Source: Byssovorax sp. (lineage in GTDB: Bacteria; Myxococcota_A; Polyangia; Polyangiales; Polyangiaceae). Taken from it: a DNA stretch of 64,000 bases. How positions within the stretch are numbered: the stretch's first letter is position 1; every line of letters starts with the position of its first letter. The notes under the pieces were generated by a model, which searched no databases, was not told the DNA's origin, and saw only the letters and a list, made by a program, of their open reading frames with translations. A program made the position numbers and the translations under genes. Below, piece by piece: positions 1 through 64,000 of this stretch. Where the stretch lies: assembly GCA_025362495.1 (NCBI GenBank), contig JANYGI010000062.1, forward strand, positions 1 to 64,000, written 5' to 3'.

Positions 1-371
1 TCCCCGGGCCCAACTACGACGCCAAGGATCGCCTCGAAGGCCTGCTGGCGTCGGAGGACTGGGAGAACCTCATCGGCCTCAGCGAAGCGTACGCCGCCGA
101 GGCGCCGCTCTGGCTCGATCCGCATCGCTACGTCGCCACCGCGCTCGAGCGCATCGAGGCCATGGACGCCCGCGCGGCGAGCATGCGCGAGCTCGCGTCG
201 ATGCTGGCGCGCGCGCCCGGGATCCAGCTCCTCACGTTCAACGACAACTCCCCCTTCGCCGACGAAGCGACGCGCGCGTGGATCGACGACGAGGTGTCGA
301 AGATGGGCGGCGGCGCCGGCGGTGGTGGCGGCGGCGCCGGCGCCGGTGGTTTCGCCGGAAACGGTGGCTGA
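1..371 (+). CDS. tssA: TssA-like type VI secretion protein, C-terminal fragment
   Basis: The reading frame is open from the left edge (first full codon at base 3) and stops with TGA at 369-371, so only the last 122 residues are present. The visible part resembles the C-terminal domain of TssA/VasJ proteins, which cap the distal end of the type VI secretion sheath: it has the pattern DWENLIGLSEAY, then LWLDPHRYVATALE, then a Leu/Ala-rich helix and FADEATRAWID. The last ~20 residues are a Gly/Ala tail, common in myxobacterial versions. Codon use (CTC, GATC-rich) matches the sequence right of 5.7 kb and not the genes immediately downstream. Whether the stop is the natural one is unclear because the foreign-looking block starts within a few bases of it. 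Confidence 0.7.
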   Translation, partial: PGPNYDAKDRLEGLLASEDWENLIGLSEAYAAEAPLWLDPHRYVATALERIEAMDARAASMRELASMLARAPGIQLLTFNDNSPFADEATRAWIDDEVSKMGGGAGGGGGGAGAGGFAGNGG

Positions 372-372
372 G

Positions 373-1332
373 ATGAGCCGCCGGCAAACCTCATCGACTG
401 ATCGGGTCGCGGCAGCCGATCCGCAGACCTGGGGCTCACCCCGCAATTCCGGCCTGGACATACTGGCTCCCGATCCGTCGGAGCCCGCCGGGTCGGCACC
501 TCCGACCGATGCACTGCTGCGGATGCATGCCGCTCCCACTTCCGCCCCGCGCGGTGTCGGCGTCGGCGATCCGACTGACTCAGTGCCGGTGATCGACCTG
601 CACGGCGTGGCCAAGATCTACGCGACCGGAGCGCTATCGGTGCGTGCACTGGACGGCGTCACCCTGCGGATCGACGAGGGCGAGTACGTCGCCATCATGG
701 GTCCCTCCGGCTCCGGCAAGTCGACCCTGATGCACATCATCGGCTGTCTCGACGTGCTGTCCGAGGGCGCCTATCACCTGGCCGGCGAAGACGTCAGCGA
801 ACTGGACGAGGTCGATCTGGCGCAGATCCGCAATCGGCGGATCGGCTTCGTCTTCCAGCAGTTCCACTTGTTGCCGTCGCTGACGGCGTGGAAGAACGTC
901 GAGTTGCCGATGATCTACGCGGGCCTGTCGAAGGGCGCGCGCAGGGCCAAGGCGATCGAGGCCCTGCGGCGGGTCGGGCTCGACGATCGGGTCGACCACA
1001 AGCCCGGCGAGCTCTCCGGCGGGCAGCAGCAACGAGTGGCGGTCGCGCGGGCCCTGGTGGGCGACCCGGCTCTGATCCTGGCCGACGAACCGACCGGCAA
1101 CCTGGACTCGACGGCCACCGAGGACGCGCTGGGTCTGTTCGACGAGCTGCACGATCAGGGTCGCACCATCGTCCTGATCACCCACGAGCTCGAGGTCGCC
1201 GAGCGGGCCAGACGAATCGTCCGGGTCCGCGACGGAAGGATCACCTCCGACTCCGCCCACCCGGACGTCGGTCGGGACCTGGTTCCGGTCGGAGCCCGCC
1301 CGGGTGCGCACCAAGCCGGTGCTGGAACGTGA
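373..1332 (+). CDS. MacB-type ABC exporter, ATP-binding subunit
   Basis: The protein has 319 residues if ATG 373 is used; about 75 N-terminal residues are low-complexity and precede the ABC domain, so the true start could be further in. The domain shows Walker [11 protein letters not shown]-loop VFQQFHLL, signature [15 protein letters not shown], Walker [13 protein letters not shown] and the H-loop ITHE. This is the LolD/MacB-type ATPase class (DEPTGNLD) that powers lipoprotein, peptide or macrolide export through a FtsX-like permease. It overlaps the permease gene by 4 bases (GTGA), which implies translational coupling. Composition is actinobacterial. An alternative start at 322 would overlap tssA and is less likely. 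Confidence 0.85.
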
Positions 1333-2561
1333 ATCTCCTCGAAACCCTGCGTACCGGTTGGGCTTCCATCGTTTCCCACCGTCTGCGATCCGGCCTGACC
1401 ATGCTGGGCATCCTGATCGGCATCGCCGCGGTGATCCTCACCGCGGGGCTCGGCCTGGGAAGTCAGCAGCAGGTCGGCGCGCAGATCAGCGCCCTCGGCA
1501 GCAATCTGCTGATCGTCTCGCCGGGCAGCACCACCTCCACCGCGGGGATCCGCGGCGGCTTCGGGTCGGCGTCCACCCTGACCACCGCCGACGCCGCAGC
1601 CCTGGCCTCGAAGGTGGCGGCTCCGGACATCGGCGCCGTGGCCGGGGTCAAGACTACCTCGTTGTCCCTGACCAACGGCTCGACCAACTGGACCACTTCG
1701 GTGGTGGGGACCAGCGAGTCCTGGCTCACGGTCCGGTCGCGCACCCTTGCCGGCGGACGGTTCATCACCGCGGCCGACAACGCCGATCAGGCCCCCGTCG
1801 CGGTCATCGGATCCTCCACCGCCACCCAGCTGTACGGCAGCACCGATGCCGTCGGCCAGACCTTCACCGCGAACGGCATCGAGTTCACCGTCGTCGGCGT
1901 GCTGGCCACGGCCGGCTCTGACTCGACCACGAATCTGGACGACCAGGCGATCGTGCCAATCTCCACCGAGGCCAACCGGCTGGTCGGCGGGACCAGCAAG
2001 AACAGTGTGTCGACCATCTACATCCAGGCGGCCTCGGCGGGGCAGCTGTCCGCGGCCGACCAGGAGGCCACCTCGCTACTGCTGCAGCTGCACAACATCA
2101 GTGCGTCCAGCTCGGCCGACTTCACCATCAGCAGCCAGGAGGCGTTGCTGAGCACCGCCACTTCGGTGAGCAAGACCCTGACCGTCCTGCTCACCGGGAT
2201 CGCGGCGCTCTCGCTCCTGGTGGGCGGTATCGGCGTCATGAACATCATGCTGGTGTCGGTGAGCGAGCGCACGCGGGAGATCGGCCTCCGCAAGGCGCTC
2301 GGCGCCCCACCCGGGGCGATCCGACGGCAGTTCCTCGTCGAGGCCACCATCCTCGGTCTGGCCGGTGGGCTGCTCGGCGCCGCGCTGGGCATCGCCGGGG
2401 CGAAAGTGCTCCCGCACTTCATCTCCACGGTGTTGGTGGTCTCCCCGTTGGCCGTCGGCGGGTCCATCGCGATCGCGGTCGCCATCGGCGTGATCTTCGG
2501 TGTCTACCCCGCGGCGCGCGCGGCCAGGCTCGCCCCGATCGATGCGCTGCGCAGCGAGTAG
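1329..2561 (+). CDS. MacB-type ABC exporter, FtsX-like permease subunit
   Basis: This is a 410-residue membrane protein starting with GTG inside the 3' end of the ATPase gene. The order is one N-terminal membrane segment (about 20-45), a large extracytoplasmic MacB_PCD domain (about 50-270, Ser/Thr-rich) and three C-terminal membrane segments carrying the FtsX signature, with the conserved GGIGVMNIMLVSV and SERTREIGLRKALGA stretch around 300-330. The length is usual for a complete permease. It dimerises with the upstream ATPase in known systems. The substrate cannot be read from sequence. Confidence 0.87.
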   Translation: MNLLETLRTGWASIVSHRLRSGLTMLGILIGIAAVILTAGLGLGSQQQVGAQISALGSNLLIVSPGSTTSTAGIRGGFGSASTLTTADAAALASKVAAPDIGAVAGVKTTSLSLTNGSTNWTTSVVGTSESWLTVRSRTLAGGRFITAADNADQAPVAVIGSSTATQLYGSTDAVGQTFTANGIEFTVVGVLATAGSDSTTNLDDQAIVPISTEANRLVGGTSKNSVSTIYIQAASAGQLSAADQEATSLLLQLHNISASSSADFTISSQEALLSTATSVSKTLTVLLTGIAALSLLVGGIGVMNIMLVSVSERTREIGLRKALGAPPGAIRRQFLVEATILGLAGGLLGAALGIAGAKVLPHFISTVLVVSPLAVGGSIAIAVAIGVIFGVYPAARAARLAPIDALRSE

Positions 2562-2681
2562 ACCGTGAACTCACGCATCGACCGAACCCCCGGTAGATCT
2601 CCCGGCCCATCCTCACCTCCCCACTCCTGCGCCACTCCCCGGCTCACCGGGCCGGCCGTCACCGAATCGAAGGACCCCGTC

Positions 2682-3716
2682 ATGACGAACACCTCCACCC
2701 GGACCAGTGCTCCCCGCCCGCCCCGCACCTGGTCCAGGTCGCTCGTGCTGGGAGCTGCCGCCCTCGCGCTGGCCGGAACCCTGGTGGCCTGCAGCAGCTC
2801 CTCCGGGGACGCAAGCCCGGCACCGTCCACCCAGGCCGCTGCCCCGAACGGAGCAGCAGGCGGGGCCACGGGCGGTGGGACCTCCGGCGGAGGCGGCGGC
2901 GCGGCCGGCGGAATCCGGCCGGCGGCCTATGGATCGATCGCCGCGCTGTCCGCGGGAACCATGCAGGTCCAGAGCACGACCGCCCAGACAACGGTCAGGT
3001 ACACCTCGTCCACGACCTTCACCGAGACCTCGAAGAAGACCCTCGGCGACGTCAAGGTGGGATCCTGCGTGACCGCTGCCGCCACCCCGGCGAGCGCCAC
3101 CGCGCCGGCCGCCGGGGCGGCCCAGACGACCCCCAGCTCCCGCCCGGCCGTCACCGCGTTGACGGCAGCCACCGTGCTCATCTCGCTGCCGGTCGCGGGG
3201 GTGTGCAACGCAGGGTTCGGGGGCGGGTTCTCCGGCGGTACCGGCACCAGGCCGGGCGGACAGGCCGGAGCGAACGGCGGCAGAGCCGGGGGCGGCGGGG
3301 CGGCCAACGGAGGTGCCGTCCCCTCAGGAGCACCGGGAGTCGGCGGGGCCGGAACGGGCCGCGGCAACTTCGCGGGCATCGGTGAGCGGGCCTCCGGCAA
3401 GGTGACCTCGGTCAGCGGATCGACGATCGTGGTCCAGCAGACCAATCGGACCACGAAAGCCACCAGCGAGGTGACGGTGACGGTCGACTCCAGCACCGCC
3501 TACACCGAGACGGCCGCGGCCAGATCCACCGCGCTGAAGATCGGTCTCTGCGCTGTCGCCGTGGGGAGCGCCGACAGCACCGGCGCGGTCGCGGCGAAGT
3601 CCATCGCCCTCAGTCCGGCCAGCGCTACCGGATGTACGAGCGGCTTCGGTGCCGGCGGCTTCGGCGGTCGTACCGGTCGGGGCTCGAACGGCGCGGCGGT
3701 GACCACCAGTGGCTGA
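2682..3716 (+). CDS. Lipoprotein with two DUF5666-like repeats
   Basis: ATG 2682 is chosen because an AAGGA ribosome-binding site lies about 8 bases upstream and because it places a proper lipoprotein signal at the N-terminus (Arg residues, hydrophobic LVLGAAALALAG, lipobox LVAC near residue 40). The mature part alternates Gly/Ala-rich low complexity with two related beta-rich segments, one around GSIAALSAGTMQVQS and one around GKVTSVSGSTIVVQQ, each followed by a TAYTET/TTFTET motif. This is the look of DUF5666-type extracellular domains, a family of unknown function found beside ABC exporters in actinobacteria. It overlaps the adaptor gene by 8 bases. Confidence 0.65.
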   Translation: MTNTSTRTSAPRPPRTWSRSLVLGAAALALAGTLVACSSSSGDASPAPSTQAAAPNGAAGGATGGGTSGGGGGAAGGIRPAAYGSIAALSAGTMQVQSTTAQTTVRYTSSTTFTETSKKTLGDVKVGSCVTAAATPASATAPAAGAAQTTPSSRPAVTALTAATVLISLPVAGVCNAGFGGGFSGGTGTRPGGQAGANGGRAGGGGAANGGAVPSGAPGVGGAGTGRGNFAGIGERASGKVTSVSGSTIVVQQTNRTTKATSEVTVTVDSSTAYTETAAARSTALKIGLCAVAVGSADSTGAVAAKSIALSPASATGCTSGFGAGGFGGRTGRGSNGAAVTTSG

Positions 3717-5727
3717 CCTGATCAGTCCCGCGGCTCGGGTGCGGAAGCGACGGAAGCAGCGCCGTCGGACCGTCGTCGCCCTGGTGGCCATTGCTGCGGT
3801 GGCCGCCATCGGCGGCGGTATCGCCTTCGCCAACACCGGGGGCAAGGGTTCCTCGTACCGCACCGCGACGGCCGGGGCCGGATCCGTCGACCAGATCACC
3901 ACCTCCGCCGGAACCGTGGCCTACGTGCAGAAGGCCACCGCGTCGTTCCCGGTGGCAGGCACCGTGTCTGCCGTCGGGGTCAAGGTCGGCCAGACGGTCA
4001 CCGCCGGGCAGCAGATCGCCGCTTTGGATACCACCGACCTCGAATCCGCGGTGGCGGGCGTCAACCAGACCCTGGCCACCGACCAGCAGACGTTGGCCTC
4101 CGATCTGCAGAGCCAGGCCGTGACGACCACGACAGCAGCGACCACCACACCAGCGACCACCACAGCCGCGCCGACCAGCAGCGCGGTGGCGTCCGGCGGT
4201 TCCGGTTCGTCGGGTTCGGGCGGCTCTGGCTCGGGCGGCTCTGGCTCGGGCAGTTCCGGTTCCGGCAGCTCGGGTGCGCCGACGGGTTCCGGAGCTGCGG
4301 CCGTGACGGGCTCCCGCACTGCGTCCGGTGCTCCTACCACCGCGGCTTCTGCCACTCCGACGGCCTCGAGCAGGACGGGCACGACAGGCACGGGGGGGAC
4401 CGGCGCCGGCGGTTCCGGTCTGGCCGCCGAGCAGAACAAAGTGGTGAGCCTGCAGTCCTGCGTCGATTCACTGCTCGACGGCTCGCCGATTGGGTCCCCT
4501 GGACGTGGCACAACCCCTTCGAAGGGACCCAAATCGGCGCAGGTCGACAGCGCGGCCTGCGAACCCTACTGGGCCGGCCAGACCGGTAACCGGGACAAGA
4601 GCTCGGAAAGGGCGCTGATCGCCGCGGAAACGGCCACAGGGCAGGCGAATCCGTCGGCCTGCACCCAGCTGAGCACGATGACGTTGCCGACGGTCACCAC
4701 CACGGTGGCGGCTGCGACGACGGTGACCGTGGCGGGCACGACGGTGACCGAGACAGCCACGGTCGGCGGTTCGACGACCGACACCACCCCGTCGAGCGGT
4801 ACCACATCGACCAGCACCACGTCGAGCAGCACCACGTCGAGCAGCACCACGTCGAGCAGCACCACGTCGAGCAGCACCACGTCGAGCAGCACCCCGGCGA
4901 CCAGTACCACGTCGAGCAGCACCCCGTCGAGCAGCACCCCGTCGAGCAGCACCCCGTCGAGCAGCACCCCGGGCGCCTCGACCACGGTGAGCGGACCCCC
5001 GGTCAGGGCGAGCAATGGAACGGGGGCGGTCTATGTGGTGATCACACCGTCGGTCCGGGCGGCGCTGGACGACGTGGTGTCCGGACATGGAAACGCCATC
5101 GTGGCCGCGAACGCCGCGTCGGTGGCGATCGCCGAGGCCACCGCCGACTACCGGACGAGACCCGGTGGTCCGCCCTCTTCTGGTTCAGCAACGTCATCTG
5201 GTTCAGCACCGTCGTCGGCACCGTCGTCGGCGCCCTCGTCAACGCGCTCTTCCTCGTCGGGCCAGGGCACGGCGCCCAGTGATCTCCTGAGTCGGTGCGA
5301 CGCTCTGATCAGCGCCGTACTGACGAGCCAAACCCAGGTCCAGGCAGCACAACTGGCCCTGCAGAGTGCTCAGAGTGCCCTGCAGAAGACCTTGAGCGCG
5401 CAGGCCGGCAGCATTTCCGGATCCGGTGGTTCGGGTACCACCGGCGGTCGCACCGGCACCGGGGTCAGAACCGGCAACGCGGGTAGCACCGGCACCAGTG
5501 GCAACACCGGTACGCGCACGACGACCGGCAGCAAGGGCAGCGCCGGCACCGGGGCCACGACCGGCGGAACCGCCAGGTCGGCTACCTCGGGCAGCGGCAG
5601 CAAGACCGGAACGGGAAGCTCCGGCACCCAGTCCACCGCCGCATCCACCGGATCCTCGGGCACCCCCCGATCGGCCGGCACCGGCAGCACCGGCAGCACC
5701 GGCAGCACAACGGAAGTGAGCCAGTAG
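3709..5727 (+). CDS. MacA/HlyD-like adaptor, C-terminally truncated
   Basis: A GTG start overlaps the lipoprotein gene. After a basic N-terminus and a membrane anchor (about 20-42) comes the first half of a lipoyl/barrel-sandwich domain, with VAGTVSAVGVKVGQTV around 85-100 and GQQIAALDTTDL. A very long Ser/Thr/Gly insertion and a coiled segment (VQAAQLALQSAQSALQKTL) follow. In a complete adaptor the second lipoyl half and beta-barrel should come next. Instead the frame runs through about 110 residues of Gly/Ser/Thr repeats and ends in TTEVSQ, which is read from the neighbouring response-regulator DNA. The gene therefore appears cut at the right edge of the foreign block and is probably non-functional as it stands. 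Confidence 0.7.
   Translation: MADLISPAARVRKRRKQRRRTVVALVAIAAVAAIGGGIAFANTGGKGSSYRTATAGAGSVDQITTSAGTVAYVQKATASFPVAGTVSAVGVKVGQTVTAGQQIAALDTTDLESAVAGVNQTLATDQQTLASDLQSQAVTTTTAATTTPATTTAAPTSSAVASGGSGSSGSGGSGSGGSGSGSSGSGSSGAPTGSGAAAVTGSRTASGAPTTAASATPTASSRTGTTGTGGTGAGGSGLAAEQNKVVSLQSCVDSLLDGSPIGSPGRGTTPSKGPKSAQVDSAACEPYWAGQTGNRDKSSERALIAAETATGQANPSACTQLSTMTLPTVTTTVAAATTVTVAGTTVTETATVGGSTTDTTPSSGTTSTSTTSSSTTSSSTTSSSTTSSSTTSSSTPATSTTSSSTPSSSTPSSSTPSSSTPGASTTVSGPPVRASNGTGAVYVVITPSVRAALDDVVSGHGNAIVAANAASVAIAEATADYRTRPGGPPSSGSATSSGSAPSSAPSSAPSSTRSSSSGQGTAPSDLLSRCDALISAVLTSQTQVQAAQLALQSAQSALQKTLSAQAGSISGSGGSGTTGGRTGTGVRTGNAGSTGTSGNTGTRTTTGSKGSAGTGATTGGTARSATSGSGSKTGTGSSGTQSTAASTGSSGTPRSAGTGSTGSTGSTTEVSQ
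4801..4965 (+). repeat. 15-bp minisatellite inside the adaptor gene
   Basis: Eleven head-to-tail 15-bp units, consensus ACCACGTCGAGCAGC with ACCCCGTCGAGCAGC variants, encode TTSSS/TPSSS pentapeptides in frame. The array forms part of the extracytoplasmic Ser/Thr linker. It is a likely site for slipped-strand length change. Confidence 0.9.
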
Positions 5728-6122
5728 GAGAACACCTCGCTCAGCATCTGGAGATGGTCCGTGTACCGGACCGGCTTCAGGTGATAGGCATTCGCCCCGT
5801 GGCCATAGCAGTGCGCGAGATCGCGCGGATTTGCCGAGGTGGAGAGGACGACGATCGGCAGATCCCGGAGCGCCGGATTGGCCCGGATCGCCACGAGCGC
5901 CTCGCGACCGTCCATCCCGGGCGTGTTCAGATCGAGCAGCACCACCGACGGTCGAAGCGGGGTGTGTCCGTTGCCTTGCAGCAGATCCAGACAAGCATCG
6001 CCGGTGACGGCCCGGCGCACGCAGCCCGCGATCCCCGCCCTCTTGGCGGCCTCTTCGAGCGTATTGAAGTCCTCGTCCGAGTCCTCGAGCACGAGGACGA
6101 TCCGGTCCAGATTCGACGTCAT
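5370..6122 (-). CDS. Rcp1-like single-domain response regulator with lost stop codon
   Basis: The first ~140 residues are a CheY-like receiver: acidic EDSDED near 13-18, phosphoacceptor Asp64 in LLDLNTPGMDG, the conserved Ser in IVVLSTSANP, and Lys in YHLKPVR. The receiver ends in SYWLTSVVLP, which matches the FWLxxVxLP tail of Rcp1-type regulators that pair with phytochrome kinases. A normal gene should stop within a few codons of that point (near 5700). Instead the frame continues for ~110 Pro/Val/Leu-rich residues read from the antisense strand of the foreign adaptor gene, to a stop at 5370. ATG 6122 overlaps the kinase stop (ATGA), so the two are translationally coupled. The extra tail is almost certainly spurious. 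Confidence 0.75.
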   Translation of the reverse strand: MTSNLDRIVLVLEDSDEDFNTLEEAAKRAGIAGCVRRAVTGDACLDLLQGNGHTPLRPSVVLLDLNTPGMDGREALVAIRANPALRDLPIVVLSTSANPRDLAHCYGHGANAYHLKPVRYTDHLQMLSEVFSYWLTSVVLPVLPVLPVPADRGVPEDPVDAAVDWVPELPVPVLLPLPEVADLAVPPVVAPVPALPLLPVVVRVPVLPLVPVLPALPVLTPVPVRPPVVPEPPDPEMLPACALKVFCRAL

Positions 6123-8467
6123 CACTCGTCCCCTTTCAAGGTGAAGAAGAACGTGGTCCCCTCCCCCGGGCTCGAATCGAGCCAGATCACGCCGCCGTGC
6201 CGCTCGACGAGCTTCTTGACGATGGTGAGCCCCGCGCCCGTGCCGCCGCCGTAGTCGTCGCGGCCGTGGAGCCGCCGGAACATCTTGAACACCGGCTCGT
6301 GATGCCGCGGCTGGATACCGATGCCGTCGTCGCGAACGTAGTAGATGGTGAAGCGCGCCGCGTCCGGCGGAGCGTTGCCGCGGAACCCCGCCTCGCCCGG
6401 CGCGAGATAGCCAATCTCCACCCGGCGACGGGGCCTGTCGCTGTACTTCATGGCGTTCGAGAGCAGGTTGACGAACACCTCCCGCACCCGCACGCGATCG
6501 CACGAGACGGGCGGCAGCGGACGGGGAGTGACGATGTCTGTATGCCGCTCCGTCCGCCGGGCCTCGACCATCTCGATGGCCTCCGCGAGCACCTCGTCGA
6601 GGTCGACCATGCTCGAGTCGAGCGTGGCGCGGCCCACCTGAGCGTAGTGCAGGAGCGACTCGAGCAGGCTGTCCATCCGGAGTGTGAGCCGCATCAGGCC
6701 GTGAAGCTTGCGTCGCTGCTCCTCGTCGAGCGCGGTCACGTCCTCGATGAGCTGGTGGGCGTACTTGTGGATCCCGCGGAGAGGCTCCTTCAGATCGTGG
6801 CTGGCCACATAAGCGAACGCGTCGAGGTCCTCGTTGCTCCGGACGAGATCCGCGTTGGCCTCGGCGAGGTGCTCGGCCTGATCGACGACCAGCTCGATCA
6901 GCAGCAGCCGCAGGCGAAGGGCGGAGTCGATCTCGAGCTCTTTCCACGGGAGGGATCGCTGCTTGACCGACTCGACGAACAGCTCGAAGCTTTTGCGCGG
7001 GGTGAGCCGCGGGCCGTGCGGGCCAGGCACGGTCGGCTTGTCGTGCGGGTTCCCACCCCAGGTGACGGTCCGCATCGTCTCGGGGCGAAACCAGAGCACG
7101 ACGCTCCTGTGAACGTGCGAGAGAGCCACCGCGAGCACGCCGCTCGCGACGTCGGCAAAGGCCTCTGCTGCGGGGTAGACGCGGGCGAGCGAGTCCGTCG
7201 CGAAGAACGGCCGGCTCCTCGACTCGAGCTCCGGGCGGCTCGACAGCCACTCTCGCACCGCGTCCATCTGGCTCTCGGACGGCGTGTTCCCCACGCGCCA
7301 CCAGCGCCGGTGATGGTAGATGGCCGCGCCGCCGGCGTCCATCGCGTCGAGGAGCGTGGGCATCCCCTCGATCATGACCTCCAGTCCGCGCTCGGTGGCC
7401 GCGGCGACGACGAGCTGCTGGTGGACGCCGTCGAGCTGCAGCCGGTAGAGCAGCTGCTCGCGATCCTCGACCGGCTTGTGCTGGAGCGACGCGACCTGGG
7501 CGAAGACCTCGCACGCCGCGCGCACGCGGTACGGCAGCGCGGCCACGCTGGCGTAGTGGTGACAGGCGATGAGACCCCACAGCTCGCCGTCGCGCCGGAT
7601 CGGCATCGTCAGCGCGGCCTTCACGCCCATGTTCTGCAGGTATTCGGTGTACATGATCGACGGCCCACGCAGCGTGCAATGGGTCATCGTGAGCGGCTTA
7701 CCGGTGTCGGGGTTGGCGAGCGGCACCAGCTCGAAGAGCTCGGCCGCGACGTCGGGGACCGGTCGAATCCAGATCTGTTTGAAGATCTCGCGGGCGGGTC
7801 GAGGGATGTCCTCGGCGGGGTAGTGAAGCCCGAGCCAGGGGTCCAGATCGGGGCGCCGGCTCTCGGCGACGACCTCGCCGTGACCATCGTCGTGGAAGCG
7901 ATAGACCATCACCCGGTCGAGGCCGCTCAGCGCGCGCACCTCGGCCGTCACGCCGTCGCAGAACGCGCGCAGCGTCCGGGCGCCCTGGAGCGCGCCGATG
8001 GCCCGCTTCAGGGCCGCGTAGTCGCCCGGGGCCGACGCGTCCTGTTCCGGGCTGGTGGCCTCGAGCTCGACCACGGCGACTCCACCGGTGGTGTGAACGA
8101 TGACGTCGAGCGGCGGGACCTCGCCCTGCGCCGGGAAGGTGAACGCATAGAGCGGGTTGTCCAGCGTCGACTCTCGATCGAGGAACGCGCGGAGGCTCGA
8201 CTGGCCCGCTTCGCCCAGCGCGGCGGCGACGGGCTGCCCGAGGAGGGATTGCACCGAGCGGCCCAGCCACCGCTCGACGTTCTCGCTCACCTGGAGCACG
8301 GTGAGATCCGCGATCCGGAGCACCAGCAACACCCCGTGGGCCTGGATGCAGCCCGGCGTCTGCACAGGTTCCGAGTCACAGCTGGCGATCGTCGTCCCGT
8401 GCCGCTTGATGCTGTACGGTTGGCCTTCCCAGGCAAGGGTGTCAGTCGAGGAAGTCAGGGTAGGCAT
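6122..8467 (-). CDS. bphP: Bacteriophytochrome histidine kinase
   Basis: The 781-residue protein has the order PAS2-GAF-PHY-HisKA-HATPase. The biliverdin-attachment Cys of bacteriophytochromes is present (Cys30 in IASCDSEPVQTPG). The GAF domain has DRVMVYRFHDDGHGEV and LGLHYPAEDIP with the key Asp220. The otherwise highly conserved chromophore-pocket His of the SPxH(x)2YLxNMGV motif is Tyr273 here (SIMYTEYLQNMGV). The kinase part has His557 in ASHDLKEPLR, N-box NLLSNAMKYS, and G-boxes DDGIGIQ and GGGTGAGL. ATG 8467 is chosen because it sits just before the PAS2 domain; upstream codons in frame look non-coding. The protein should sense red/far-red light and phosphorylate the overlapping regulator. 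Confidence 0.9.
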   Translation of the reverse strand: MPTLTSSTDTLAWEGQPYSIKRHGTTIASCDSEPVQTPGCIQAHGVLLVLRIADLTVLQVSENVERWLGRSVQSLLGQPVAAALGEAGQSSLRAFLDRESTLDNPLYAFTFPAQGEVPPLDVIVHTTGGVAVVELEATSPEQDASAPGDYAALKRAIGALQGARTLRAFCDGVTAEVRALSGLDRVMVYRFHDDGHGEVVAESRRPDLDPWLGLHYPAEDIPRPAREIFKQIWIRPVPDVAAELFELVPLANPDTGKPLTMTHCTLRGPSIMYTEYLQNMGVKAALTMPIRRDGELWGLIACHHYASVAALPYRVRAACEVFAQVASLQHKPVEDREQLLYRLQLDGVHQQLVVAAATERGLEVMIEGMPTLLDAMDAGGAAIYHHRRWWRVGNTPSESQMDAVREWLSSRPELESRSRPFFATDSLARVYPAAEAFADVASGVLAVALSHVHRSVVLWFRPETMRTVTWGGNPHDKPTVPGPHGPRLTPRKSFELFVESVKQRSLPWKELEIDSALRLRLLLIELVVDQAEHLAEANADLVRSNEDLDAFAYVASHDLKEPLRGIHKYAHQLIEDVTALDEEQRRKLHGLMRLTLRMDSLLESLLHYAQVGRATLDSSMVDLDEVLAEAIEMVEARRTERHTDIVTPRPLPPVSCDRVRVREVFVNLLSNAMKYSDRPRRRVEIGYLAPGEAGFRGNAPPDAARFTIYYVRDDGIGIQPRHHEPVFKMFRRLHGRDDYGGGTGAGLTIVKKLVERHGGVIWLDSSPGEGTTFFFTLKGDE

Positions 8468-8601
8468 GGTATCGAGGGGGCGCCGAGGGAGATAACGAGG
8501 CGAGTCCCGCCACGATGGTGTCTCGCGACGATACCGCGTCGTCGTCGTCGATCGGTGAATTGTGGACGCAAGAACGTGCTTCGACGCCGACGCCGCCTCG
8601 A

Positions 8602-10911
8602 CTACGAGGCCGCCCGCCGCGCCCGCGGGAGCGTGACGGTGAAGGTCGAGCCGCGCCCCACCTCGCTCTCGACCGCGATGGTTCCGCCGTGCTGCTCGAC
8701 GATCTCGCGGGCTCCGGCGAGGCCGATGCCCGTGCCCCCCGACGTCGTTCGCCGCGCGTTCTCGGCCCGCGAGAACCACCCGAAGATCGGGGCCAGATCG
8801 TCAGGAGCGATACCGATCCCCTCGTCGATGATCCGCAGGCGCGCGCACGCCGCGCCGTTCGCGTCCAGGCTCTGCAGCTCGACGCACACCGCCCCGCCCC
8901 GAGGACTGTACTTCACCGCGTTGGAGAGCAGGTTATCGACGACGCGACCGAGTCGCTTCCGATCCCAGCTCCCGACGAGAGACTCCATCGTTGCGCGGAC
9001 CTCGAGGCGATGCGCGGGAGCGGCCTGCTGCTGCTGCTCGACGAGCTCTCGGGTCAGCTCGACGAGATCGGTGTCGTGCAGCTCGAGCTCGATCGGCATG
9101 CCCGCGTGGAGGCGGGCGACGTCGAGCAGCTCGTCGATCATCGCGTTCATCCGCCGCGCCTGCCGCGCCATTCGCTTCACGAGCACGCGATCCTGGTCGT
9201 GAGCGCGGAGCTCGAGGATGGCAATGCCCGTCGCCAGCGTGTGGAGCGGCCCTTTGAGATCGTGCGAGACGAGCGAGACGAGGGTATCGCGCGCGCGGAC
9301 CGCCGCTTGCGCCTCGGCCAGCGCGGCCCTGTGGGCCACCTCCGCCTCGTGCCGCACGGTCACGTCGCACACGGTACCGACCATCCGCACCGGGCGCCCG
9401 GCGGCGTCGGCCTCGATGTCGCCCTGCGACGCGATCCAGCGGACAGCGCCGCTCCGCAGCAGCACCCGGAGCTCCTGGTGATACGTTCCGACGCGGCCCC
9501 CTGCATCACGGACCATCGCGGCGGCGTCGCGGTCCTCCGGGTGAATGCACTCGAGCCACATCGCGCGCGTGAGCGGCTCCGAGAAGGGCTCTCGGTCGAA
9601 CAGCCTCCAGGTCTCTTCGGTCCAGGTGCCCGTCCCGGTGACGAGGTCCCAGTCCCAGACCCCCACGCCTGCCGCCTTCTGGGCGCGCGCGAGCCGCGCC
9701 TCGCTCGTTCGGAGCGCGTCCTCCGCGTTCTTGCGCGAGGTCACGTCGTGAACGACCGAGAGCACGAACGCTATCTCGCCGTCGGGCCCCAGCTCGGGGA
9801 CGATGCGGCTCTCGTGATACCGCTCTCCGTCCAGGCTCGGCAAGGCGAACTCGATCGACGTGGCATGTCCGGTCGCGAAGACCGATAGCAACGCCGCGTC
9901 CCAGATCGCCACGAACTCCGCGGGCATCCCCAGCTCACGAGTGGTCTTCCCGAGAAACTCCGCCACGGATCGGCCAGACGCTCTCTCGACGGCGGCGTTC
10001 ACGAACACGTGCCGGAGCTGGCGATCGAACCGCGCGATGATGACAGGGGTGTTGTCGGTGACGCTCCGGAGCTCGCGCTCGCGCGCCGCGAGGCTCGCCT
10101 CGGTGCGCTTGCGAGCCGTGATGTCGGTGATGGTTCCGAGCATCGCCACCGGCCTCCCCTCCGCGTCGTACTTGGCGCGGCCGAGGTCCTCGATCCAGCG
10201 CACTTCGCCGTCGGGCCGGACCAGGCGGAGCTCGATCTGGAACAGACCACGATCCGTGAGGGCCACCTGGATCGCCTCGTTCACGCGCGCGACGTCGTCG
10301 GGGTGAATGAGCCCGGCGAAGTCGGCCTGGCTACCGCCGAAGGCGTCCTCCGTGAGGCCGCTGATGGCGTGGCACTCGGGGGTCCACGTCACGACGTTGG
10401 TCGCCACGTCCCAGGTCCAGATACCCGTCTTCGAAGCTTCGAGAGCGAGCTTGAGCCGGGCGTCGCTCGCCCCGAGCTCCCGGCTCATCGCCCAGCGCTC
10501 CATCGCGTTCTCGACGGCGCGAGTCAGGCTCGCGGCCGTCATCCACGGCTTTCCCACGTAGTCCTGAGCGCCGGCCCACAGCGCCGCTTGCCCCGACTGC
10601 CGATCATCGTCGCCGGTGACGACGACCACGGGACACGCCGCGTGCTCGTCGCGCCCCATCAGCGCCTGGAGCACCTCGGGAGCGTCGATGTCCGGCAGGC
10701 GATAGTCGAGCACGACGCAATCGGTGAGCCCCCCGGGCGCCGCGAGGACCGCCTCGATTCCGGCCGCCCCCGTCGCGGCTTCGACGAAGTCGTACCGCGA
10801 CGATGACCCTTGCAAGAGGAGCAGGCGGATCAGCGCGCGATCGTCCGGACTGTCGTCGATGACGACAATCCGGAGTGGACGATCACCCGGCTGCGAGGAA
10901 CGTGTCGTCAC
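8602..10911 (-). CDS. Hybrid sensor: REC-PAS-PAS-PAS-histidine kinase
   Basis: The 769-residue protein is probably cytoplasmic, with no membrane segment. It starts with a receiver domain (Asp69 in VVLDYRLPD, Lys in YVGKPW), followed by three PAS/PAC modules (about 150-270, 280-400, 405-520; each ends in a PAC-type GTITDITARKR-like stretch). The transmitter has His550 in LVSHDLKGPLH, N-box NLLSNAVKYSP, and DEGIGIAPDD and GGTGIGLAGAREIV boxes. An N-terminal receiver feeding a C-terminal kinase suggests it is itself a phosphorylation target. It lies 134 bp upstream of the phytochrome gene on the same strand and may share its signalling circuit. Several PAS domains have PAC Trp-Ile patterns typical of redox or small-ligand sensing, but no cofactor can be assigned. 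Confidence 0.88.
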   Translation of the reverse strand: MTTRSSQPGDRPLRIVVIDDSPDDRALIRLLLLQGSSSRYDFVEAATGAAGIEAVLAAPGGLTDCVVLDYRLPDIDAPEVLQALMGRDEHAACPVVVVTGDDDRQSGQAALWAGAQDYVGKPWMTAASLTRAVENAMERWAMSRELGASDARLKLALEASKTGIWTWDVATNVVTWTPECHAISGLTEDAFGGSQADFAGLIHPDDVARVNEAIQVALTDRGLFQIELRLVRPDGEVRWIEDLGRAKYDAEGRPVAMLGTITDITARKRTEASLAARERELRSVTDNTPVIIARFDRQLRHVFVNAAVERASGRSVAEFLGKTTRELGMPAEFVAIWDAALLSVFATGHATSIEFALPSLDGERYHESRIVPELGPDGEIAFVLSVVHDVTSRKNAEDALRTSEARLARAQKAAGVGVWDWDLVTGTGTWTEETWRLFDREPFSEPLTRAMWLECIHPEDRDAAAMVRDAGGRVGTYHQELRVLLRSGAVRWIASQGDIEADAAGRPVRMVGTVCDVTVRHEAEVAHRAALAEAQAAVRARDTLVSLVSHDLKGPLHTLATGIAILELRAHDQDRVLVKRMARQARRMNAMIDELLDVARLHAGMPIELELHDTDLVELTRELVEQQQQAAPAHRLEVRATMESLVGSWDRKRLGRVVDNLLSNAVKYSPRGGAVCVELQSLDANGAACARLRIIDEGIGIAPDDLAPIFGWFSRAENARRTTSGGTGIGLAGAREIVEQHGGTIAVESEVGRGSTFTVTLPRARRAAS

Positions 10912-11055
10912 TATACGTTACTTTCGATCTCCAAAGGAAGTGGCGCGCGCCTGCCCGGTACCGAGGAAGTCGCACGAACGCGCAGCGAGGTGCCGTGGTG
11001 GTCGCGCTTCCTGGATGAAGGCAAACAGGATGTATCGTCCATTACGCGGCCGGAT

Positions 11056-11069
11056 TGTTGACGTCAACA
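11056..11069. promoter_or_regulatory. 14-bp perfect palindrome, candidate operator
   Basis: TGTTGACGTCAACA reads identically on both strands and lies ~145 bp upstream of the minus-strand sensor kinase start. Such TTGACGTCAA-type sites are typical of dimeric helix-turn-helix regulators, but the regulator is not identified here. Confidence 0.4.
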
Positions 11070-11144
11070 GGCGATTCGTCGCGTGCGCGTTCCGCGCGGC
11101 TGTGAGATCCGGATGGTTCCTGCTACCCACCCGCGCCTGTGCGC

Positions 11145-11170
11145 CAGATCGTCAATATCGTGACGATCTG
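11145..11170. promoter_or_regulatory. 10-6-10 inverted repeat, candidate operator
   Basis: CAGATCGTCA and TGACGATCTG are exact reverse complements flanking ATATCG, in an A/T-rich stretch ~145 bp upstream of the lipoprotein start. The 16-bp centre-to-centre arm spacing would put both half-sites on nearly one DNA face. A transcript hairpin is the alternative reading. Confidence 0.45.
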
Positions 11171-11315
11171 ATGGTGAAATGTTTTCCTCGATGGATGGTG
11201 GATTGAAATACATGTCATTGCCCCGTCCCTCCGCGCGGACATCTCGTGAAGCTGAGGGGTCAAATCCTGAGCCGCGCTTTTCTTCTGGCCGTCATGCGGA
11301 TAGCCTTCACGACCC

Positions 11316-12086
11316 GTGATCAACCACCGCAGCTCGCTTCACCTGCTCTTGCCCTGCGCCCTCGGGATCGCCGGGATCGCCCTCGGGACCTCCTGCTCGT
11401 CGGCCCCCGATCCTGCGAGCGGCACCACCGGATCGGCCTCGTCGAGCGGGGCCTTCGGCGCCTCGGCGTCGGCCTCGTCGAGCGGCGAAGGCGGCGCCTC
11501 GGCGGCGTCGACCAGCGCGAGCACCGCGGTTGCGGGCGCCACGACGTCGGGAACGGGGGGCGGCGCGCCCGTCGACGAGCTGGTGGCCTGGGACGGTGAC
11601 GCGGTGGCCGGCGGCGCCGGCTGGAGCACGCCGAGCTCGAACCCGGTCACGGTCCAATCCACCGAGGCGCACGCCGGTAGTGCCGTGTCGTGGCAGGTCG
11701 TCCCCCAATCGGTCCCGTGGTCGGAGTGGGGCTGGAACTGGAAGGCCTGGCAGAAGCCGGGCACCACGATCACCGGCAAGACCACCTTCACCTTTTACCT
11801 GAAGATCGCCGGCAATCAGCCCCCCGGCGATCTCGTGGTCAGTCTGCGCTCGTCGATCAGCGACAAGTACGCTCACCAGCCGCCGGCTCCGGGCGGGCTC
11901 CGCGGCGTGAGCGTGAAGAAGTACGCTCCCGCGTTCGCCGGAGGGAGCTGGCAGCTCGTGTCGATCCCGCTCGCCGATCTCCTCGAGGGAGAGTCGACCG
12001 TGGATTTCCAGGAGGTCTACGAGATCTTCCTCGGCGCCGCGGGGAGCGATTATCAGCTCTTTCTCGACGAGCTGGCCTTTCACTGA
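11316..12086 (+). CDS. Lipoprotein with a predicted beta-sandwich C-terminal domain
   Basis: This 256-residue secreted lipoprotein starts with GTG. It has an N-terminal hydrophobic segment (LLLPCALGIAGIALG), a lipid-attachment Cys in GTSCSSAP, and a Ser/Ala/Gly linker to about residue 85 of the kind common on Polyangiales surface proteins. The folded part (about 88-256) is rich in Trp and aromatic strands (WSEWGWNWKAW; TTFTFYLKIAG; YQLFLDELAFH). It ends in a FLDEL-type strand, a pattern seen in carbohydrate-binding or galactose-binding-like modules, so glycan binding is a guess only. No catalytic motif is recognisable. The gene stands alone with a GGCCGCGGCC palindrome just after the stop. 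Confidence 0.6.
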   Translation: MINHRSSLHLLLPCALGIAGIALGTSCSSAPDPASGTTGSASSSGAFGASASASSSGEGGASAASTSASTAVAGATTSGTGGGAPVDELVAWDGDAVAGGAGWSTPSSNPVTVQSTEAHAGSAVSWQVVPQSVPWSEWGWNWKAWQKPGTTITGKTTFTFYLKIAGNQPPGDLVVSLRSSISDKYAHQPPAPGGLRGVSVKKYAPAFAGGSWQLVSIPLADLLEGESTVDFQEVYEIFLGAAGSDYQLFLDELAFH

Positions 12087-12707
12087 AGGAGGCCGCGGCC
12101 GGAGGGACTCACTCCACTTCACGGGCCCCGAGCCGCGGCGAGCACGCCGAGCGCCAGCCGGTCCACGAGAAGTATGGATTCGAGCCCGCGCGAGGCCCCT
12201 GGCTACCCTCTGGAGGTGTAGATCCAGCGGGCCAGCTGGACAGATCGACTCCTTGGTGGTGTAGATAAAGCCAACGCCGTGGCTCGATCTACCCCCATGA
12301 GGTGTAGATTCAGCGGCCCAGCTGGCTCGATCTGCCCTTTGATAGTGTAGATCTACCGAACCGACAGGCTCGATCTACCCGTTCGTGGTATAGATCCAGC
12401 GAGCTAGCTGGCTCTATCTACCGCCATGAGGTGTAGATCCAGCGAGCCGGCTGGCTCTATCTACCCCTTGGTGGTGTAGATGGAGCGGACCAGGAGGCTC
12501 CATGTGCGCCTCGGTGATGTAGATCAACCTCGCCGGGACGATCCGAAGGACGCGGCCGATCCCATCGAGTGCGGCAGATGACGGACACCGCGTCCGCGCC
12601 CGATGCCGGACCCGATGACCGCCTCCCCCCAGGCCCGCGCGGCCATCACGTCGCCCCGCTCCCGGGTGGTTCGGCGTCCGCCCCGCGCGTGCTACATCCC
12701 GCGCTCC
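12087..12707. other. Intergenic region dominated by a 43-bp repeat array
   Basis: This is a 621-bp gap between the lipoprotein gene and mfd. Bases 12087-12214 contain nothing recognised beyond a short GC palindrome. 12215 to about 12550 is a tandem array described separately. 12551-12707 should hold the mfd promoter, but no consensus promoter is visible. Confidence 0.6.
12215..12550. repeat. 43-bp tandem array with a near-palindromic core
   Basis: Seven units of exactly 43 bp start at 12215, 12258, 12301, 12344, 12387, 12430 and 12473, with a partial eighth from 12516. Most open with GGTGTAGATC and carry GATCTAC about 20 bases later, so each unit has a 32-base near-palindrome (GTAGAT ... ATCTAC arms, inner AGC/GCT). 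Several differences between units preserve pairing: the centre is AGCT|AGCT in unit 5 and AGCC|GGCT in unit 6, unit 7 gains a GG/CC pair next to AGC/GCT, and unit 2 extends the pairing to AGCCA/TGGCT. There is no unique spacer, so it is not CRISPR. No coding frame is apparent. Confidence 0.9.
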
Positions 12708-15700
12708 ATGGCCTCGCCCGATCCCTCTCGCGCCTCCGCCGGGCGCACGCTCACGGCCTCGCTCGGCGAGCTCGCCGGGGCCGAAGATCTCGATCTCGAG
12801 TCCCTCTCCGAAGGCGACGACGACGGCCGCGACCAGGAGCGCGAGCGCGATCTCGAGCCGCTCCCTTCGTTCGATCTGCCGGTCGATCGGCGCGTGATCA
12901 CCGCGGCGCAGCTCGCGGCCGCGACGGCGACGGCGGGCGCCTCGACGTCGCACGTCACCGGCGTCGCCGGCGGCGCGCCCGCGCTGGTGGTCCGCGCGCT
13001 CGCCGCGCTCTCCACGCCGGGAGGCGCTCCGCCGCGCAAGATCGTGGCGATCACGCCCGATCCCGAGACGGCGCGCGCGCTCGCGGCCGACATTTCGTTC
13101 CTCCTCGGCGTGGCCAACGCCGACGACGCCGAGGCCGCGGGCGGCTCGACCCTCGGCCGCGTTCTCCTTTATTTGCCGACCGAAGCGAGCCCCTACGCCG
13201 ACGTGAACCCCGACCGGCGCGGCACGCAGACGCGCCTCGCGACGCTGTTTCACATGGCGATGGATCTGCCGTGGGACGTGCTCGTCTGCCCCGTGACGGC
13301 GCTGGCGCGCAAGGTCGTGCCGCGCGACGAGGTCGTCGAGCACGCCGAGCTGGTCGTCGCCGAGCAGGAGATCGATCGCGACAAGCTGGCCGCGCGCCTC
13401 TCGATGGCGGGCTACATCAGGAGCCCGCTCGTCGAGGATCCGGGCTCGTTCGCGATCCGCGGCGCGCTCCTCGACGTGTGGGCGCCGTGCGCCGAGGTGC
13501 CGGTTCGCATCGAGTTCTACGGCGATCTCGTGATGTCGATCAAGGCCTTCGATCCCGAGGATCAGCGCACCGTGCGGCAGGTACCGGAGGTCTGGCTCTC
13601 GCCGGCGCGCGAGGCGATCCTCACGCCGGGCAACGTCGATCGCGCGCGCGATCGCGTCCGCGCCGCGTGCGACGCCGTCGACTTCCCCTCGTCGAAGGCG
13701 CGCGCCCTCGTCGACGACGTCACCTCGGGCCGCACCTTCTTCGGCGCCGAGGGGTACCTGGCGGCGTACGTCGATCTCGCGACCCTCGCGAGCTACCTTC
13801 CGCCCGACGCGATCTTCGTGCTCGAAGATCCCGCGGCGCAGACCTCGGCGCTGCGCGACGAGCTCGGCCGCGCGGCCGCCGATCGCGTGCACAAGGGCGA
13901 GGCGCCGACGTTCCCGCTCGACGCGTTCTACGAGACCGAGGGCCACCTCGCGGCGTGGCTCGGGCGGCACACGGCGCTCGCGCTGCACCGCACGGGCATC
14001 TCCGGCGCCGCCGCCCTGGCCGACTCGTTCGAGCGCTTCGAGGTCGTCCCCGAGGACGCGCCCTCGCTCGCCACCCACGATCAATCGGATCTCGAGCGGG
14101 CGATCAAGGCCGCGCGCGCGTCGCACGGCAAGACGGGCGCGCTCGATCCGCTGGTGCGGCGCATCGCCGCCTGGCAGGACGCGGGCATGCGCGTGATCGT
14201 CGCGGCGCGCGCCGAAACACAGGTGGAGCGCCTGACGACGCTGCTCCGGCACCGCGATCTCGTCGTGAAGGCGCGGCTCGGCCCGTTCGATCCCGCGCTG
14301 CTCCGGGGCGACGCGGCCGGGATCGGTAACGCTGCGCTGATCGTGTCGGGCTCGCTCGCCCGCGGCGTCGTCGCGCCCGCCGAGGGCCTCGCGCTCGTCA
14401 CCGAGGAAGAGATCTTCGGCTCGCGCGCCCACCGCCGCGCCGCGCGCGCGTCGGGCTCCAAGGGCACCGCTCGCCCCTTCCTGGAAGACCTGCGCACGCT
14501 CGTGGTCGGCGACTTCGTGGTCCACGTCGATCACGGTGTCGGCCGCTATCTCGGCCTGGTCCACAAGCAGGTCGGCGCGATCACGGTCGATCTCATCGCG
14601 GTGGAGTACGCCGGCGGCGACAAGCTTTATCTACCGGTCTATCGCCTCAACCAGATCCAGAAATTCTCCGGCGGCGAGGGCAGCCCCAAGATCGATCGCC
14701 TCGGCGGTCAGACCTTTGAAAAGACCAAGTCGCGCGTCCAGAAGAGCGTCCGCAAGATGGCGGACGAGCTGCTCCGCCTCTACGCCGAGCGGCGCGCAGC
14801 CCTCGGCGAGGCCTTGCCATCACCCGACGACGATTACCGCGCCTTCGAGGCCACGTTCCCCTTCGACGAGACGCCCGATCAGGCCCGCGCCATCCTCGAG
14901 GTCGAGTCCGACTTGACGTCTCCGCGCCCGATGGATCGCCTGGTCTGCGGCGACGTGGGCTTCGGCAAGACCGAGGTGGCCATTCGGGCCGCCTTCCGCG
15001 CCGCGACCTCGGGCTACCAGGTGGCCGTGCTCTGCCCGACCACCGTGCTGGCCCAGCAGCACTGGCGGAGCTTCCAGGCCCGGATGGAGAGCTATCCCAT
15101 CAACGTGGCCTGCATGTCGCGCTTCCAGTCCAAGCAAGAGCAAGACGACGTGTCCCGCCGGCTCCGCGAGGGCAAGGTCGATATCGTGATTGGCACTCAC
15201 CGATTGCTCTCGAAGGACATCCACTTCAAGAAGCTGGGGCTCCTCGTGGTGGATGAAGAGCAGCGCTTCGGGGTGACGCACAAGGAGCGGATCAAGGCCC
15301 TCAAGGCCAACGTCGACGTGCTCACCCTCTCGGCGACGCCGATCCCGCGCACGCTGCAGATGGCCGTCACCGGCCTGCGCGACATGTCGATCATCAACAC
15401 GCCTCCGGCCGACAGGCGAGCGATCCGCACCATCGCGACGAGGCACGACGAGACGGTGATCAAGGACGCCGTGGTCCGCGAGCTCGGCCGCGGCGGCCAG
15501 GTGTTCTACGTCTACAACCGGGTGGAAGGCCTCTACGAGAAGGCCGCTCGCCTGGCCGAGCTGGTGCCTTCGGCGCGGATCTGCGTGGGCCACGGCCAGA
15601 TGGGCGAGCACGCCCTCGAGCAAACGATGGTCGACTTCGTCGAGGGCCGCTACGACGTGCTCTGCGCGACGGCGATCATCGAGAGCGGCCTCGACATCCC

Positions 15701-16511
15701 CCGGGCCAACACCATGATCATCGATCGCGCCGACATGTTCGGCCTGTCGCAGCTCTACCAGCTCCGCGGGCGCGTTGGCCGCTCGCGGGAACGGGCCTAT
15801 TGCTACCTCATCGTCCCTCCGGCCAACGCGATGACCGACGAGGCGCGCGCGCGGATCGAGGCCCTGGAGCGCCACACCGAGCTCGGGTCGGGCTTCCAGA
15901 TTGCCTCTCTCGATCTCGAGCTGCGCGGCTCGGGCGATCTCCTCGGCGCCGAGCAGAGCGGCACCGTGGCCTCGGTCGGCTTCGAGATGTTCTGCGAGAT
16001 GCTCGACGAGGCCGTGCACGAGCTGCGCGGAGAGCCGGTGATCCACGAGGTCGATCCCGAGCTGTCCTTCGACGCCGACGCCCTGTTGCCCGAGGATTAC
16101 ATCAGCGACATCGGCGTGCGACTCTCGCTCTACAAGCGCCTCGCCAGCGCGGGAGGCCCGGAGGACGTCCACGATCTCGCCGCCGAGATGGAAGACCGCT
16201 TCGGCGCGCCGCCCCCCGAGTCGCGCCGCTTCATCCACCTGATGCGGATCAAGACCGAGCTGCGCCGGCTGCGGGCGCTGGGCTGCGAGGCCACGGCCAA
16301 GGGCGTCACGCTCCACCTGCGCGACGATACGCCGCTGGATCCCGCCAAGCTGATGAAGCTGATGGCCGGCAAGCACTCGCCGTACAAGCTGTCACCGGAC
16401 ATGCGCTTGAGCCGGCGCACGAAGGAAGGCGAGGTGTTCTCGAGCGGCCTCGAGGCCGCCGACAAGGTGCTGGGCGATCTGGCAGGGTGCTTGAAGGACG
16501 GGGCCTCATAG
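12708..16511 (+). CDS. mfd: Transcription-repair coupling factor Mfd
   Basis: The 1267-residue protein is near the usual 1150-1200 length. ATG 12708 begins MASPDPSRA; an earlier in-frame ATG at 12603 would add a non-conserved stretch. The order is a UvrB-like N-terminal half, a CarD/RNA-polymerase-interaction domain (about 590-670, VVGDFVVHVDHGVGRYLG), then the RecG-like translocase with Walker A CGDVGFGKTEVA, DEEQRFGV box, SATPIPRTLQMA, helicase motif V/VI IIESGLDIPRAN and QLRGRVGRS, and the C-terminal TRCF domain. Mfd removes RNA polymerase stalled at lesions and recruits UvrA. A Glu/Asp/Arg-rich stretch near the N-terminus is lineage-specific. Confidence 0.97.
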   Translation: MASPDPSRASAGRTLTASLGELAGAEDLDLESLSEGDDDGRDQERERDLEPLPSFDLPVDRRVITAAQLAAATATAGASTSHVTGVAGGAPALVVRALAALSTPGGAPPRKIVAITPDPETARALAADISFLLGVANADDAEAAGGSTLGRVLLYLPTEASPYADVNPDRRGTQTRLATLFHMAMDLPWDVLVCPVTALARKVVPRDEVVEHAELVVAEQEIDRDKLAARLSMAGYIRSPLVEDPGSFAIRGALLDVWAPCAEVPVRIEFYGDLVMSIKAFDPEDQRTVRQVPEVWLSPAREAILTPGNVDRARDRVRAACDAVDFPSSKARALVDDVTSGRTFFGAEGYLAAYVDLATLASYLPPDAIFVLEDPAAQTSALRDELGRAAADRVHKGEAPTFPLDAFYETEGHLAAWLGRHTALALHRTGISGAAALADSFERFEVVPEDAPSLATHDQSDLERAIKAARASHGKTGALDPLVRRIAAWQDAGMRVIVAARAETQVERLTTLLRHRDLVVKARLGPFDPALLRGDAAGIGNAALIVSGSLARGVVAPAEGLALVTEEEIFGSRAHRRAARASGSKGTARPFLEDLRTLVVGDFVVHVDHGVGRYLGLVHKQVGAITVDLIAVEYAGGDKLYLPVYRLNQIQKFSGGEGSPKIDRLGGQTFEKTKSRVQKSVRKMADELLRLYAERRAALGEALPSPDDDYRAFEATFPFDETPDQARAILEVESDLTSPRPMDRLVCGDVGFGKTEVAIRAAFRAATSGYQVAVLCPTTVLAQQHWRSFQARMESYPINVACMSRFQSKQEQDDVSRRLREGKVDIVIGTHRLLSKDIHFKKLGLLVVDEEQRFGVTHKERIKALKANVDVLTLSATPIPRTLQMAVTGLRDMSIINTPPADRRAIRTIATRHDETVIKDAVVRELGRGGQVFYVYNRVEGLYEKAARLAELVPSARICVGHGQMGEHALEQTMVDFVEGRYDVLCATAIIESGLDIPRANTMIIDRADMFGLSQLYQLRGRVGRSRERAYCYLIVPPANAMTDEARARIEALERHTELGSGFQIASLDLELRGSGDLLGAEQSGTVASVGFEMFCEMLDEAVHELRGEPVIHEVDPELSFDADALLPEDYISDIGVRLSLYKRLASAGGPEDVHDLAAEMEDRFGAPPPESRRFIHLMRIKTELRRLRALGCEATAKGVTLHLRDDTPLDPAKLMKLMAGKHSPYKLSPDMRLSRRTKEGEVFSSGLEAADKVLGDLAGCLKDGAS

Positions 16512-16535
16512 CGGGACGGAGGGAGACCGGAGCTC

Positions 16536-16659
16536 AACGCAAAGGCGCGGAGACGCGGAGACGCAAAAAGGCCCGGAGTCCGGAAAAGAAGGTTCGAAGT
16601 CTGGAACGACAAATCTCCTCTCGTCTCGTTGCGCCTCCGCGTCTTTACGCCTTCGCGTT
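16536..16659. repeat. Long inverted repeat between convergent genes
   Basis: The arms at 16536-16566 and 16629-16659 are 31 bp each and match at 26 of 31 positions as reverse complements. The left arm begins AACGCAAAGGCGCGGAGACG and contains a doubled GGAGACGC. The 62-base centre carries smaller self-complementary pieces. This AACGCAAAGGCGC/GCGTT style of dispersed palindromic element recurs in many unrelated environmental genomes. It lies between the ends of mfd and a minus-strand gene, so it may also act as a terminator. Confidence 0.75.
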
Positions 16660-16735
16660 GAATTCCCCGGGCCCCGCGACGCTTCAAACCGCCCTCCACG
16701 CCATGCCCCAGGAGAGTGTCTCCCGCTTCCGGGAT

Positions 16736-17551
16736 TCAGAATCTACCTTGCCAGCTCAGGAGCCCGCCGCCGGCCACCGGGGCCACGGTCACAGGGGCCT
16801 TGGGCGCCGACCATCCCGTGACTCCCCACCACACCGCCACGGCCGCCGCCGCGAGGCCGACGCCGAACACGACGTCTCCCACGACCAGCTTGGCCCGCGC
16901 GTGATCGACGGCCGCGGCGTCGCACGAGTGCGTCACTCCACACGTGGCGTAGAGCGTCGCGTGCTCGCTCCGGCCAAGGCCCCAGAAGACGGCGCCGGTG
17001 GTGATCCCCGCGAGGGCCACGCCGCCGAGGACCCAGGCGCCGACGGGGACCGAGCGAGGCGCGGCGGCGCCTTCGTCAGCGGGAAAGCGCAGCGAGAGCA
17101 GGCGATCGTGCTCGCCCTGGCGGATGATGATCCGCTGCTCCACGACGCGCGCGCCGGCCTCGACGCGGAGGGCGTGCTCGCCGGGATCGACGGTGATGGG
17201 ACGCCCGTTCAAGGCCCCTTCGAGCGGGGCGCCGTCGAGGATCGCCCGCGCTCCGAGGACATCGTTGCCCGCGGCGTCGGCGGCGTGGATCACCACCGAA
17301 GGAAGGGCCGACTCGACCTCGCCGAGCCAGCGCTTGCAGTCTTTCCGGATGGCGCGCGGGCAGGCGTCGCGCGCGCAGAGGAGCAGCTTGTCGTGGGCCG
17401 CGCGCAGGTGGGCGTCGCGCCGCTGCACCTGCGATTGCTCGGCCGCCGCGATGCACGCGTCGACCTCGTCGGCGAAAGAAACCCGCGTTCCCAGCGCCCC
17501 GACCAGGCCAAGAGTGATGGCCACGAGCCTCGATCCGCCGCGATACCGCAC
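16736..17551 (-). CDS. Membrane protein with PEGA-like domain, partner of upstream kinase
   Basis: The start is taken as GTG 17551, whose first base is the last base of the kinase stop (TAGTG); GTG 17563 is an alternative. The product of about 271 residues has a signal-like N-terminus (LVAITLGLVGALG, then FADEVDACI), a Cys/charged helical part (about 20-75), a PEGA-like beta domain (about 80-150: DVLGARAILDGAPLEG, ITVDPGEHALRVEA), and two membrane segments (about 180-200 and 225-245). Such proteins often sit behind myxobacterial kinase genes. The coupling suggests it is co-expressed with, and perhaps a target or scaffold of, that kinase. Confidence 0.65.
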   Translation of the reverse strand: MRYRGGSRLVAITLGLVGALGTRVSFADEVDACIAAAEQSQVQRRDAHLRAAHDKLLLCARDACPRAIRKDCKRWLGEVESALPSVVIHAADAAGNDVLGARAILDGAPLEGALNGRPITVDPGEHALRVEAGARVVEQRIIIRQGEHDRLLSLRFPADEGAAAPRSVPVGAWVLGGVALAGITTGAVFWGLGRSEHATLYATCGVTHSCDAAAVDHARAKLVVGDVVFGVGLAAAAVAVWWGVTGWSAPKAPVTVAPVAGGGLLSWQGRF

Positions 17552-19104
17552 TAGCGAAGACACCCCTTCTTGTAGTGGCGAATGCCGTCGGAATCGACGG
17601 AGTACGGGGGATCGCAGCTCGTCTTCGGGGCGGTGATCGGCGAAGGCCGCGGGCGGGCGGCCGACGCGCTCGGCGGCGCGACGAGGATCGAGGCGACGGG
17701 GAGCGGCGCGAGGACCGGATCCGGCGCGGCAGGAGCGGCGCTCGGCGGAGGCGGCGCGGGCGGCTCGGCCGTCGCGAGGCGCGGAGGCGGCGCGGCCTCG
17801 ATCGGCGCGGCAGGCACCTTCGCCCGGCCGCTCCACGCCACGCTCGCCAGCAGCGCCACGGCCGCGAGCGCGACGCCGACCCCGCCCCATGCAGCGTGCG
17901 AGCGTCGCCGCGGGGGGATCGCTGCGGCCTCGATCACCGGCCGCGTCGTCACCGGCGCGCTCGAGTGCGGCGCCGTCGCCTCGTCGTCGATCGCGGGCGC
18001 GGGCGCGGGCCCCGACGCGGGCGCGGACACGATCGTGGTCACCGTCGCTGTCACGATCGGAGCGGGAATCGCAGTCGATTTCGTGATCTCGGCGGCCTCG
18101 CTGCGCGGGCGCGCGCCCCCGGCCTCGATCGCGGCGAGCCGCTCCGCGCGGCGCGCGAGGCCCGCGGCCGCGAGCCGCTCGACCCACGCGCCGACCTCGG
18201 CGGAGGGGGCCGGCGTCACCGCGAGCGCCAGGGCGATCGCCATCTCGCGCGCCGTGGCGAAGCGCTCGCCCGGCTCGCGCCGCAGCGCCCGGAGCGTCAC
18301 CGCGTCGAGCGCCGGCGGGAGATCCGGCGCGTGCTTGCTCGGCGGGGAGGCGACGCCCGCCATGATCCGCGCGATCACCGCCGACTCGTTGTCGCCGTCG
18401 AAGAGCCGCCGCCGCGTCAGCGCCTCCCACAGGCACACGCCGGCCGCGTAGATGTCCGTCGCGCGCTCCGCCCGCTGCTTGAGCTGCTCCGGCGCGAGAT
18501 ACCCGAGCTTGCCCTTCACCTGCCCTTCGCGCGTCACCTGGGCGCGCCCCGCGGCCCTGGCGATGCCGAAGTCGAGCACCCGCGCGACGCCGTCGACGCC
18601 GACGATCACGTTCTGCGGCGACACGTCGCGGTGGATCACGTCGAGCCTTTTGCCGCGCTCGTCCCTGGCCTCGTGCGCCGCGTGCAGGCCCTGGAGCGCG
18701 TCGCAGATCATCGCCGCGACGACGGCGAGCGGGATCTCCTCGTCGCGATCGGCGGCGGCGCGGATCAGCCCCGCCAGCGACTCGCCGTGCACGTACTCCA
18801 TCACGATGAAGAGCTCGCCGTCCTGCGCGATCACGTCGAGCGTCGGCACCACGTTGGGGTGACGGATGCGCGCCGCGAGCTTGGCCTCGTCGAGGAAGGC
18901 CGCGACGAACTCGGGATCGCGCGCGAACCCCGGCAGGAGCCGCTTCACCGCGACGCCGCGCGCGAACCCCGCCTCGCCGAGCACGAGGCCGAGGTGCACC
19001 GTGGCGAGCCCGCCCCGCGCGATCTCCTCGCCGATGGCGTACCGCCCGAGGATCGAGGGCGACGTGGAGGTGGAGGCGAGAGCTGAGGACGCCGGCGCCG
19101 CCAT
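17551..19104 (-). CDS. Hanks-type Ser/Thr protein kinase, single membrane segment
   Basis: The 517-residue protein has its N-terminal kinase domain at about 20-280: Lys in VAVKRLLPG, Glu in FLDEAKLAARI, catalytic loop HRDVSPQNV, DFGIARA, and APEQ of the activation segment. All catalytic residues are present. The glycine loop reads IARGGLATVHLG. A Pro/Ala-rich region with one membrane helix follows (about 410-430, GVGVALAAVALLASVAW). The outside tail is Pro/Ala-rich and ends in a small Cys-containing motif (CDPPYSVDSDG). HRDxSPQN is the version typical of myxobacterial kinases. It is coupled to the downstream PEGA-type gene. Confidence 0.9.
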   Translation of the reverse strand: MAAPASSALASTSTSPSILGRYAIGEEIARGGLATVHLGLVLGEAGFARGVAVKRLLPGFARDPEFVAAFLDEAKLAARIRHPNVVPTLDVIAQDGELFIVMEYVHGESLAGLIRAAADRDEEIPLAVVAAMICDALQGLHAAHEARDERGKRLDVIHRDVSPQNVIVGVDGVARVLDFGIARAAGRAQVTREGQVKGKLGYLAPEQLKQRAERATDIYAAGVCLWEALTRRRLFDGDNESAVIARIMAGVASPPSKHAPDLPPALDAVTLRALRREPGERFATAREMAIALALAVTPAPSAEVGAWVERLAAAGLARRAERLAAIEAGGARPRSEAAEITKSTAIPAPIVTATVTTIVSAPASGPAPAPAIDDEATAPHSSAPVTTRPVIEAAAIPPRRRSHAAWGGVGVALAAVALLASVAWSGRAKVPAAPIEAAPPPRLATAEPPAPPPPSAAPAAPDPVLAPLPVASILVAPPSASAARPRPSPITAPKTSCDPPYSVDSDGIRHYKKGCLR

Positions 19105-19196
19105 GGCCCTTCATCGTACCACGGGTCGCCGCCCGGCTCGTGCTTCCCGGTCGCGCTCTTGCGCGCGGATCCATCGCCGGTGTAGCGTCGACCCCG

Positions 19197-19745
19197 ATGC
19201 GCAGGCGCTTTCCGACGGCGGTCGCGGCCGCGTGCGGGCTCCTCGCGAGCTGCTCGCTCGTGACCTCGTGGGACGGCCTGACCGGCGCCGACGCCGGGCC
19301 GCCCGACGCCGGCAGCGGCGGCGCGGGTGGTCACGACAGCGGCCAGGGCGGCGCGGCGATCGACGCCGGCGACGCCGGCGACACGGGCGACACGGGCGAC
19401 CCCGCCGACACCGGCGCCGACGCGAAAGATCCGGACCAGTGCGTCGAGAAGCACCACTACTGCGGCGGCCACGTCGTCGCCGGCACCTCGACGAAGCTCT
19501 ACATCTGCAACGGCGACGGCTCGGCCTCGCTCCTCGAGTCGTGCACGCACGGGTGCCTGGTCCGCACGAAGCTCATCGACGATCACTGCCGCTGCCTCGC
19601 GGGCGCCTACTACTGCGGCGGCGATCACGTCGAGGGCGACCCGTCGACGATCTACAAGTGCAACGTCGACGGCTCGGGCACCCTCTTCGAGCACTGCACC
19701 AAAGGTTGCATCGTCGCGCCGGGCAAGGACGACACCTGCGGCTGA
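19197..19745 (+). CDS. Lipoprotein with two Cys-rich repeats
   Basis: This 182-residue product has start ATG 19197 (MRRRFPTA), a short signal and lipobox LLASC. A Gly/Asp/Ala linker (many GDTGD units, about 40-85) precedes two copies of a ~50-residue module: one from CVEKHHYCGG to LIDDHC, one from CLAGAYYCGG to GKDDTC. Each has YCGG, then a Y(I/K)CNxDGS strand, then C-T-x-GC. The six-Cys spacing is shared, so each copy is probably a disulfide-stabilised minidomain facing the periplasm or outside. No known family was recognised; adhesin-like or ligand-binding roles are guesses. Confidence 0.6.
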   Translation: MRRRFPTAVAAACGLLASCSLVTSWDGLTGADAGPPDAGSGGAGGHDSGQGGAAIDAGDAGDTGDTGDPADTGADAKDPDQCVEKHHYCGGHVVAGTSTKLYICNGDGSASLLESCTHGCLVRTKLIDDHCRCLAGAYYCGGDHVEGDPSTIYKCNVDGSGTLFEHCTKGCIVAPGKDDTCG

Positions 19746-19768
19746 GCCCGCTCCGGTCGCTGAATTCC

Positions 19769-21154
<1,386 letters not shown>

Positions 21155-21181
21155 ACTCCTGCGAGTGAATCGGGCCGCGCG

Positions 21182-21202
21182 GCGTCCCTCGCCGAGGGGC
21201 GC
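21182..21202. terminator. Hairpin between convergent genes
   Basis: GCGTCCCTC and GAGGGGCGC pair over 9 positions (one G-U) around a GCC loop, followed by a 12-bp palindrome GCCGGGCCCGGC. There is no T-run. Its position between two stop codons suggests a bidirectional terminator. Confidence 0.45.
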
Positions 21203-21214
21203 CGGGCCCGGCTC

Positions 21215-21907
21215 TCACCCGCCCAGCGCCGCGCGCAGCCGCGCCAGATCGGCCTGGAATCGGCCTCCGCCGCCGGCGCTCTCCTGCTCCATGTGCCGCG
21301 CCATCGCGCTCACCGTCGCCCGCGCCCTCGCCACCGACGCGTCGGCGAAGGCGCCGGCGCCAAAGGTGTTGATCTTGGTGTAGTTGTAGTACGTGAACAG
21401 CGTCTTTCCGTCGCGCGGCTCGAAGGTAGCGCGCCCGAAGATAGCGTCGCTGTGGCCACCGGAGCTGACCTTGCCCCAGACGACTCGGTACGATCCACTG
21501 GCACCCTTCGAGATCTCCTCGCGCAGCTCGTAGCGCTCGTTGGCGACGATGGGGACCTCGAGCTCGTACAGCACGCGCTGGACCCGCGGATTGCCGCCCA
21601 CGGCAGCGTCGATCACCCGGGACTGGAGGACCCCACAGCAGTCCCCCAGATAGCTCGCTTGCTCGTCGTAGTCGGTGAAGATCGCCATCGCCGCCTCGGG
21701 CGTGGTGTTCACGATCTGCGACACGGTGACGGCCGGCCAGGCCGATCCGGCCATGGGCTCCACGTGGACCTCGGGCTCCGTCGCGTCGATCCGGTCCACC
21801 GGCCGGCGGTTCGCGGGAGATACCGTATCAATCACGCCCGCGGAGGCCATCCCGGACGCGAGCAGCAACGCGAGCGCGGACACGGCAACACAACGCCGAG
21901 GTTTCAC
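21215..21907 (-). CDS. Secreted SRPBCC/START-like protein
   Basis: The 230-residue product starts with GTG 21907 after a purine-rich AAGAGGGG site. The N-terminus is a clear signal peptide (CVAVSALALLLASGMASA). The mature region (about 55-200) has the alpha/beta pattern of SRPBCC lipid- or ligand-binding folds: TVSQIVNTTPEAAMAIFTDY at the first helix, paired strands VLYELEVPIVANERYELREE, and a C-terminal long helix (AFADASVARARATVSAMARH). Similar exported coenzyme-Q-binding/START-like proteins bind hydrophobic ligands. No catalytic residue can be named. It stands alone between two oppositely read neighbours. Confidence 0.6.
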   Translation of the reverse strand: MKPRRCVAVSALALLLASGMASAGVIDTVSPANRRPVDRIDATEPEVHVEPMAGSAWPAVTVSQIVNTTPEAAMAIFTDYDEQASYLGDCCGVLQSRVIDAAVGGNPRVQRVLYELEVPIVANERYELREEISKGASGSYRVVWGKVSSGGHSDAIFGRATFEPRDGKTLFTYYNYTKINTFGAGAFADASVARARATVSAMARHMEQESAGGGGRFQADLARLRAALGG

Positions 21908-22002
21908 TGGTACCCCTCTTCCCACCCTGCACGGATGGGATCTTTTCCGAGCAAAGGCCGCGCCGCACGTGACGGGCATGAGGCCTTGCGCAGCTCGGGA
22001 AT

Positions 22003-24282
22003 TCAAGGAGATGCGCGCAGGATCGTGGACTCCGGGCCGACGGCGACGAGCCACACCTGCTGACTCGCCCGGGTCACCGCGACATGGAGGCGTCTCCGGT
22101 GCTCCGGGGTGTCGGGATAGGCGCGCGCGCCGACGTCGGGCACCACCACGTAATCGAACTCCAGCCCTTTCACCTCGCTCACCGACGTCACCTCGAGGCC
22201 TGGACCGAACGAGAAATCGCCTTCCAGAACCAGCCGCGCCGGGAGCGCCCGCGCCAGGATTTCGTGGAGAGCGCGCGCCGCCAAAGGCTCGTGCGCCACG
22301 ACGGCGACTCCCGCCAGAGGCTCGCGCGCGAAGAGGGCTTTGAGCCCGTCGATGAGCATCATCGCCGCGTGCCCCTCGCTCGACGCCGAGGAGCGGAGCA
22401 CCGGCGCTCCACCCCTCTTCGCGCGGGGTGGCGTCGCGGGCGCCTCGGGGCCGAGCACGGCGTGGGCCAGCTCGACGATCGGCTGCGGACACCGGTACGA
22501 GGTCTCCAGATAGGCTGGCTCGGCCCGCGTCCCCAGCGACGCCATCACGCCCTCCCACGAGGTGAAGTAGCCGGTGCGATCGATGCGCTGGGCGGCGTCG
22601 CCGGCGACGGTCAGGCTCCCGCCGCGCGGATCGACGGCGCGCCCGAGCACGGCGAGCTCGACCGGCGCGAGCTCCTGGGCTTCGTCGATGACCAGGTGCG
22701 AATGGAGCGAGAGCGCGGCCTTGCGACTCCCCATCTTCCCAGTCTTGCGCCAGAGGATGGCGAAGAGGAGCGCGTGGTCCTCGACATCGATGGTCCCGGC
22801 GACGGCCTCGGGTGTCCCGTCGTCGAGCGAGCGGCCATCGATCGTCGCCCGTCGATCGGCGTCGACGTGAGCGAACGCGACCTCCCCCGGCGCGTCGAGC
22901 TGACGGCCGGTGTGGGCGGCGATCTCCTCGACCATGGGCAAGAACAGCTCGCCGTTCGAGGCCTCGACCGCGTGGCGGAGCAAGGCGCGATCGCCCACGA
23001 GGCGCCGGTGATCGTCACGCACCTTGCCGAGCCCGGCGCGCTCCTCGCGAAAGGCTTCTTCGAGGGCGAGCCGCTGCCGCGCCGGCACCGAGGCCGCCAG
23101 GATCTCCTCGGCGCGAAGGAGCCTGTCGGCCAGGATCGGCTGCGTCTGCGCCTCGATCACCGACAGGGCTGCGGTGTGCGCGCCGAGCCGGCGATCGAGC
23201 CGCGCCCCGAAGTCTCGCGCGCTCTCGTCGATGAGGCGATCCAGCGCCTTCAGCATCGCCGGGTGGCGCTTGAATCGACTGACCACGAAGGGAGGATCGG
23301 GCGACTCTCGCGCGGGCAGCCACGGGAAGATCCGCCGCGCTTCTCCGCGGATCCACTCGTCGAAGGTGCGGACCGCGACCCCGTCGAGATCGAGATCGGC
23401 GAGCAGCCTTTGCGCCAGGCGACGCAGGCCGGGCTCGGGGACGATCACCAGCGTGCGCGCCGGATCGAAGCGCGCGGGATCCCGCGCCGCCAGCGTCGCC
23501 ACGCGGTGAAGCGCGACAGTGGTCTTGCCGCAGCCCGCGGCGCCGAGGATCAGCAGCGGCTCGCCCGGATCTCGCCCCAGCAAGGCCACCTGACGACGGT
23601 CGAGGAGAGCTGATATCCTGGGCGTCTTGCGGCCGGTGGCGCCGGTGCCGAACGTGGCCTCCGCCCCCGACGCTCCGTCCCCGCCCGCGAGGCGCGGGAC
23701 GTACCCTTCCGGCTCGAACAGCCACTCTCCTGCCGTCTCGCGCAGGCACCCGCCAGGGACAGAGATGCTCGCGAGCACCCCGTCCTCGAACGTCACGATG
23801 TGTCGCCGCTCGAGGACGCCTTCCAGGCTCCTTCCCGGGGCCTCGATCTCGTACTCTTCGCCGGGATCGCAGGTGAAGAAGACCTCGGAAATGGGGGCCT
23901 TTCGCCAGTCCACCAGGGTCACCCCGGCGCCCGGCTCGACGAACGATCGCGTGCCGAGCAACACGTCGCGCGAGCGCCCCGCGGCGCGGATCCGCATCCG
24001 GCCGAAGTACGGCTCTGCGAGATCGGGCAGCTCGGCGGGGCGCGTGGCGCGCTCGCGCGAGGCCTCTTGATGCATCTGCGCGAGCAGCGCGGGGCGGTCT
24101 TCCTCGCCGGCCTCGGCGTACTCGTCGCGGAGGGCGCGCAGCCCCGCGTTCCCGCTCGCCCGCACGCGCTCGCGGCGCTCGGCCTCCACGACGGCCTCGC
24201 GCAGCGCGGCGACGAGCGCCTCTTCCTCGACGGCAATGGCCCGCTCCTCGGCCGTCGGCGGCCGATTGCTTCTCTCACCCAT
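22003..24282 (-). CDS. HelD-like superfamily I ATPase/helicase
   Basis: ATG 24282 is preferred because a GGGGAG site lies upstream; the 759-residue product then starts MGERSNRPPT. An N-terminal coiled region (about 15-80, Glu/Ala/Arg-rich) precedes a conserved WRKAPISEVFF-type domain. The motor follows with Walker A GAAGCGKTTVALHR near residue 240, Walker B HLVIDEAQELAPVELA, an ETSYRCPQPIVELA motif, and the C-terminal EVKGLEFDYVVVPD and RRLHVAVTRASQQ motifs. The VALHR Walker A and the N-terminal coiled coil are marks of HelD, which releases RNA polymerase from DNA. A general UvrD-like DNA helicase is the alternative. Confidence 0.82.
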   Translation of the reverse strand: MGERSNRPPTAEERAIAVEEEALVAALREAVVEAERRERVRASGNAGLRALRDEYAEAGEEDRPALLAQMHQEASRERATRPAELPDLAEPYFGRMRIRAAGRSRDVLLGTRSFVEPGAGVTLVDWRKAPISEVFFTCDPGEEYEIEAPGRSLEGVLERRHIVTFEDGVLASISVPGGCLRETAGEWLFEPEGYVPRLAGGDGASGAEATFGTGATGRKTPRISALLDRRQVALLGRDPGEPLLILGAAGCGKTTVALHRVATLAARDPARFDPARTLVIVPEPGLRRLAQRLLADLDLDGVAVRTFDEWIRGEARRIFPWLPARESPDPPFVVSRFKRHPAMLKALDRLIDESARDFGARLDRRLGAHTAALSVIEAQTQPILADRLLRAEEILAASVPARQRLALEEAFREERAGLGKVRDDHRRLVGDRALLRHAVEASNGELFLPMVEEIAAHTGRQLDAPGEVAFAHVDADRRATIDGRSLDDGTPEAVAGTIDVEDHALLFAILWRKTGKMGSRKAALSLHSHLVIDEAQELAPVELAVLGRAVDPRGGSLTVAGDAAQRIDRTGYFTSWEGVMASLGTRAEPAYLETSYRCPQPIVELAHAVLGPEAPATPPRAKRGGAPVLRSSASSEGHAAMMLIDGLKALFAREPLAGVAVVAHEPLAARALHEILARALPARLVLEGDFSFGPGLEVTSVSEVKGLEFDYVVVPDVGARAYPDTPEHRRRLHVAVTRASQQVWLVAVGPESTILRASP

Positions 24283-24596
24283 GGTGTGCTCCCCGCCGGC
24301 AAAGCGCGCTCCGCCGGCTGCCCGGAAGCTACGGGATCGCTCGATCCGTTCAAGGATTGAAATCAACTATGTTTCTGGTACATTGATTGACATGGGGAGA
24401 GGCAGGGCCGCGCCGGAGCAGCGCAGCCGCCGCCCCGTCGACGCCGATCGCGCCCGCGTCAGAGCGTCAGAGCGTCAGAGCGCGGGAGCCTAAAGTCCGT
24501 CCGCGGGGCGCCGATCCACGGCAGTACAGCGCGTCGTCGGTCCCGGCGATCGAGAAAAGGCCTCTCTCCAGTGGAACATCGCGCGGGGTACATCGC
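24283..24596. promoter_or_regulatory. Divergent promoter region
   Basis: This is a 314-bp gap between a minus-strand helicase gene and a plus-strand gene. Bases 24350-24395 are markedly A/T-rich and contain a TTGACA at 24387-24392, but no convincing -10 partner. A GCGTCAGA direct repeat occurs three times around 24459-24482. No RNA gene was recognised. Confidence 0.4.
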
Positions 24597-25121
24597 ATGA
24601 GTCAACCTCGAATCACGGCGCTCGAACCGGGCTTCGCGACCGGACACTGGCACGATCTCTTCATCGGAGTCTGGCGCGGCACGCCGACGCTGGAGGCCGT
24701 GGCCGAGTGGAGCCGGCAGTACGATCACATGGCAGCGCGCCACCCCATCGGCTTCCTGTCCATCGTGGTGATCGAGGCGCACACGCCGATCCCCGACGGC
24801 GCGACCCGCAAGGCGCTCACCGCGGTGATGGATCGGCTCGGCTCGAACGTACGGGCGATGGCGGCCGTCCAGGAGGCCAGCGGGTTCGTGGGCGCGACGG
24901 TGCGCAGCGTCTTGTTGCTGCTCACCAACATGTCGACGGGGCCGTACCCGCGACGCATTTTTGGCTCGTGCCAGGACGCCGCACGCTGGCTCGCGCTCCA
25001 CAAAAACGGGCAGGCCGCCCCGATGAGCGCCGAGCAGGTCGTGGCCGCCGTGGCGTCGTTTCGGGCGCTGCTGAAGGTCGACAACGACCGAGCGCGACCC
25101 GGGATGCAGATCGCCTCGTAG
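24597..25121 (+). CDS. Unrecognised 174-residue protein
   Basis: ATG 24597 gives a soluble alpha/beta-looking protein without signal or membrane segment. Notable stretches are HDLFIGVWRGTPTLEAVAEW, FLSIVVIEAHTPIPDG and VRSVLLLLTNMSTGPYPRR. The strand-helix pattern with a VRSVL strand and a C-terminal helix recalls the small STAS-like/unknown proteins that are numerous in myxobacteria, but no family can be named. Directly after its stop comes a headless cytochrome c peroxidase fragment, so a rearrangement may have brought it here. Confidence 0.55.
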   Translation: MSQPRITALEPGFATGHWHDLFIGVWRGTPTLEAVAEWSRQYDHMAARHPIGFLSIVVIEAHTPIPDGATRKALTAVMDRLGSNVRAMAAVQEASGFVGATVRSVLLLLTNMSTGPYPRRIFGSCQDAARWLALHKNGQAAPMSAEQVVAAVASFRALLKVDNDRARPGMQIAS

Positions 25122-25123
25122 CG

Positions 25124-25591
25124 CTGTCATACGACACCGCACCTCATGGCTGGGAGGGTGCCCGCGGCGATCTCCGGGAGCACATCGTCACCACCGTCGC
25201 CCATCGTCTCGTCGGGACCGGGCTCGGCGACGCGGAGCTCGACGCCCTGGCAACGTACGTGAGGGAGCTCCCCGGCCCGACCGCGCCGCCGAGGCCGAAG
25301 AGCCCCGCGGAGGCCCGGGGAGAGGCGCTGTTCCAGTCGGGCGAGGTGGGCTGTGCGCGCTGTCACGGCGGGCCCGAGCGCACGGACAAGCAAGCTCACG
25401 ATCTCCAGTCTGGCGGCACGTTCGATACGCCGTCGCTGCGCTTCGTGGGCGGGACGGCGCCGTATTTCCACGACGGTCGCTATCCCACGCTGGCCGCGCT
25501 CCTCGCCGACACCGATGGTCGCATGGGCCACGCGGGGCAGCTCGAAGCGGCCCAGCTCGGCGATCTGCAGGCCTACCTGCGATCGCTTTGA
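25124..25591 (+). pseudogene. Di-haem cytochrome c peroxidase/MauG-like remnant (C-terminal part)
   Basis: From the first codons after the preceding gene's stop, the frame shows the end of a cytochrome c peroxidase-family protein: TAPHGWEGARGDL, a haem-binding CARCH motif about 80 codons in, then FDTPSLRFVGGTAPYFHDGR and a final LGDLQAYLRSL. The N-terminal part with the first haem site and the signal peptide is absent, and there is no start codon or ribosome-binding site in this frame near the break. The similarity begins exactly where the upstream gene ends, so the 5' part was probably replaced by a rearrangement. Confidence 0.7.
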
Positions 25592-25628
25592 GAGGCGGTG
25601 AGAGCCTGGCCGCGAACCGGCCTGACGC

Positions 25629-26630
25629 TCACATGCGGACGATGGCCGCGCCCCACGCGAGGCCGGCGCCGAGCGCGCAGAGCAGCGCCGTCTGGCCCGG
25701 CTGGATGCGCCCGTCGCGCACCGCCTCGTCGAGGGCTATCGGGATCGAGGCCGCCCCGGTGTTGCCGTACTCGGCGAGGTTCTCGACAAACTTCTTCCGC
25801 GAATAGCCGAGGCGCTGCGAGATCTTCTCGACGATGTTGCGGTTGGCCTGGTGCGGGACGACCCAGTCGAGCTCGGCGCTGGTGAGGCCGGCGGCCTTGA
25901 GGGCCTGCATCGAGTACGACGTGAGGTGCCGGACGGTGATCGCGAACAGCTCCGGCCCCTGCATGCGGATCGTGTTGCGCCGCGCCGCGATCCGCTCGGC
26001 GTTCATCGGCTCGGCCGAGCCGCCGCCGGGCGTCTGCAGCAGGTGCGCGAGCGTCCCGTCGGCGTGGATCTTCGACGAGAGGATGCCGCGCCCATCGCCC
26101 GACGACGGTCCGAGGACCACCGCGCCCGCGCCGTCGCCGAAGAGCGCCGCCGTGGTGCGATCGTCGGGATCGACCGAGCGCGACAGCAGATCGGCGCCAA
26201 TGACGAGGATCGTCTTGCAGGTGCCCGCGGCGATGAACTGATCGGCCACGGTGAGCGCGAAGAGAAACCCGGCGAACGAAGCGTTGATGTCGAACGAGGG
26301 GATGAGATCGGCGCCGAGCTTCTGCTGCACGTGCACGGCGGTCGCCGGCATCGGCGTGTCGCCCGTCGTCGTCGCGAGGATGATCATGTCGAGATCGGCC
26401 ACGGTGAGCCCCGCGGCCTCGATCGCCGCTCGCCCGGCCGCCGCGGCCATGTCGCTCGTCACCTCGCCGGGGGCGGCGACGTGGCGGCGCTCGACCCCCG
26501 CGTGCTGGCGGATCCACCCGTCCGTGGTCGGCACCCGCGCCTCGATCTCGGCGTTGGAAACGACCTTTTCGGGCACGTAGCGGCCAGTTCCGAGGATGCG
26601 GGTGCTGGGGATGCGGATCTCGCGGGTCAT
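25629..26630 (-). CDS. fabH: 3-oxoacyl-ACP synthase III homologue lacking the nucleophilic Cys
   Basis: This 333-residue protein has the full length and layout of KAS III: N-terminal ILGTGRYVPEKVVSN, TTDGWIRQHAGVERR, the His motif VVPHQANRNI and the Asn motif EYGNTGAASIP. The position that normally carries the acyl-accepting Cys (DINAACxGF) reads DINASFAGF: residue 119 is Phe, codon TTC at 26276-26274. A normal Claisen condensation through a Cys-thioester is therefore not expected. His and Asn are kept, so a decarboxylase, acyl-binding or regulatory role is possible, or a sequencing error. It lies alone, convergent to the peroxidase remnant. Confidence 0.85.
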   Translation of the reverse strand: MTREIRIPSTRILGTGRYVPEKVVSNAEIEARVPTTDGWIRQHAGVERRHVAAPGEVTSDMAAAAGRAAIEAAGLTVADLDMIILATTTGDTPMPATAVHVQQKLGADLIPSFDINASFAGFLFALTVADQFIAAGTCKTILVIGADLLSRSVDPDDRTTAALFGDGAGAVVLGPSSGDGRGILSSKIHADGTLAHLLQTPGGGSAEPMNAERIAARRNTIRMQGPELFAITVRHLTSYSMQALKAAGLTSAELDWVVPHQANRNIVEKISQRLGYSRKKFVENLAEYGNTGAASIPIALDEAVRDGRIQPGQTALLCALGAGLAWGAAIVRM

Positions 26631-26734
26631 GGGCGGCGCAGCCTATCAGAATCGCCCGCCCGCTCGAGGAGCGCGCGAACGTGCACGTGCGATCTAGCCG
26701 CGGCCCGCCTCGCTCGGGTAGAGTCCCCCGCGCC

Positions 26735-27499
26735 ATGGCTGAAAAGAACGATCACGACGACGAGAAGGACGAGAAGGACGAGGACGGCGAGGAGGAGGAG
26801 GTCAAAGAAAAGGCTTCCACCGCCGCCGCAAAGGACGACGCCGACGAGGGCGACGAGGACGACGAGGAAGAAGAGGCGAAGCCCGCCGCCAAGCCGGTCG
26901 CGAAGGTGACGGCCGCGAAGGCTGGCGCCGCGCGGCCCGGCGCTTCGAAGCGCGGCGCCGTCCCGCTCGCCAAGGCCCGGCCCGTGGCCGCTCGCAAGGG
27001 CGGATCGCTCGGCAAGAGCATGATCCTCTTCGTGGTGATCGTCGGCGGCCTCGCCGCGGCGTTCGCGCTCCTCGGCACCGAGAGCAGCAGCGGCCCGGCC
27101 GCGCCGAAGTGGAAGACCGGCGACGTCACCGACCTCGAGCTCACCCTCGTCGCCGACGACAAGAAGAACCTCGGCTGCGCGTCGAGCGACGACATCGCCG
27201 GCGCTCACTGCGCCTTCGAGGACAAGACCAAGCCCTGGTCGAAGGGCGACAACGCCGACGACAAGAAGCTCCTCAAGCCGTACACCACCGTCGACCACGT
27301 GCAGGTCCTCGCGTCGGGCCTCTGGAGCGATCCGGGCATGACGGGCACCCTCCCGACCGTGCGCTTCAGCGTGAAGTGCAAGTACAAGGTCGAGGGGAAG
27401 ATGAAGACCGCCGCGATCCGCTGGAACGGCGACGGCCCCTGGTACGACTCGAAAGACCTGTATTCCGGCTCGATCTCGGGCTGCAAGCTGGTCCAGTAA
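26735..27499 (+). CDS. Membrane-anchored protein with acidic N-terminus
   Basis: The 254-residue product starts MAEKNDHDDE. Residues 1-45 are almost purely Asp/Glu/Lys, followed by an Ala/Lys/Pro segment, one membrane helix (about 93-113, MILFVVIVGGLAAAFALL) and a C-terminal domain of about 140 residues. That domain has Cys pairs (GCASSDDIAGAHCAFED; FSVKCKYKVEG; SGCKLVQ) and beta-strand character. The topology suggests a disordered cytoplasmic tail and a periplasmic domain. No family was recognised. Three bases separate it from the acyltransferase gene, so the two are probably one transcript. Confidence 0.6.
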   Translation: MAEKNDHDDEKDEKDEDGEEEEVKEKASTAAAKDDADEGDEDDEEEEAKPAAKPVAKVTAAKAGAARPGASKRGAVPLAKARPVAARKGGSLGKSMILFVVIVGGLAAAFALLGTESSSGPAAPKWKTGDVTDLELTLVADDKKNLGCASSDDIAGAHCAFEDKTKPWSKGDNADDKKLLKPYTTVDHVQVLASGLWSDPGMTGTLPTVRFSVKCKYKVEGKMKTAAIRWNGDGPWYDSKDLYSGSISGCKLVQ

Positions 27500-27502
27500 C
27501 GC

Positions 27503-28693
27503 ATGAGTTTCCTCGCCCGCCCCGCGCCGAGCGGCGGCGGGCGAGTTCTCGTTCAGCTCGATGCGCTCCGCGGCGTGGCTATCCTCGCCGTGTTCGTGCA
27601 GCACCTCGGCGATCGTTTCCGCCCTTTTCTCGAGGCGCGAATCGACGCGGGGCTCCCCGCGGCGATCGCGCCGTGGGCGCTGACGATCCTCCACCACGCA
27701 TGGTGGGGCGTGGATCTCTTCTTCGTGCTCTCGGGGTTCTCGCTCGCGCAGGGCTACGTGCGCGCGTTCGCCGCCGGCCGCGCCGGGCCGTCGCCTGGCG
27801 TGTTCCTCGCGCGACGCGCCGCGCGGATCTTCCCTGCGTTCCTCGTGGCGCTCGTCGTCATGGTCGCCGTTCATCCGAGCGTCGTGCTGCGGCCGGGGTT
27901 CCCCGCGGCGCTCGCGGCGCACCTCGCGCTGCTCCAGGGGTACGTCACGCCGGGTGGGATCGTGCTCCTCGGCGCGGCCTGGTCGCTGACGACCGAGGCT
28001 CATTTTTACCTTCTTTTGCCGTGGATCGCGCGTCCTCTGCTCGCGCGCGATCCGGCGCGGCCCGCGCGACGCTGGCTCGTGGCGACGGCGATCTGCGCTC
28101 TCGCCTGGGGCTCGCGCGCGCTGCTCCACGCGTGGATCCTCGAGCCCGGCGTGCACACCGCGCTGCTCGAGGCGTCGCAGCGGCGGTGGATCACGAGCCG
28201 CCTCGATCAGTTCGTGCTCGGCGCCGTCGCCGCGGCGGTCCACGCGTCGATCGTCGGCTCTCCGCGCGCAGTGATCGCCGCGCGGCGCGCTCCTGCCGCG
28301 CTCGCGTTCTCGGCCGCAGCGCTGGTGGTAGCGCTCCGACTCGAGGGCGCGCTCTACCTCGATCCGCACGGCTCGTGGCCGTACGCGCTGCTCTCGCTCG
28401 CGACGGCCGCGCTCGTGCTGTCGGCCTCGCTGCTCGAAGGGCGGGCGCTCGTGGTGATCGCCCAGGCGCCGCTCTGCGCGCTCGGCGTCGTGAGCTACGG
28501 CGTGTTCCTCTACCACCAGCTCGCGCTCGGCGTGGTCGGGCACGTGCTAGGCGACGGGTCGTCGACGTGGGCCGCGCTCTTCACGAACGCAGCGCTGGGG
28601 CTCGCGCTCTCGGCCCTGCTCGGCGCCGCGTCGTGGACGCTGATCGAGCGGCCCGCGCTGCGCGGCGCCGCGGCGCGGCTCCGCGCCGGGTGA
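27503..28693 (+). CDS. Acyltransferase 3 family membrane protein (OafA/YrhL-like)
   Basis: The 396-residue polytopic protein has about ten hydrophobic segments. It has the family marks: LDALRGVAILAVFVQHL at the N-terminus (R and catalytic-type His), then WWGVDLFFVLSGFSLAQGY, an RRAARIFPAFLVAL stretch and WSLTTEAHFYLLLPW. Such enzymes acetylate or otherwise acylate cell-surface glycans, antibiotics or peptidoglycan. It lacks the C-terminal SGNH domain of long OafA versions. Its substrate is unknown. The gene end is directly adjacent to the stop of the convergent downstream gene. Confidence 0.82.
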   Translation: MSFLARPAPSGGGRVLVQLDALRGVAILAVFVQHLGDRFRPFLEARIDAGLPAAIAPWALTILHHAWWGVDLFFVLSGFSLAQGYVRAFAAGRAGPSPGVFLARRAARIFPAFLVALVVMVAVHPSVVLRPGFPAALAAHLALLQGYVTPGGIVLLGAAWSLTTEAHFYLLLPWIARPLLARDPARPARRWLVATAICALAWGSRALLHAWILEPGVHTALLEASQRRWITSRLDQFVLGAVAAAVHASIVGSPRAVIAARRAPAALAFSAAALVVALRLEGALYLDPHGSWPYALLSLATAALVLSASLLEGRALVVIAQAPLCALGVVSYGVFLYHQLALGVVGHVLGDGSSTWAALFTNAALGLALSALLGAASWTLIERPALRGAAARLRAG

Positions 28694-29074
28694 TCACTCG
28701 GGCGGCTTCTTGACGAACTCGCGCCCCGGGTGCTTGCGCTCGTAGTGCGCGATCACCGACTGACCGAGCGCTTCGATTGTCGCGCCGGCGATGCTCATGC
28801 GGATCGGGATCCCCAGCACCGGGATGAAGCACGCGGCCTGACAGGCAGCGTACTTGAGGCCCTGGCCCATCGCCGAGAACGCGCCCCCCGCCGTCGTCGC
28901 CCCGAACGCGCCGACGCCGTCGCCGTAGATCTCGCCGATCATGCTCAGCAGGTGGGTCTCGAGCGCGACGAGGCCGACCGAGGTGGAGAACGGGATGGGC
29001 AGCGCGGCAAAGGCGGCGCCGCCGGCCGCATAGCGGTGGACCCAGCGGTTCGCTTCTTCCTTGCAGGTGGTCAT
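28694..29074 (-). CDS. DUF697-like small membrane-associated protein
   Basis: With start ATG 29074 the product has 126 residues. It has an N-terminal helix with a CKEEANRWVHRYA pattern, then GGAAFAALPIPFSTSVGLVA and LLSMIGEIYGDGVGAFG. The pairing of a P-I-P-x(S/T) turn with an I-x-x-I-Y-G helix resembles DUF697/YcjF-type GTPase-associated membrane proteins. Two hydrophobic stretches (about 15-35 and 80-100) could insert in the membrane. Several Cys residues (ACQAACFIP) are unusual. Confidence 0.55.
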   Translation of the reverse strand: MTTCKEEANRWVHRYAAGGAAFAALPIPFSTSVGLVALETHLLSMIGEIYGDGVGAFGATTAGGAFSAMGQGLKYAACQAACFIPVLGIPIRMSIAGATIEALGQSVIAHYERKHPGREFVKKPPE

Positions 29075-29195
29075 CGGGGCCCATTCTGAACGACGGGGCG
29101 CCCGCGCGCCGGGTATTTCGAGCGGATTGCCACTCTGCGGGGAGGCGCTCGCCAGATTGCCTATCACCCCCGACGCGCTGGCCGGAGGATCCGTC

Positions 29196-29212
29196 GCCCC
29201 CGCCGAGGGGGC
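29196..29212. terminator. GC-rich hairpin upstream of the importer genes
   Basis: GCCCCC and GGGGGC pair around GCCGA. There is no T-run, and it sits 65 bp before the importer start, so it may be a leader hairpin rather than a terminator. Confidence 0.3.
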
Positions 29213-29277
29213 TGGTCATCTTCTCGCGGCGCGCCTAGAACGCCACGCCGGGCGATTCATCCGTCCCCCCGCGTCGC

Positions 29278-30069
29278 ATGCCCGAGCCTCATTCCCCTGC
29301 GATCAGCCAGCCCGCGAACGGCGGCGTCCGCGTCGTGCTGCGCGGCGTCCGTCGCCGCTTCGCGACGGGCGTCGAGGCGATAGCCGGGCTCGATCTCGAC
29401 CTCGCCGCGGGCTCGTTCGTCGCGCTGCTCGGGCCGTCGGGCTGCGGAAAATCGACGCTGCTCCGCCTGGTCGCGGGCCTCGATCGCGCCGACGCCGGCG
29501 AAGTCTCGGTGGGCGACGGAACGACGCGGCCCTCCATCGCGTACGTGTTCCAGGATCCGCACCTGATGCCCTGGCGACGCAACCTCGACAACGTCGCGCT
29601 GCCGCTCGAGCTCGCGGGCGTGCCCGTCGCCGAACGCCACGAAAAAGCCCGCGAAGCGCTGAGGATGGTCGATCTCGCCGACGCCGCCGATCGCTACCCG
29701 GGGGAGCTCTCGGGCGGCATGCGGATGCGCGCCTCGCTGGCCCGCGCTCTGGTGATCCGACCCAGGCTCTTGCTCCTCGACGAGCCCTTCGCGGCCCTCG
29801 ACGAGCTCACGCGCCACCGCCTCGACGATCAGCTCCGCGCGCTGTGGATCGAGCTCGGAATGACGGTGCTCTTCGTGACCCACGCCATCGGCGAGGCCGC
29901 GTACCTGGCCGAGCGCGCGGTGGTGTTCTCGCGGCGGCCGGCGCGGATCGTCGCCGATCGGACCCTCGATCTGCCGCGCGAGCGCAGCTTCTCCCTGCGC
30001 GCCGATCCCGCGTTCGCCCGCGAAGAACGCGCCCTCTACGAGGCCCTCGTGCGCGGCGAGGCGGCCTGA
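29278..30069 (+). CDS. NMT1/THI5-type importer, ATP-binding subunit
   Basis: The 263-residue ABC ATPase of the nitrate/sulfonate/thiamine-precursor class has Walker A GPSGCGKST, Q-loop VFQDPHLMPW, signature LSGGMRMRASLARAL, Walker B LLLLDEPFAALDELTR and H-loop VTHAIGEA. The DEPFAALDELTR form is characteristic of SsuB/TauB/ThiZ ATPases. It is the first gene of a three-gene importer with 4- and 20-bp gaps. No TPP riboswitch motif is visible in the 200 bp upstream, so thiamine control is not supported. Confidence 0.9.
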   Translation: MPEPHSPAISQPANGGVRVVLRGVRRRFATGVEAIAGLDLDLAAGSFVALLGPSGCGKSTLLRLVAGLDRADAGEVSVGDGTTRPSIAYVFQDPHLMPWRRNLDNVALPLELAGVPVAERHEKAREALRMVDLADAADRYPGELSGGMRMRASLARALVIRPRLLLLDEPFAALDELTRHRLDDQLRALWIELGMTVLFVTHAIGEAAYLAERAVVFSRRPARIVADRTLDLPRERSFSLRADPAFAREERALYEALVRGEAA

Positions 30070-30073
30070 TCGC

Positions 30074-30865
30074 ATGGCGCAGCCCGCCCCGTCGCGCCTC
30101 GGCGCCGTGCTCGCTCCGCTGCTCGCTCTCGCGGCGATCCTCGCCGTCTGGGAGGGCCTCACGCGCGCCCTCGCCGTGCCCGCGTACTTGCTACCGCCGC
30201 CGTCGGCGGTGCTCGCCGCGGCCGCGCACGACGCTGGCGCGCTCGCCTCGGGCGCCCTGATGACGGGCCGCGCCGCGCTGATCGGCTTCCTGATGAGCGC
30301 GGTCTTCGGCGCCCTCGCGGCGATCGCGCTCGGCTCGTCGCGCCTGCTCGAGAAGGCCTTCTATCCGTACACGATCTTCCTGCAAACGGTGCCGATCGTC
30401 GCCATCGCGCCGCTGCTCGTGCTCTGGTTCGGCCCCGGCCTGCGCGCCGTCGCCGTCTCGGCCTTCATCGTCTCGGTGTTCCCGGTGATCGCCAACACGC
30501 TCGCGGGCCTGCGCTCGGTCGATCCAGGCCTGCGCGATCTCTTTCGCCTCTACGGCGCGGGGCGCTTCGCCACGCTGGTCAAGCTGTCGATCCCGTCCGC
30601 GGTACCGAGCATCGTCACGGGGCTCCGCGTCGCCTCGGGGCTCGCCGTGATCGGCACCATCGTGGGCGAGTTCGTCGCCGGCTTCTCGGAAGACTCGGCC
30701 GGGCTCGGCATCCTCGTGCTCTCGTCGTACCGTCAGCTCCGCACCGATCTCCTCTTCGCGGCGGTGCTCACCGCGGCCGCGCTCGGCCTCGCGCTGTTCG
30801 GCGCGGTCAACCTCGTCGGCGCGCTGCTGCTGCGCCGCTGGCACCCTTCGGAGCAGAACCGTTAG
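30074..30865 (+). CDS. NMT1/THI5-type importer, permease subunit
   Basis: The 263-residue membrane protein has about six membrane segments and the conserved EAA loop region (DLFRLYGAGRFATLVKLSIPSA around 155-175) of binding-protein-dependent permeases. The IFLQTVPIVAIAPLLVLWFG stretch is typical of the SsuC/TauC/ThiX group. The start ATG lies four bases after the ATPase stop. It should dimerise and be driven by that ATPase. Confidence 0.9.
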   Translation: MAQPAPSRLGAVLAPLLALAAILAVWEGLTRALAVPAYLLPPPSAVLAAAAHDAGALASGALMTGRAALIGFLMSAVFGALAAIALGSSRLLEKAFYPYTIFLQTVPIVAIAPLLVLWFGPGLRAVAVSAFIVSVFPVIANTLAGLRSVDPGLRDLFRLYGAGRFATLVKLSIPSAVPSIVTGLRVASGLAVIGTIVGEFVAGFSEDSAGLGILVLSSYRQLRTDLLFAAVLTAAALGLALFGAVNLVGALLLRRWHPSEQNR

Positions 30866-30885
30866 CCCGCCCTGAAAGGATCCTG

Positions 30886-31860
30886 ATGCCCCTCCGTGCT
30901 CGTTTTTCCCTCGCGCTCGTCGCGCTGTTCGCGCTCTTCGCGGTGCTCTTCGGCTGCTCGAAGCCGGCCGATCCCGGCGGCGCCGCGCGGATCAAGCTCG
31001 CCCTCAACTGGGTACCCGAGCCCGAGTTCGGCGGCTTCTACGCGGCGCGTGACGGCGGCGCGTACAAGAAGGCTGGCCTCGACGTAGAGATCCAGGGCGG
31101 CGGCGCGGGGGTGCCCGTCGTGCAGATGGTGGCGGCGGGGCAGGCCGATTTCGGCGTCGCCGGCGCCGACGAGGTGTTGACGGCCCGCGCGCGGGGCGCC
31201 GACGTGATCCCGATCTTCGCCGTGTACCAGACGTCGCCGCAAGGGATCATGGCGCACGCGTCGCGCGGCGCGAAGGGCATCCCCGACGTGCTCGCGTCGG
31301 GCACGCTCGCGGTCGAGCTCGGCGCTCCGTACGCCGCGTTCCTGAAGAAGAAGCACGGCTTCGATCGCGCCAAGATCGTTCCGTACGACGGCGGCGTCGC
31401 GCGCTTCGTCGCCGACAAGGACTTCGCCCAGCAGTGCTTCGTCACGAGCGAGCCGATCGCGGCGACGCAAAAAGGCTCGGATCCGCAGGTGTTCCTCGTC
31501 GCTGACGAGGGCTTCAACCCCTACGTCGCGGTGGTGATCACCCGGCGCGCGCTCTTCAAGGAGCAGCCCGATCGCGTGCGCGCCTTCGCCCGCGCGACGC
31601 AGGAAGGGTGGCGCGCGTACCTCGACGATCCCGCGCCGGCCAACGCCGCGATGGGCAAGCTCAACACCTCGATGAGCGCGGCGACGTTCACCGCCGCGGC
31701 CGCCGCGCAGCGCCCGCTGATCGAGACCGACGAGACGAAGAAGCGCGGCCTCGGGACGATGACGCGCGCCCGCTGGGACACGCTCGCGCAGCAGCTCGTC
31801 GAGCTCGGCATCCTCGCGAAGGCACCGTCAGCAGAAGAGTACCTCATGGCGGTAGAGTGA
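30886..31860 (+). CDS. NMT1/THI5-type substrate-binding lipoprotein
   Basis: The 324-residue lipoprotein has a hydrophobic signal and lipobox around VLFGCSKPA. The NMT1/THI5 periplasmic fold starts with IKLALNWVPEPEFGGFYAA, followed by GLDVEIQGGG, a VVQMVAAGQADFGVAGADEV substrate-loop pattern and a Cys in FAQQCFVTSEPIAA. That last motif resembles the THI5/ThiY Cys region, so a pyrimidine (HMP) or related heterocycle is the best guess; riboflavin or formamidopyrimidine are alternatives. It completes the importer with the two upstream genes. Confidence 0.85.
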   Translation: MPLRARFSLALVALFALFAVLFGCSKPADPGGAARIKLALNWVPEPEFGGFYAARDGGAYKKAGLDVEIQGGGAGVPVVQMVAAGQADFGVAGADEVLTARARGADVIPIFAVYQTSPQGIMAHASRGAKGIPDVLASGTLAVELGAPYAAFLKKKHGFDRAKIVPYDGGVARFVADKDFAQQCFVTSEPIAATQKGSDPQVFLVADEGFNPYVAVVITRRALFKEQPDRVRAFARATQEGWRAYLDDPAPANAAMGKLNTSMSAATFTAAAAAQRPLIETDETKKRGLGTMTRARWDTLAQQLVELGILAKAPSAEEYLMAVE

Positions 31861-31867
31861 TTTTTAC

Positions 31868-31891
31868 GCGCGAATCGTCGAAGATTCGCGC
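31868..31891. terminator. Perfect 9-bp hairpin after the importer operon
   Basis: GCGCGAATC and GATTCGCGC pair perfectly around GTCGAA, 8 bases after the binding-protein stop. A TTTTT run lies before, not after, the hairpin on the plus strand, so it is not a standard intrinsic terminator. Confidence 0.45.
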
Positions 31892-31955
31892 CTCCCCGTG
31901 GCAATATGGCGGGGCTCTTTCCCTTCCCCGAAACTCTGCACAGGAGCGGTTACTC

Positions 31956-32573
31956 ATGAACGATCGTCGACGCTTTCTTCACGTTCTCGGCGCCACCACG
32001 GCCGCCGTCGCCCTGCCGGCCTGCGGCGGCACCGACACGACGACCAGCGGCACGGGGACGTCAGGCGCGGGCGGCGCGGGCGGCAGCGGCAGCACGGCCA
32101 CCACCGGTGGAATGGGCGGCGCCGGCGGCGCGGGCGGCTCGGGCGCCACCACGGCGGACACGGCCACGGCGTCGGCGTCGGCGAGCTCGAGCACCGGCGG
32201 CGGCTGCGACATGAACCCGCCCGGGACCGCCGTCGGCGTCCCCGCGGACTTCACCGCGGCGGGCCTGCACATCCTCGCGGGGACCAAGGTCCTCGTCGGG
32301 CGCGACGACAAGGGCCTTTACGCCCTCACCTCGATCTGCCCGCACGAGTTCTGCGACATGGACGCCAAGCAAGGAGGCCAGCCGGTCGGCACCGTCACGG
32401 GCCAAGGCATCATCTGCAACTGCCACGGAAGCAAGTTCGACAACTACGGCGCCGTGCTGAAGGGCCCCGCGAACAAGCCCCTCAAGGCCTATTCGATGGC
32501 GCTCGGCTGCGACGGCAAGGTCTATGTCGACAAGACCAAGGTGGTGTCGATCGATCAAAGGCTCGACGCATAA
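31956..32573 (+). CDS. Rieske [2Fe-2S] lipoprotein, Tat-type signal
   Basis: The 205-residue product starts at ATG 31956, ten bases after an AGGAG site. The N-terminus has a twin-arginine-like motif (NDRRRFLHVLG) and lipobox ALPAC, then a Gly/Ser/Thr linker to about residue 80. The Rieske domain carries box 1 CPHEFCDM (Cys-x-His-x-x-Cys, with Phe where Gly is usual) and box 2 CNCHGSKFD. Export by Tat fits a cofactor loaded in the cytoplasm. No cytochrome b gene lies nearby, so it is not an ordinary bc1 subunit. It may be an electron carrier for a periplasmic oxidase or a stand-alone ferredoxin. Confidence 0.85.
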   Translation: MNDRRRFLHVLGATTAAVALPACGGTDTTTSGTGTSGAGGAGGSGSTATTGGMGGAGGAGGSGATTADTATASASASSSTGGGCDMNPPGTAVGVPADFTAAGLHILAGTKVLVGRDDKGLYALTSICPHEFCDMDAKQGGQPVGTVTGQGIICNCHGSKFDNYGAVLKGPANKPLKAYSMALGCDGKVYVDKTKVVSIDQRLDA

Positions 32574-32626
32574 GCGCAGACGCGTGCAGCCCTCGGGTTG
32601 CGGGAAGAAACAGTTCCCGCGACCCG

Positions 32627-33220
32627 TCAGCGCCTGTTCTTCGAGCGAGCGAGCCACTCTCGATAAGCGTCGCGCGCGCCGTCCCAGGCCCGTCGGAGCG
32701 CCGGGTCAGCGGCCATTCGCGCATTCCAGCTGGCGTCGAGGGCGTGGTGCTGCTCCTCCGTGAGCCGATACCGCTCGAGGACTTCGGTCGGCCTCGCGGG
32801 GGCCAGTTCCAGCTCGACGCAAAGCGAAGCGTACTGCTCGACGGAGAGCTGAGGGAGGTTGCTCGCCGGAGCGACTGCGCGCACCGGGATCGCCGCACTG
32901 CCAGGCTCCGCGCCAGCGAACGGCAGCGCGGGTGCCACCGGGCCGTCGGCGGCGAGCTGCGTACCGTGCACGTCCTTGAAGCTCCGCATGCCTACCGGAA
33001 TGAACGCCATCCGCGATGCGGAGGACTGGGCCGGAAGCGCCGGCGCGGCGCTCGGATTGAACGGCAAAGCAGGGCTCTTGGGCACGTCCGCGTTCGTCGC
33101 GAGCTGCGTGCCGCGGACATCTGTGAAGCCGCGCATACCCTCCGGCATCCAGGCAACGTCGACAGCTCCGGCAATCGGCGCTCCTGGAGGAGAGATTGGC
33201 GGAGCGGACGAGAAAGCCAC
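32627..33220 (-). CDS. T6SS-associated protein fragment (DUF2169-partner type)
   Basis: The 197-residue frame (GTG start 33220) contains two copies of a short motif, PEGMRGFTDVRGTQLA and PVGMRSFKDVHGTQLA, each followed by an APALPF-like tail. After them comes a helical domain (about 125-195, LSVEQYASLCVELELAPA... and ending DAYREWLARSKNRR). In myxobacteria this pattern occurs in the C-terminal part of proteins encoded with VgrG and DUF2169 T6SS genes. The frame upstream is broken by an ATPase fragment, so the present start may be artificial and the protein N-terminally truncated. Confidence 0.5.
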   Translation of the reverse strand: MAFSSAPPISPPGAPIAGAVDVAWMPEGMRGFTDVRGTQLATNADVPKSPALPFNPSAAPALPAQSSASRMAFIPVGMRSFKDVHGTQLAADGPVAPALPFAGAEPGSAAIPVRAVAPASNLPQLSVEQYASLCVELELAPARPTEVLERYRLTEEQHHALDASWNARMAADPALRRAWDGARDAYREWLARSKNRR

Positions 33221-33224
33221 GGCG

Positions 33225-33501
33225 TCGACCGGGGGATGAACAGCTCCGGCGTGTCCACGAGCACGATCGAATGGCCGAGACCGATCCTGGCGAACAGCGC
33301 CGCGAAGAGCACCGCCTGATGCTCGCTGTCGGAGAGATCCTCGAACGAGAGGCGCTCTCCGGTGGCCCGCGCGAACGCGAGCCCCGACGCCGAATCCCCT
33401 GCGTCCAGGCCGAGAAGCCGGAGCTGGGGAGCGAGACCGGCGATCGCCTTCTTCACCGGAGCTAGCGAGTCAGGGAGGCCGACGCGACGCGCGACGCCGC
33501 G
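33225..33501 (-). pseudogene. AAA/ABC-type ATPase C-terminal remnant
   Basis: The frame contains the last part of an AAA_21/SMC-like ATPase: LSDSEHQAVLFAAL (signature-type LSxxE) followed by SIVLVDTPELF (Walker B with D-loop). The Walker A half is missing. It directly follows a VgrG fragment stop codon in the same frame and runs into the T6SS-type protein in another frame. This is a scar of gene fusion or deletion in a T6SS cargo locus. Confidence 0.55.
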
Positions 33502-33753
33502 TTACTCGATGATCTGCCCGAGATCCGCGAGGTTGCCCCGCGCAGCGTCGGTGAGCCAGGCTAGCAGCGGAGCGTATTTGCCAGGATCGCGCGCCATCCC
33601 GATCGCCGGATCGGTGGAGAGGACCTCGATCGTCAGCTCGAACAGCTCGCTCATGGCCTCGTGGAGATCGTAGCGCTGGACTTTGAGGCCGTTGGCGACA
33701 GCCGCCGAGGCGTCGGGCGAGCCAGGGAACCCGAGAGTGACATTGAGCGGCAT
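33502..33753 (-). pseudogene. VgrG N-terminal remnant fused to an unknown tail
   Basis: The product of ATG 33753 is 83 residues. Residues ~20-50 (LKVQRYDLHEAMSELFELTI and EVLSTDPAIGM) match the first strands of VgrG spike proteins, which are normally over 500 residues. After PAIGM the sequence changes to an unrelated helical tail (YAPLLAWLTDAARGN) and stops with TAA. Most of the spike is therefore lost. It lies in a cluster with two other T6SS fragments. Confidence 0.6.
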
Positions 33754-34307
33754 GATGGACCTATCTCCTCGAATCCAAGGTGGCAGTTTCGCACCGGGTG
33801 CGAGGCGGCCTCGTCCATTCCGCGCCCTCGAGTTGCTCCGGCGCCATTCAGGCAACAGCCGCTGCTACAGGCTCCGCGACCGCGAGCTGTGCCAGCTCGC
33901 CGAGGACCCGACTCGGCTCCACGATCTGATCGGAGTAGGCGACAAACCATGCGGAAAGCCTGCCGCCAGGCCCCCCGAGCCCGTCGACGGGCTCCGAAGC
34001 CCTGCCGGCAGGCCTTCCGCATGGTCCAGACCACGCCGAGCGCCTGCCGGCAGGCCTTCCGCATGGTCCAGAGCACGCCGAGCCCCTGCCAGCAGGGCTT
34101 CCGCATGGTCCGGAGCACGCCGAGCGCCTGCCAGCAGGGGGAGAGCATGCGCCGCGCGCCGCCATTCGCCGCGCGCGGTGACAACCGCCTCCGCTTCCGC
34201 TACAGCTCCGTCGACATCATCACGACGCGCCCCGGCCGCGGCGGCTCCGCTCCCGGGCGCCTGCTCTTGCCTCGCTCGGCCGAAGCTGTGATGATGCGGG
34301 GGATCCC
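33754..34307. other. Non-coding region with minisatellite, before a kinase gene
   Basis: This is a 554-bp gap between divergently read genes. The centre holds a 42-bp tandem repeat (34000-34141) preceded by a degenerate copy from about 33947. 34142-34307 should hold the kinase promoter, but no consensus is visible. Peptides readable through the repeat on either strand look like translated minisatellite rather than genes. Confidence 0.6.
34000..34141. repeat. 42-bp tandem repeat with palindromic GCCTGCCGGCAGGC
   Basis: Three units of 42 bp (34000-34041, 34042-34083, 34084-34125) and a partial fourth share CTTCCGCATGGTCC and CACGCCGAGC. The second unit opens with the perfect 14-bp palindrome GCCTGCCGGCAGGC. 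In unit 3 both sides change to CCCTGCCAGCAGGG, so symmetry is largely kept. Confidence 0.85.
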
Positions 34308-35993
34308 GTGTCCAACTCACCGCCCATTGCCCACACGCCCATCATCCCGGGGTCGGTCCTCGCCGGGAAATACCGCGTCGAGCGCATCATCGGCCAGGGA
34401 GGCATGGGCCTCGTGGTCGAGGCGCGGCACATCGCCCTCGACGAGCGCGTCGCGCTGAAGTTCCTGCTGCCCGAGTACGCGCAGCATCCCGAGGCCGCCA
34501 CGCGCTTCATCCGCGAGGCGCGCGCCGCCGCGAAGATCAAGAGCGAGCACGTCGCCCGCGTCTCCGACGTCGGCAACCTCGACTCGGGCGCCCCCTACAT
34601 GATGATGGAGTTTCTCGAGGGGGCCGACCTCTCGCAGACGCTCGAAAAGCTCGGCGTCCTCCCCGTCGAAGACGCCATCGACTACATCATCCAGGGCTGC
34701 GAGGCCATCGCCGAGGCCCACACCCACGGCATCGTCCACCGCGATCTCAAGCCGGCGAACCTCTTCCTGAGCAAGCGCCCCGACGGCACGCCGATCGTGA
34801 AGGTGCTTGATTTCGGGATCTCGAAGGTCATCGGCGGCGCCGTCGACAACCTCACCAAGACCACTGCGGCGATGGGCTCGGCCCTCTACATGTCGCCCGA
34901 GCAGATGCAGCAGACGCGCGCCGTCGATCACCGGACCGACATCTACGCGCTTGGAATCGCCCTCTACGAGCTCCTCGCCGGCAAGCAACCTTACTACGCC
35001 GACACGCTGCCGCAGCTCTGCGCCGAGATCCTCACCGGCACGCCGACCCCGATCCGCACCACCCGCCCCGAGATCCCGGAAGAGCTCGCGCAGGTGATGG
35101 AGAAGGCCTATGCCCGCGACAAGGGCCAGCGCTATCAGTCGATTGCCGATCTGGTGATCGCGCTCGCCCCGTTCGCCCCGGCGCGCTCGCAGAACACCAT
35201 CGATCGCGTCGCGCGCATGGCCGGGCTCCCGATCCCCATCGCGGGCAGCGGCGGTCAGCGCTCGTCGAGCCCCTCGGTGCCCATGGGCCCCCCGAAGCAG
35301 GGCGGCACGCAGATGATCCCGCAGCAGTACGCGGCACCGCAGCAGCATCAACAGCCGCAGCAACAGCAGAGCGCCCCCGCGACAACGGCGTTGCCGGTCA
35401 TGGATCCCACGGCCGGCGGCCCGCCGCCTCCAGGATCGATGGGCCCCGCGGTGCCCAACGCCAACCAGATCGTCCCTGGCCACTACCAGGCTCCGCAGAG
35501 CAGCCGGGCCTCGGCCGCCTTCAAGCAAGGTCCGGGACAGGGCCAGACCGATGGCAGCATGTCGGCCACCGGCCGAGCGTCGCAGCCCGTGTCGGGCGGC
35601 AGCAAGGCCGGAGTGGTGATTGCCATTCTCGGCGTCCTCGCCGTTGCCGGCGCCGCGGCGGCGTTCTTCCTGCGCGGCCACCAGGATCCCCAGCCGGTGG
35701 TCGCCGGCCCCGGGACGGAGAAGACGGCCGACACTGCCGCTGTCGTCCCGCCGAACACGGGCGCTCCGCCGGTGGCGACCACGACGCTTCCTGCCGACGT
35801 CAAGTCTGCTGCTCCTGCGGCGACGGTCGTCGAGCCGCCGGCACACGTGGTCACAGCTCCCGCCGGCAATGGGACGAAGATTCCTGGGAAGACGGTTGTT
35901 GTACCGCCGACGCCCACCGCAGCACCCTCCGTGAAGCCAACCGCCGTTCCTGTGGCAACCGCCAAACCGAACATCTATGACACCTCGCACTAA
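34308..35993 (+). CDS. Hanks-type Ser/Thr protein kinase, single membrane segment
   Basis: The 561-residue kinase starts with GTG 34308. The kinase domain is at about 22-285: GQGGMGLVVEA (glycine loop), Lys in VALKFLLPE, catalytic loop HRDLKPANLF, DFGISKV and SPEQMQQ in the activation segment. All catalytic residues are kept. A long Gln/Pro/Gly-rich segment (about 300-440) leads to one membrane helix (VVIAILGVLAVAGAAAAFFL) and a short Pro/Thr/Val outside tail. Its stop overlaps the start of a TPR-like membrane gene by 17 bases, so the two are co-translated. Confidence 0.92.
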   Translation: MSNSPPIAHTPIIPGSVLAGKYRVERIIGQGGMGLVVEARHIALDERVALKFLLPEYAQHPEAATRFIREARAAAKIKSEHVARVSDVGNLDSGAPYMMMEFLEGADLSQTLEKLGVLPVEDAIDYIIQGCEAIAEAHTHGIVHRDLKPANLFLSKRPDGTPIVKVLDFGISKVIGGAVDNLTKTTAAMGSALYMSPEQMQQTRAVDHRTDIYALGIALYELLAGKQPYYADTLPQLCAEILTGTPTPIRTTRPEIPEELAQVMEKAYARDKGQRYQSIADLVIALAPFAPARSQNTIDRVARMAGLPIPIAGSGGQRSSSPSVPMGPPKQGGTQMIPQQYAAPQQHQQPQQQQSAPATTALPVMDPTAGGPPPPGSMGPAVPNANQIVPGHYQAPQSSRASAAFKQGPGQGQTDGSMSATGRASQPVSGGSKAGVVIAILGVLAVAGAAAAFFLRGHQDPQPVVAGPGTEKTADTAAVVPPNTGAPPVATTTLPADVKSAAPAATVVEPPAHVVTAPAGNGTKIPGKTVVVPPTPTAAPSVKPTAVPVATAKPNIYDTSH

Positions 35994-36963
35994 TCCTCGT
36001 CGGTACCTCGGCGGAGCGCTCGTCGCATCGCTCCTCGTTCTGAGCGTCGCGCCCGTCGCGCGCGCGCAAGATGCGCAGGCGGTCGCAGCAGCAGAGTCGC
36101 TGTTTCAAGCCGGCAAAGGGCTGATGACCCAGAGCAAGTTCGACGAAGCTTGCCCCAAGTTCGCCGAGAGTTACCGGCTGAACCCGCTCCCGGGCACCTC
36201 GCTGAACCTGGCCAACTGTTATAAACAGAGCGGCAAGACCGCCTCTGCGTGGGCTCAATTCCGCGAAGCCGCGTTCCAGGCTCGCAAGAACAACCAGGCG
36301 GACCGCGAAGCCGCTGCAACTCAAGAGGCGGCAGCGCTGGAGCCCAACCTGTCCAGGCTACAGATCAACGCCGAGCAAACTCCTGGCCTCGTCATCCGCC
36401 GCGACAACCAGGAAGTTGGCGCTGGCGCTCTCGGAACGGCGATCCCCGTGGATCCGGGGCCGCACTCGATCGAAGCGACGGCGCCGGGATACTCGGTCTG
36501 GTCGACATCAATCGTGATCGGCAAGGACAAAGACAGCAAGACGATCACCATCCCGCTGCTCTCGAAGAACGCGGAGCAGTCCAAGATCGCGGGCGCTACC
36601 GGTCCCAACAAGTCGCTCCGCACCGCCAGCTACGTGGTCGGCGGCGTCGGCGTCGCGGGCCTGATCGTCGGCGGCGTCTTCGGCGGCCTCGCCGCGAGCG
36701 GCAAGAGCAAGCTCGCCGGAGAGTGCCCTGGCAACGTGTGCCCGACCGGTGCAGCGGCCGACGATCTCGCGTCGGCCAAGGGCAAGGCGACGATCTCCAC
36801 CATCGGCGTCGCGGCCGGCGGCGCTCTGCTCGCGACGGGCATCGTGCTCTTCGTCGTCTCCGGCAGCAAGGGCGAGGCCCCCAAGGACGAGGCGCCCAGG
36901 GCCGCGTTCATCCCCGTCTTTGGCCCCCAGGGCGGCGGCTTCTCTTTCACCGGCTCCTTCTAG
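35977..36963 (+). CDS. Secreted TPR/PEGA-type membrane protein, partner of upstream kinase
   Basis: The 328-residue product starts with a signal peptide (RRYLGGALVASLLVLSVAPVARA, cleavage after Ala-Arg-Ala). A TPR-like pair follows (about 35-110; AESLFQAGKGLMTQSKFDEA and LNLANCYKQSGKTASA), then a PEGA-like strand domain (about 125-190, VIRRDNQEVGAGA). Two membrane segments follow (about 210-235 and 270-295). The layout recurs in many myxobacterial kinase-linked genes. The overlap with the kinase gene suggests a stoichiometric partner. Domain calls rest on pattern only. Confidence 0.65.
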   Translation: MTPRTNPRRYLGGALVASLLVLSVAPVARAQDAQAVAAAESLFQAGKGLMTQSKFDEACPKFAESYRLNPLPGTSLNLANCYKQSGKTASAWAQFREAAFQARKNNQADREAAATQEAAALEPNLSRLQINAEQTPGLVIRRDNQEVGAGALGTAIPVDPGPHSIEATAPGYSVWSTSIVIGKDKDSKTITIPLLSKNAEQSKIAGATGPNKSLRTASYVVGGVGVAGLIVGGVFGGLAASGKSKLAGECPGNVCPTGAAADDLASAKGKATISTIGVAAGGALLATGIVLFVVSGSKGEAPKDEAPRAAFIPVFGPQGGGFSFTGSF

Positions 36964-37114
36964 TCCCCGCACACGTCGAACCGCGCGCGCGGCTCGGAGC
37001 GCTTTGCTGCCTCGGAGGAATCGGCCGCGATTCTCCCGGGCGGCGCGCTGGATGCCCGTGCCGAAAACGGCTACGGCTCTGGCGTTTCCACGCCCCTTCC
37101 CCAAGGTCACCCGG

Positions 37115-38260
<1,146 letters not shown>

Positions 38261-38270
38261 AGAGGACACC

Positions 38271-38993
38271 GTGAAGCAGCCGGCGATCTTGATCCTCGCG
38301 ACCGTGATCATGGCGACCGGCTGCGGCGCTGCGCCGCCGCCGCCCGCGACCGACGGCGACGCGAAGCCGACCGAGGCCAGGCCGGCGTTCCACGAGCGCC
38401 AGGGCATCGGCGCCGAGAGCGAGATCGGCGGCCTCGACGAGGGCAAGGTCAAGCGCGTCTTCGAGAAGGCCACGACGCAGCTCTCGGCTTGCTACGACAA
38501 GGGCGCCGAGCGCGTCCCGTACCTCGCCGGCGACGTCAGCTTCCGCCTCCGGATCACGAAGAGCGGCGCCGTCCGCTGGGCCCACGTGAAGGACTCGAGC
38601 CTGGGCGATCGCGCGACCGAGGAGTGCATGCTCGCCATCCTCAAGAACGCGTCGTGGCCGCGCCCCGAGGGCGGTGAGGGCCTCGCCGAGAACAGCTACA
38701 AATTCGAGCCCGGGAGCGAGGAGCGCCCGCCCGTGGCGTGGTCGCCGGAGCAGCTCGGGCAGCCCTTCCGCAAGGCCCGGGGCGCGCTCGCGAAGTGCCG
38801 CAGCGGCGCGGGCACGGGCGCGATCAAGGCCACGCTCTACGTCGACACCGACGGCAAGGCGAGCGCCGTGGGCGTGGCGACGGCCGACGAGCGCGGCGAC
38901 GCCGCCGTGAGCTGCGTCGTCGACACGTTGAAGAGCCTGACGTTCCCCTCACCCGGCAGCTACGCGAGCAAGGTCAGCGTCAACATCGACTGA
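38271..38993 (+). CDS. Lipoprotein with AgmX/PglI-type C-terminal domain
   Basis: A GTG start follows an AGAGGA site, ten bases after the dehydrogenase stop. The 240-residue product has a short signal and lipobox MATGC. The rest is a tandem of two similar halves: LSACYDKG...FRLRITKSGAVRWAHV and LAKCRSG...ATLYVDTDGKASAVGV. Each half has a Cys, a strand pair and a late DTLKSLTFP-type helix. This is the pattern of AgmX/PglI C-terminal (TonB-like) domains of myxobacterial gliding and envelope proteins. Placement directly after the dehydrogenase probably reflects a shared transcript, not shared function. Confidence 0.6.
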   Translation: MKQPAILILATVIMATGCGAAPPPPATDGDAKPTEARPAFHERQGIGAESEIGGLDEGKVKRVFEKATTQLSACYDKGAERVPYLAGDVSFRLRITKSGAVRWAHVKDSSLGDRATEECMLAILKNASWPRPEGGEGLAENSYKFEPGSEERPPVAWSPEQLGQPFRKARGALAKCRSGAGTGAIKATLYVDTDGKASAVGVATADERGDAAVSCVVDTLKSLTFPSPGSYASKVSVNID

Positions 38994-38999
38994 CGAATT

Positions 39000-39060
39000 C
39001 GTTGCAGCTCAAACGATCGGCCGGCCTCGACCGTCGGAGATCGTTGGAGCTCAAACGATC
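39000..39060. terminator. Two GAGCTCAAACGATC palindromic elements at a convergent gene end
   Basis: CGTTGCAGCTCAAACGATC (39000-39018) and CGTTGGAGCTCAAACGATC (39042-39060) are near-identical 19-mers 42 bp apart. Each is itself nearly self-complementary around AGCTC. The second extends to GATCGTTGGAG / CTCAAACGATC and covers the PP2C stop codon. A related, longer palindrome lies at 47714-47745, also between convergent genes, so this looks like a recurring terminator element. Confidence 0.5.
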
Positions 39061-39818
39061 CAGCGGACCAGGACTACAGTGACGTTGTCGGGGCCGCCGT
39101 TGCGGTTGGCGGCCTCGATCAGCTTCGACGCGGCCTCCTCGATCCCGGCGTGGGCGCCGAGGATCTCGGCGATCTCCTCGTCCTTCACGGGGCCGGAGAG
39201 GCCGTCGGAGCACACCAGCAGGAGATCGCCGAGCTGCGGCTCCTCCAGGCGGGTGTCGACCTTCACGGTCTCCTTCATGCCGAGGGCGCGCATGATCACG
39301 TTCTTGTGCGGGAAGGCCTCGATCTCGGCGGGGCTGAGGCGCCCCATCTTCACGTACTCGTTCAGCAGCGAGTGATCGTCGGTGAGCTGCTCGAGCGCGC
39401 CGCCGCGGAAGCGGTAGACGCGGCTGTCGCCGACGTGGGCCACGTACGAGCCCGAGTCGAGCACGAAGAGGCCGGCGAACGTGGTGCCCATGCCCTTCTT
39501 CTTGCGATCGCTCGCGGCGGCCTCGTGGATGCGGAGGTTCGCCAGCTTCACGCCCATGATGAAGCGGTTCTCTTCGTAGCCGCGGCCGCGATCGAGCTTG
39601 TAAGGCCAGGTCTTCTCGGGGTCTTCGGCCGTCTCCTTGAAGAATTCGGCGATGGTCTCGATCGCCATCTTCGAGGCGACCTCGCCGCAGGCGTGGCCTC
39701 CCATCCCGTCGGCGACGAGAAACAGCCCGTACTCCGCGAGGATCGCGAAGTTGTCCTCGTTGTGGTTGCGCTTGCGGCCGACGTTGGTCTCGCCGGCGGC
39801 CTCGATGCGGAGTGTCAC
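39051..39818 (-). CDS. PP2C-type Ser/Thr protein phosphatase
   Basis: The 255-residue single-domain PPM phosphatase has metal-binding Asp in LFLVADGMGGHACGEVAS, TTFAGLFVLDSGSYVAHVGDSR, the LTDDHSLLNEYVKMG lid, LLLVCSDGLSG and the final GGPDNVTVVLVRW. All canonical metal-ligating Asp residues are visible. Such enzymes reverse Hanks-kinase phosphorylation. The four kinase-family genes in this window make it a natural antagonist. It has no signal peptide and is presumably cytoplasmic. Confidence 0.93.
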   Translation of the reverse strand: MTLRIEAAGETNVGRKRNHNEDNFAILAEYGLFLVADGMGGHACGEVASKMAIETIAEFFKETAEDPEKTWPYKLDRGRGYEENRFIMGVKLANLRIHEAAASDRKKKGMGTTFAGLFVLDSGSYVAHVGDSRVYRFRGGALEQLTDDHSLLNEYVKMGRLSPAEIEAFPHKNVIMRALGMKETVKVDTRLEEPQLGDLLLVCSDGLSGPVKDEEIAEILGAHAGIEEAASKLIEAANRNGGPDNVTVVLVRWIV

Positions 39819-39910
39819 CGTGCGTTTTTATCCTCGACTGGCCCCGGAGCACAAACGTTACGTTCTGCTGTCCCGTGGGCGACCCCCCTGGGGGGTGCTA
39901 CGGTTCGGCC

Positions 39911-40069
39911 GTGAACAAGATCATCCGCGAGGTCCTGGTTCTCCTCTGGAAGGCCTTCCGCCTGGTGCTGTGGAAGTGGCTCCGCCCGTTGCTGGGCCGG
40001 CTCGTGCTCTACACCGTGCTCCTGGTCGGCCTGGTCGTGATGCTGGTGATCTTCGCGACGCGGCTCTGA
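39911..40069 (+). CDS. Small single-span membrane protein (52 residues)
   Basis: A GTG start (39911) gives a basic, Trp/Leu/Lys-rich amphipathic N-terminal half (LVLLWKAFRLVLWKWLRPLL) and one membrane helix (YTVLLVGLVVMLVIFATRL). An upstream in-frame ATG at 39812 would add a non-conserved stretch overlapping the phosphatase. It is convergent with the acyl-CoA dehydrogenase that follows. Function unknown. Confidence 0.55.
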   Translation: MNKIIREVLVLLWKAFRLVLWKWLRPLLGRLVLYTVLLVGLVVMLVIFATRL

Positions 40070-40118
40070 CGGGCACGTTCCGGCGCCCCCCGGCGCTCTG
40101 GCCGGGTCCGGCGCCGAC

Positions 40119-41255
40119 TCACCCGAGGGATGAGCGGGCGATGACGGTCCGCTGGATCTCGCTCGTCCCCTCGTAGATGCGGGTGACCCGAACGTCACGG
40201 AGATGACGCTCGGCAGGGAAATCGCGGACGTAGCCGTAGCCGCCGTGGATCTGGACGCCGCGGTCGCAGATGCGGCCGGCCGCCTCGCTCGCGAAGAGCT
40301 TCGCCATCGCCGCCTCGCGCGAGAAGGCAACGCCGGCTTCCTTCATTGAAGCAGCGCGCAGGGTGAGCAGGCGGGCCGCCTCGAGCTCGGTCTTCGAGTC
40401 GGCGATCATCCACTGGATCGCCTGGTAATCGCCGATGGGATGGCCGAACTGCTTGCGCTCGCGCGCGTACGCCGTGGCCTCTTCGAGCGAGGCCGTCGCG
40501 ATGCCGACCGCCTGCGAGGCGATGCCGATGCGGCCGCCGTCGAGGGCCATCATCCCGATCTTGAAGCCCTGGTTCTCGACGCCGAGGAGCGCGCTCGCGG
40601 GGACGTTGCAGTCGTCGAAGGTGACGGGCACGGTGTTCGAGGCGCGGAGGCCGAGCTTGTCTTCGTGCTTGCCGGGCTTGAGGCCCGGGTTCGCGCCCTC
40701 GACGAGGAACGCCGAGAGGCCCTTGGTTCCCGGGCCGCCGGTGCGGGCCCAGACGACGAAGACGCCCGCGTACGAGCCGCTGGTGATCCACTGCTTCTGG
40801 CCGCGGATGATCCAGCCGTCGGTCGTGCGCTCGGCCGTGGTGCGCATCGATCCGGGATCGCTCCCGGCCTCGGGCTCGCTCAGCGCGAAGGCTCCGGCGA
40901 CGTACTCGCCCGACGTCAACCGGGGCACGTAGGTCTCGCGCTGCTCGGGGGTCCCGAACGTGGTGATCACCTCGGCGACCATGTTGGTCACCGACATCGT
41001 CACGGCCGTCGAGGCGCAGCCGCGCGCGACTTCCATCATCGCCAGCGCGTAAGCGACGACGCCGGCCTCGGCGCCGCCGAGCGCCTCGGGGATGTTGACG
41101 CCCATCAGCCCGAGCCCGGCCAGCTCGCTCAGGATCTCCTTCGGAAAGCGCTCATCGCGGTCGAGCTCGGCGGCGATTGGGCGGACGACGCGCTCGACGT
41201 AGTCGCGGGCGGTGCGGACGATGAGCTGCTGCGTTTCGGTGAGGTCGAGGTCCAT
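40119..41255 (-). CDS. Acyl-CoA dehydrogenase
   Basis: The 378-residue protein has full family length: AFALSEPEAGSDPGS and GQKQWITSGSYA flavin-binding segments, IQWMIADSKTELEAARLL, VQIHGGYGYVRDF and the catalytic Glu in IYEGTSEIQR. It is about the same size as the product of 37115-38260 but clearly diverged, so it is a paralogue or a separately acquired family member rather than a fresh duplicate. Acyl-chain specificity cannot be assigned. Confidence 0.92.
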   Translation of the reverse strand: MDLDLTETQQLIVRTARDYVERVVRPIAAELDRDERFPKEILSELAGLGLMGVNIPEALGGAEAGVVAYALAMMEVARGCASTAVTMSVTNMVAEVITTFGTPEQRETYVPRLTSGEYVAGAFALSEPEAGSDPGSMRTTAERTTDGWIIRGQKQWITSGSYAGVFVVWARTGGPGTKGLSAFLVEGANPGLKPGKHEDKLGLRASNTVPVTFDDCNVPASALLGVENQGFKIGMMALDGGRIGIASQAVGIATASLEEATAYARERKQFGHPIGDYQAIQWMIADSKTELEAARLLTLRAASMKEAGVAFSREAAMAKLFASEAAGRICDRGVQIHGGYGYVRDFPAERHLRDVRVTRIYEGTSEIQRTVIARSSLG

Positions 41256-41359
41256 GCGGCCGCGGATCTTAGCGGTTCACGCGGCCCGGCGCGCGCACTT
41301 TCCCCGGGGCGCGGCGCCGCAAAAATATCGCGCTGCGCCGACGGTTCCGGCGGCCCCCG

Positions 41360-41665
41360 TCAGTGGCGGCGGCGACGGCCGTGATCGCGCGTCCGCGCCG
41401 TGCGCACGCGCCCTCCCGGATCTTGCTTCGCGATGAAGCGGACCACCTCGAGAAAGCCCTCGTGCTTCAGCAGCGCGTCCACGGTGGAGTACTCGCGCTC
41501 GAGCTCCTTGTTGGTGAACGTGGCGTGGATGGCGCGGTGGCAGTCGGAGCAGATCGTCTCCGTCACCTTCCCTTTGCGGGATTTCGGGACGAGGTGATGA
41601 TCGCTCGGGTGGTGGTTCGGGCGGGCGCAGATCGGGCAGGGATCCGGGGGCGGTGCGGTGATCAT
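41360..41665 (-). CDS. Small HNH-like zinc protein
   Basis: The 101-residue product has two Cys pairs (CPICARP and CSDCHRAIH) around an HNH-like DHHLVPKS motif, then a helix (TNKELEREYSTVDALLKHEG) and a basic tail. The combination is typical of small HNH nuclease domains, with the His in DHH as the base. A zinc-ribbon DNA-binding protein without nuclease activity is the alternative. The Arg-rich C-terminus may contact DNA. Confidence 0.7.
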   Translation of the reverse strand: MITAPPPDPCPICARPNHHPSDHHLVPKSRKGKVTETICSDCHRAIHATFTNKELEREYSTVDALLKHEGFLEVVRFIAKQDPGGRVRTARTRDHGRRRRH

Positions 41666-41694
41666 CGGGCGCCTCGCCCTGTTGTAGCCGAGCT

Positions 41695-42243
41695 TCAGCC
41701 GGTGCGGGAGCCGGCGGGCGCGACGTCGTCCTGCGGCGCGCGCGCGACGCGGAGGCGAACGCAGGTGGTCGTGGGCGCAGCCCGCTGCGTCACCTCGGTC
41801 GCGCAGCCACCGACGACCGAGTAGCGCCCCTCGGCGGCGCGCGCCGATCGCCCGCGGCTCCGCCCTGCGTCGGCGATCAGCTCGTCGAGCTCGGCCTGAC
41901 CCAGCGCTTCGTCCACCACCAGCAGCGCCGCGCCGACATCACGCGCCAGCGCGTCGAACTCGGTGGGATCGAACTCGTGGAGGTACGAAGGGACGATCAT
42001 CGCGAGCGGTCGGCGGCGCACGGCCTCGCGGCCCATCGTCACCAGATCGCACTCGCGAGCGCTCATCCCCGCGCGGGCCGCGGCCTCGACGCAGCGGCGG
42101 CGCAGCTCCGGGGAGCAATGGATGGCGAGCACGCTCGACAGCGTCCGGATCGGGGCCGCGTTCACCAGCTCGTCCGACATGATCCAGATCTCCTCGACGA
42201 CGCGCGGGGGCGCCGCGGCGCCGGGCGAGGGCGCGCGCTTCAT
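41695..42243 (-). CDS. Unrecognised protein, possible degenerate receiver-like fold
   Basis: ATG 42243 gives 182 residues. The middle has alternating strands and helices: RTLSSVLAIHCSPELRRRCV, then PLAMIVPSYLHEFDP and GAALLVVDEALGQAEL. The layout recalls a CheY-like fold, but the phosphoacceptor Asp position is not recognisable. The tail is Ala/Arg-rich with two Cys. No family can be named. Confidence 0.45.
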   Translation of the reverse strand: MKRAPSPGAAAPPRVVEEIWIMSDELVNAAPIRTLSSVLAIHCSPELRRRCVEAAARAGMSARECDLVTMGREAVRRRPLAMIVPSYLHEFDPTEFDALARDVGAALLVVDEALGQAELDELIADAGRSRGRSARAAEGRYSVVGGCATEVTQRAAPTTTCVRLRVARAPQDDVAPAGSRTG

Positions 42244-42411
42244 CGTCGCTCTCGGGGTCAACGGAGGGCCGCGCGAGACCTTGAGAGAAATCGACGACGA
42301 GCCGGAGGAAAGCCGCCCCGGGTCCGGGAGCGAGGCGCCGCGCGCCGGATCATGCCGTCGTGATTCTCGTCGTCGAGGCGAGCGCCGGCGCGACGCGGCG
42401 CTCGCGCGGAG

Positions 42412-44334
42412 TCAAGCCGAGGAGGCGCGGAGGACGGGCGGGCGCGCCTCTTCGGGCAAGAGCTGTCGGAGGTGCCAGGCATGGAGGTGAGAGCGCAGCT
42501 CGGCCTCGCGGAGACCGCGTTGAAGGCGGCCCATCAGCACGCCGGCGCCGAGGATCATGAAGAGCGCGGCGACGGTGAGCGCGAACAGCGTCGGGATCTC
42601 GGGGAAGCGCGCGGCGTCGACGCGGATGCGCATCCCCGCGTCGTCGAACGAATACGACGGCGGGAGCGCGCCCGAGAGCTCGAGCAGCAGCGGCGCGAGC
42701 AGCCCCGCGCACCCGGTGAGCAGCACGGTGAAGCGATACCGGGCGTCGTGCGACATCGAGTACGCGAACGTCGCGACGGCGATGAGCCCGGGCGTGAAGA
42801 TCAGCGGCCCGAAGCTGCGCGAGAGGCAGCCGAAGGCGAGCATGCTGAGCAGATATGCCAGGTACGCGCTGAGGTGCAGCGACGACGACGACTGCGCGCG
42901 CCGGCGCGACGCGAGCAGCTTGACCAGCGACGAGGTGATCGTGAGCACCGCCCAGGCGCCGAGCAGCTTCCAGCTGCGCAGGCCCATCCACGCGGCGATC
43001 GGCGCGAGGAGCGCGACGCCGGCGAAGTCGAAGCGGGCGCCGTCGCGGAGCAGCCGGCGGTGGCGCGCGCTCGCCGCGACCTCGAGCTCGGTCGACACCT
43101 CGCGCGGGACCTCGCGCGGCGGCGCGGTGATCACATGCGCCAGCGCGCGCATCGCCGGCTCGTTGGTGGGATCGAGCGCGAGCGAGCGCGCGACCTCGTT
43201 CAGCGCCTCGCGGCGGAAGATCTCCGAAGGACCGGAGTCCGAGGCCACCCGCGCGGCGGCCTGCGTGGCGGCCTCGGCGTGGCGCGAGGCGAGGCGTCGG
43301 CGGAGCTCGAGATCGCGATCACCGTTGAGGAACTGCTCGATGGCGTCGTGGAGCTTGCGCGCCGACTGGTAGCGGTCCTTCGGCTCGACGCGCGTGGCCT
43401 TGACGCAGATCGCCTCGAGCTCCGGCGGGACGTCGAGGTCGGGCGCGCGCTCCGACGGGCGGGCCGAGGCCCCTTTGAGCGTCGAGTGGAGCATGGCATT
43501 CCACGAGGTCTTCGGGTGCAGCGTGGCCAGCGTGAGGATCTCGAAGAGCACGGCGCCGAGCGCGTAAACGTCGCTCCGCTCGTCGAGCTCGGCGATCTTC
43601 CCGAGGGCCTGCTCGGGCGCCATGTAGCCGAAGGTGCCGAGGATGCGCCCGGCGGCGGTGTGGATCTCGTCGGAGCTCGGATCGCGCACGGCGAGCTCGG
43701 CGTCGTGCTCGGAGCGCTCCCTCAGCTTGGCGAGGCCCCAATCGAGGATGTAGACCTCGCCGAAGTCGCCCAGCATGACGTTGGAGGGCTTGAGATCGCG
43801 ATGAAGCACGCCGCGCGAGTGCGCGAAGTCCATGGTCAGGCACACCGAGGCGAACGCGGTCAGGAGCCGCCGCTGCGGGAACTGCCGGATCACCTCGGGG
43901 CTCTTTTCGCGCAGGCCGCGGAGGATCTCGCCGAGCGTCAGCCCGCGGAGGCGCTTCATCGTGAAGTACATGGCGCCCGTCGCGTCGACGCCGAGATCGT
44001 AGACGGGTACGATCGACGGGTGCTCGAGCTGCCCCTGGACGCAGGCCTCGCGGAGGAAGCGGGCGCGGAGCTGCGGATCGGATCGGTGCGCCGGGAGCAG
44101 CACCTTCATCGCCACCTCGCGGCCGACCCACGCATCGCGGCAGAGGTGGACCTCGCCCATCGAGCCGCGGCCGAGCGGGCGCTGGAGCTCGTAGCGATCG
44201 ACGGCCCCATCGAGCGAGCCCTTGCCCGGGTTGACCGGCCCCGGCGCGGCGCTGCCGCGGACCATGGCGGGCTCGCCCGGAAACGTCTCCTCGTCGGCCG
44301 CGGCCTCGTTCCCCGTGTCGTTGAGGCGCCCCAT
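42412..44334 (-). CDS. Ser/Thr protein kinase with multi-span C-terminal membrane domain
   Basis: ATG 44334 gives 640 residues; an upstream ATG at 44424 is possible. The kinase domain (about 45-325) has GRGSMGEVHLC, Lys in VAMKVLLPA, catalytic loop HRDLKPSNVML, DWGLAKL in place of DFG (common in this subclass) and APEQALG. A Cys/Ala helical region and about six membrane helices follow (about 445-625; SYSFDD loop outside). The long membrane half is reminiscent of kinases whose sensor is in the membrane. It lies divergent to a DUF5995 gene. Confidence 0.9.
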   Translation of the reverse strand: MGRLNDTGNEAAADEETFPGEPAMVRGSAAPGPVNPGKGSLDGAVDRYELQRPLGRGSMGEVHLCRDAWVGREVAMKVLLPAHRSDPQLRARFLREACVQGQLEHPSIVPVYDLGVDATGAMYFTMKRLRGLTLGEILRGLREKSPEVIRQFPQRRLLTAFASVCLTMDFAHSRGVLHRDLKPSNVMLGDFGEVYILDWGLAKLRERSEHDAELAVRDPSSDEIHTAAGRILGTFGYMAPEQALGKIAELDERSDVYALGAVLFEILTLATLHPKTSWNAMLHSTLKGASARPSERAPDLDVPPELEAICVKATRVEPKDRYQSARKLHDAIEQFLNGDRDLELRRRLASRHAEAATQAAARVASDSGPSEIFRREALNEVARSLALDPTNEPAMRALAHVITAPPREVPREVSTELEVAASARHRRLLRDGARFDFAGVALLAPIAAWMGLRSWKLLGAWAVLTITSSLVKLLASRRRAQSSSSLHLSAYLAYLLSMLAFGCLSRSFGPLIFTPGLIAVATFAYSMSHDARYRFTVLLTGCAGLLAPLLLELSGALPPSYSFDDAGMRIRVDAARFPEIPTLFALTVAALFMILGAGVLMGRLQRGLREAELRSHLHAWHLRQLLPEEARPPVLRASSA

Positions 44335-44684
44335 GATTTCGTCAGGAGGCCCCAAGGGAGTGAACGACGTCAAGGGCACAATCGGACAAAGAACTACATC
44401 GGCGCAAGCACCCTTGTTCATCACCGCTCTCGGGAGTCACCCGGTCATTCCGGGCGAAGCTCCCGACTGCATGTTGCGTGAAAGCACGGGGTCACGCGGC
44501 AAGCTCACAGGTACACCATTGTGCTTCTTCAGGCGTTCTCATCGCACTCGAAGGGAAAGGAAGGGAAGACGCGCATATGCGGAGGCAGGAGCTCGGTCGT
44601 CGTCATCGTAGTGGCGGCGCAGGGAGATCCTGGATCCAGCGCAGGAGTCAGGGATGGTGACCGGGAGATCGACGGGAGGGAACC
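44335..44684. other. Divergent intergenic region
   Basis: This is a 350-bp gap between a minus-strand kinase and a plus-strand gene. It contains GGATCCTGGATCC-like and CCCGGTCATTCCGGG-like short symmetries, but no convincing promoter or operator. Nothing else was recognised. Confidence 0.35.
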
Positions 44685-45488
44685 ATGATGTACACCGAGC
44701 CGGCTACCGGGCGACGCGCAGTTGGCGGCCTCGAAAACTGCCAGACGGAATTTCACCCCACCGACGCGGTCGAGGCGCACGCGGCGCTGGCGCAGGTCGC
44801 GGACACGTTGCTGCGCGGGGACGACGCGCGCGCGGCGTTCCCCGACGTCTACGCCGTCATCACGCAGCGCGTGGTCTTCGAGGTCGCGCGGCCGGGGGGG
44901 CGTTTCCAGGAGCCGGCGTGGATCACGCAGCTCGCCGGACGCTTCTGCGGGCGTTATCTGGAGACGCTGCGCTGGGCGCTGGATGGGCACGCGCAGGACA
45001 CCAGCGCGTGGGCCAGCGCCTACGACAGCGTCGGCGCCGAGGGCATGCCGCCCGTGCAGCACGCGCTGCTCGGGCTGAGCGCGCACATCAACTACGATCT
45101 GGCGATCGGCATCCACGCGACGATCGTCGAGCATGGATACGCCGAGGATCGGGCGATGATCGCGCGGTACAAACACGATCACGATTTCGTCAACACGCTG
45201 CTCGACGCCGCGATCCCCGAGGCGCTCGATCGGCTGGTCAAGCGGCATCACTGCGCCGCGACGGCGTGGCTCTCTCGAGCGAGCTGGCTGACGCGGTGGT
45301 TCACGATGGAGCTCCTGGTGCGCTGGCGGGCTCGGGTGTGGGTCGAGGTCGAGGCGCTGCTCGCGGCGCACACCAGCAGCCAGCGGGCCCGGGTGCTGCG
45401 CCGGATCGGCGCGCGCTCGGCGAGGATCGGCGCGCTGCTGCGCCGCCCGATGCCGGCGCTCCGACGCGTCCACGCCGCCTCGTGGTGA
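44685..45488 (+). CDS. DUF5995 family protein
   Basis: The 267-residue protein follows a GGGAGGG ribosome-binding site. An all-alpha look and the motifs MPPVQHALLGLSAHINYDLA and MIARYKHDHDFVNTLLDAAI match DUF5995 (His/Asn/Asp-rich HINYDL pattern). The His residues recall metal-binding four-helix proteins, but function is unknown. The C-terminal third is Arg/Ala-rich. The neighbours do not suggest a pathway. Confidence 0.65.
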   Translation: MMYTEPATGRRAVGGLENCQTEFHPTDAVEAHAALAQVADTLLRGDDARAAFPDVYAVITQRVVFEVARPGGRFQEPAWITQLAGRFCGRYLETLRWALDGHAQDTSAWASAYDSVGAEGMPPVQHALLGLSAHINYDLAIGIHATIVEHGYAEDRAMIARYKHDHDFVNTLLDAAIPEALDRLVKRHHCAATAWLSRASWLTRWFTMELLVRWRARVWVEVEALLAAHTSSQRARVLRRIGARSARIGALLRRPMPALRRVHAASW

Positions 45489-45601
45489 GCCGTGGATCTC
45501 CGCGACGGCGCCGACGCATCCCCCCGGAGGAACGGCGCCATCGACGATGAATGCACCGTTGATTTGGGTGCCCACGCGCTTTTTCGCTACCATCGTCGCA
45601 A

Positions 45602-47707
45602 GTGTTTCCGGTGGAGCCCATCCCCGAACGGATCGGGGCATACCGCGTCCTCCGCCGCCTCGAGGCGCCGGGGCCCGCGGAGACGTTCCTCGGCCGCGTC
45701 GAGGGGCCGCGGGGGTTCGCGCGCGACTGCGTCCTCAAGCGGATGAAGAACACCATCGAGGGCAACGAGCGCCTCGCGGAGGAGCTGGCGCGCGAGGCGG
45801 CCATCTGCGGCCGGATCAACCACCCGGCGATCCTGCGGATGATCGACTTCTTCGAGGACGCCGGGCAGCTCGTGCTCGCGCTCGAGTACATCGATGGAAC
45901 GGCGCTCGATCAGCTGCTCGATCACCTCGCCGAGCGACGGCTCAAGCTCGGCGACGCCGCGGCGTTCTACATCGGTCACCGCATCGCCGGCGCCCTCGCG
46001 CACGCCCACGCGTTCACCGACGATCAGGGCGTGCCGACGCCGATCATCCACCGCAACCTCCACCCCAGCAACGTGGTGATCGGCGCCGACGGCGACGTCC
46101 GCCTCACGGGGTTCGGTGTCGGCAAGATCCTGGGGCGCACGCCCGACACGGCGATCGGCACGATCAAGGGCACCCCCGGCTACATGGCGCCCGAGCAAGC
46201 GCGCGGCGAGCCGGTGACGGCCAAGGCCGACACCTACGGCATGGGCCTGCTGCTCTGGTCGCTGCTGACGGGCTTGAAGCCGCCCCAGGACGGGACCTGG
46301 CCGGCGAAGATCGGCACGCTCCGCAAGGATCTGCCGCGGGAGATCGCCGCCGTGATCGACGCGGCGCTCGACCGCTTCCCGGGCACGCGGCGGATCACCT
46401 GCAGCGAGATCGAGCGCTGGCTCGGCAAGGTCGCGAGCGACGACAAGGGGAAGCGCGAGCTCAAAGAGCAGATGGCGACGCTCGCCGACGAGCTGTCGAC
46501 CGAGGACATCGAGGCGGAGCCCGAGGTCGCCGTGATGCCTCCCGTCGCGCCCGCGGCGCCGCCTGCGAACCCGTTTCAAGGCGTGCGCTTCGGGCCGCCC
46601 GCGCCCGTCGACGTGACGATCAACGCGGCGCCGGCGCCCGCGGCGAAGGGCCGAGGCGACTGGCGACAATCGCTGCCCGACGTCGACAACCTCGACGAGC
46701 TGATCGACTCGGTGCGCTCGCCGGATCGCCCGCGCCTGTCGGAGCCCACGCTCGCGGCGGGCCGCGCGTACCCGCCGGCGCCGCCGCTCCCGACGCCGAT
46801 CGCCGCGGCGGTGCTCCCGCGCGCCGCCGCGCCGATCGCCGTGACGCCGCCGATCGCCGCAGCGCGGCCGATCGCGCCCGCGCCGCCGATCACGCCGGCG
46901 CCGCCGATCGCCCTGGAAGCGCGCGCCACACCGGCGCCGACGACGCGGATCACGCCGGTGTCGTTCGGCGAGATCGCGCCGAGCCCCGCGGCCACGCCGC
47001 AGCCTCCTCCCGCCGCGCCGGTCATGGTGGCGGCGAGCGTCGCCGTCGTCGCGGCACCCGCGCCGGCCCCCGAGGTCGTGACGTCCGCGCCGGTGTTCGG
47101 ATCGCCGCCGGTGTTCTCGCCCGGGCCGCCGCCGGTCGCGCCGGCGCGGCCGCGCGCCGTGTCGCTGCCCGACGGCGTGCCCGCGCCTCCGCGCCCGCGC
47201 GCGCCGTCGCCGTCGCTGCTGGCGGCGGGTCGACGCACGCTGGGCACGGGCGACACGATCGCCGTCTCGGCGCTCACCGCGACCATCGTCGTCGTCCTCG
47301 CGTTCTTGCTCCGCGAGCGCCCGCCCGCGCCGCGCGCCACGAGCTCGGCCGACGCCGCGAGCTCGGCGGCGATCCCGGTCGCGCTCGGGCCCTCGCTCCC
47401 CGCGCCCACCGCGAGCGCGGCGGTCACGCCGGCGCCCCCCAGCACGGCGAACCTGCCCGCGGGGTTCGGCTACCTCACCGTCGTCTCGCCGGCCGCGGCC
47501 CACGTGTACATCTCGGGCAAGCGCCTCGGCCCCGCGAACGAGGCCCTCGAGGTCCGCTGCGGCCGCTGGTTCGTCCGCCTCGCTGCCCCGCGCGAGGGCC
47601 GCTACCCCGAGTGGGTCAGCCGCGGCGAGACGGTCGACGTCGGCTGCCAGACCGCCACGAAGATCGAGATCCTCCCCGCCCCGCAGGGCGGCGCCGGCAA
47701 GCCGTGA
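45602..47707 (+). CDS. Predicted pseudokinase with membrane helix and PEGA-like domain
   Basis: The 701-residue protein starts with GTG 45602. The kinase fold is recognisable at about 12-285 (VLKRM with the ATP-binding Lys, PGYMAPEQARGEPVTAKADT), but both catalytic aspartates are replaced: HRN (Asn152) instead of HRD, and TGFG (Gly170) instead of DFG. The glycine loop is also degenerate (LEAPGPAETFLG). A long Pro/Ala-rich segment (about 310-550) leads to one membrane helix (about 555-577) and a PEGA-like module near 620-690 (GYLTVVSPAAAHVYISGKRL). It is best read as a signalling scaffold or inactive partner of the kinases nearby. Confidence 0.85.
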   Translation: MFPVEPIPERIGAYRVLRRLEAPGPAETFLGRVEGPRGFARDCVLKRMKNTIEGNERLAEELAREAAICGRINHPAILRMIDFFEDAGQLVLALEYIDGTALDQLLDHLAERRLKLGDAAAFYIGHRIAGALAHAHAFTDDQGVPTPIIHRNLHPSNVVIGADGDVRLTGFGVGKILGRTPDTAIGTIKGTPGYMAPEQARGEPVTAKADTYGMGLLLWSLLTGLKPPQDGTWPAKIGTLRKDLPREIAAVIDAALDRFPGTRRITCSEIERWLGKVASDDKGKRELKEQMATLADELSTEDIEAEPEVAVMPPVAPAAPPANPFQGVRFGPPAPVDVTINAAPAPAAKGRGDWRQSLPDVDNLDELIDSVRSPDRPRLSEPTLAAGRAYPPAPPLPTPIAAAVLPRAAAPIAVTPPIAAARPIAPAPPITPAPPIALEARATPAPTTRITPVSFGEIAPSPAATPQPPPAAPVMVAASVAVVAAPAPAPEVVTSAPVFGSPPVFSPGPPPVAPARPRAVSLPDGVPAPPRPRAPSPSLLAAGRRTLGTGDTIAVSALTATIVVVLAFLLRERPPAPRATSSADAASSAAIPVALGPSLPAPTASAAVTPAPPSTANLPAGFGYLTVVSPAAAHVYISGKRLGPANEALEVRCGRWFVRLAAPREGRYPEWVSRGETVDVGCQTATKIEILPAPQGGAGKP

Positions 47708-47713
47708 GCGCGC

Positions 47714-47745
47714 GCCCGATCCGTTTGAGCTCAAACGAATCGGGC
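47714..47745. terminator. 32-bp palindrome at a convergent gene end
   Basis: GCCCGATCCGTTTGAG and CTCAAACGAATCGGGC pair at 15 of 16 positions, making a loop-less palindrome 7 bp after the pseudokinase stop and 10 bp before the stop of the opposite gene. The core CGTTTGAGCTCAAACG is a perfect 16-bp palindrome, related to the elements at 39000-39060. Confidence 0.6.
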
Positions 47746-47755
47746 CGCGGCGCCG

Positions 47756-48319
47756 TCAGCCGCCGAAGAGCAGGATGGCCCGCGCCTTGGCGAAACGCGC
47801 CGTGACGCCGACGAGGCCGGGCCGCGCCGCGAGATCGTCGAGCACCGCCAGCGTCTGATCGCGCGAGAGCGCATGGGCCGGGAGCCGCAGGCGGCGCAAG
47901 GCGTCGAGCACCGCCTCGTCGGCCCGCTCTTGCCCGACGGTGCTCGCGAGCAGCCCCACGAGCTCGCCGACGAGCAGCGATCGCGTGATGCTCTTCAGCG
48001 ACGACGGCGGCGGATCCTCGCTCGACATCGGCGGGACGACGCTCGCGCGCCCGCTCGGCGGCGCCGACGGGGGCCCGATGAGCTCCATGCGCGAGCGGGC
48101 AAAGCGCGCGGTGACGCCGACCATGCCGGACGCCTTCGCGAGCTCCGAGAGCAGCGCCGAGGCCTGCGTGGGCGAGATGACGACGGCCGGGAGCCCGAGC
48201 CGCAGCGCCGTCGTGTTGACGACCTCGGCGCTCTTTTCCCACCCCAGGGTCGCGGCGAGCATCTCGACCAGCGACCGGATCGTGATCGTGTCTCCGCGCG
48301 TCGGCGCCGTGGAGGCCAC
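47756..48319 (-). CDS. Duplicated-domain protein downstream of the FIST gene
   Basis: The 187-residue protein consists of two similar ~65-residue helical units: from ITIRSLVEMLAATLGWEKSA to GVTARFARSRMEL, and from LLVGELVGLLASTVGQERAD to GVTARFAKARAIL. The GVTARFA(K/R)(S/A)R motif ends each copy. It begins four bases after the FIST stop, so it is in one operon. The family was not recognised. The protein of 49962-50297 has a weakly similar single unit. Confidence 0.55.
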   Translation of the reverse strand: MASTAPTRGDTITIRSLVEMLAATLGWEKSAEVVNTTALRLGLPAVVISPTQASALLSELAKASGMVGVTARFARSRMELIGPPSAPPSGRASVVPPMSSEDPPPSSLKSITRSLLVGELVGLLASTVGQERADEAVLDALRRLRLPAHALSRDQTLAVLDDLAARPGLVGVTARFAKARAILLFGG

Positions 48320-48323
48320 CCGC

Positions 48324-49499
48324 TCACCCCTCCGGGAACGCCAGCACCACGCTGGTCGTGTTGTGGAAGCCGCTCATGTCGCCGACGTCGAGCGCGATCT
48401 CGCCGTAGGTCTCGAAGCCGGCGAGGACCGCGCCGCCGAGCTCCTCCGACATGCCGCGCACCGCGCGACCGAAGTCGTCGTTCAGGATCAGGTTCCGGCA
48501 GATGCAATCGAACACCAGCGCGCCCGCGGCCTTGCGCCCGCCGAGCTGCGCGAGCGCGCGCCGCGCGGCCTCGCGGGCGCTCTCGATCTGCCGCTCCGGC
48601 AGGCTCTCCGTGATGCGGAAGACCGTCCCCTCGGGCACGCCGCACGCGAAGTTGATCGACGTCCCCGTGCGCGACAGCGGCGCGCGGATCTTGAGATCGT
48701 TCCCGGCCGCCAGGCCCGCCTCGTAGCGGAGCAGGTACGCGCCCTCGTCTTCCTTCGCGGGCGGCTCGATCCCCGCCGACTCCGCCGCCGCCCTCGTCTG
48801 CGCGAGCCACCACGGCCACGCGGGCTCGCCCTCGATGGTGTGCACCACGTTGCCCTCGGCCTGCGTCACGCGGAACGGCGGCGAGATCGGCCGGTGCCCG
48901 TGGCAGACGCCGACGCCGAGCGGCGCGCGCGAGAACAGCAGCGCGATCACCGCGGCGTCCGGCGCCGCGAGGCCGCCCGCGGCCACATGCGTCACGCTCA
49001 TCTGCAGATCGTCGCCCGCCGCGCCGCCCGCGAGCGGCACGTTCGGCCCGAGCGCCGAGGACGCGAGCAGCGTCGTCTCCTCGCCGTTCCCGGCCATCGG
49101 ATCGAGCAGCAGGATCGCCGTGCAGCACGGGTAGCCGGCGACCTCGCGCGGCAGGCCCTCGAGCGCCGCCATCACGGCCCGCTCGGGATCGGCCTTCAGC
49201 CCCCGACCGATGCCGGCGAACACGCGGTAGTCGCCCGCGAGAGCGAAGAGGACCGCGGCGCCCTTCTCATCGCCTTGCTCGGTGAACTCCCCGGCCGTCG
49301 ACGCCCCGATCCGGATCGCGTCGGGGAACTCGCGCCCGAGCGCGGCGAACACTTCGTCGAGGGGCTGCTGCGTCGACGCGAACGCCGCCAGCATCACCGG
49401 CGCGCTCCCGCCGAGGCGCTCGCGCACCTCGCTGCAGAGCTGCGCCGTCGCCTCCTTCGCCGCACCTCGCGCCAGGGCAGTCGCAATCTTGGTCGGCAT
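48324..49499 (-). CDS. FIST domain sensor protein
   Basis: ATG 49499 gives 391 residues with no membrane segment. FIST_N (about 10-190) has the FPDAIRIGASTAGEFTEQ and GNGEETTLLASSALG segments; FIST_C (about 210-380) has GVPEGTVFRITESLPE, ALVFDCICRNLIL and a terminal FHNTTSVVLAFPEG. FIST proteins bind small ligands, possibly amino acids, and link to signal transduction. The small duplicated-domain gene behind it is probably its partner. There is no kinase, GGDEF or methyl-accepting domain attached. Confidence 0.88.
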   Translation of the reverse strand: MPTKIATALARGAAKEATAQLCSEVRERLGGSAPVMLAAFASTQQPLDEVFAALGREFPDAIRIGASTAGEFTEQGDEKGAAVLFALAGDYRVFAGIGRGLKADPERAVMAALEGLPREVAGYPCCTAILLLDPMAGNGEETTLLASSALGPNVPLAGGAAGDDLQMSVTHVAAGGLAAPDAAVIALLFSRAPLGVGVCHGHRPISPPFRVTQAEGNVVHTIEGEPAWPWWLAQTRAAAESAGIEPPAKEDEGAYLLRYEAGLAAGNDLKIRAPLSRTGTSINFACGVPEGTVFRITESLPERQIESAREAARRALAQLGGRKAAGALVFDCICRNLILNDDFGRAVRGMSEELGGAVLAGFETYGEIALDVGDMSGFHNTTSVVLAFPEG

Positions 49500-49961
49500 C
49501 CGATCTCCTCGCCGCGAAATCTCGACGCGCAGCAAACCGCGAGAATGCGGGGGTCCGCTCGGCGTGGCAACGAGCAAATGGCGCGTTCTCGCGCGAGCGT
49601 GGCCGCGATGACATGCGGCGGCGGAGGCGCGCGAGGCCCGAGCGAGCGAGCGAGCGGCGCAGGGCCACCCATCCCGATAGCCGCGCTCGTCGACGAGCAG
49701 AGTGTCAATCTCATGACGGTTCCCGGGGAGCGGCGGCCAGCATGAGCCTTCATTTTACGGCGCAAAAAGGACTGATTCCGTCCGGGATGCGATTCGCCCG
49801 GTTACCTACTCCAATTCACTTCTGCGCAAGATCAGGCCAGCTCTCCTCCCAATTCCTCGGTGCCTCTCGATCGTGCTGGCTCAGACTGGGTATCACGTGC
49901 ACCATGCGCCGCCGTTCGCCCCGCGAATTCGCCCCACGACCCACCGAAGACACGGCCTTCC
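49500..49961. other. Divergent intergenic region
   Basis: This 462-bp gap lies between the minus-strand FIST gene and a plus-strand small gene. Bases 49740-49830 are relatively A/T-rich and could hold promoters for both, but no consensus or repeat was identified. Confidence 0.35.
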
Positions 49962-50297
49962 ATGACCGCATCCAACGACGAAACCGCAGGACCCAAAGGC
50001 ACCACGCCCGAGGCTCCGCGCCCGCCGAGCGGCGACGGCGAGACGATACCGACGATCCGCCACGCAGGGGCGCTCGTGCCCTTCATCTACGAGCGCCTGC
50101 GCAAGGCCCTAGGCACCGCCAAGGGGGCCGAGATCATGCGCCAGGTCCTGGTCGGCTTCGCCAGCCGCCCGGTCGAGACCGCGCAGGATCTCCTCGATTT
50201 TGCGGAGCGTTTGATCCGCCTGGGCAAGCTCACGCAGCCCGTGGGGCGCTCGCTCAAGGTCGACGCCATCCTCCGCGGGGCCACCGAGCACCGCTGA
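49962..50297 (+). CDS. Unrecognised 111-residue protein
   Basis: ATG 49962 gives a small soluble protein with a Pro/Gly-rich first 30 residues and a helical remainder (PFIYERLRKALGTAKGAEIM, VETAQDLLDFAERLIRLGK). The spacing LGxxKxAE and FAxxLIxxGKLxxxVGRSLK recalls each unit of the duplicated-domain protein at 47756-48319, suggesting a distant single-copy relative. Its stop codon directly abuts the stop of the exopolyphosphatase gene on the other strand. Confidence 0.5.
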   Translation: MTASNDETAGPKGTTPEAPRPPSGDGETIPTIRHAGALVPFIYERLRKALGTAKGAEIMRQVLVGFASRPVETAQDLLDFAERLIRLGKLTQPVGRSLKVDAILRGATEHR

Positions 50298-51914
50298 TCA
50301 CGTCGAGGTGAGCGGCGCGCTCCGCACCGAGCGAGCCGGCCCGCCCTCGAAGCGCACGTCGAGCCCGAATGCGTCCTTGAGCATCCCGGCCTTGGCGAGG
50401 ACGGTCCACTCCTCCAGCGCGCGATCGCCCGATCCCTGCACGTCGAGCAGCAGCACCTCGCCCTCCACGCGCGCGCTCACGTCGGTCACCTTGCCGCGGT
50501 GCTCGCGATCGAGGGCGTCGGCGACGCGGAGGATCGCCGCCATCGATTTCACCTTGCCGCGATCTTCCCGCGGCAGCGCGCGGAAGTTGTCGTGGTCGAG
50601 CTGCGGCGCGCTCTTGCGGTGGTAGCGCGCCACGTTGGCCACGATCGCCCGCTCGGGCGGCGTCATCCCCAGCAGATCGCTGTTGGCGATGAGATAGAAG
50701 CTGTGCTTGTGGTGCCCTTCGTACCGCACGTAGTCGCCCACGTCGTGGAGCAGCGCGGCCGCGTGGAGCAGGATCCGATCGCGCGGGCCGAGGCGGTGGT
50801 GCGGCTGGAGCTCGTCGAACAGCTTGACCCCGAGGCGACCGACGAGGACCCCGTGCGCCTCGTCGAACTGGTAGCGGCGACCGAGCCGCAAGCAGGCGTC
50901 CGTCAGCGCGAGCGCCTCGCCGCGAAAATCCTGAGGGACGAAATGCGCGCGCGCCAGATCGACGAGCACGCCCTCCTTCAGGCCCACGCCGGGCGCGGCG
51001 ATCGAAGTCAAACCGAAGGCGTCGGCGAGGCGACAGAGCACGCTCGCGGCGGGCACGATGGTGTCGGCGCGATCGAGGCGCAGGCCCCACGTCGCCACGC
51101 GCTCGTCGACGCTCTTGTCGCAGAACCGATCGAGGAGCCGCTTCATCGCGGGCACGTCGATCGCGCGTCCGACCGGGAACGCGCTGGGCACCGGGCAGAG
51201 ATCGGCGAGCGTCTCGATGTTGCCGCCGGTGCCGACGAGCTGCTCCACCGCGCCGCCCGTGAGCTCGTTGATCTCGGGGATCGCCTCGACGAACACGCGA
51301 TCGATGTACTCGTCGAGGAGGTTCCGGTGCGCGGCGTCGATCGGGCCGCGCCCTTCGAGGAAGGCCTCGATCAGGCGCACCGTCCCCACGGGGAGCGATC
51401 GCGCGAAGACCGCCGTCGCCGCGCGCGGGCCGTCGGGTGAGCCGCGCAGCAGCGTGATCTCGGTCGAGCCGCCGCCGATGTCGATCAGCACGGCGTTGCG
51501 CCCCGCGAGCTGCCCGCGCTCGGCCACCGCGAGCTGCACGAGGCGCGCCTCTTCGACGCCCTCGATCACCTCGACGTGCACGCCGGCCTCGCGCTCCGCG
51601 CGCTCGACGAACACGTCGCCGTTGCTGGCCTCGCGCGCCGCGCTCGTGGCCACGGCGCGGTAGCGATCGACCTTGGCGCCGTCCATCGCGACGCGGAAAC
51701 GCCGCAGCGCTTCGCAGGCCGCGCCGATCACCCCGGGCTCGAGCCGCCCCTTGGTGAACACGTCGTGCCCGAGGCGAACGGGCGCCCGATCGACGAGGAT
51801 GTCGCGGAACGGCGTGAACCGCGGCCCGTCGGGGCCGATCACCGGCGGATCGACCTCGACGATGCGCAGACGGATGGCATTGGATCCGATGTCAATCGCC
51901 GCGACGCGCGCCAT
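50298..51914 (-). CDS. ppx: Exopolyphosphatase Ppx/GppA family
   Basis: The 538-residue protein has an N-terminal ASKHA domain (AAIDIGSNAIRLRIVEV; ATSAAREASNGDVF; IDIGGGSTEITLL; VGTGGNIETLA) and a C-terminal HD-type phosphohydrolase-like domain (LLHDVGDYVRYEGHHKHSFYL). Members hydrolyse polyphosphate or guanosine pentaphosphate. Length is normal for the two-domain Ppx/GppA type. The Glu in IEGVEEARL matches the catalytic position of the family. It is convergent with the upstream small gene. Confidence 0.93.
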   Translation of the reverse strand: MARVAAIDIGSNAIRLRIVEVDPPVIGPDGPRFTPFRDILVDRAPVRLGHDVFTKGRLEPGVIGAACEALRRFRVAMDGAKVDRYRAVATSAAREASNGDVFVERAEREAGVHVEVIEGVEEARLVQLAVAERGQLAGRNAVLIDIGGGSTEITLLRGSPDGPRAATAVFARSLPVGTVRLIEAFLEGRGPIDAAHRNLLDEYIDRVFVEAIPEINELTGGAVEQLVGTGGNIETLADLCPVPSAFPVGRAIDVPAMKRLLDRFCDKSVDERVATWGLRLDRADTIVPAASVLCRLADAFGLTSIAAPGVGLKEGVLVDLARAHFVPQDFRGEALALTDACLRLGRRYQFDEAHGVLVGRLGVKLFDELQPHHRLGPRDRILLHAAALLHDVGDYVRYEGHHKHSFYLIANSDLLGMTPPERAIVANVARYHRKSAPQLDHDNFRALPREDRGKVKSMAAILRVADALDREHRGKVTDVSARVEGEVLLLDVQGSGDRALEEWTVLAKAGMLKDAFGLDVRFEGGPARSVRSAPLTST

Positions 51915-51964
51915 GGCCGGAGAAGTAGCGAAGCGCCGCGTCGTTGGCTACTCTCCCGACGGTC

Positions 51965-52489
51965 ATGCGCAGCCAGCAGGGAGTCAGCACAGGAAAATGG
52001 AGCGCCCTGGGCGCGGCCGCGCTCGCCGCGTTCGCGCTCTTCGGGTGCGGTCCGGGCGAGGCCAAGGCGCCCAACGCCATGCGCGCGCTCGACGAGCGGC
52101 GCGCCCTCGAGGTGATCCGTCAGGCCGTCAAGAACGAGGGCGTCGATCCCGCGGCGGGCCGCGACGCGAAGCTCACCGGCGGCACGAAGGACATCCACAT
52201 CGACATCGGCATCGCGGGAAAAGATTACGGCATCGCGTACATCAGCGCCGACGACGCGCAGAAGCTCGGCGACGCCATCCCTCACGCCAACAAGAAGGAC
52301 GAACGCCTCCGCCTCGTGCGCGCCGGCGACGACGGCGAGACGCGGATCGTGCTTCTTTACCAGGACAACTACCTCTACGACGATCTCTCGGGCGAGGGCC
52401 ACGAGCAGACGACGATCTCGTGCGAGCGAGCCCTGACGCGCGACGTCCAGGATTTCATCACCCACGCGCGCACGCAGAAGTACAGGTAG
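51965..52489 (+). CDS. Putative lipoprotein, unrecognised
   Basis: ATG 51965 (MRSQQGVST) gives 174 residues with a signal (ALGAAALAAFALFG) and lipobox Cys (FGCGPG). The mature protein has DERRALEVIRQAVKNEGVD and then strand-rich DIHIDIGIAGKDYGIAYIS, a charged central part and a VQDFITHAR helix. No known family was recognised. It is 4 bp upstream of a four-span membrane protein gene. Confidence 0.5.
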   Translation: MRSQQGVSTGKWSALGAAALAAFALFGCGPGEAKAPNAMRALDERRALEVIRQAVKNEGVDPAAGRDAKLTGGTKDIHIDIGIAGKDYGIAYISADDAQKLGDAIPHANKKDERLRLVRAGDDGETRIVLLYQDNYLYDDLSGEGHEQTTISCERALTRDVQDFITHARTQKYR

Positions 52490-52493
52490 CGCC

Positions 52494-53042
52494 ATGGCCG
52501 ATCCCGACAAACGTCGGCGCCGCGCGCGCGCCGCGCCGGTCGACGAGAACGACGACGACGAGGGGGAGAGCGAGCTCGAGAGCGTCGCCGAAGAGCCCGT
52601 CGCTCCCGCGGTGCTTCGCAAGGGCGAGCGCCTGCCCGACCTCGAAGAGAAGGCCCCACGCCAGGCGCTCCAGCTCGGCGGTGGCCTGCTTCTCATCGGC
52701 CTCGGCATCGTCGGCACCGGGCTCGGCGGCATGGGCGCCGTCGTCGCGCTCGTCGGGCTCGCCTCGATCATCTACGGCATCCACGCCTTCGGCCGGCTCG
52801 GCGGCGAAGACTTGACGCCCGCCTCGGTCGACGCCGTCGCGCGCTCGTCGAGCACGGTGCGCCTCGTCCTCGGCCTGGTGATCGCCGCCCTCGGGCTCAC
52901 GCTCACGATCGCGGCGTACAAGGGTCTCGCGCCCGACGGGAGCCTGGAGACCGCGGTGATCGCCTTCGTTGGTGGGGGGTTCCTCGCCCTCCGGGCCGCG
53001 ATGGCGCTCTCGCCCACGAAGAAGACGCGCCGACCTGCTTGA
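52494..53042 (+). CDS. Four-span membrane protein with acidic N-terminus
   Basis: The 182-residue product has a charged, Arg/Asp/Glu-rich first ~50 residues, then four hydrophobic helices (about 60-80, 80-98, 118-140, 150-168) and a short basic tail. The two helix pairs have Gly-rich packing (GGGLLLIGLGIVGTGLGGMG). No family recognised. It is 4 bp behind the lipoprotein gene and close to a 58-residue basic protein. Confidence 0.55.
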   Translation: MADPDKRRRRARAAPVDENDDDEGESELESVAEEPVAPAVLRKGERLPDLEEKAPRQALQLGGGLLLIGLGIVGTGLGGMGAVVALVGLASIIYGIHAFGRLGGEDLTPASVDAVARSSSTVRLVLGLVIAALGLTLTIAAYKGLAPDGSLETAVIAFVGGGFLALRAAMALSPTKKTRRPA

Positions 53043-53075
53043 ACTCCGGCGCCGTTTGGACCATCGTCCGCCGCC

Positions 53076-53252
53076 ATGAACCGCCCCTCCCGCAAGCTTG
53101 CCAACCTTCTCGCTAAGGTCGCGCGCAAAGAATCCATCAGCCTGAAGAAGCCCGGCAAGCGCACCAAGGCGTGGCGCAAGTTCGCCGCGGCCGCCGCCGT
53201 CACCATCGAGGCCCTCAAGAACGGCCCCGCGACCACCGACGCGCAGGCGTAG
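53076..53252 (+). CDS. 58-residue basic protein
   Basis: The frame ATG 53076 to TAG 53250-53252 encodes a Lys/Arg/Ala-rich peptide: SRKLANLLAKVARKES, then SLKKPGKRTKAWRKFA and a helical AAAAVTIEALKNG. About a quarter of residues are basic. It is short, ends directly before a strong hairpin and lies 34 bp behind the membrane-protein gene. The composition suggests nucleic-acid or ribosome association, but there is no family match. The start codon is not supported by a clear Shine-Dalgarno site. Confidence 0.5.
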   Translation: MNRPSRKLANLLAKVARKESISLKKPGKRTKAWRKFAAAAAVTIEALKNGPATTDAQA

Positions 53253-53259
53253 CGCCGTT

Positions 53260-53291
53260 GCTCGGGGGAGCGTCGACGCGCTCCCCCGAGC
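53260..53291. terminator. Strong hairpin after the basic-protein gene
   Basis: GCTCGGGGGAGCG and CGCTCCCCCGAGC pair perfectly over 13 bp around TCGACG, 8 bp after the stop. There is no T-run, but the stem is long and GC-rich. Confidence 0.7.
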
Positions 53292-53336
53292 GTCAATCTC
53301 GCGGTGCTCGCGCCGCGTCACCGTGGTCTCGCGCGC

Positions 53337-53843
53337 ATGACGCGTAGCTTTCGATCGCTCGGGCTTGTCGCGCTGGTCCTGGCCGTGGGCCTCGGCTGCG
53401 CAAAGCCCGGTCCCCCCGTCGAGCTCGCGAGCGCGAACGCGCTGCCGACCTCATCGGCACAAGCGCTCGGCCTGAAGGCGACCGGGATCGCCTGGACCAA
53501 CGCCGAGATCCGCGCCCACTACCTCGTGCTCGTCGCCGCGATCGGCCCGGCGAACGCCGCCTGGAAGCGCGACGATGTCCCCGCCGAAGAGCGCGCGCAC
53601 CGGGCCTTCCAGACGCGCCACGACGCCCGCGTCACCTGCCGCGCGATGATGAGCAGCCCCCGCGACGTCGCCTCCCTCGAGCAGCGCGACCAGGAAAAAT
53701 ACGGGCACCCCGACGGCCCGCGCTTCGAGGAGCTCGTCGAGCGCGAGAGGGCCCACGGCCTCACCGGCGACGCCGTGTTCGACGCCGTCGTCGAGAGCGC
53801 GCAGCGCACGAACAGCGCCGTGAATGAGATGTTTGGGCTATAG
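53337..53843 (+). CDS. Small lipoprotein, unrecognised
   Basis: ATG 53337 gives 168 residues with signal (SLGLVALVLAVG) and lipobox LGC (GLGCAKPG). The mature part is helical and charged (NAEIRAHYLVLVAAIG, AEERAHRAFQTRHDARV, REDxxRFEELVERERAHG-type stretches). The HDARVTCRAMM region contains the only internal Cys. No family recognised. Confidence 0.5.
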   Translation: MTRSFRSLGLVALVLAVGLGCAKPGPPVELASANALPTSSAQALGLKATGIAWTNAEIRAHYLVLVAAIGPANAAWKRDDVPAEERAHRAFQTRHDARVTCRAMMSSPRDVASLEQRDQEKYGHPDGPRFEELVERERAHGLTGDAVFDAVVESAQRTNSAVNEMFGL

Positions 53844-53929
53844 TCGTGCTTTCTTGGTGTCCAGAGCGGCGAGCGCCGACGCTTTTTCGGCCGAGGCCGC
53901 GCCGGACCCGCATCCTTAGAGGTATTCCG

Positions 53930-54766
53930 ATGAAGCGTTCGATGATTGACACTCTCCCGGTCGGCGCGCGGCCTCTGGCCTTCACCATCACGCTCGCGCT
54001 CGCGCTCGGCTCGTCCAGCGCCGCCGCGCAGCCGGCTCCCGGCGCTCCGGCCGCGCTGCCGCCCGGCGCTCCTGCCGCGCCTCCGCCCGGCGCCCCCGCT
54101 GCCGCTCCGCCCGGCGCTCCCGCAGCTCCGCCCGCCGGCGCTCGCCTCCCCGGCTACGGCCCGCCGCCTGCCGGGTACGGGCCGCCGCCTGCCGGTGGCC
54201 AGCCGCCCGCGGGGTATGGCACGCCCCCTCCCGGCTACGGCCCGCCGCCCGCGGGCTACTACCCTCCTCCGGGCTACGGTCAGCCCCAGCAGGGCGGCTA
54301 TTACCCTCCTCCCGGCGGCTACTACTACCCGTCGCCGGGCTCGATGATGCCTGTCCTCACCCTGCCTTACGAGGACGGCGATCCCGTGCCCGCGGGCTTC
54401 AACGTGCGCTCGCGCGCCAACCGCTCGCTGATCATCGCGGGCTCGATCACCTTCGGTGCGCCGTACCTCATCTCCGCGCTCGTGGCGGCCACCGTCGTCA
54501 GCGCCGACTCGAACAGCGGGGGGCAGTTCGCGCCGCTTTTCGTCCCGATCGTCGGGCCCTTCATCACCATCGGTACGGCCCACGCCGAGGGCGCCGGCAC
54601 CTTCTGGCTGATCTTCGACGGCCTCGCCCAGGCGGGCGGCGCCGCGATGTTCATCGCCGGCCTCACCATGGAAGAGAAGTACCTCCAGCGCGCGCCGGTG
54701 CACGCAAGCCTCAAGCCCGAGGTCCTGGTCAACCCCGGCGGCATGAAGCTCAAGTGGACGTTTTGA
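53930..54766 (+). CDS. Secreted Pro/Gly-repeat membrane protein
   Basis: The 278-residue product has a signal peptide (AFTITLALALGSSSAAA), then about 120 residues of Pro-rich repeats (PPGAPAAPP units followed by GYGPPPAG and YYPPPGY units), a short linker (PVLTLPYEDGDPVPAG) and a C-terminal membrane region with two to three helices (about 165-190, 195-220, 230-250). Repeats of this kind occur in envelope-linked extracellular regions. The function is unknown. ATG 53930 is preferred over the upstream TTG/GTG because of the signal peptide. Confidence 0.65.
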   Translation: MKRSMIDTLPVGARPLAFTITLALALGSSSAAAQPAPGAPAALPPGAPAAPPPGAPAAAPPGAPAAPPAGARLPGYGPPPAGYGPPPAGGQPPAGYGTPPPGYGPPPAGYYPPPGYGQPQQGGYYPPPGGYYYPSPGSMMPVLTLPYEDGDPVPAGFNVRSRANRSLIIAGSITFGAPYLISALVAATVVSADSNSGGQFAPLFVPIVGPFITIGTAHAEGAGTFWLIFDGLAQAGGAAMFIAGLTMEEKYLQRAPVHASLKPEVLVNPGGMKLKWTF

Positions 54767-54810
54767 TCCAGGGAATCGCGTGAGCGCATGCGCGGTTGGG
54801 GGGGCCACGC

Positions 54811-55575
54811 ATGACTGACACTCTCGCCGCTGCGCCCGTCCTCGTCGCCGAGGGGCTCGTCAAGCACTTCGAGGGCGTCGCGGCGGTGAATGGGCTCAGC
54901 CTCACCGTGCACGCTGGCGAGGTCCTCGGCCTCCTCGGCCCCAACGGGGCGGGCAAGACGACCACCCTCCGCATGCTCGCAGGCATCCTCCCGCCCACGG
55001 CCGGGCGCGTCACGCTGAACGGCGTCGACATCCGCGAGCGCCCGCTGGAAGCCAAGGCGCGGATTGGCTTCCTCTCCGGCGACACGCAGCTCTACCAGCG
55101 CCTGACGCCGCGCGAGGTCCTGGCCTATTTCGGCCGGCTCTACAGCATGGACGAGGCCCGCCTCGCCGCGCGGATCGAGGCCCTCGTCCACGATCTGGAG
55201 ATGGCGTCGTTCGCCGGCCGCCCCTGCGCCACCCTCTCGGCCGGCCAGAAGCAGCGCGCCAACATCGCCCGCGCCTTCCTCCACGAGCCCGATCTACTGA
55301 TCCTCGACGAGCCCACCACCGCGCTCGACGTACTCAGCGGCCGCTTCATCGTCGAGGCCATCCGCGGCCGCCGCGCCGCGGGCAAGGCCATCCTCTTCTC
55401 CACCCACATCATGAGCGAGGCCGAGTACCTCTGTGATCGGATAACGCTGCTCCACGAGGGGCGCGCCGTGGACACTGGCACCCTCGCCGAGCTGCTCCTC
55501 CACACCGGCGCGGCGAACCTGACCGACGCCTTCCTCCATCACGTCGAAAAATCGCGCGGGGAGGCCGCCTCGTGA
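54811..55575 (+). CDS. NatA-type ABC transporter ATPase
   Basis: The 254-residue protein begins at ATG 54811, 44 bp after the previous stop. Walker A GPNGAGKTTTLRML, signature LSAGQKQRANIARAF, Walker B LLILDEPTTALDV and H-loop STHIMSE are present. The signature Ala (LSAGQ) rather than Gly and the LGLLGPNGAGKT form are typical of NatA/CcmA-type exporters with ABC-2 permeases. It overlaps the downstream gene by 4 bases (GTGA), so it is coupled to the NatB-CPBP fusion. Confidence 0.92.
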   Translation: MTDTLAAAPVLVAEGLVKHFEGVAAVNGLSLTVHAGEVLGLLGPNGAGKTTTLRMLAGILPPTAGRVTLNGVDIRERPLEAKARIGFLSGDTQLYQRLTPREVLAYFGRLYSMDEARLAARIEALVHDLEMASFAGRPCATLSAGQKQRANIARAFLHEPDLLILDEPTTALDVLSGRFIVEAIRGRRAAGKAILFSTHIMSEAEYLCDRITLLHEGRAVDTGTLAELLLHTGAANLTDAFLHHVEKSRGEAAS

Positions 55576-57713
55576 GGCTGATCATCGTCTGGGTCATCCT
55601 CCGGAAAGAGCTGACCGAGACCCTGCGGGACCGGCGCACGCTGATGCGCCTCCTGCTGATACCGGTCCTCCTCTACCCGCTCTTCGCCATCGCCGTCAGC
55701 AAGCTCCAGAGCTCCGACGCCGAGGCGCGCGCCGACAAGGCCTCTCACGTCGCGGTGTGGGGCGAGCTCCCCGCGGCCCTGAAGACCAAGCTCGAAGCGT
55801 CGGGCAAGCTCCAGCTCCTCCCGTGGGAGGGCGCCCCTGCCTCGGTGAAGAGCGCTGTCGAGGCGGGCTCCATCACCCCTGCCGTTCCTCCTCCCGAGGT
55901 GCCACTCGACGAGAAAACCCTCGAAAAAGGCTCGAAGACGAAGATCGCACTCGACTGGACCGAGCCCGAGAATCCGGTCCTCGACGCCGCCCGCGCCCTG
56001 ATCGAGAAGCGCGCCGTCGACGCCGTCCTGGTGCCCTGGCCCGGGCTCGTCGCCTCCCTCGACCGCGGCGCCGAAGGGCCGATATCCATCTACTTCGACT
56101 CGGTCCGCGCCGACTCCTCCCTCGCCCGCGAGCGCCTCGGCGACAGCCTCGATCGCGCCCGCAAAGACCTGCTCCTCGAGCGCGAGACGACCCGCGGCCT
56201 CCCGCGCGGATTCACCCGCGCCGTATCCATCCTCCCGCGCAACGTGGCCCCGCCCAGCCGGCGGATCGGCCAGATCCTCGGCTCGATGATGCCGATGATG
56301 CTGATCATGATGTCGCTGCTCGGAGGCTTCCTTCCGGCCGTCGATCTCACCGCGGGCGAGAAAGAGCGAGGGACGATGCAAACCCTCCTCTGCGCGCCGC
56401 TCCGGCCGATCGAGATCATCACTGGCAAGTTCCTCGCCGTGTTCGCCATCTCGCTCCTCACGGCCCTCGCCAACGTCGTGAGCATGTCGTTCACCCTGGG
56501 CCGGATCCTCCCCGGCGAAGGCCCGGTGTCCCCATCGATCTACGTTCTCACGTTCGCCCTCCTCATCCCGGTGAGCTTCCTGTTCTCGGCGCTGTTCCTC
56601 GCGCTCGCGGTCTTCGCGCGCGACTTCAAGGATGGCCAGAACGTGCTCATGCCGGTGTACCTGCCGATAACGCTGCTCACCGGCCTCACCGCGCTCCCCG
56701 GGATCGAGCTCGACGCCTGGACGGCCTTCGCGCCGATCCTCAACATCGCTCTCTTGATCAAGGCCCTCTTCCTCGGCGAGGCCAGGGCCGATCTCGTCCT
56801 CCTCGCCCTGGGATCGTCGGCCCTCTACGCGGCGCTGGCGCTCCTGCTCGCGGCGCGCGTGTTCGAGCGCGAGCACGTGCTCCTCGGCGGCAAAGACACC
56901 ATCAAAGCCCTGTTCGGGCTCTCGCGGCGGTCAGGCGGGGAGCCCAGCGCGGCCTTCTCGATCACCGCCTTTGGCACCGTCTTCGTCCTGTTCTTCTACG
57001 GCAGCCTCCTGCTCGAGCGCTTCGGCCCCGTCACCTCGCTCCTGCTCACGCAGTACGGCTTCTTCCTCGCGCCCGCCGCGGGCATCGTCGTCCTCTTCGG
57101 GTTCTCTTCCAGGGAGACACTGGCCCTCCGCCTCCCCTCCCCGCGCGGCGCCCTCGCGGCGATCGTCCTCGGCCTCTCGGCCTGGGCGGTGGCGATTGGC
57201 CTCCTCCTCCGCCTCGTGCCCGTCCCCGAGTCGATTGCCAGGGGCCTGGGCGATCTCCTCCTCCTCGGCGGCAAGCCCTTCATCCTCGTGTTTCTGGTCT
57301 TCGCGGTGACGCCGGCGATCTGCGAAGAGCTGCTCTTCCGCGGGCTCCTCTTCTCGGGGCTCCGCAAGCTGGGCCCCGCCGCCGCGGTGGTGATCTCGGC
57401 GCTCCTGTTCGGGCTGGCCCACGCCTCGGTCTATCGCCTGCTCCCGACAGCCTTCCTCGGCGGGGTTATCGGCCTGACGCGCCTCCGCACCCGCTCGATA
57501 CTCCCGGGGATGATCATTCACGCGCTGAACAATGGCCTCGCGCTCGCGCTGCTCTACTACAGCCCTCCGTGGGCCGGCGATCTCCTCGCGAGAGGCACCT
57601 TGCCCTGGGGCCTCACGCTCGGTGGATGCGCCGTGTTCGCCGTCGGCCTCGCGCTCTTGCCGCGAAAGCAAGCCGAAGCCATCACCCCTGCTGGGCGCGC
57701 CACCGCGCCGTGA
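55572..57713 (+). CDS. ABC-2 permease fused to CPBP intramembrane protease
   Basis: The 713-residue protein is in two parts. Residues 1-430 are a NatB/ABC-2-type permease: a first membrane helix, a large extracytoplasmic domain (about 45-230), and further helices including SILPRNVAPPSRRIGQILGS and ERGTMQTLLCAPLRP. Residues ~500-700 are a CPBP/Abi-family glutamic protease: the EELLFRGLLFSGL motif near residue 585 (Glu-Glu plus Arg), FGLAHASVYRLLPT and IIHALNN. This permease-CPBP fusion is known in NatAB-like sodium/antimicrobial exporters. Both active motifs appear intact. Confidence 0.9.
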   Translation: MRLIIVWVILRKELTETLRDRRTLMRLLLIPVLLYPLFAIAVSKLQSSDAEARADKASHVAVWGELPAALKTKLEASGKLQLLPWEGAPASVKSAVEAGSITPAVPPPEVPLDEKTLEKGSKTKIALDWTEPENPVLDAARALIEKRAVDAVLVPWPGLVASLDRGAEGPISIYFDSVRADSSLARERLGDSLDRARKDLLLERETTRGLPRGFTRAVSILPRNVAPPSRRIGQILGSMMPMMLIMMSLLGGFLPAVDLTAGEKERGTMQTLLCAPLRPIEIITGKFLAVFAISLLTALANVVSMSFTLGRILPGEGPVSPSIYVLTFALLIPVSFLFSALFLALAVFARDFKDGQNVLMPVYLPITLLTGLTALPGIELDAWTAFAPILNIALLIKALFLGEARADLVLLALGSSALYAALALLLAARVFEREHVLLGGKDTIKALFGLSRRSGGEPSAAFSITAFGTVFVLFFYGSLLLERFGPVTSLLLTQYGFFLAPAAGIVVLFGFSSRETLALRLPSPRGALAAIVLGLSAWAVAIGLLLRLVPVPESIARGLGDLLLLGGKPFILVFLVFAVTPAICEELLFRGLLFSGLRKLGPAAAVVISALLFGLAHASVYRLLPTAFLGGVIGLTRLRTRSILPGMIIHALNNGLALALLYYSPPWAGDLLARGTLPWGLTLGGCAVFAVGLALLPRKQAEAITPAGRATAP

Positions 57714-58632
57714 GGTCCCTGGCCGCCTCGGGCCAGCTCGGCTGCTCGAACTGGAACCCCGCCTCCAGCAGCCGCCCCGGGATCACCCGACGACTCTTGA
57801 GCACCAGCTCGGTGTCGGTGCGCATCGCCCAGGCGCCGATCTCCAGCATCCATCTGGTCGCCGGCAGCCCGACGCGCGTGCCCCACGCCTCGCGCATGGC
57901 CCGCATGAAGTCCGCGTAAGGCAGCGGGTTCGGCGCGGCGAGGTTGAACGGCCCCTCCAGATCCTCGCGCGCGATCAAGAGGTCGATCGCCCGCGAGAAA
58001 TCCACGTCGTGCATCCATGACACGAACTGAGCGCCGCTCGCGGCCGTACCGCCGAGGCCCTTTCGCACCATCCCCAGCATCACGTCGAAAATGCCTTCGC
58101 GATCCGGGCTCATCATCATCGCCGATCGCAGCGCGACGCGACGGGTCTTCGGCGTCCTGGCCTCGTTCAAGGCGCGCTCCCACTCGGTCGCGATCTTGAC
58201 GCTGTAAGCCCAGTAGGCGGGCACGCCGGCCTCGTTTCCACCGATGATCCCCGTGGCCTCGTCGTTGGGGGCGTCGAGGCGATGGGCGTAGATCGTCGCC
58301 GTGCTCATCTGGAGCCAGAGGCGCGGCGGGCTCGCGGCGGCGGCGATCGCCTCGCCCACGGCGCGGGTGGACTCGACCCGGGAGTCCATCATCGCGCGGA
58401 GGTTCTCCTTCGTGTAGCGGCAGTTGACGGTGCGGCCGGCGAGGTTCAGCACCACGTCGGCGCCGTCGATCTCCTTGCCCCAGGCGCCCACCGTGCGGCC
58501 GTCCCAGCTCACGGTGCGACCCACCTTCGCGGCGGCGCGGCTGAGGATCACCACCTCGTGGCCCGCGCTCACGAAGCCTCGCGCGAGCATCTGCCCGATT
58601 TGCCCGCTGCCGCCGGGGATGACGATCTTCAT
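57682..58632 (-). CDS. TIGR01777-family NAD(P)-dependent epimerase/YfcH-like
   Basis: The 316-residue product starts at ATG 58632. It has an N-terminal dinucleotide-binding motif (VIPGGSGQIGQMLARG), a ADVVLNLAGRTV loop, RLWLQMSTATIYA and YWAYSVKIATEWE. This is the SDR-like TIGR01777 (YfcH/HCAR-type) family. Its last 32 bases overlap the 3' end of the CPBP fusion gene on the opposite strand. It is in a minus-strand group with an MFS exporter upstream, 54 bp away. Confidence 0.88.
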   Translation of the reverse strand: MKIVIPGGSGQIGQMLARGFVSAGHEVVILSRAAAKVGRTVSWDGRTVGAWGKEIDGADVVLNLAGRTVNCRYTKENLRAMMDSRVESTRAVGEAIAAAASPPRLWLQMSTATIYAHRLDAPNDEATGIIGGNEAGVPAYWAYSVKIATEWERALNEARTPKTRRVALRSAMMMSPDREGIFDVMLGMVRKGLGGTAASGAQFVSWMHDVDFSRAIDLLIAREDLEGPFNLAAPNPLPYADFMRAMREAWGTRVGLPATRWMLEIGAWAMRTDTELVLKSRRVIPGRLLEAGFQFEQPSWPEAARDLTARWRAQQG

Positions 58633-58686
58633 GCGCGGCACGGTAGGGCAAACCGCGCTCGCCTGTCCACGCTGCCCTCGCCTCCG

Positions 58687-60030
58687 CTACTGCTCCGGGG
58701 GCCGCGCCAGGTTGCAGGCCGCGTCGATCCCGCCGGTCAGCTCGGGCAAGATCCCCATTCTGATGTAGATCGGCCGGACGTTTCGCCGGATCTCGGGGAG
58801 CTGGCGGAGGAACACCAGCGAGGCCAGGAAGCACGCGACGCCGCCGACGAGGATGGTAGTCTCGGCGCCGAGCCGCGTCGCCAGGACGCCGGCGATCAGG
58901 CTCCCGAACGGCACCGTCCCGAAGAAGGCCATGGCGAACAGGCTCATCACCCGCCCGCGCTTGTCCTCGTCGACGATGGTTTGAAGGATGGTATTGCTCG
59001 AGGCCATCTGGAGCATCATCCCTCCTCCGGTCAGGAACATCAGCGGCAGCGAGAGCCAGAGTGCGTGGGCTCGCGAGAAGGCGACGAGGCCGGCCCCGAA
59101 GACCGCCGTCGAGAGGAAGATCACCCGACCGAGCCCGAGGACGGTTTGCCGCGAGGCCAGGTACACCGCCCCTCCGAGCGCCCCGAGGCCGGAGGCCGCC
59201 GTGAGCAGGCCGAGCGTGCTCGCGCTGCCGCCGAGCACCTCCCTGGCGATCACCGGCAGCAGCACGGTGTACGGCGTCCCCATCAGGCTCACCAGCGCGA
59301 GCAGGAGCAGGACAGAGCGGATCGCCTTGGACTCCGCCGCGTATCTGAAGCCTTCCTGGAAGTCGGCGAGCACCCGCGACGTCGGCGGCGCGACGATCCT
59401 CCGGGGGAGCCGCATCATCAGGAGAGAGGCAATCACGGCGATGTAGCTGACGGAGTCGATGAGGAAGCAGTAGCCCTCTCCGACGCCGGCGATCAGCACC
59501 CCGGCGATCGACGGCCCGAGCAGGCGAGCCGCGTTGACCATCGACGAGTTGAGGGCGATGGCGTTCGGCAGATCGGCCCGGTCCTCCACCATTTCCACCA
59601 CCAGCGCCTGGCGAGCGGGCATGTCGAAGGCGTTGGTGATCCCCTGAACCACGCTGAGCGCGACCACGTGCCAGACCTGGATCACCCCGCCGAGCGCCAG
59701 CGCGGCGAGCACGCCCGACTGGACCATCGCCAGCACCTGGGTGACGACCAGCACGCGATGGCGATCCCACCTGTCGACGAGCACGCCCGCCACCGGAGAG
59801 AGAATGAACGTGGGGATCTGCCCGGCGAACCCCAGGACACCGAGCAGCAGCGCCGAGCCCGTCAGCCGGTAAATCAGCCACGAGGTGGCGATCCGGGTCA
59901 GCCAGGTGCCGATGAGCGAGATGCTCTGGCCGCTGAAGAAGAGGCGGTAATTGCGGTGGCGCAGCGCTCGTCCGATCGATCGCAGCGTGGATCCCCGGGG
60001 CGCAGCGGGCGCGGCCTCACCCCCGCTCAT
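58687..60030 (-). CDS. MFS transporter, EntS/MFS_3-like
   Basis: The 447-residue transporter with about 12 membrane helices opens with LRHRNYRLFFSGQSISLIG and carries a DRWDRHRVLVVTQV cytoplasmic loop motif (loop 2-3 type) and a SASTLGLLTAASGLGALG helix. The N-terminal RNYRLFFSGQ signature is characteristic of the EntS/MFS_3 group of exporters. The substrate is not assignable. Its 5' end lies about 365 bp from the downstream small membrane peptide gene. Confidence 0.88.
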   Translation of the reverse strand: MSGGEAAPAAPRGSTLRSIGRALRHRNYRLFFSGQSISLIGTWLTRIATSWLIYRLTGSALLLGVLGFAGQIPTFILSPVAGVLVDRWDRHRVLVVTQVLAMVQSGVLAALALGGVIQVWHVVALSVVQGITNAFDMPARQALVVEMVEDRADLPNAIALNSSMVNAARLLGPSIAGVLIAGVGEGYCFLIDSVSYIAVIASLLMMRLPRRIVAPPTSRVLADFQEGFRYAAESKAIRSVLLLLALVSLMGTPYTVLLPVIAREVLGGSASTLGLLTAASGLGALGGAVYLASRQTVLGLGRVIFLSTAVFGAGLVAFSRAHALWLSLPLMFLTGGGMMLQMASSNTILQTIVDEDKRGRVMSLFAMAFFGTVPFGSLIAGVLATRLGAETTILVGGVACFLASLVFLRQLPEIRRNVRPIYIRMGILPELTGGIDAACNLARPPEQ

Positions 60031-60278
60031 GGCGCGTCCTCACGGGCCTTCGCTTCGCTGAAGATCGTCATGGGCTCGCGAGGCAAGGTAGACCCGGGAG
60101 GCGCTCCGCGCCCGCGCGCAGCCCGCCGGGAATGTGCGTCGCGGTCGGGGGCGTCGAGCGTTCTCCACGCCCAGCGCCCCGCCGGAGCGAGCCGTCAATC
60201 GGTGCGCGCGCGCCGGGCGGAGCGAGCCACAACCACGCACGGCAGGCATCCTCGTCCGAGCATCGCTACAACACGATC

Positions 60279-60398
60279 TCAGGCCGCGTGCGTCACCCGG
60301 GCGAGCACCATCGCGATCACCGTCAAGAGCACCAGGAGCACGAGCAGCGCCTCGATCGAGGGGCCGCGGTCGCGCGATTCGACGTCAGGCTGGTTCAT
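60279..60398 (-). CDS. 39-residue membrane peptide coupled to a PhoB-like regulator
   Basis: ATG 60398 to TGA at 60281-60279 encodes an N-terminal charged segment (MNQPDVESRDRGPS) and one membrane helix (ALLVLLVLLTVIAMVLARV). Its start overlaps the regulator's stop codon (ATGA), which indicates translational coupling. The gene is too short for domain calls. Membrane microproteins of this size commonly modulate sensor kinases or transporters. No kinase gene lies next to it. Confidence 0.55.
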   Translation of the reverse strand: MNQPDVESRDRGPSIEALLVLLVLLTVIAMVLARVTHAA

Positions 60399-61108
60399 CG
60401 TGCCTCCGTGGCGTCCGGCGCGACCCCGGGGGCCGCGGCGAAGCGATAGCCGATGCCCCGCACTGTCTCGATGTACTCGCCGGCGCGCTGGAGCTTGTCG
60501 CGCAGGCGCTTCACGTGCGTATCCACGGTACGGGTCGTGACGCTGACGTCCATCCCCCACACCCCGTCGAGGAGCGCGCCGCGCGTCTGCACGCGATCTC
60601 GATTCTCGTAGAGCGCGAGCAGGAGCTTCCACTCGATCAACGTAAGCTCGATCTCGCCGTCGTCGATCCAGATGCGGTGGGCGCCCTCGTCGAGGCTCAG
60701 GCAGCCGAAGACGACAGTCCGCACCGGCGCGGCGGTATCGCGGCTCCGCCGGAGCACCGCTTGCACCCGGAGCACGAGCTCTCGAATGCTGAACGGCTTG
60801 ACGATGTAGTCGGCGGCGCCGACCTCGAACCCGACGATGCGATCGACCTCGTCGGTCCGCGCGGTCACGAAGACGACGGGGATACCGCTGGTGCTCCGGG
60901 TGCTCTTGAGCAGGCGGCACACCTCGGTGCCGGAGCGATCCGGCAGCATCCAGTCGAGCAGGACCAGATCCGGCCTCTTCTCGCGGGCGATGCGCAGCCC
61001 CTCCGTGCCCGAAGGGGCCAGGAGGACCTCGTGCCCTTCTCGACGAAGGTTGTAGTCGAGCACCTGCTGCAGGCCGGGCTCATCCTCGATCACCAGAATG
61101 CGCGGCAT
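60395..61108 (-). CDS. OmpR/PhoB-type response regulator
   Basis: ATG 61108 (MPRILVIEDEP) gives 237 residues. The receiver (1-115) has the EDEP acid pair, phosphoacceptor Asp in LVLLDWMLPD, VTARTDEVD and Lys in YIVKPFS. The winged-helix domain (about 130-220) has LTLIEWKLLLALYEN, WGMDVSVTTRTVDTHVKRLRDKL and the GYRF wing. The sequence is close in style to PhoB. No partner histidine kinase or phosphate transporter is next to it, so it is an orphan here. Confidence 0.92.
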   Translation of the reverse strand: MPRILVIEDEPGLQQVLDYNLRREGHEVLLAPSGTEGLRIAREKRPDLVLLDWMLPDRSGTEVCRLLKSTRSTSGIPVVFVTARTDEVDRIVGFEVGAADYIVKPFSIRELVLRVQAVLRRSRDTAAPVRTVVFGCLSLDEGAHRIWIDDGEIELTLIEWKLLLALYENRDRVQTRGALLDGVWGMDVSVTTRTVDTHVKRLRDKLQRAGEYIETVRGIGYRFAAAPGVAPDATEAR

Positions 61109-61318
61109 CGGACACATTGGATACCGTGCGCATGTGTCGTTTCAGTGAACACCCCGCTACGAGCCGGGTGCTTTTTGCCGAGCCGGGCGCGGGGCCGGCG
61201 TTGTCGTCGTCGCCGCACGTTCGTACGGCTCCTCCTCCGCCTTGGCCGCGCGCCCGGCTCGGCGAAAATCACCGACGGCTCCGCCCGGGTAGAGGGGCGG
61301 CCTGAGCCGGATGTCGGA

Positions 61319-62569
61319 TCAGTCGGAGGCGCCCTCCGCATTCATGGCGGACAGCGGCAGGGCGGCGCGTGGGGACGGCAGGGAGAGGGAGATCAGGGCG
61401 GTGGTCAGGGCGAATGCGAAGGATGCCCACAGGCATCCTGGGAGCCCGGCGGCCTGGTAGACGAGGCCCGAGAGGAGCGTGCCGGCGAGCCGGCCGGCGG
61501 CGTTGGCCATGTAATAGAAGCCCACGTCGAGGGCGACCCGGTCGCCGTCGGAGTAGGCGAGCACCAGATACGAGTGCACCGACGAGTTGAGCGCGAACAC
61601 CACCCCGAAGAGGCCGAGTCCGCCGAGGACGACGACCTCTCGCGGATAACCCAGGGAGAGCGCCAGCGGCACGAGGCCCATGACCGCGGCGAGGCCGAAC
61701 GCCAGCGCCTGCGCCACGCCGGCCCGGGGCGCGCGACCGCCGGCGAAGCGGGCGAGGATCGCGGGCGCTACCGACTGGATGACTCCATAGCCCATCACCC
61801 AGAGGGCGAGCGAGCTTCCCACGCGCGTGAAGCTCCAGCCGAGCGCCGTGGCGAGGAACACCGGTACGCCGACCACGAACCAGATGTCGCGGGCGCCGAA
61901 GAGGAAGAATCGGGCCGCCGAGAGCCGGTTGATCGCCGGGTCCTTGGCGAAGAGCATCGCCAGCTTGTTCTTCGTCTTCGCCTTGCCGAGCTCGCGCGGC
62001 AGGCTGACGGTGGAGCCGAGCAGGATCGCGAGCAGCGCGCTGGCCATCGACCAGAGCGAGAGCTTGAATCCCAGCCAAGAGAGGAGCAGGCCTCCGAGGA
62101 AGAATCCCGCGCCTTTCAGGGCGTTCTTGGAGCCGGTGAGGATCGCCACCCACTTGAAGAGCGAGGACTCCGCGCCGACGGGCACGAGCGTCTTGATCGC
62201 GCTCTTCGCGCTCATCTTGGTGAGATCCTTGGCAATCCCGGAGAGGGCCTGAGCGGCCATGACGTAGGCCACCGAGCTCGCTCGCGGCCAGGTGGGCGCG
62301 ACGAACGAGAGCATTCCGAGGGCCCCGATCTGGAGGGCGAGCCCGCCGAGCAGCGTCGCGCGCAGGCCCATCCGCGCCGCGAGGAGCCCGCCGAAGAGGT
62401 TGGTCACGACGCCGAACAGCTCGTAGAAGAGGAACAGGAACGCGAGCTCCACCGGCCCGTAGCCGAGCGCGTGGAAGTGCAGGAGAACCAGCATGCGCAG
62501 CGCGCCGTCGGTGAGCGTGAACGCCCAGTACGCGGCCGTGACGAGGGCGTAGCTGCGGAGCGCGCGCAT
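61319..62569 (-). CDS. arsJ: Organoarsenical efflux MFS transporter ArsJ
   Basis: The 416-residue transporter starts at ATG 62569 (MRALRSYALV). About 12 helices follow, with the ArsJ-type N-terminus YWAFTLTDGALRMLVLLHFH and AKDLTKMSAKSAIKTLVP in the middle loop. ArsJ exports 1-arseno-3-phosphoglycerate made when GAPDH uses arsenate, and its gene normally follows a gapdh gene. Here the region upstream holds an arsM-gapdh scar and a truncated arsR, so the enzyme partner is lost. The ArsJ frame itself looks intact. Confidence 0.9.
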   Translation of the reverse strand: MRALRSYALVTAAYWAFTLTDGALRMLVLLHFHALGYGPVELAFLFLFYELFGVVTNLFGGLLAARMGLRATLLGGLALQIGALGMLSFVAPTWPRASSVAYVMAAQALSGIAKDLTKMSAKSAIKTLVPVGAESSLFKWVAILTGSKNALKGAGFFLGGLLLSWLGFKLSLWSMASALLAILLGSTVSLPRELGKAKTKNKLAMLFAKDPAINRLSAARFFLFGARDIWFVVGVPVFLATALGWSFTRVGSSLALWVMGYGVIQSVAPAILARFAGGRAPRAGVAQALAFGLAAVMGLVPLALSLGYPREVVVLGGLGLFGVVFALNSSVHSYLVLAYSDGDRVALDVGFYYMANAAGRLAGTLLSGLVYQAAGLPGCLWASFAFALTTALISLSLPSPRAALPLSAMNAEGASD

Positions 62570-62573
62570 GGCC

Positions 62574-62811
62574 TCAGGCGAGGCCCCGAGCGACCTTGCG
62601 CCCGGAGCTCGACCATCCGGTTCACGTAGCCAATCTCGCAAGAGTAGAGATCACGGGTGATCGGATCCGTACCGCCGCCGAGGGCTTCACCCTTCGAGGG
62701 GCTCGGCGTTGCCGCCGACCCGCAGCAAGAGGTCTTTCCTCCGCTGACCGCCGCCTTGACGGCCTGACCATACCGCGCCTGTACAACCTCACGAATGCTC
62801 TCGTTCGCCAC
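62574..62811 (-). pseudogene. Fused scar: arsM 5' end joined to arsenate-linked gapdh 3' end
   Basis: GTG 62811 follows an AGGAG site. The first ~55 residues (ESIREVVQARYGQAV, the SCCG motif, then DPITRDLYS) match the start of arsenite methyltransferase ArsM. At about 62635-62645 it switches to GYVNRMVEL, the C-terminal end of GAPDH (WGYxNRMVEL). A one-base frameshift after VEL then breaks the tail: in the shifted frame it ends RKVARGLA-stop, two codons before arsJ. This is best explained by a deletion removing the rest of arsM and almost all of gapdh, followed by decay. Confidence 0.78.
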
Positions 62812-62858
62812 GACCCGTCTCCTGGATTGAAAAGCTTCGATATTATGGGCAAAAAATA

Positions 62859-63101
62859 TCAGCCACCCGCGAGCTTCTGGCACTCGGCGAGCCGGGCGAG
62901 GGTGCCTTTGTCGATCGCGTAGTACACCCACGTTCCGCGGCGCTCTCCCGTGACCAGCCCGGCCTCGCGGAGGATCTTCAGGTGATGCGAAATGGTGGGC
63001 TGCGAGAGGTCGAAATGGCTCTCGATGTCACACGCGCAGAGCTCCGACCCGGCGGCGGCGAGCAAACCCATCATCTCGAGCCGCGTCCCGTCGCGCGACA
63101 C
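62859..63101 (-). CDS. arsR: ArsR-family repressor, N-terminus replaced by repeat
   Basis: This 80-residue frame starts at GTG 63101. It has the arsenic-binding motif ELCACDI (Cys-x-Cys-Asp, as in ArsR) and the recognition helix LSQPTISHHLKILREAGLV, then GERRGTWVYYAI. A normal ArsR has ~20 more N-terminal residues before the (A/S)DPTRLEM helix. Here DGTRLEMM follows VSR, and the GTG itself lies in the first unit of a 43-bp tandem array. The array may have displaced the true start and promoter. Confidence 0.75.
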   Translation of the reverse strand: MSRDGTRLEMMGLLAAAGSELCACDIESHFDLSQPTISHHLKILREAGLVTGERRGTWVYYAIDKGTLARLAECQKLAGG

Positions 63102-63291
63102 CTCGAAACCCCTCCCGGCGATCGGTACCCACCCGCCGGGACACCTCGAAACCCCTCCCGACCACGGCTACCCACGCATCGGGAGACGTTAGAACCCCTC
63201 CGGGCGGTCGGCACCTACCCGCCGGGCGACCTTGAAACCCCTCCCGGCGCTCGGTCCCCTTCGCCGGGAGACGTCAAAACCCTCCCGCCGC
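63098..63291. repeat. ~43-bp tandem array between arsR and the last gene
   Basis: Four to five units of ~43 bp share ACACCTCGAAACCCCTCCCG and end with a CCGCCGGG-like stretch. Three units keep an inverted repeat around the centre: TCCCGGCG/CGCCGGGA in the first and fourth, TCCCGA/TCGGGA in the second, where both arms change. The array fills exactly the space between the arsR start and the stop of the next gene. Confidence 0.85.
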
Positions 63292-64000
63292 TTACTTGCC
63301 GCCGCCCGACACGCCGCCGTCGCCGGTGGGCGCCGGCGTGGGGTCCTTGGCCTTCTTCGGACGTCCGCCGCCGGAGCTGGCATAGAGTGACGGGAAATTC
63401 TCCTCCGGCTGTTCGTTCCGATAAAGGAACCGCCCGGCCGACTGCACCTCTGCATACGTGTTGCGGAGGAGCGTCCAGGCGCGCGTCATCGCCGCGACGC
63501 ACCGCTGCTCCTCGGCGCTCTGCGCGTTGCCCAGCTCGGCGAGGATCTCCTGGGCGTGCAGGCGCGCGTCTGCCGCGTCGGTGTCGCGGTAGTTGACCGG
63601 ATCCTTCTCGACCTTATCCTTCTGGTCCTCGTAAATTTTCGCGAGGCGGAGGAGATCGGAGGCCGTGTCGCGGTAGCCGGTGCCGGCGCGGATCGAGGCG
63701 ACCTCCTTGGAGAGCGTCGCGTGACGCTTGAAGAGGTACTCTGTGCACTCCAGCATGCGCTCCTTCACCTGGGTTGCCTTGTCGACGAGGGCGACTGGCA
63801 GCTTGGCCTCCGTGGTCTGCGCGCGGGCCGATTGCAGCTCGACATACGCGTGCGAGACGGTGAGCGCGATCGTGCCGAGATCGCCGAGGTGCGCGGGATC
63901 GAACGTTCTGGGGTGCAAGAGCGCAAAGCGGGCGCGGGGCTCGGGCTCGGCGAGGAAGCGGGAGACGGAGAGGGCGAGGATCGCGGCGGCCTGGCCGTCG
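63292..64000 (-). CDS. Unrecognised protein, 5' end beyond the window
   Basis: The minus-strand frame is open from its TAA (63294-63292) to the right edge with no stop, so it extends beyond 64000. The visible part is helical and charged (TIALTVSHAYVELQSARAQT, KATQVKERMLECTEYLFKRH, EVASIRAGTGYRDTASDLLR) and ends in a Gly/Lys/Pro tail. No family was recognised. It is not a phage or transposon protein by sight. A TTG/other start near 63918 is not needed because upstream codons continue the frame. Confidence 0.5.
   Translation of the reverse strand, partial: DGQAAAILALSVSRFLAEPEPRARFALLHPRTFDPAHLGDLGTIALTVSHAYVELQSARAQTTEAKLPVALVDKATQVKERMLECTEYLFKRHATLSKEVASIRAGTGYRDTASDLLRLAKIYEDQKDKVEKDPVNYRDTDAADARLHAQEILAELGNAQSAEEQRCVAAMTRAWTLLRNTYAEVQSAGRFLYRNEQPEENFPSLYASSGGGRPKKAKDPTPAPTGDGGVSGGGK

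Follow-up and report, generated by a model that had tools for sequence, protein, structure and literature searches.

Scarred arsM and gapdh remnants before an intact arsJ gene in a Byssovorax draft genome

Overview

In the arsenic-resistance locus of a Byssovorax sp. draft genome, the start of arsM is joined to the end of an ArsJ-type gapdh, so that neither enzyme can be made, and arsJ directly downstream is intact. We consider the locus to be, probably, a decaying arsenic-resistance island in which one illegitimate deletion in an ancestral operon left arsJ intact. Since arsR is damaged too, the lesions point to decay of the island rather than to the clean loss of one partner. The window (the whole 64,000-nucleotide stretch analysed) opens contig C89 (71,234 b) and covers its first 64 kb; the contig belongs to a 10.8 Mb draft genome of 240 contigs that is 96.56% complete. 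All parts of the ars locus lie on the minus strand and read, 5' to 3', as an unrelated gene, a 43-base array, a shortened arsR, the arsM start, the gapdh end and arsJ.

The arsM-gapdh scar

The arsM remnant (62641..62811, minus strand) consists of a GTG start at 62811, preceded by AGGAGA, and the first 57 codons or so (62811-62641), and its product is VANESIREVVQARYGQ...CCGS...TDPITRDLYS. It matched residues 1-57 of a full ArsM from the same family (genome G066, locus L119; E 1.0e-14, 63% identity), and the complete ArsM of G066 begins with this best match. The match to profile NF008823 was weak (positions 3-39, E 0.0019); the remnant stops at residue 57 and the SAM-binding methyltransferase domain is absent. 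Of the 317 genomes in the class, 15 gave matches to the stub (own genome counted), those in G053 and G159 falling in reading frames that do not resemble ArsM.

The arsM stub is followed by the last ∼20 codons of gapdh and their stop (62574..62638, minus strand), identified by DNA alignment to the gapdh of G117 and others. The remnant encodes EIGYVNRMVEL and then, after a one-base slip near 62605, RKVARGLA, with a TGA at 62576-62574; four bases separate this stop from the arsJ start at 62569. In G117 the gapdh likewise ends shortly before arsJ, and the other relatives compared are similar. The best local DNA score of the remnant was 68 (compared with the GAPDH C-terminus at 57 locus ids, several of them the same place twice), versus a best of 37 among ∼2000 random stretches of the window, from which a few at the place itself were skipped.

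A four-base CGAG at the join (62635..62638, minus strand) was compared with eight relatives on each side; it fits the gapdh side in 8/8 and is present at the matching arsM place in four of the eight arsM genes (L119, L120, L122, L124). The open frame from the arsM start (62404..62811, minus strand) follows the gapdh frame for ∼11 codons, slips, and runs on out of frame to 62404 within arsJ. A functional ArsM-GAPDH fusion was ruled out, as the common frame is ∼11 codons long and neither catalytic part is left. A preliminary description of the window had placed a frameshifted fusion of the arsM start and gapdh end at 62574-62811, before an intact ArsJ gene; its coordinates were exact and the fusion was borne out, both pieces matching far above chance.

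arsJ and the remaining arsenic genes

The arsJ gene (61319..62569, minus strand; 416 aa) is indeed full-length, with its conserved columns unchanged. Its product belongs to NF033734, which it matched with 557.1 bits (cut-off 400) over profile positions 1-392 of 392. It departs from the consensus at 0 of 127 conserved columns, the mean over the 107 rows of the alignment being 1.76 (conserved, ≥93%; window included, some rows representing one locus twice). To judge by the alignment, ArsJ is free of visible decay, a state that does not by itself prove selection since the scar arose; decay may simply not have reached arsJ so far.

Searches of the 96.6%-complete draft did not recover the rest of arsM or of gapdh, which favours genuine loss over a misjoin. 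The idea that a full ArsM or ArsJ-type GAPDH is encoded at another place was likewise rejected, as neither was found in this assembly. A full ArsM query recovered the stub and twelve weak matches (≤45 bits) that lack the N-terminus or are partial only; weak ArsM profile matches elsewhere start near family residue 70, the best scoring 62 against a 263-bit cut-off. An ArsJ-type GAPDH query recovered a single GAPDH, 46% identical, adjoining a gene that we take by eye to be pgk-like. Acr3 was ruled out as a replacement exporter, none having been found in the genome.

The ArsJ-GAPDH efflux system is recognised by a dedicated ArsJ-type GAPDH with an intact catalytic domain, and of this enzyme the genome has the 3' end only. 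The earlier statement that the locus has lost its partner enzyme thus stands for the dedicated GAPDH, which the locus no longer has and which searches of the rest of the assembly did not recover, but not for GAPDH in general, as one is still encoded in the cell.

Truncation of arsR and the adjoining array

The preliminary description missed a further lesion. The arsR gene (62859..63101, minus strand) has lost ∼40 N-terminal codons, in whose place stands a 43-base tandem array of 4.4 copies (63100..63287, no strand) that reaches arsR. Over the shared part the product is 78% identical to the ArsR of L119, and it matched NF033788 with 86 bits against a cut-off of 55 (profile positions 10-76 of 77); the winged helix-turn-helix and the metal-binding CxC (ELCACD) are retained. 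The arsR-arsM spacer also resembles that of L119 by eye.

Directly upstream of the array lies an unrelated multicopy gene on the same strand (63292..63999 in the window, its 3' part; whole gene 64131-63292 on the contig), and the array starts at the fifth base past its stop. The next-closest copies of this gene, on contigs C73, C219 and C18 (81, 65 and 38% identical, respectively), also carry arrays of 42-43-base units at their 3' ends. These arrays differ in sequence, and their starts range from just ahead of the stop (C219, by some rows) to 25 bases past it; no array was found at the 3' end of the more distant copies on C166 and C170. Given the arrays on C73, C219 and C18, the array more probably belongs to the neighbouring gene and abuts a broken arsR, and we judged it unlikely to be part of the ars locus. 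Hairpin predictions for the array units were mixed (z +1.4 to -3.6; 17 units, shuffles keeping base counts only). The place where the arsR start and promoter would be expected is now occupied by the array and the neighbouring gene; if arsJ is transcribed, read-through from this same-strand gene would be the likeliest route to its expression.

The upstream gene (63292-64131) encodes a ∼280-aa protein, for which 11 matches were counted within this genome and 54 of the family's 106 genomes gave a match; searches of Pfam, NCBIfam, PADLOC and PHROGs gave weak matches only and no convincing family. Genes of this kind often adjoin tandem arrays with a period of 41-43 b whose sequence differs per locus. 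Within this genome, arrays stand at the 3' end of the four closest copies and not of those on C166 or C170. Arrays within 900 b upstream or 700 b downstream of the gene were seen at 17 of 33 distinct loci, five further loci having been dropped (no blast match). TRF detected arrays with periods of 40-44 in 21/38 such loci (132 kb) compared with five arrays in 463 kb of this genome, a rough comparison since the 38 loci come from many genomes; four of the five genome arrays lie in open frames. A second 43-base array in the window (12213-12500, 6.7 copies, in no open frame) lies upstream of a gene whose sequence we presume to be mfd-like; no member of the ∼280-aa family adjoins this array.

GAPDH and gene order at ArsJ loci of relatives

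After 26 ids were dropped as duplicate places, 104 ArsJ loci were left, a few of which may still be one genome from two collections. GAPDH was sought upstream of arsJ by tblastn (E 1e-8) in the 98 loci that could be judged, six having too little upstream sequence. A full GAPDH was present in 92 of these 98 (91 within 1.5 kb, one further away), and its absence here is therefore probably derived. The remaining loci had a partial GAPDH (one locus, in G078) or none (the window, G097, G118, L025 and L050).

These exceptions differ in kind. In G078, a 77%-complete draft of the same family (L113 2437-2849, G078:C358), gapdh lacks residues ∼21-211 and changes frame before an intact arsJ. G097 carries an ArsJ-type GAPDH, 74% identical, on another contig. 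In G118 (L117 3909-4700, G118:C133) arsJ itself lacks its middle part (residues ∼108-250), and an ArsJ-type GAPDH was not found in its 64%-complete draft. L025 (4564-6230) and L050 (450-2514), from an Acidobacteria and a Planctomycetota draft, have arsR followed by arsJ with no GAPDH between them, and each genome has one GAPDH elsewhere, which shares 51% and 43% identity, respectively, with the ArsJ type. If these drafts are right, the dedicated GAPDH was lost or never gained more than once, with ArsJ kept.

An intact arsR-arsM-gapdh-arsJ order, for which the preliminary description had looked to related strains, was seen in none of the loci compared; the comparison used two ArsM queries, and many of the loci had only 1.5 kb of flank. 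Closest to this order was L041, with arsM followed by arsC-gapdh-arsJ on one strand. For the most part arsR-arsM and gapdh-arsJ lie apart in the relatives examined, and G158 has both on different contigs. The arsR-arsM pairs of the same family or class (L119, L121, L123) share the ArsM N-terminus with the present locus, and L119 shares the ArsR core and a similar spacer as well; unlike in these pairs, arsM is here cut after 57 codons and the arsR start is gone.

ArsJ and its partner enzyme in characterised systems

As in the gapdh-arsJ pair of Pseudomonas aeruginosa DK2 (PMC6205960, PMC5930303), the present locus has an ArsJ equivalog with gapdh sequence directly upstream; however, all that is left of gapdh here is the final ∼20 codons, which are out of frame. 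The Vibrio cholerae var operon (arsR-varG-varH-arsJ, PMC9601151) likewise has arsR, GAPDH and ArsJ on one strand, whereas here the dedicated GAPDH is destroyed, arsR is truncated and no gene lies between the gapdh remnant and arsJ.

The claim that ArsJ needs GAPDH-made arseno-phosphoglycerate was not supported in that form. According to the V. cholerae study, an arsJ mutant had a stronger growth defect under arsenate than a varG (GAPDH) mutant, and its authors conclude that ArsJ exports free arsenate (PMC9601151). In view of that report, a need for the dedicated enzyme is one of two published views. The same study describes the glycolytic Gap of V. cholerae as active on arsenate in vitro, although likely insufficient to replace VarG, and mentions VarG-minus species (PMC9601151). 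An mfs2-gapdh pair of Halomonas GFAJ-1 conferred resistance in Escherichia coli AW3110 (PMC5930303). The ArsJ studied here could act on free arsenate or on what the remaining GAPDH produces.

Origin of the locus

We favour a single illegitimate deletion, perhaps at the four-base match, in an operon that would have had arsM upstream of gapdh-arsJ. The matches of both remnants are highly significant and lie in the correct orientation, and the G078 gapdh provides a second lesion before an intact arsJ. Counting against deletion and decay, no relative has the presumed ancestral order (L041 being the nearest), CGAG is at the arsM place in just four of eight genes, the locus was read from the assembly of a single strain, and the V. 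cholerae Gap was judged likely insufficient to replace the dedicated enzyme by the authors of that study (PMC9601151).

The usual separation of arsR-arsM from gapdh-arsJ in relatives, together with their placement on different contigs in G158, would fit a possible though unlikely alternative, in which two separate ars loci were merged by rearrangement, leaving a translocation or inversion breakpoint at the join. Yet the assembly yielded neither of the reciprocal halves, so that material would have been lost even under a rearrangement, and in L041 arsM does lie upstream of arsC-gapdh-arsJ.

We also entertain, tentatively, that the loss of gapdh was tolerated or favoured and that ArsJ was kept by selection for the export of free arsenate. 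ArsJ is unchanged at 127/127 conserved columns and is the sole intact gene among the arsenic genes sought, there being no Acr3 and no full ArsM; L025 and L050 pair ArsJ with one divergent GAPDH each; and V. cholerae ArsJ was reported as a free-arsenate exporter (PMC9601151). However, the damage extends to arsR, ArsJ would look just as unchanged after a recent event, and the genes sought in the genome did not include ArsB, ArsC or ArsP. That the repeated loss of GAPDH with ArsJ kept (in this genome, independently in G078, and in L025 and L050) means that ArsJ works alone as a free-arsenate exporter is a broader claim, which we doubt.

A chimeric contig is very unlikely. In its favour, the draft has 240 contigs and was judged from assembled sequence, and the G078 draft, with the other lesion, is 77% complete. 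Against it, a misjoin should leave the other arsM and gapdh halves elsewhere and none were found, the match at the join is just ∼4 bases, and a frame slip ∼30 bases away from the join is what a decayed gene would show.

Implications for arsenate export

If the favoured reading of island decay holds and arsJ is transcribed, the exported compound would be either free arsenate or 1-arseno-3-phosphoglycerate supplied by the GAPDH that the cell still has; export would be weaker than with both partners present and would lack the usual regulation by arsenic. Which of these two compounds is the substrate of ArsJ is disputed, and a genome with a GAPDH scar and a full ArsJ offers a natural test case; if ArsJ does act alone, such loci would separate the two published models. 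Apart from this value as a test of mechanism, the locus would be a case of ordinary operon decay.
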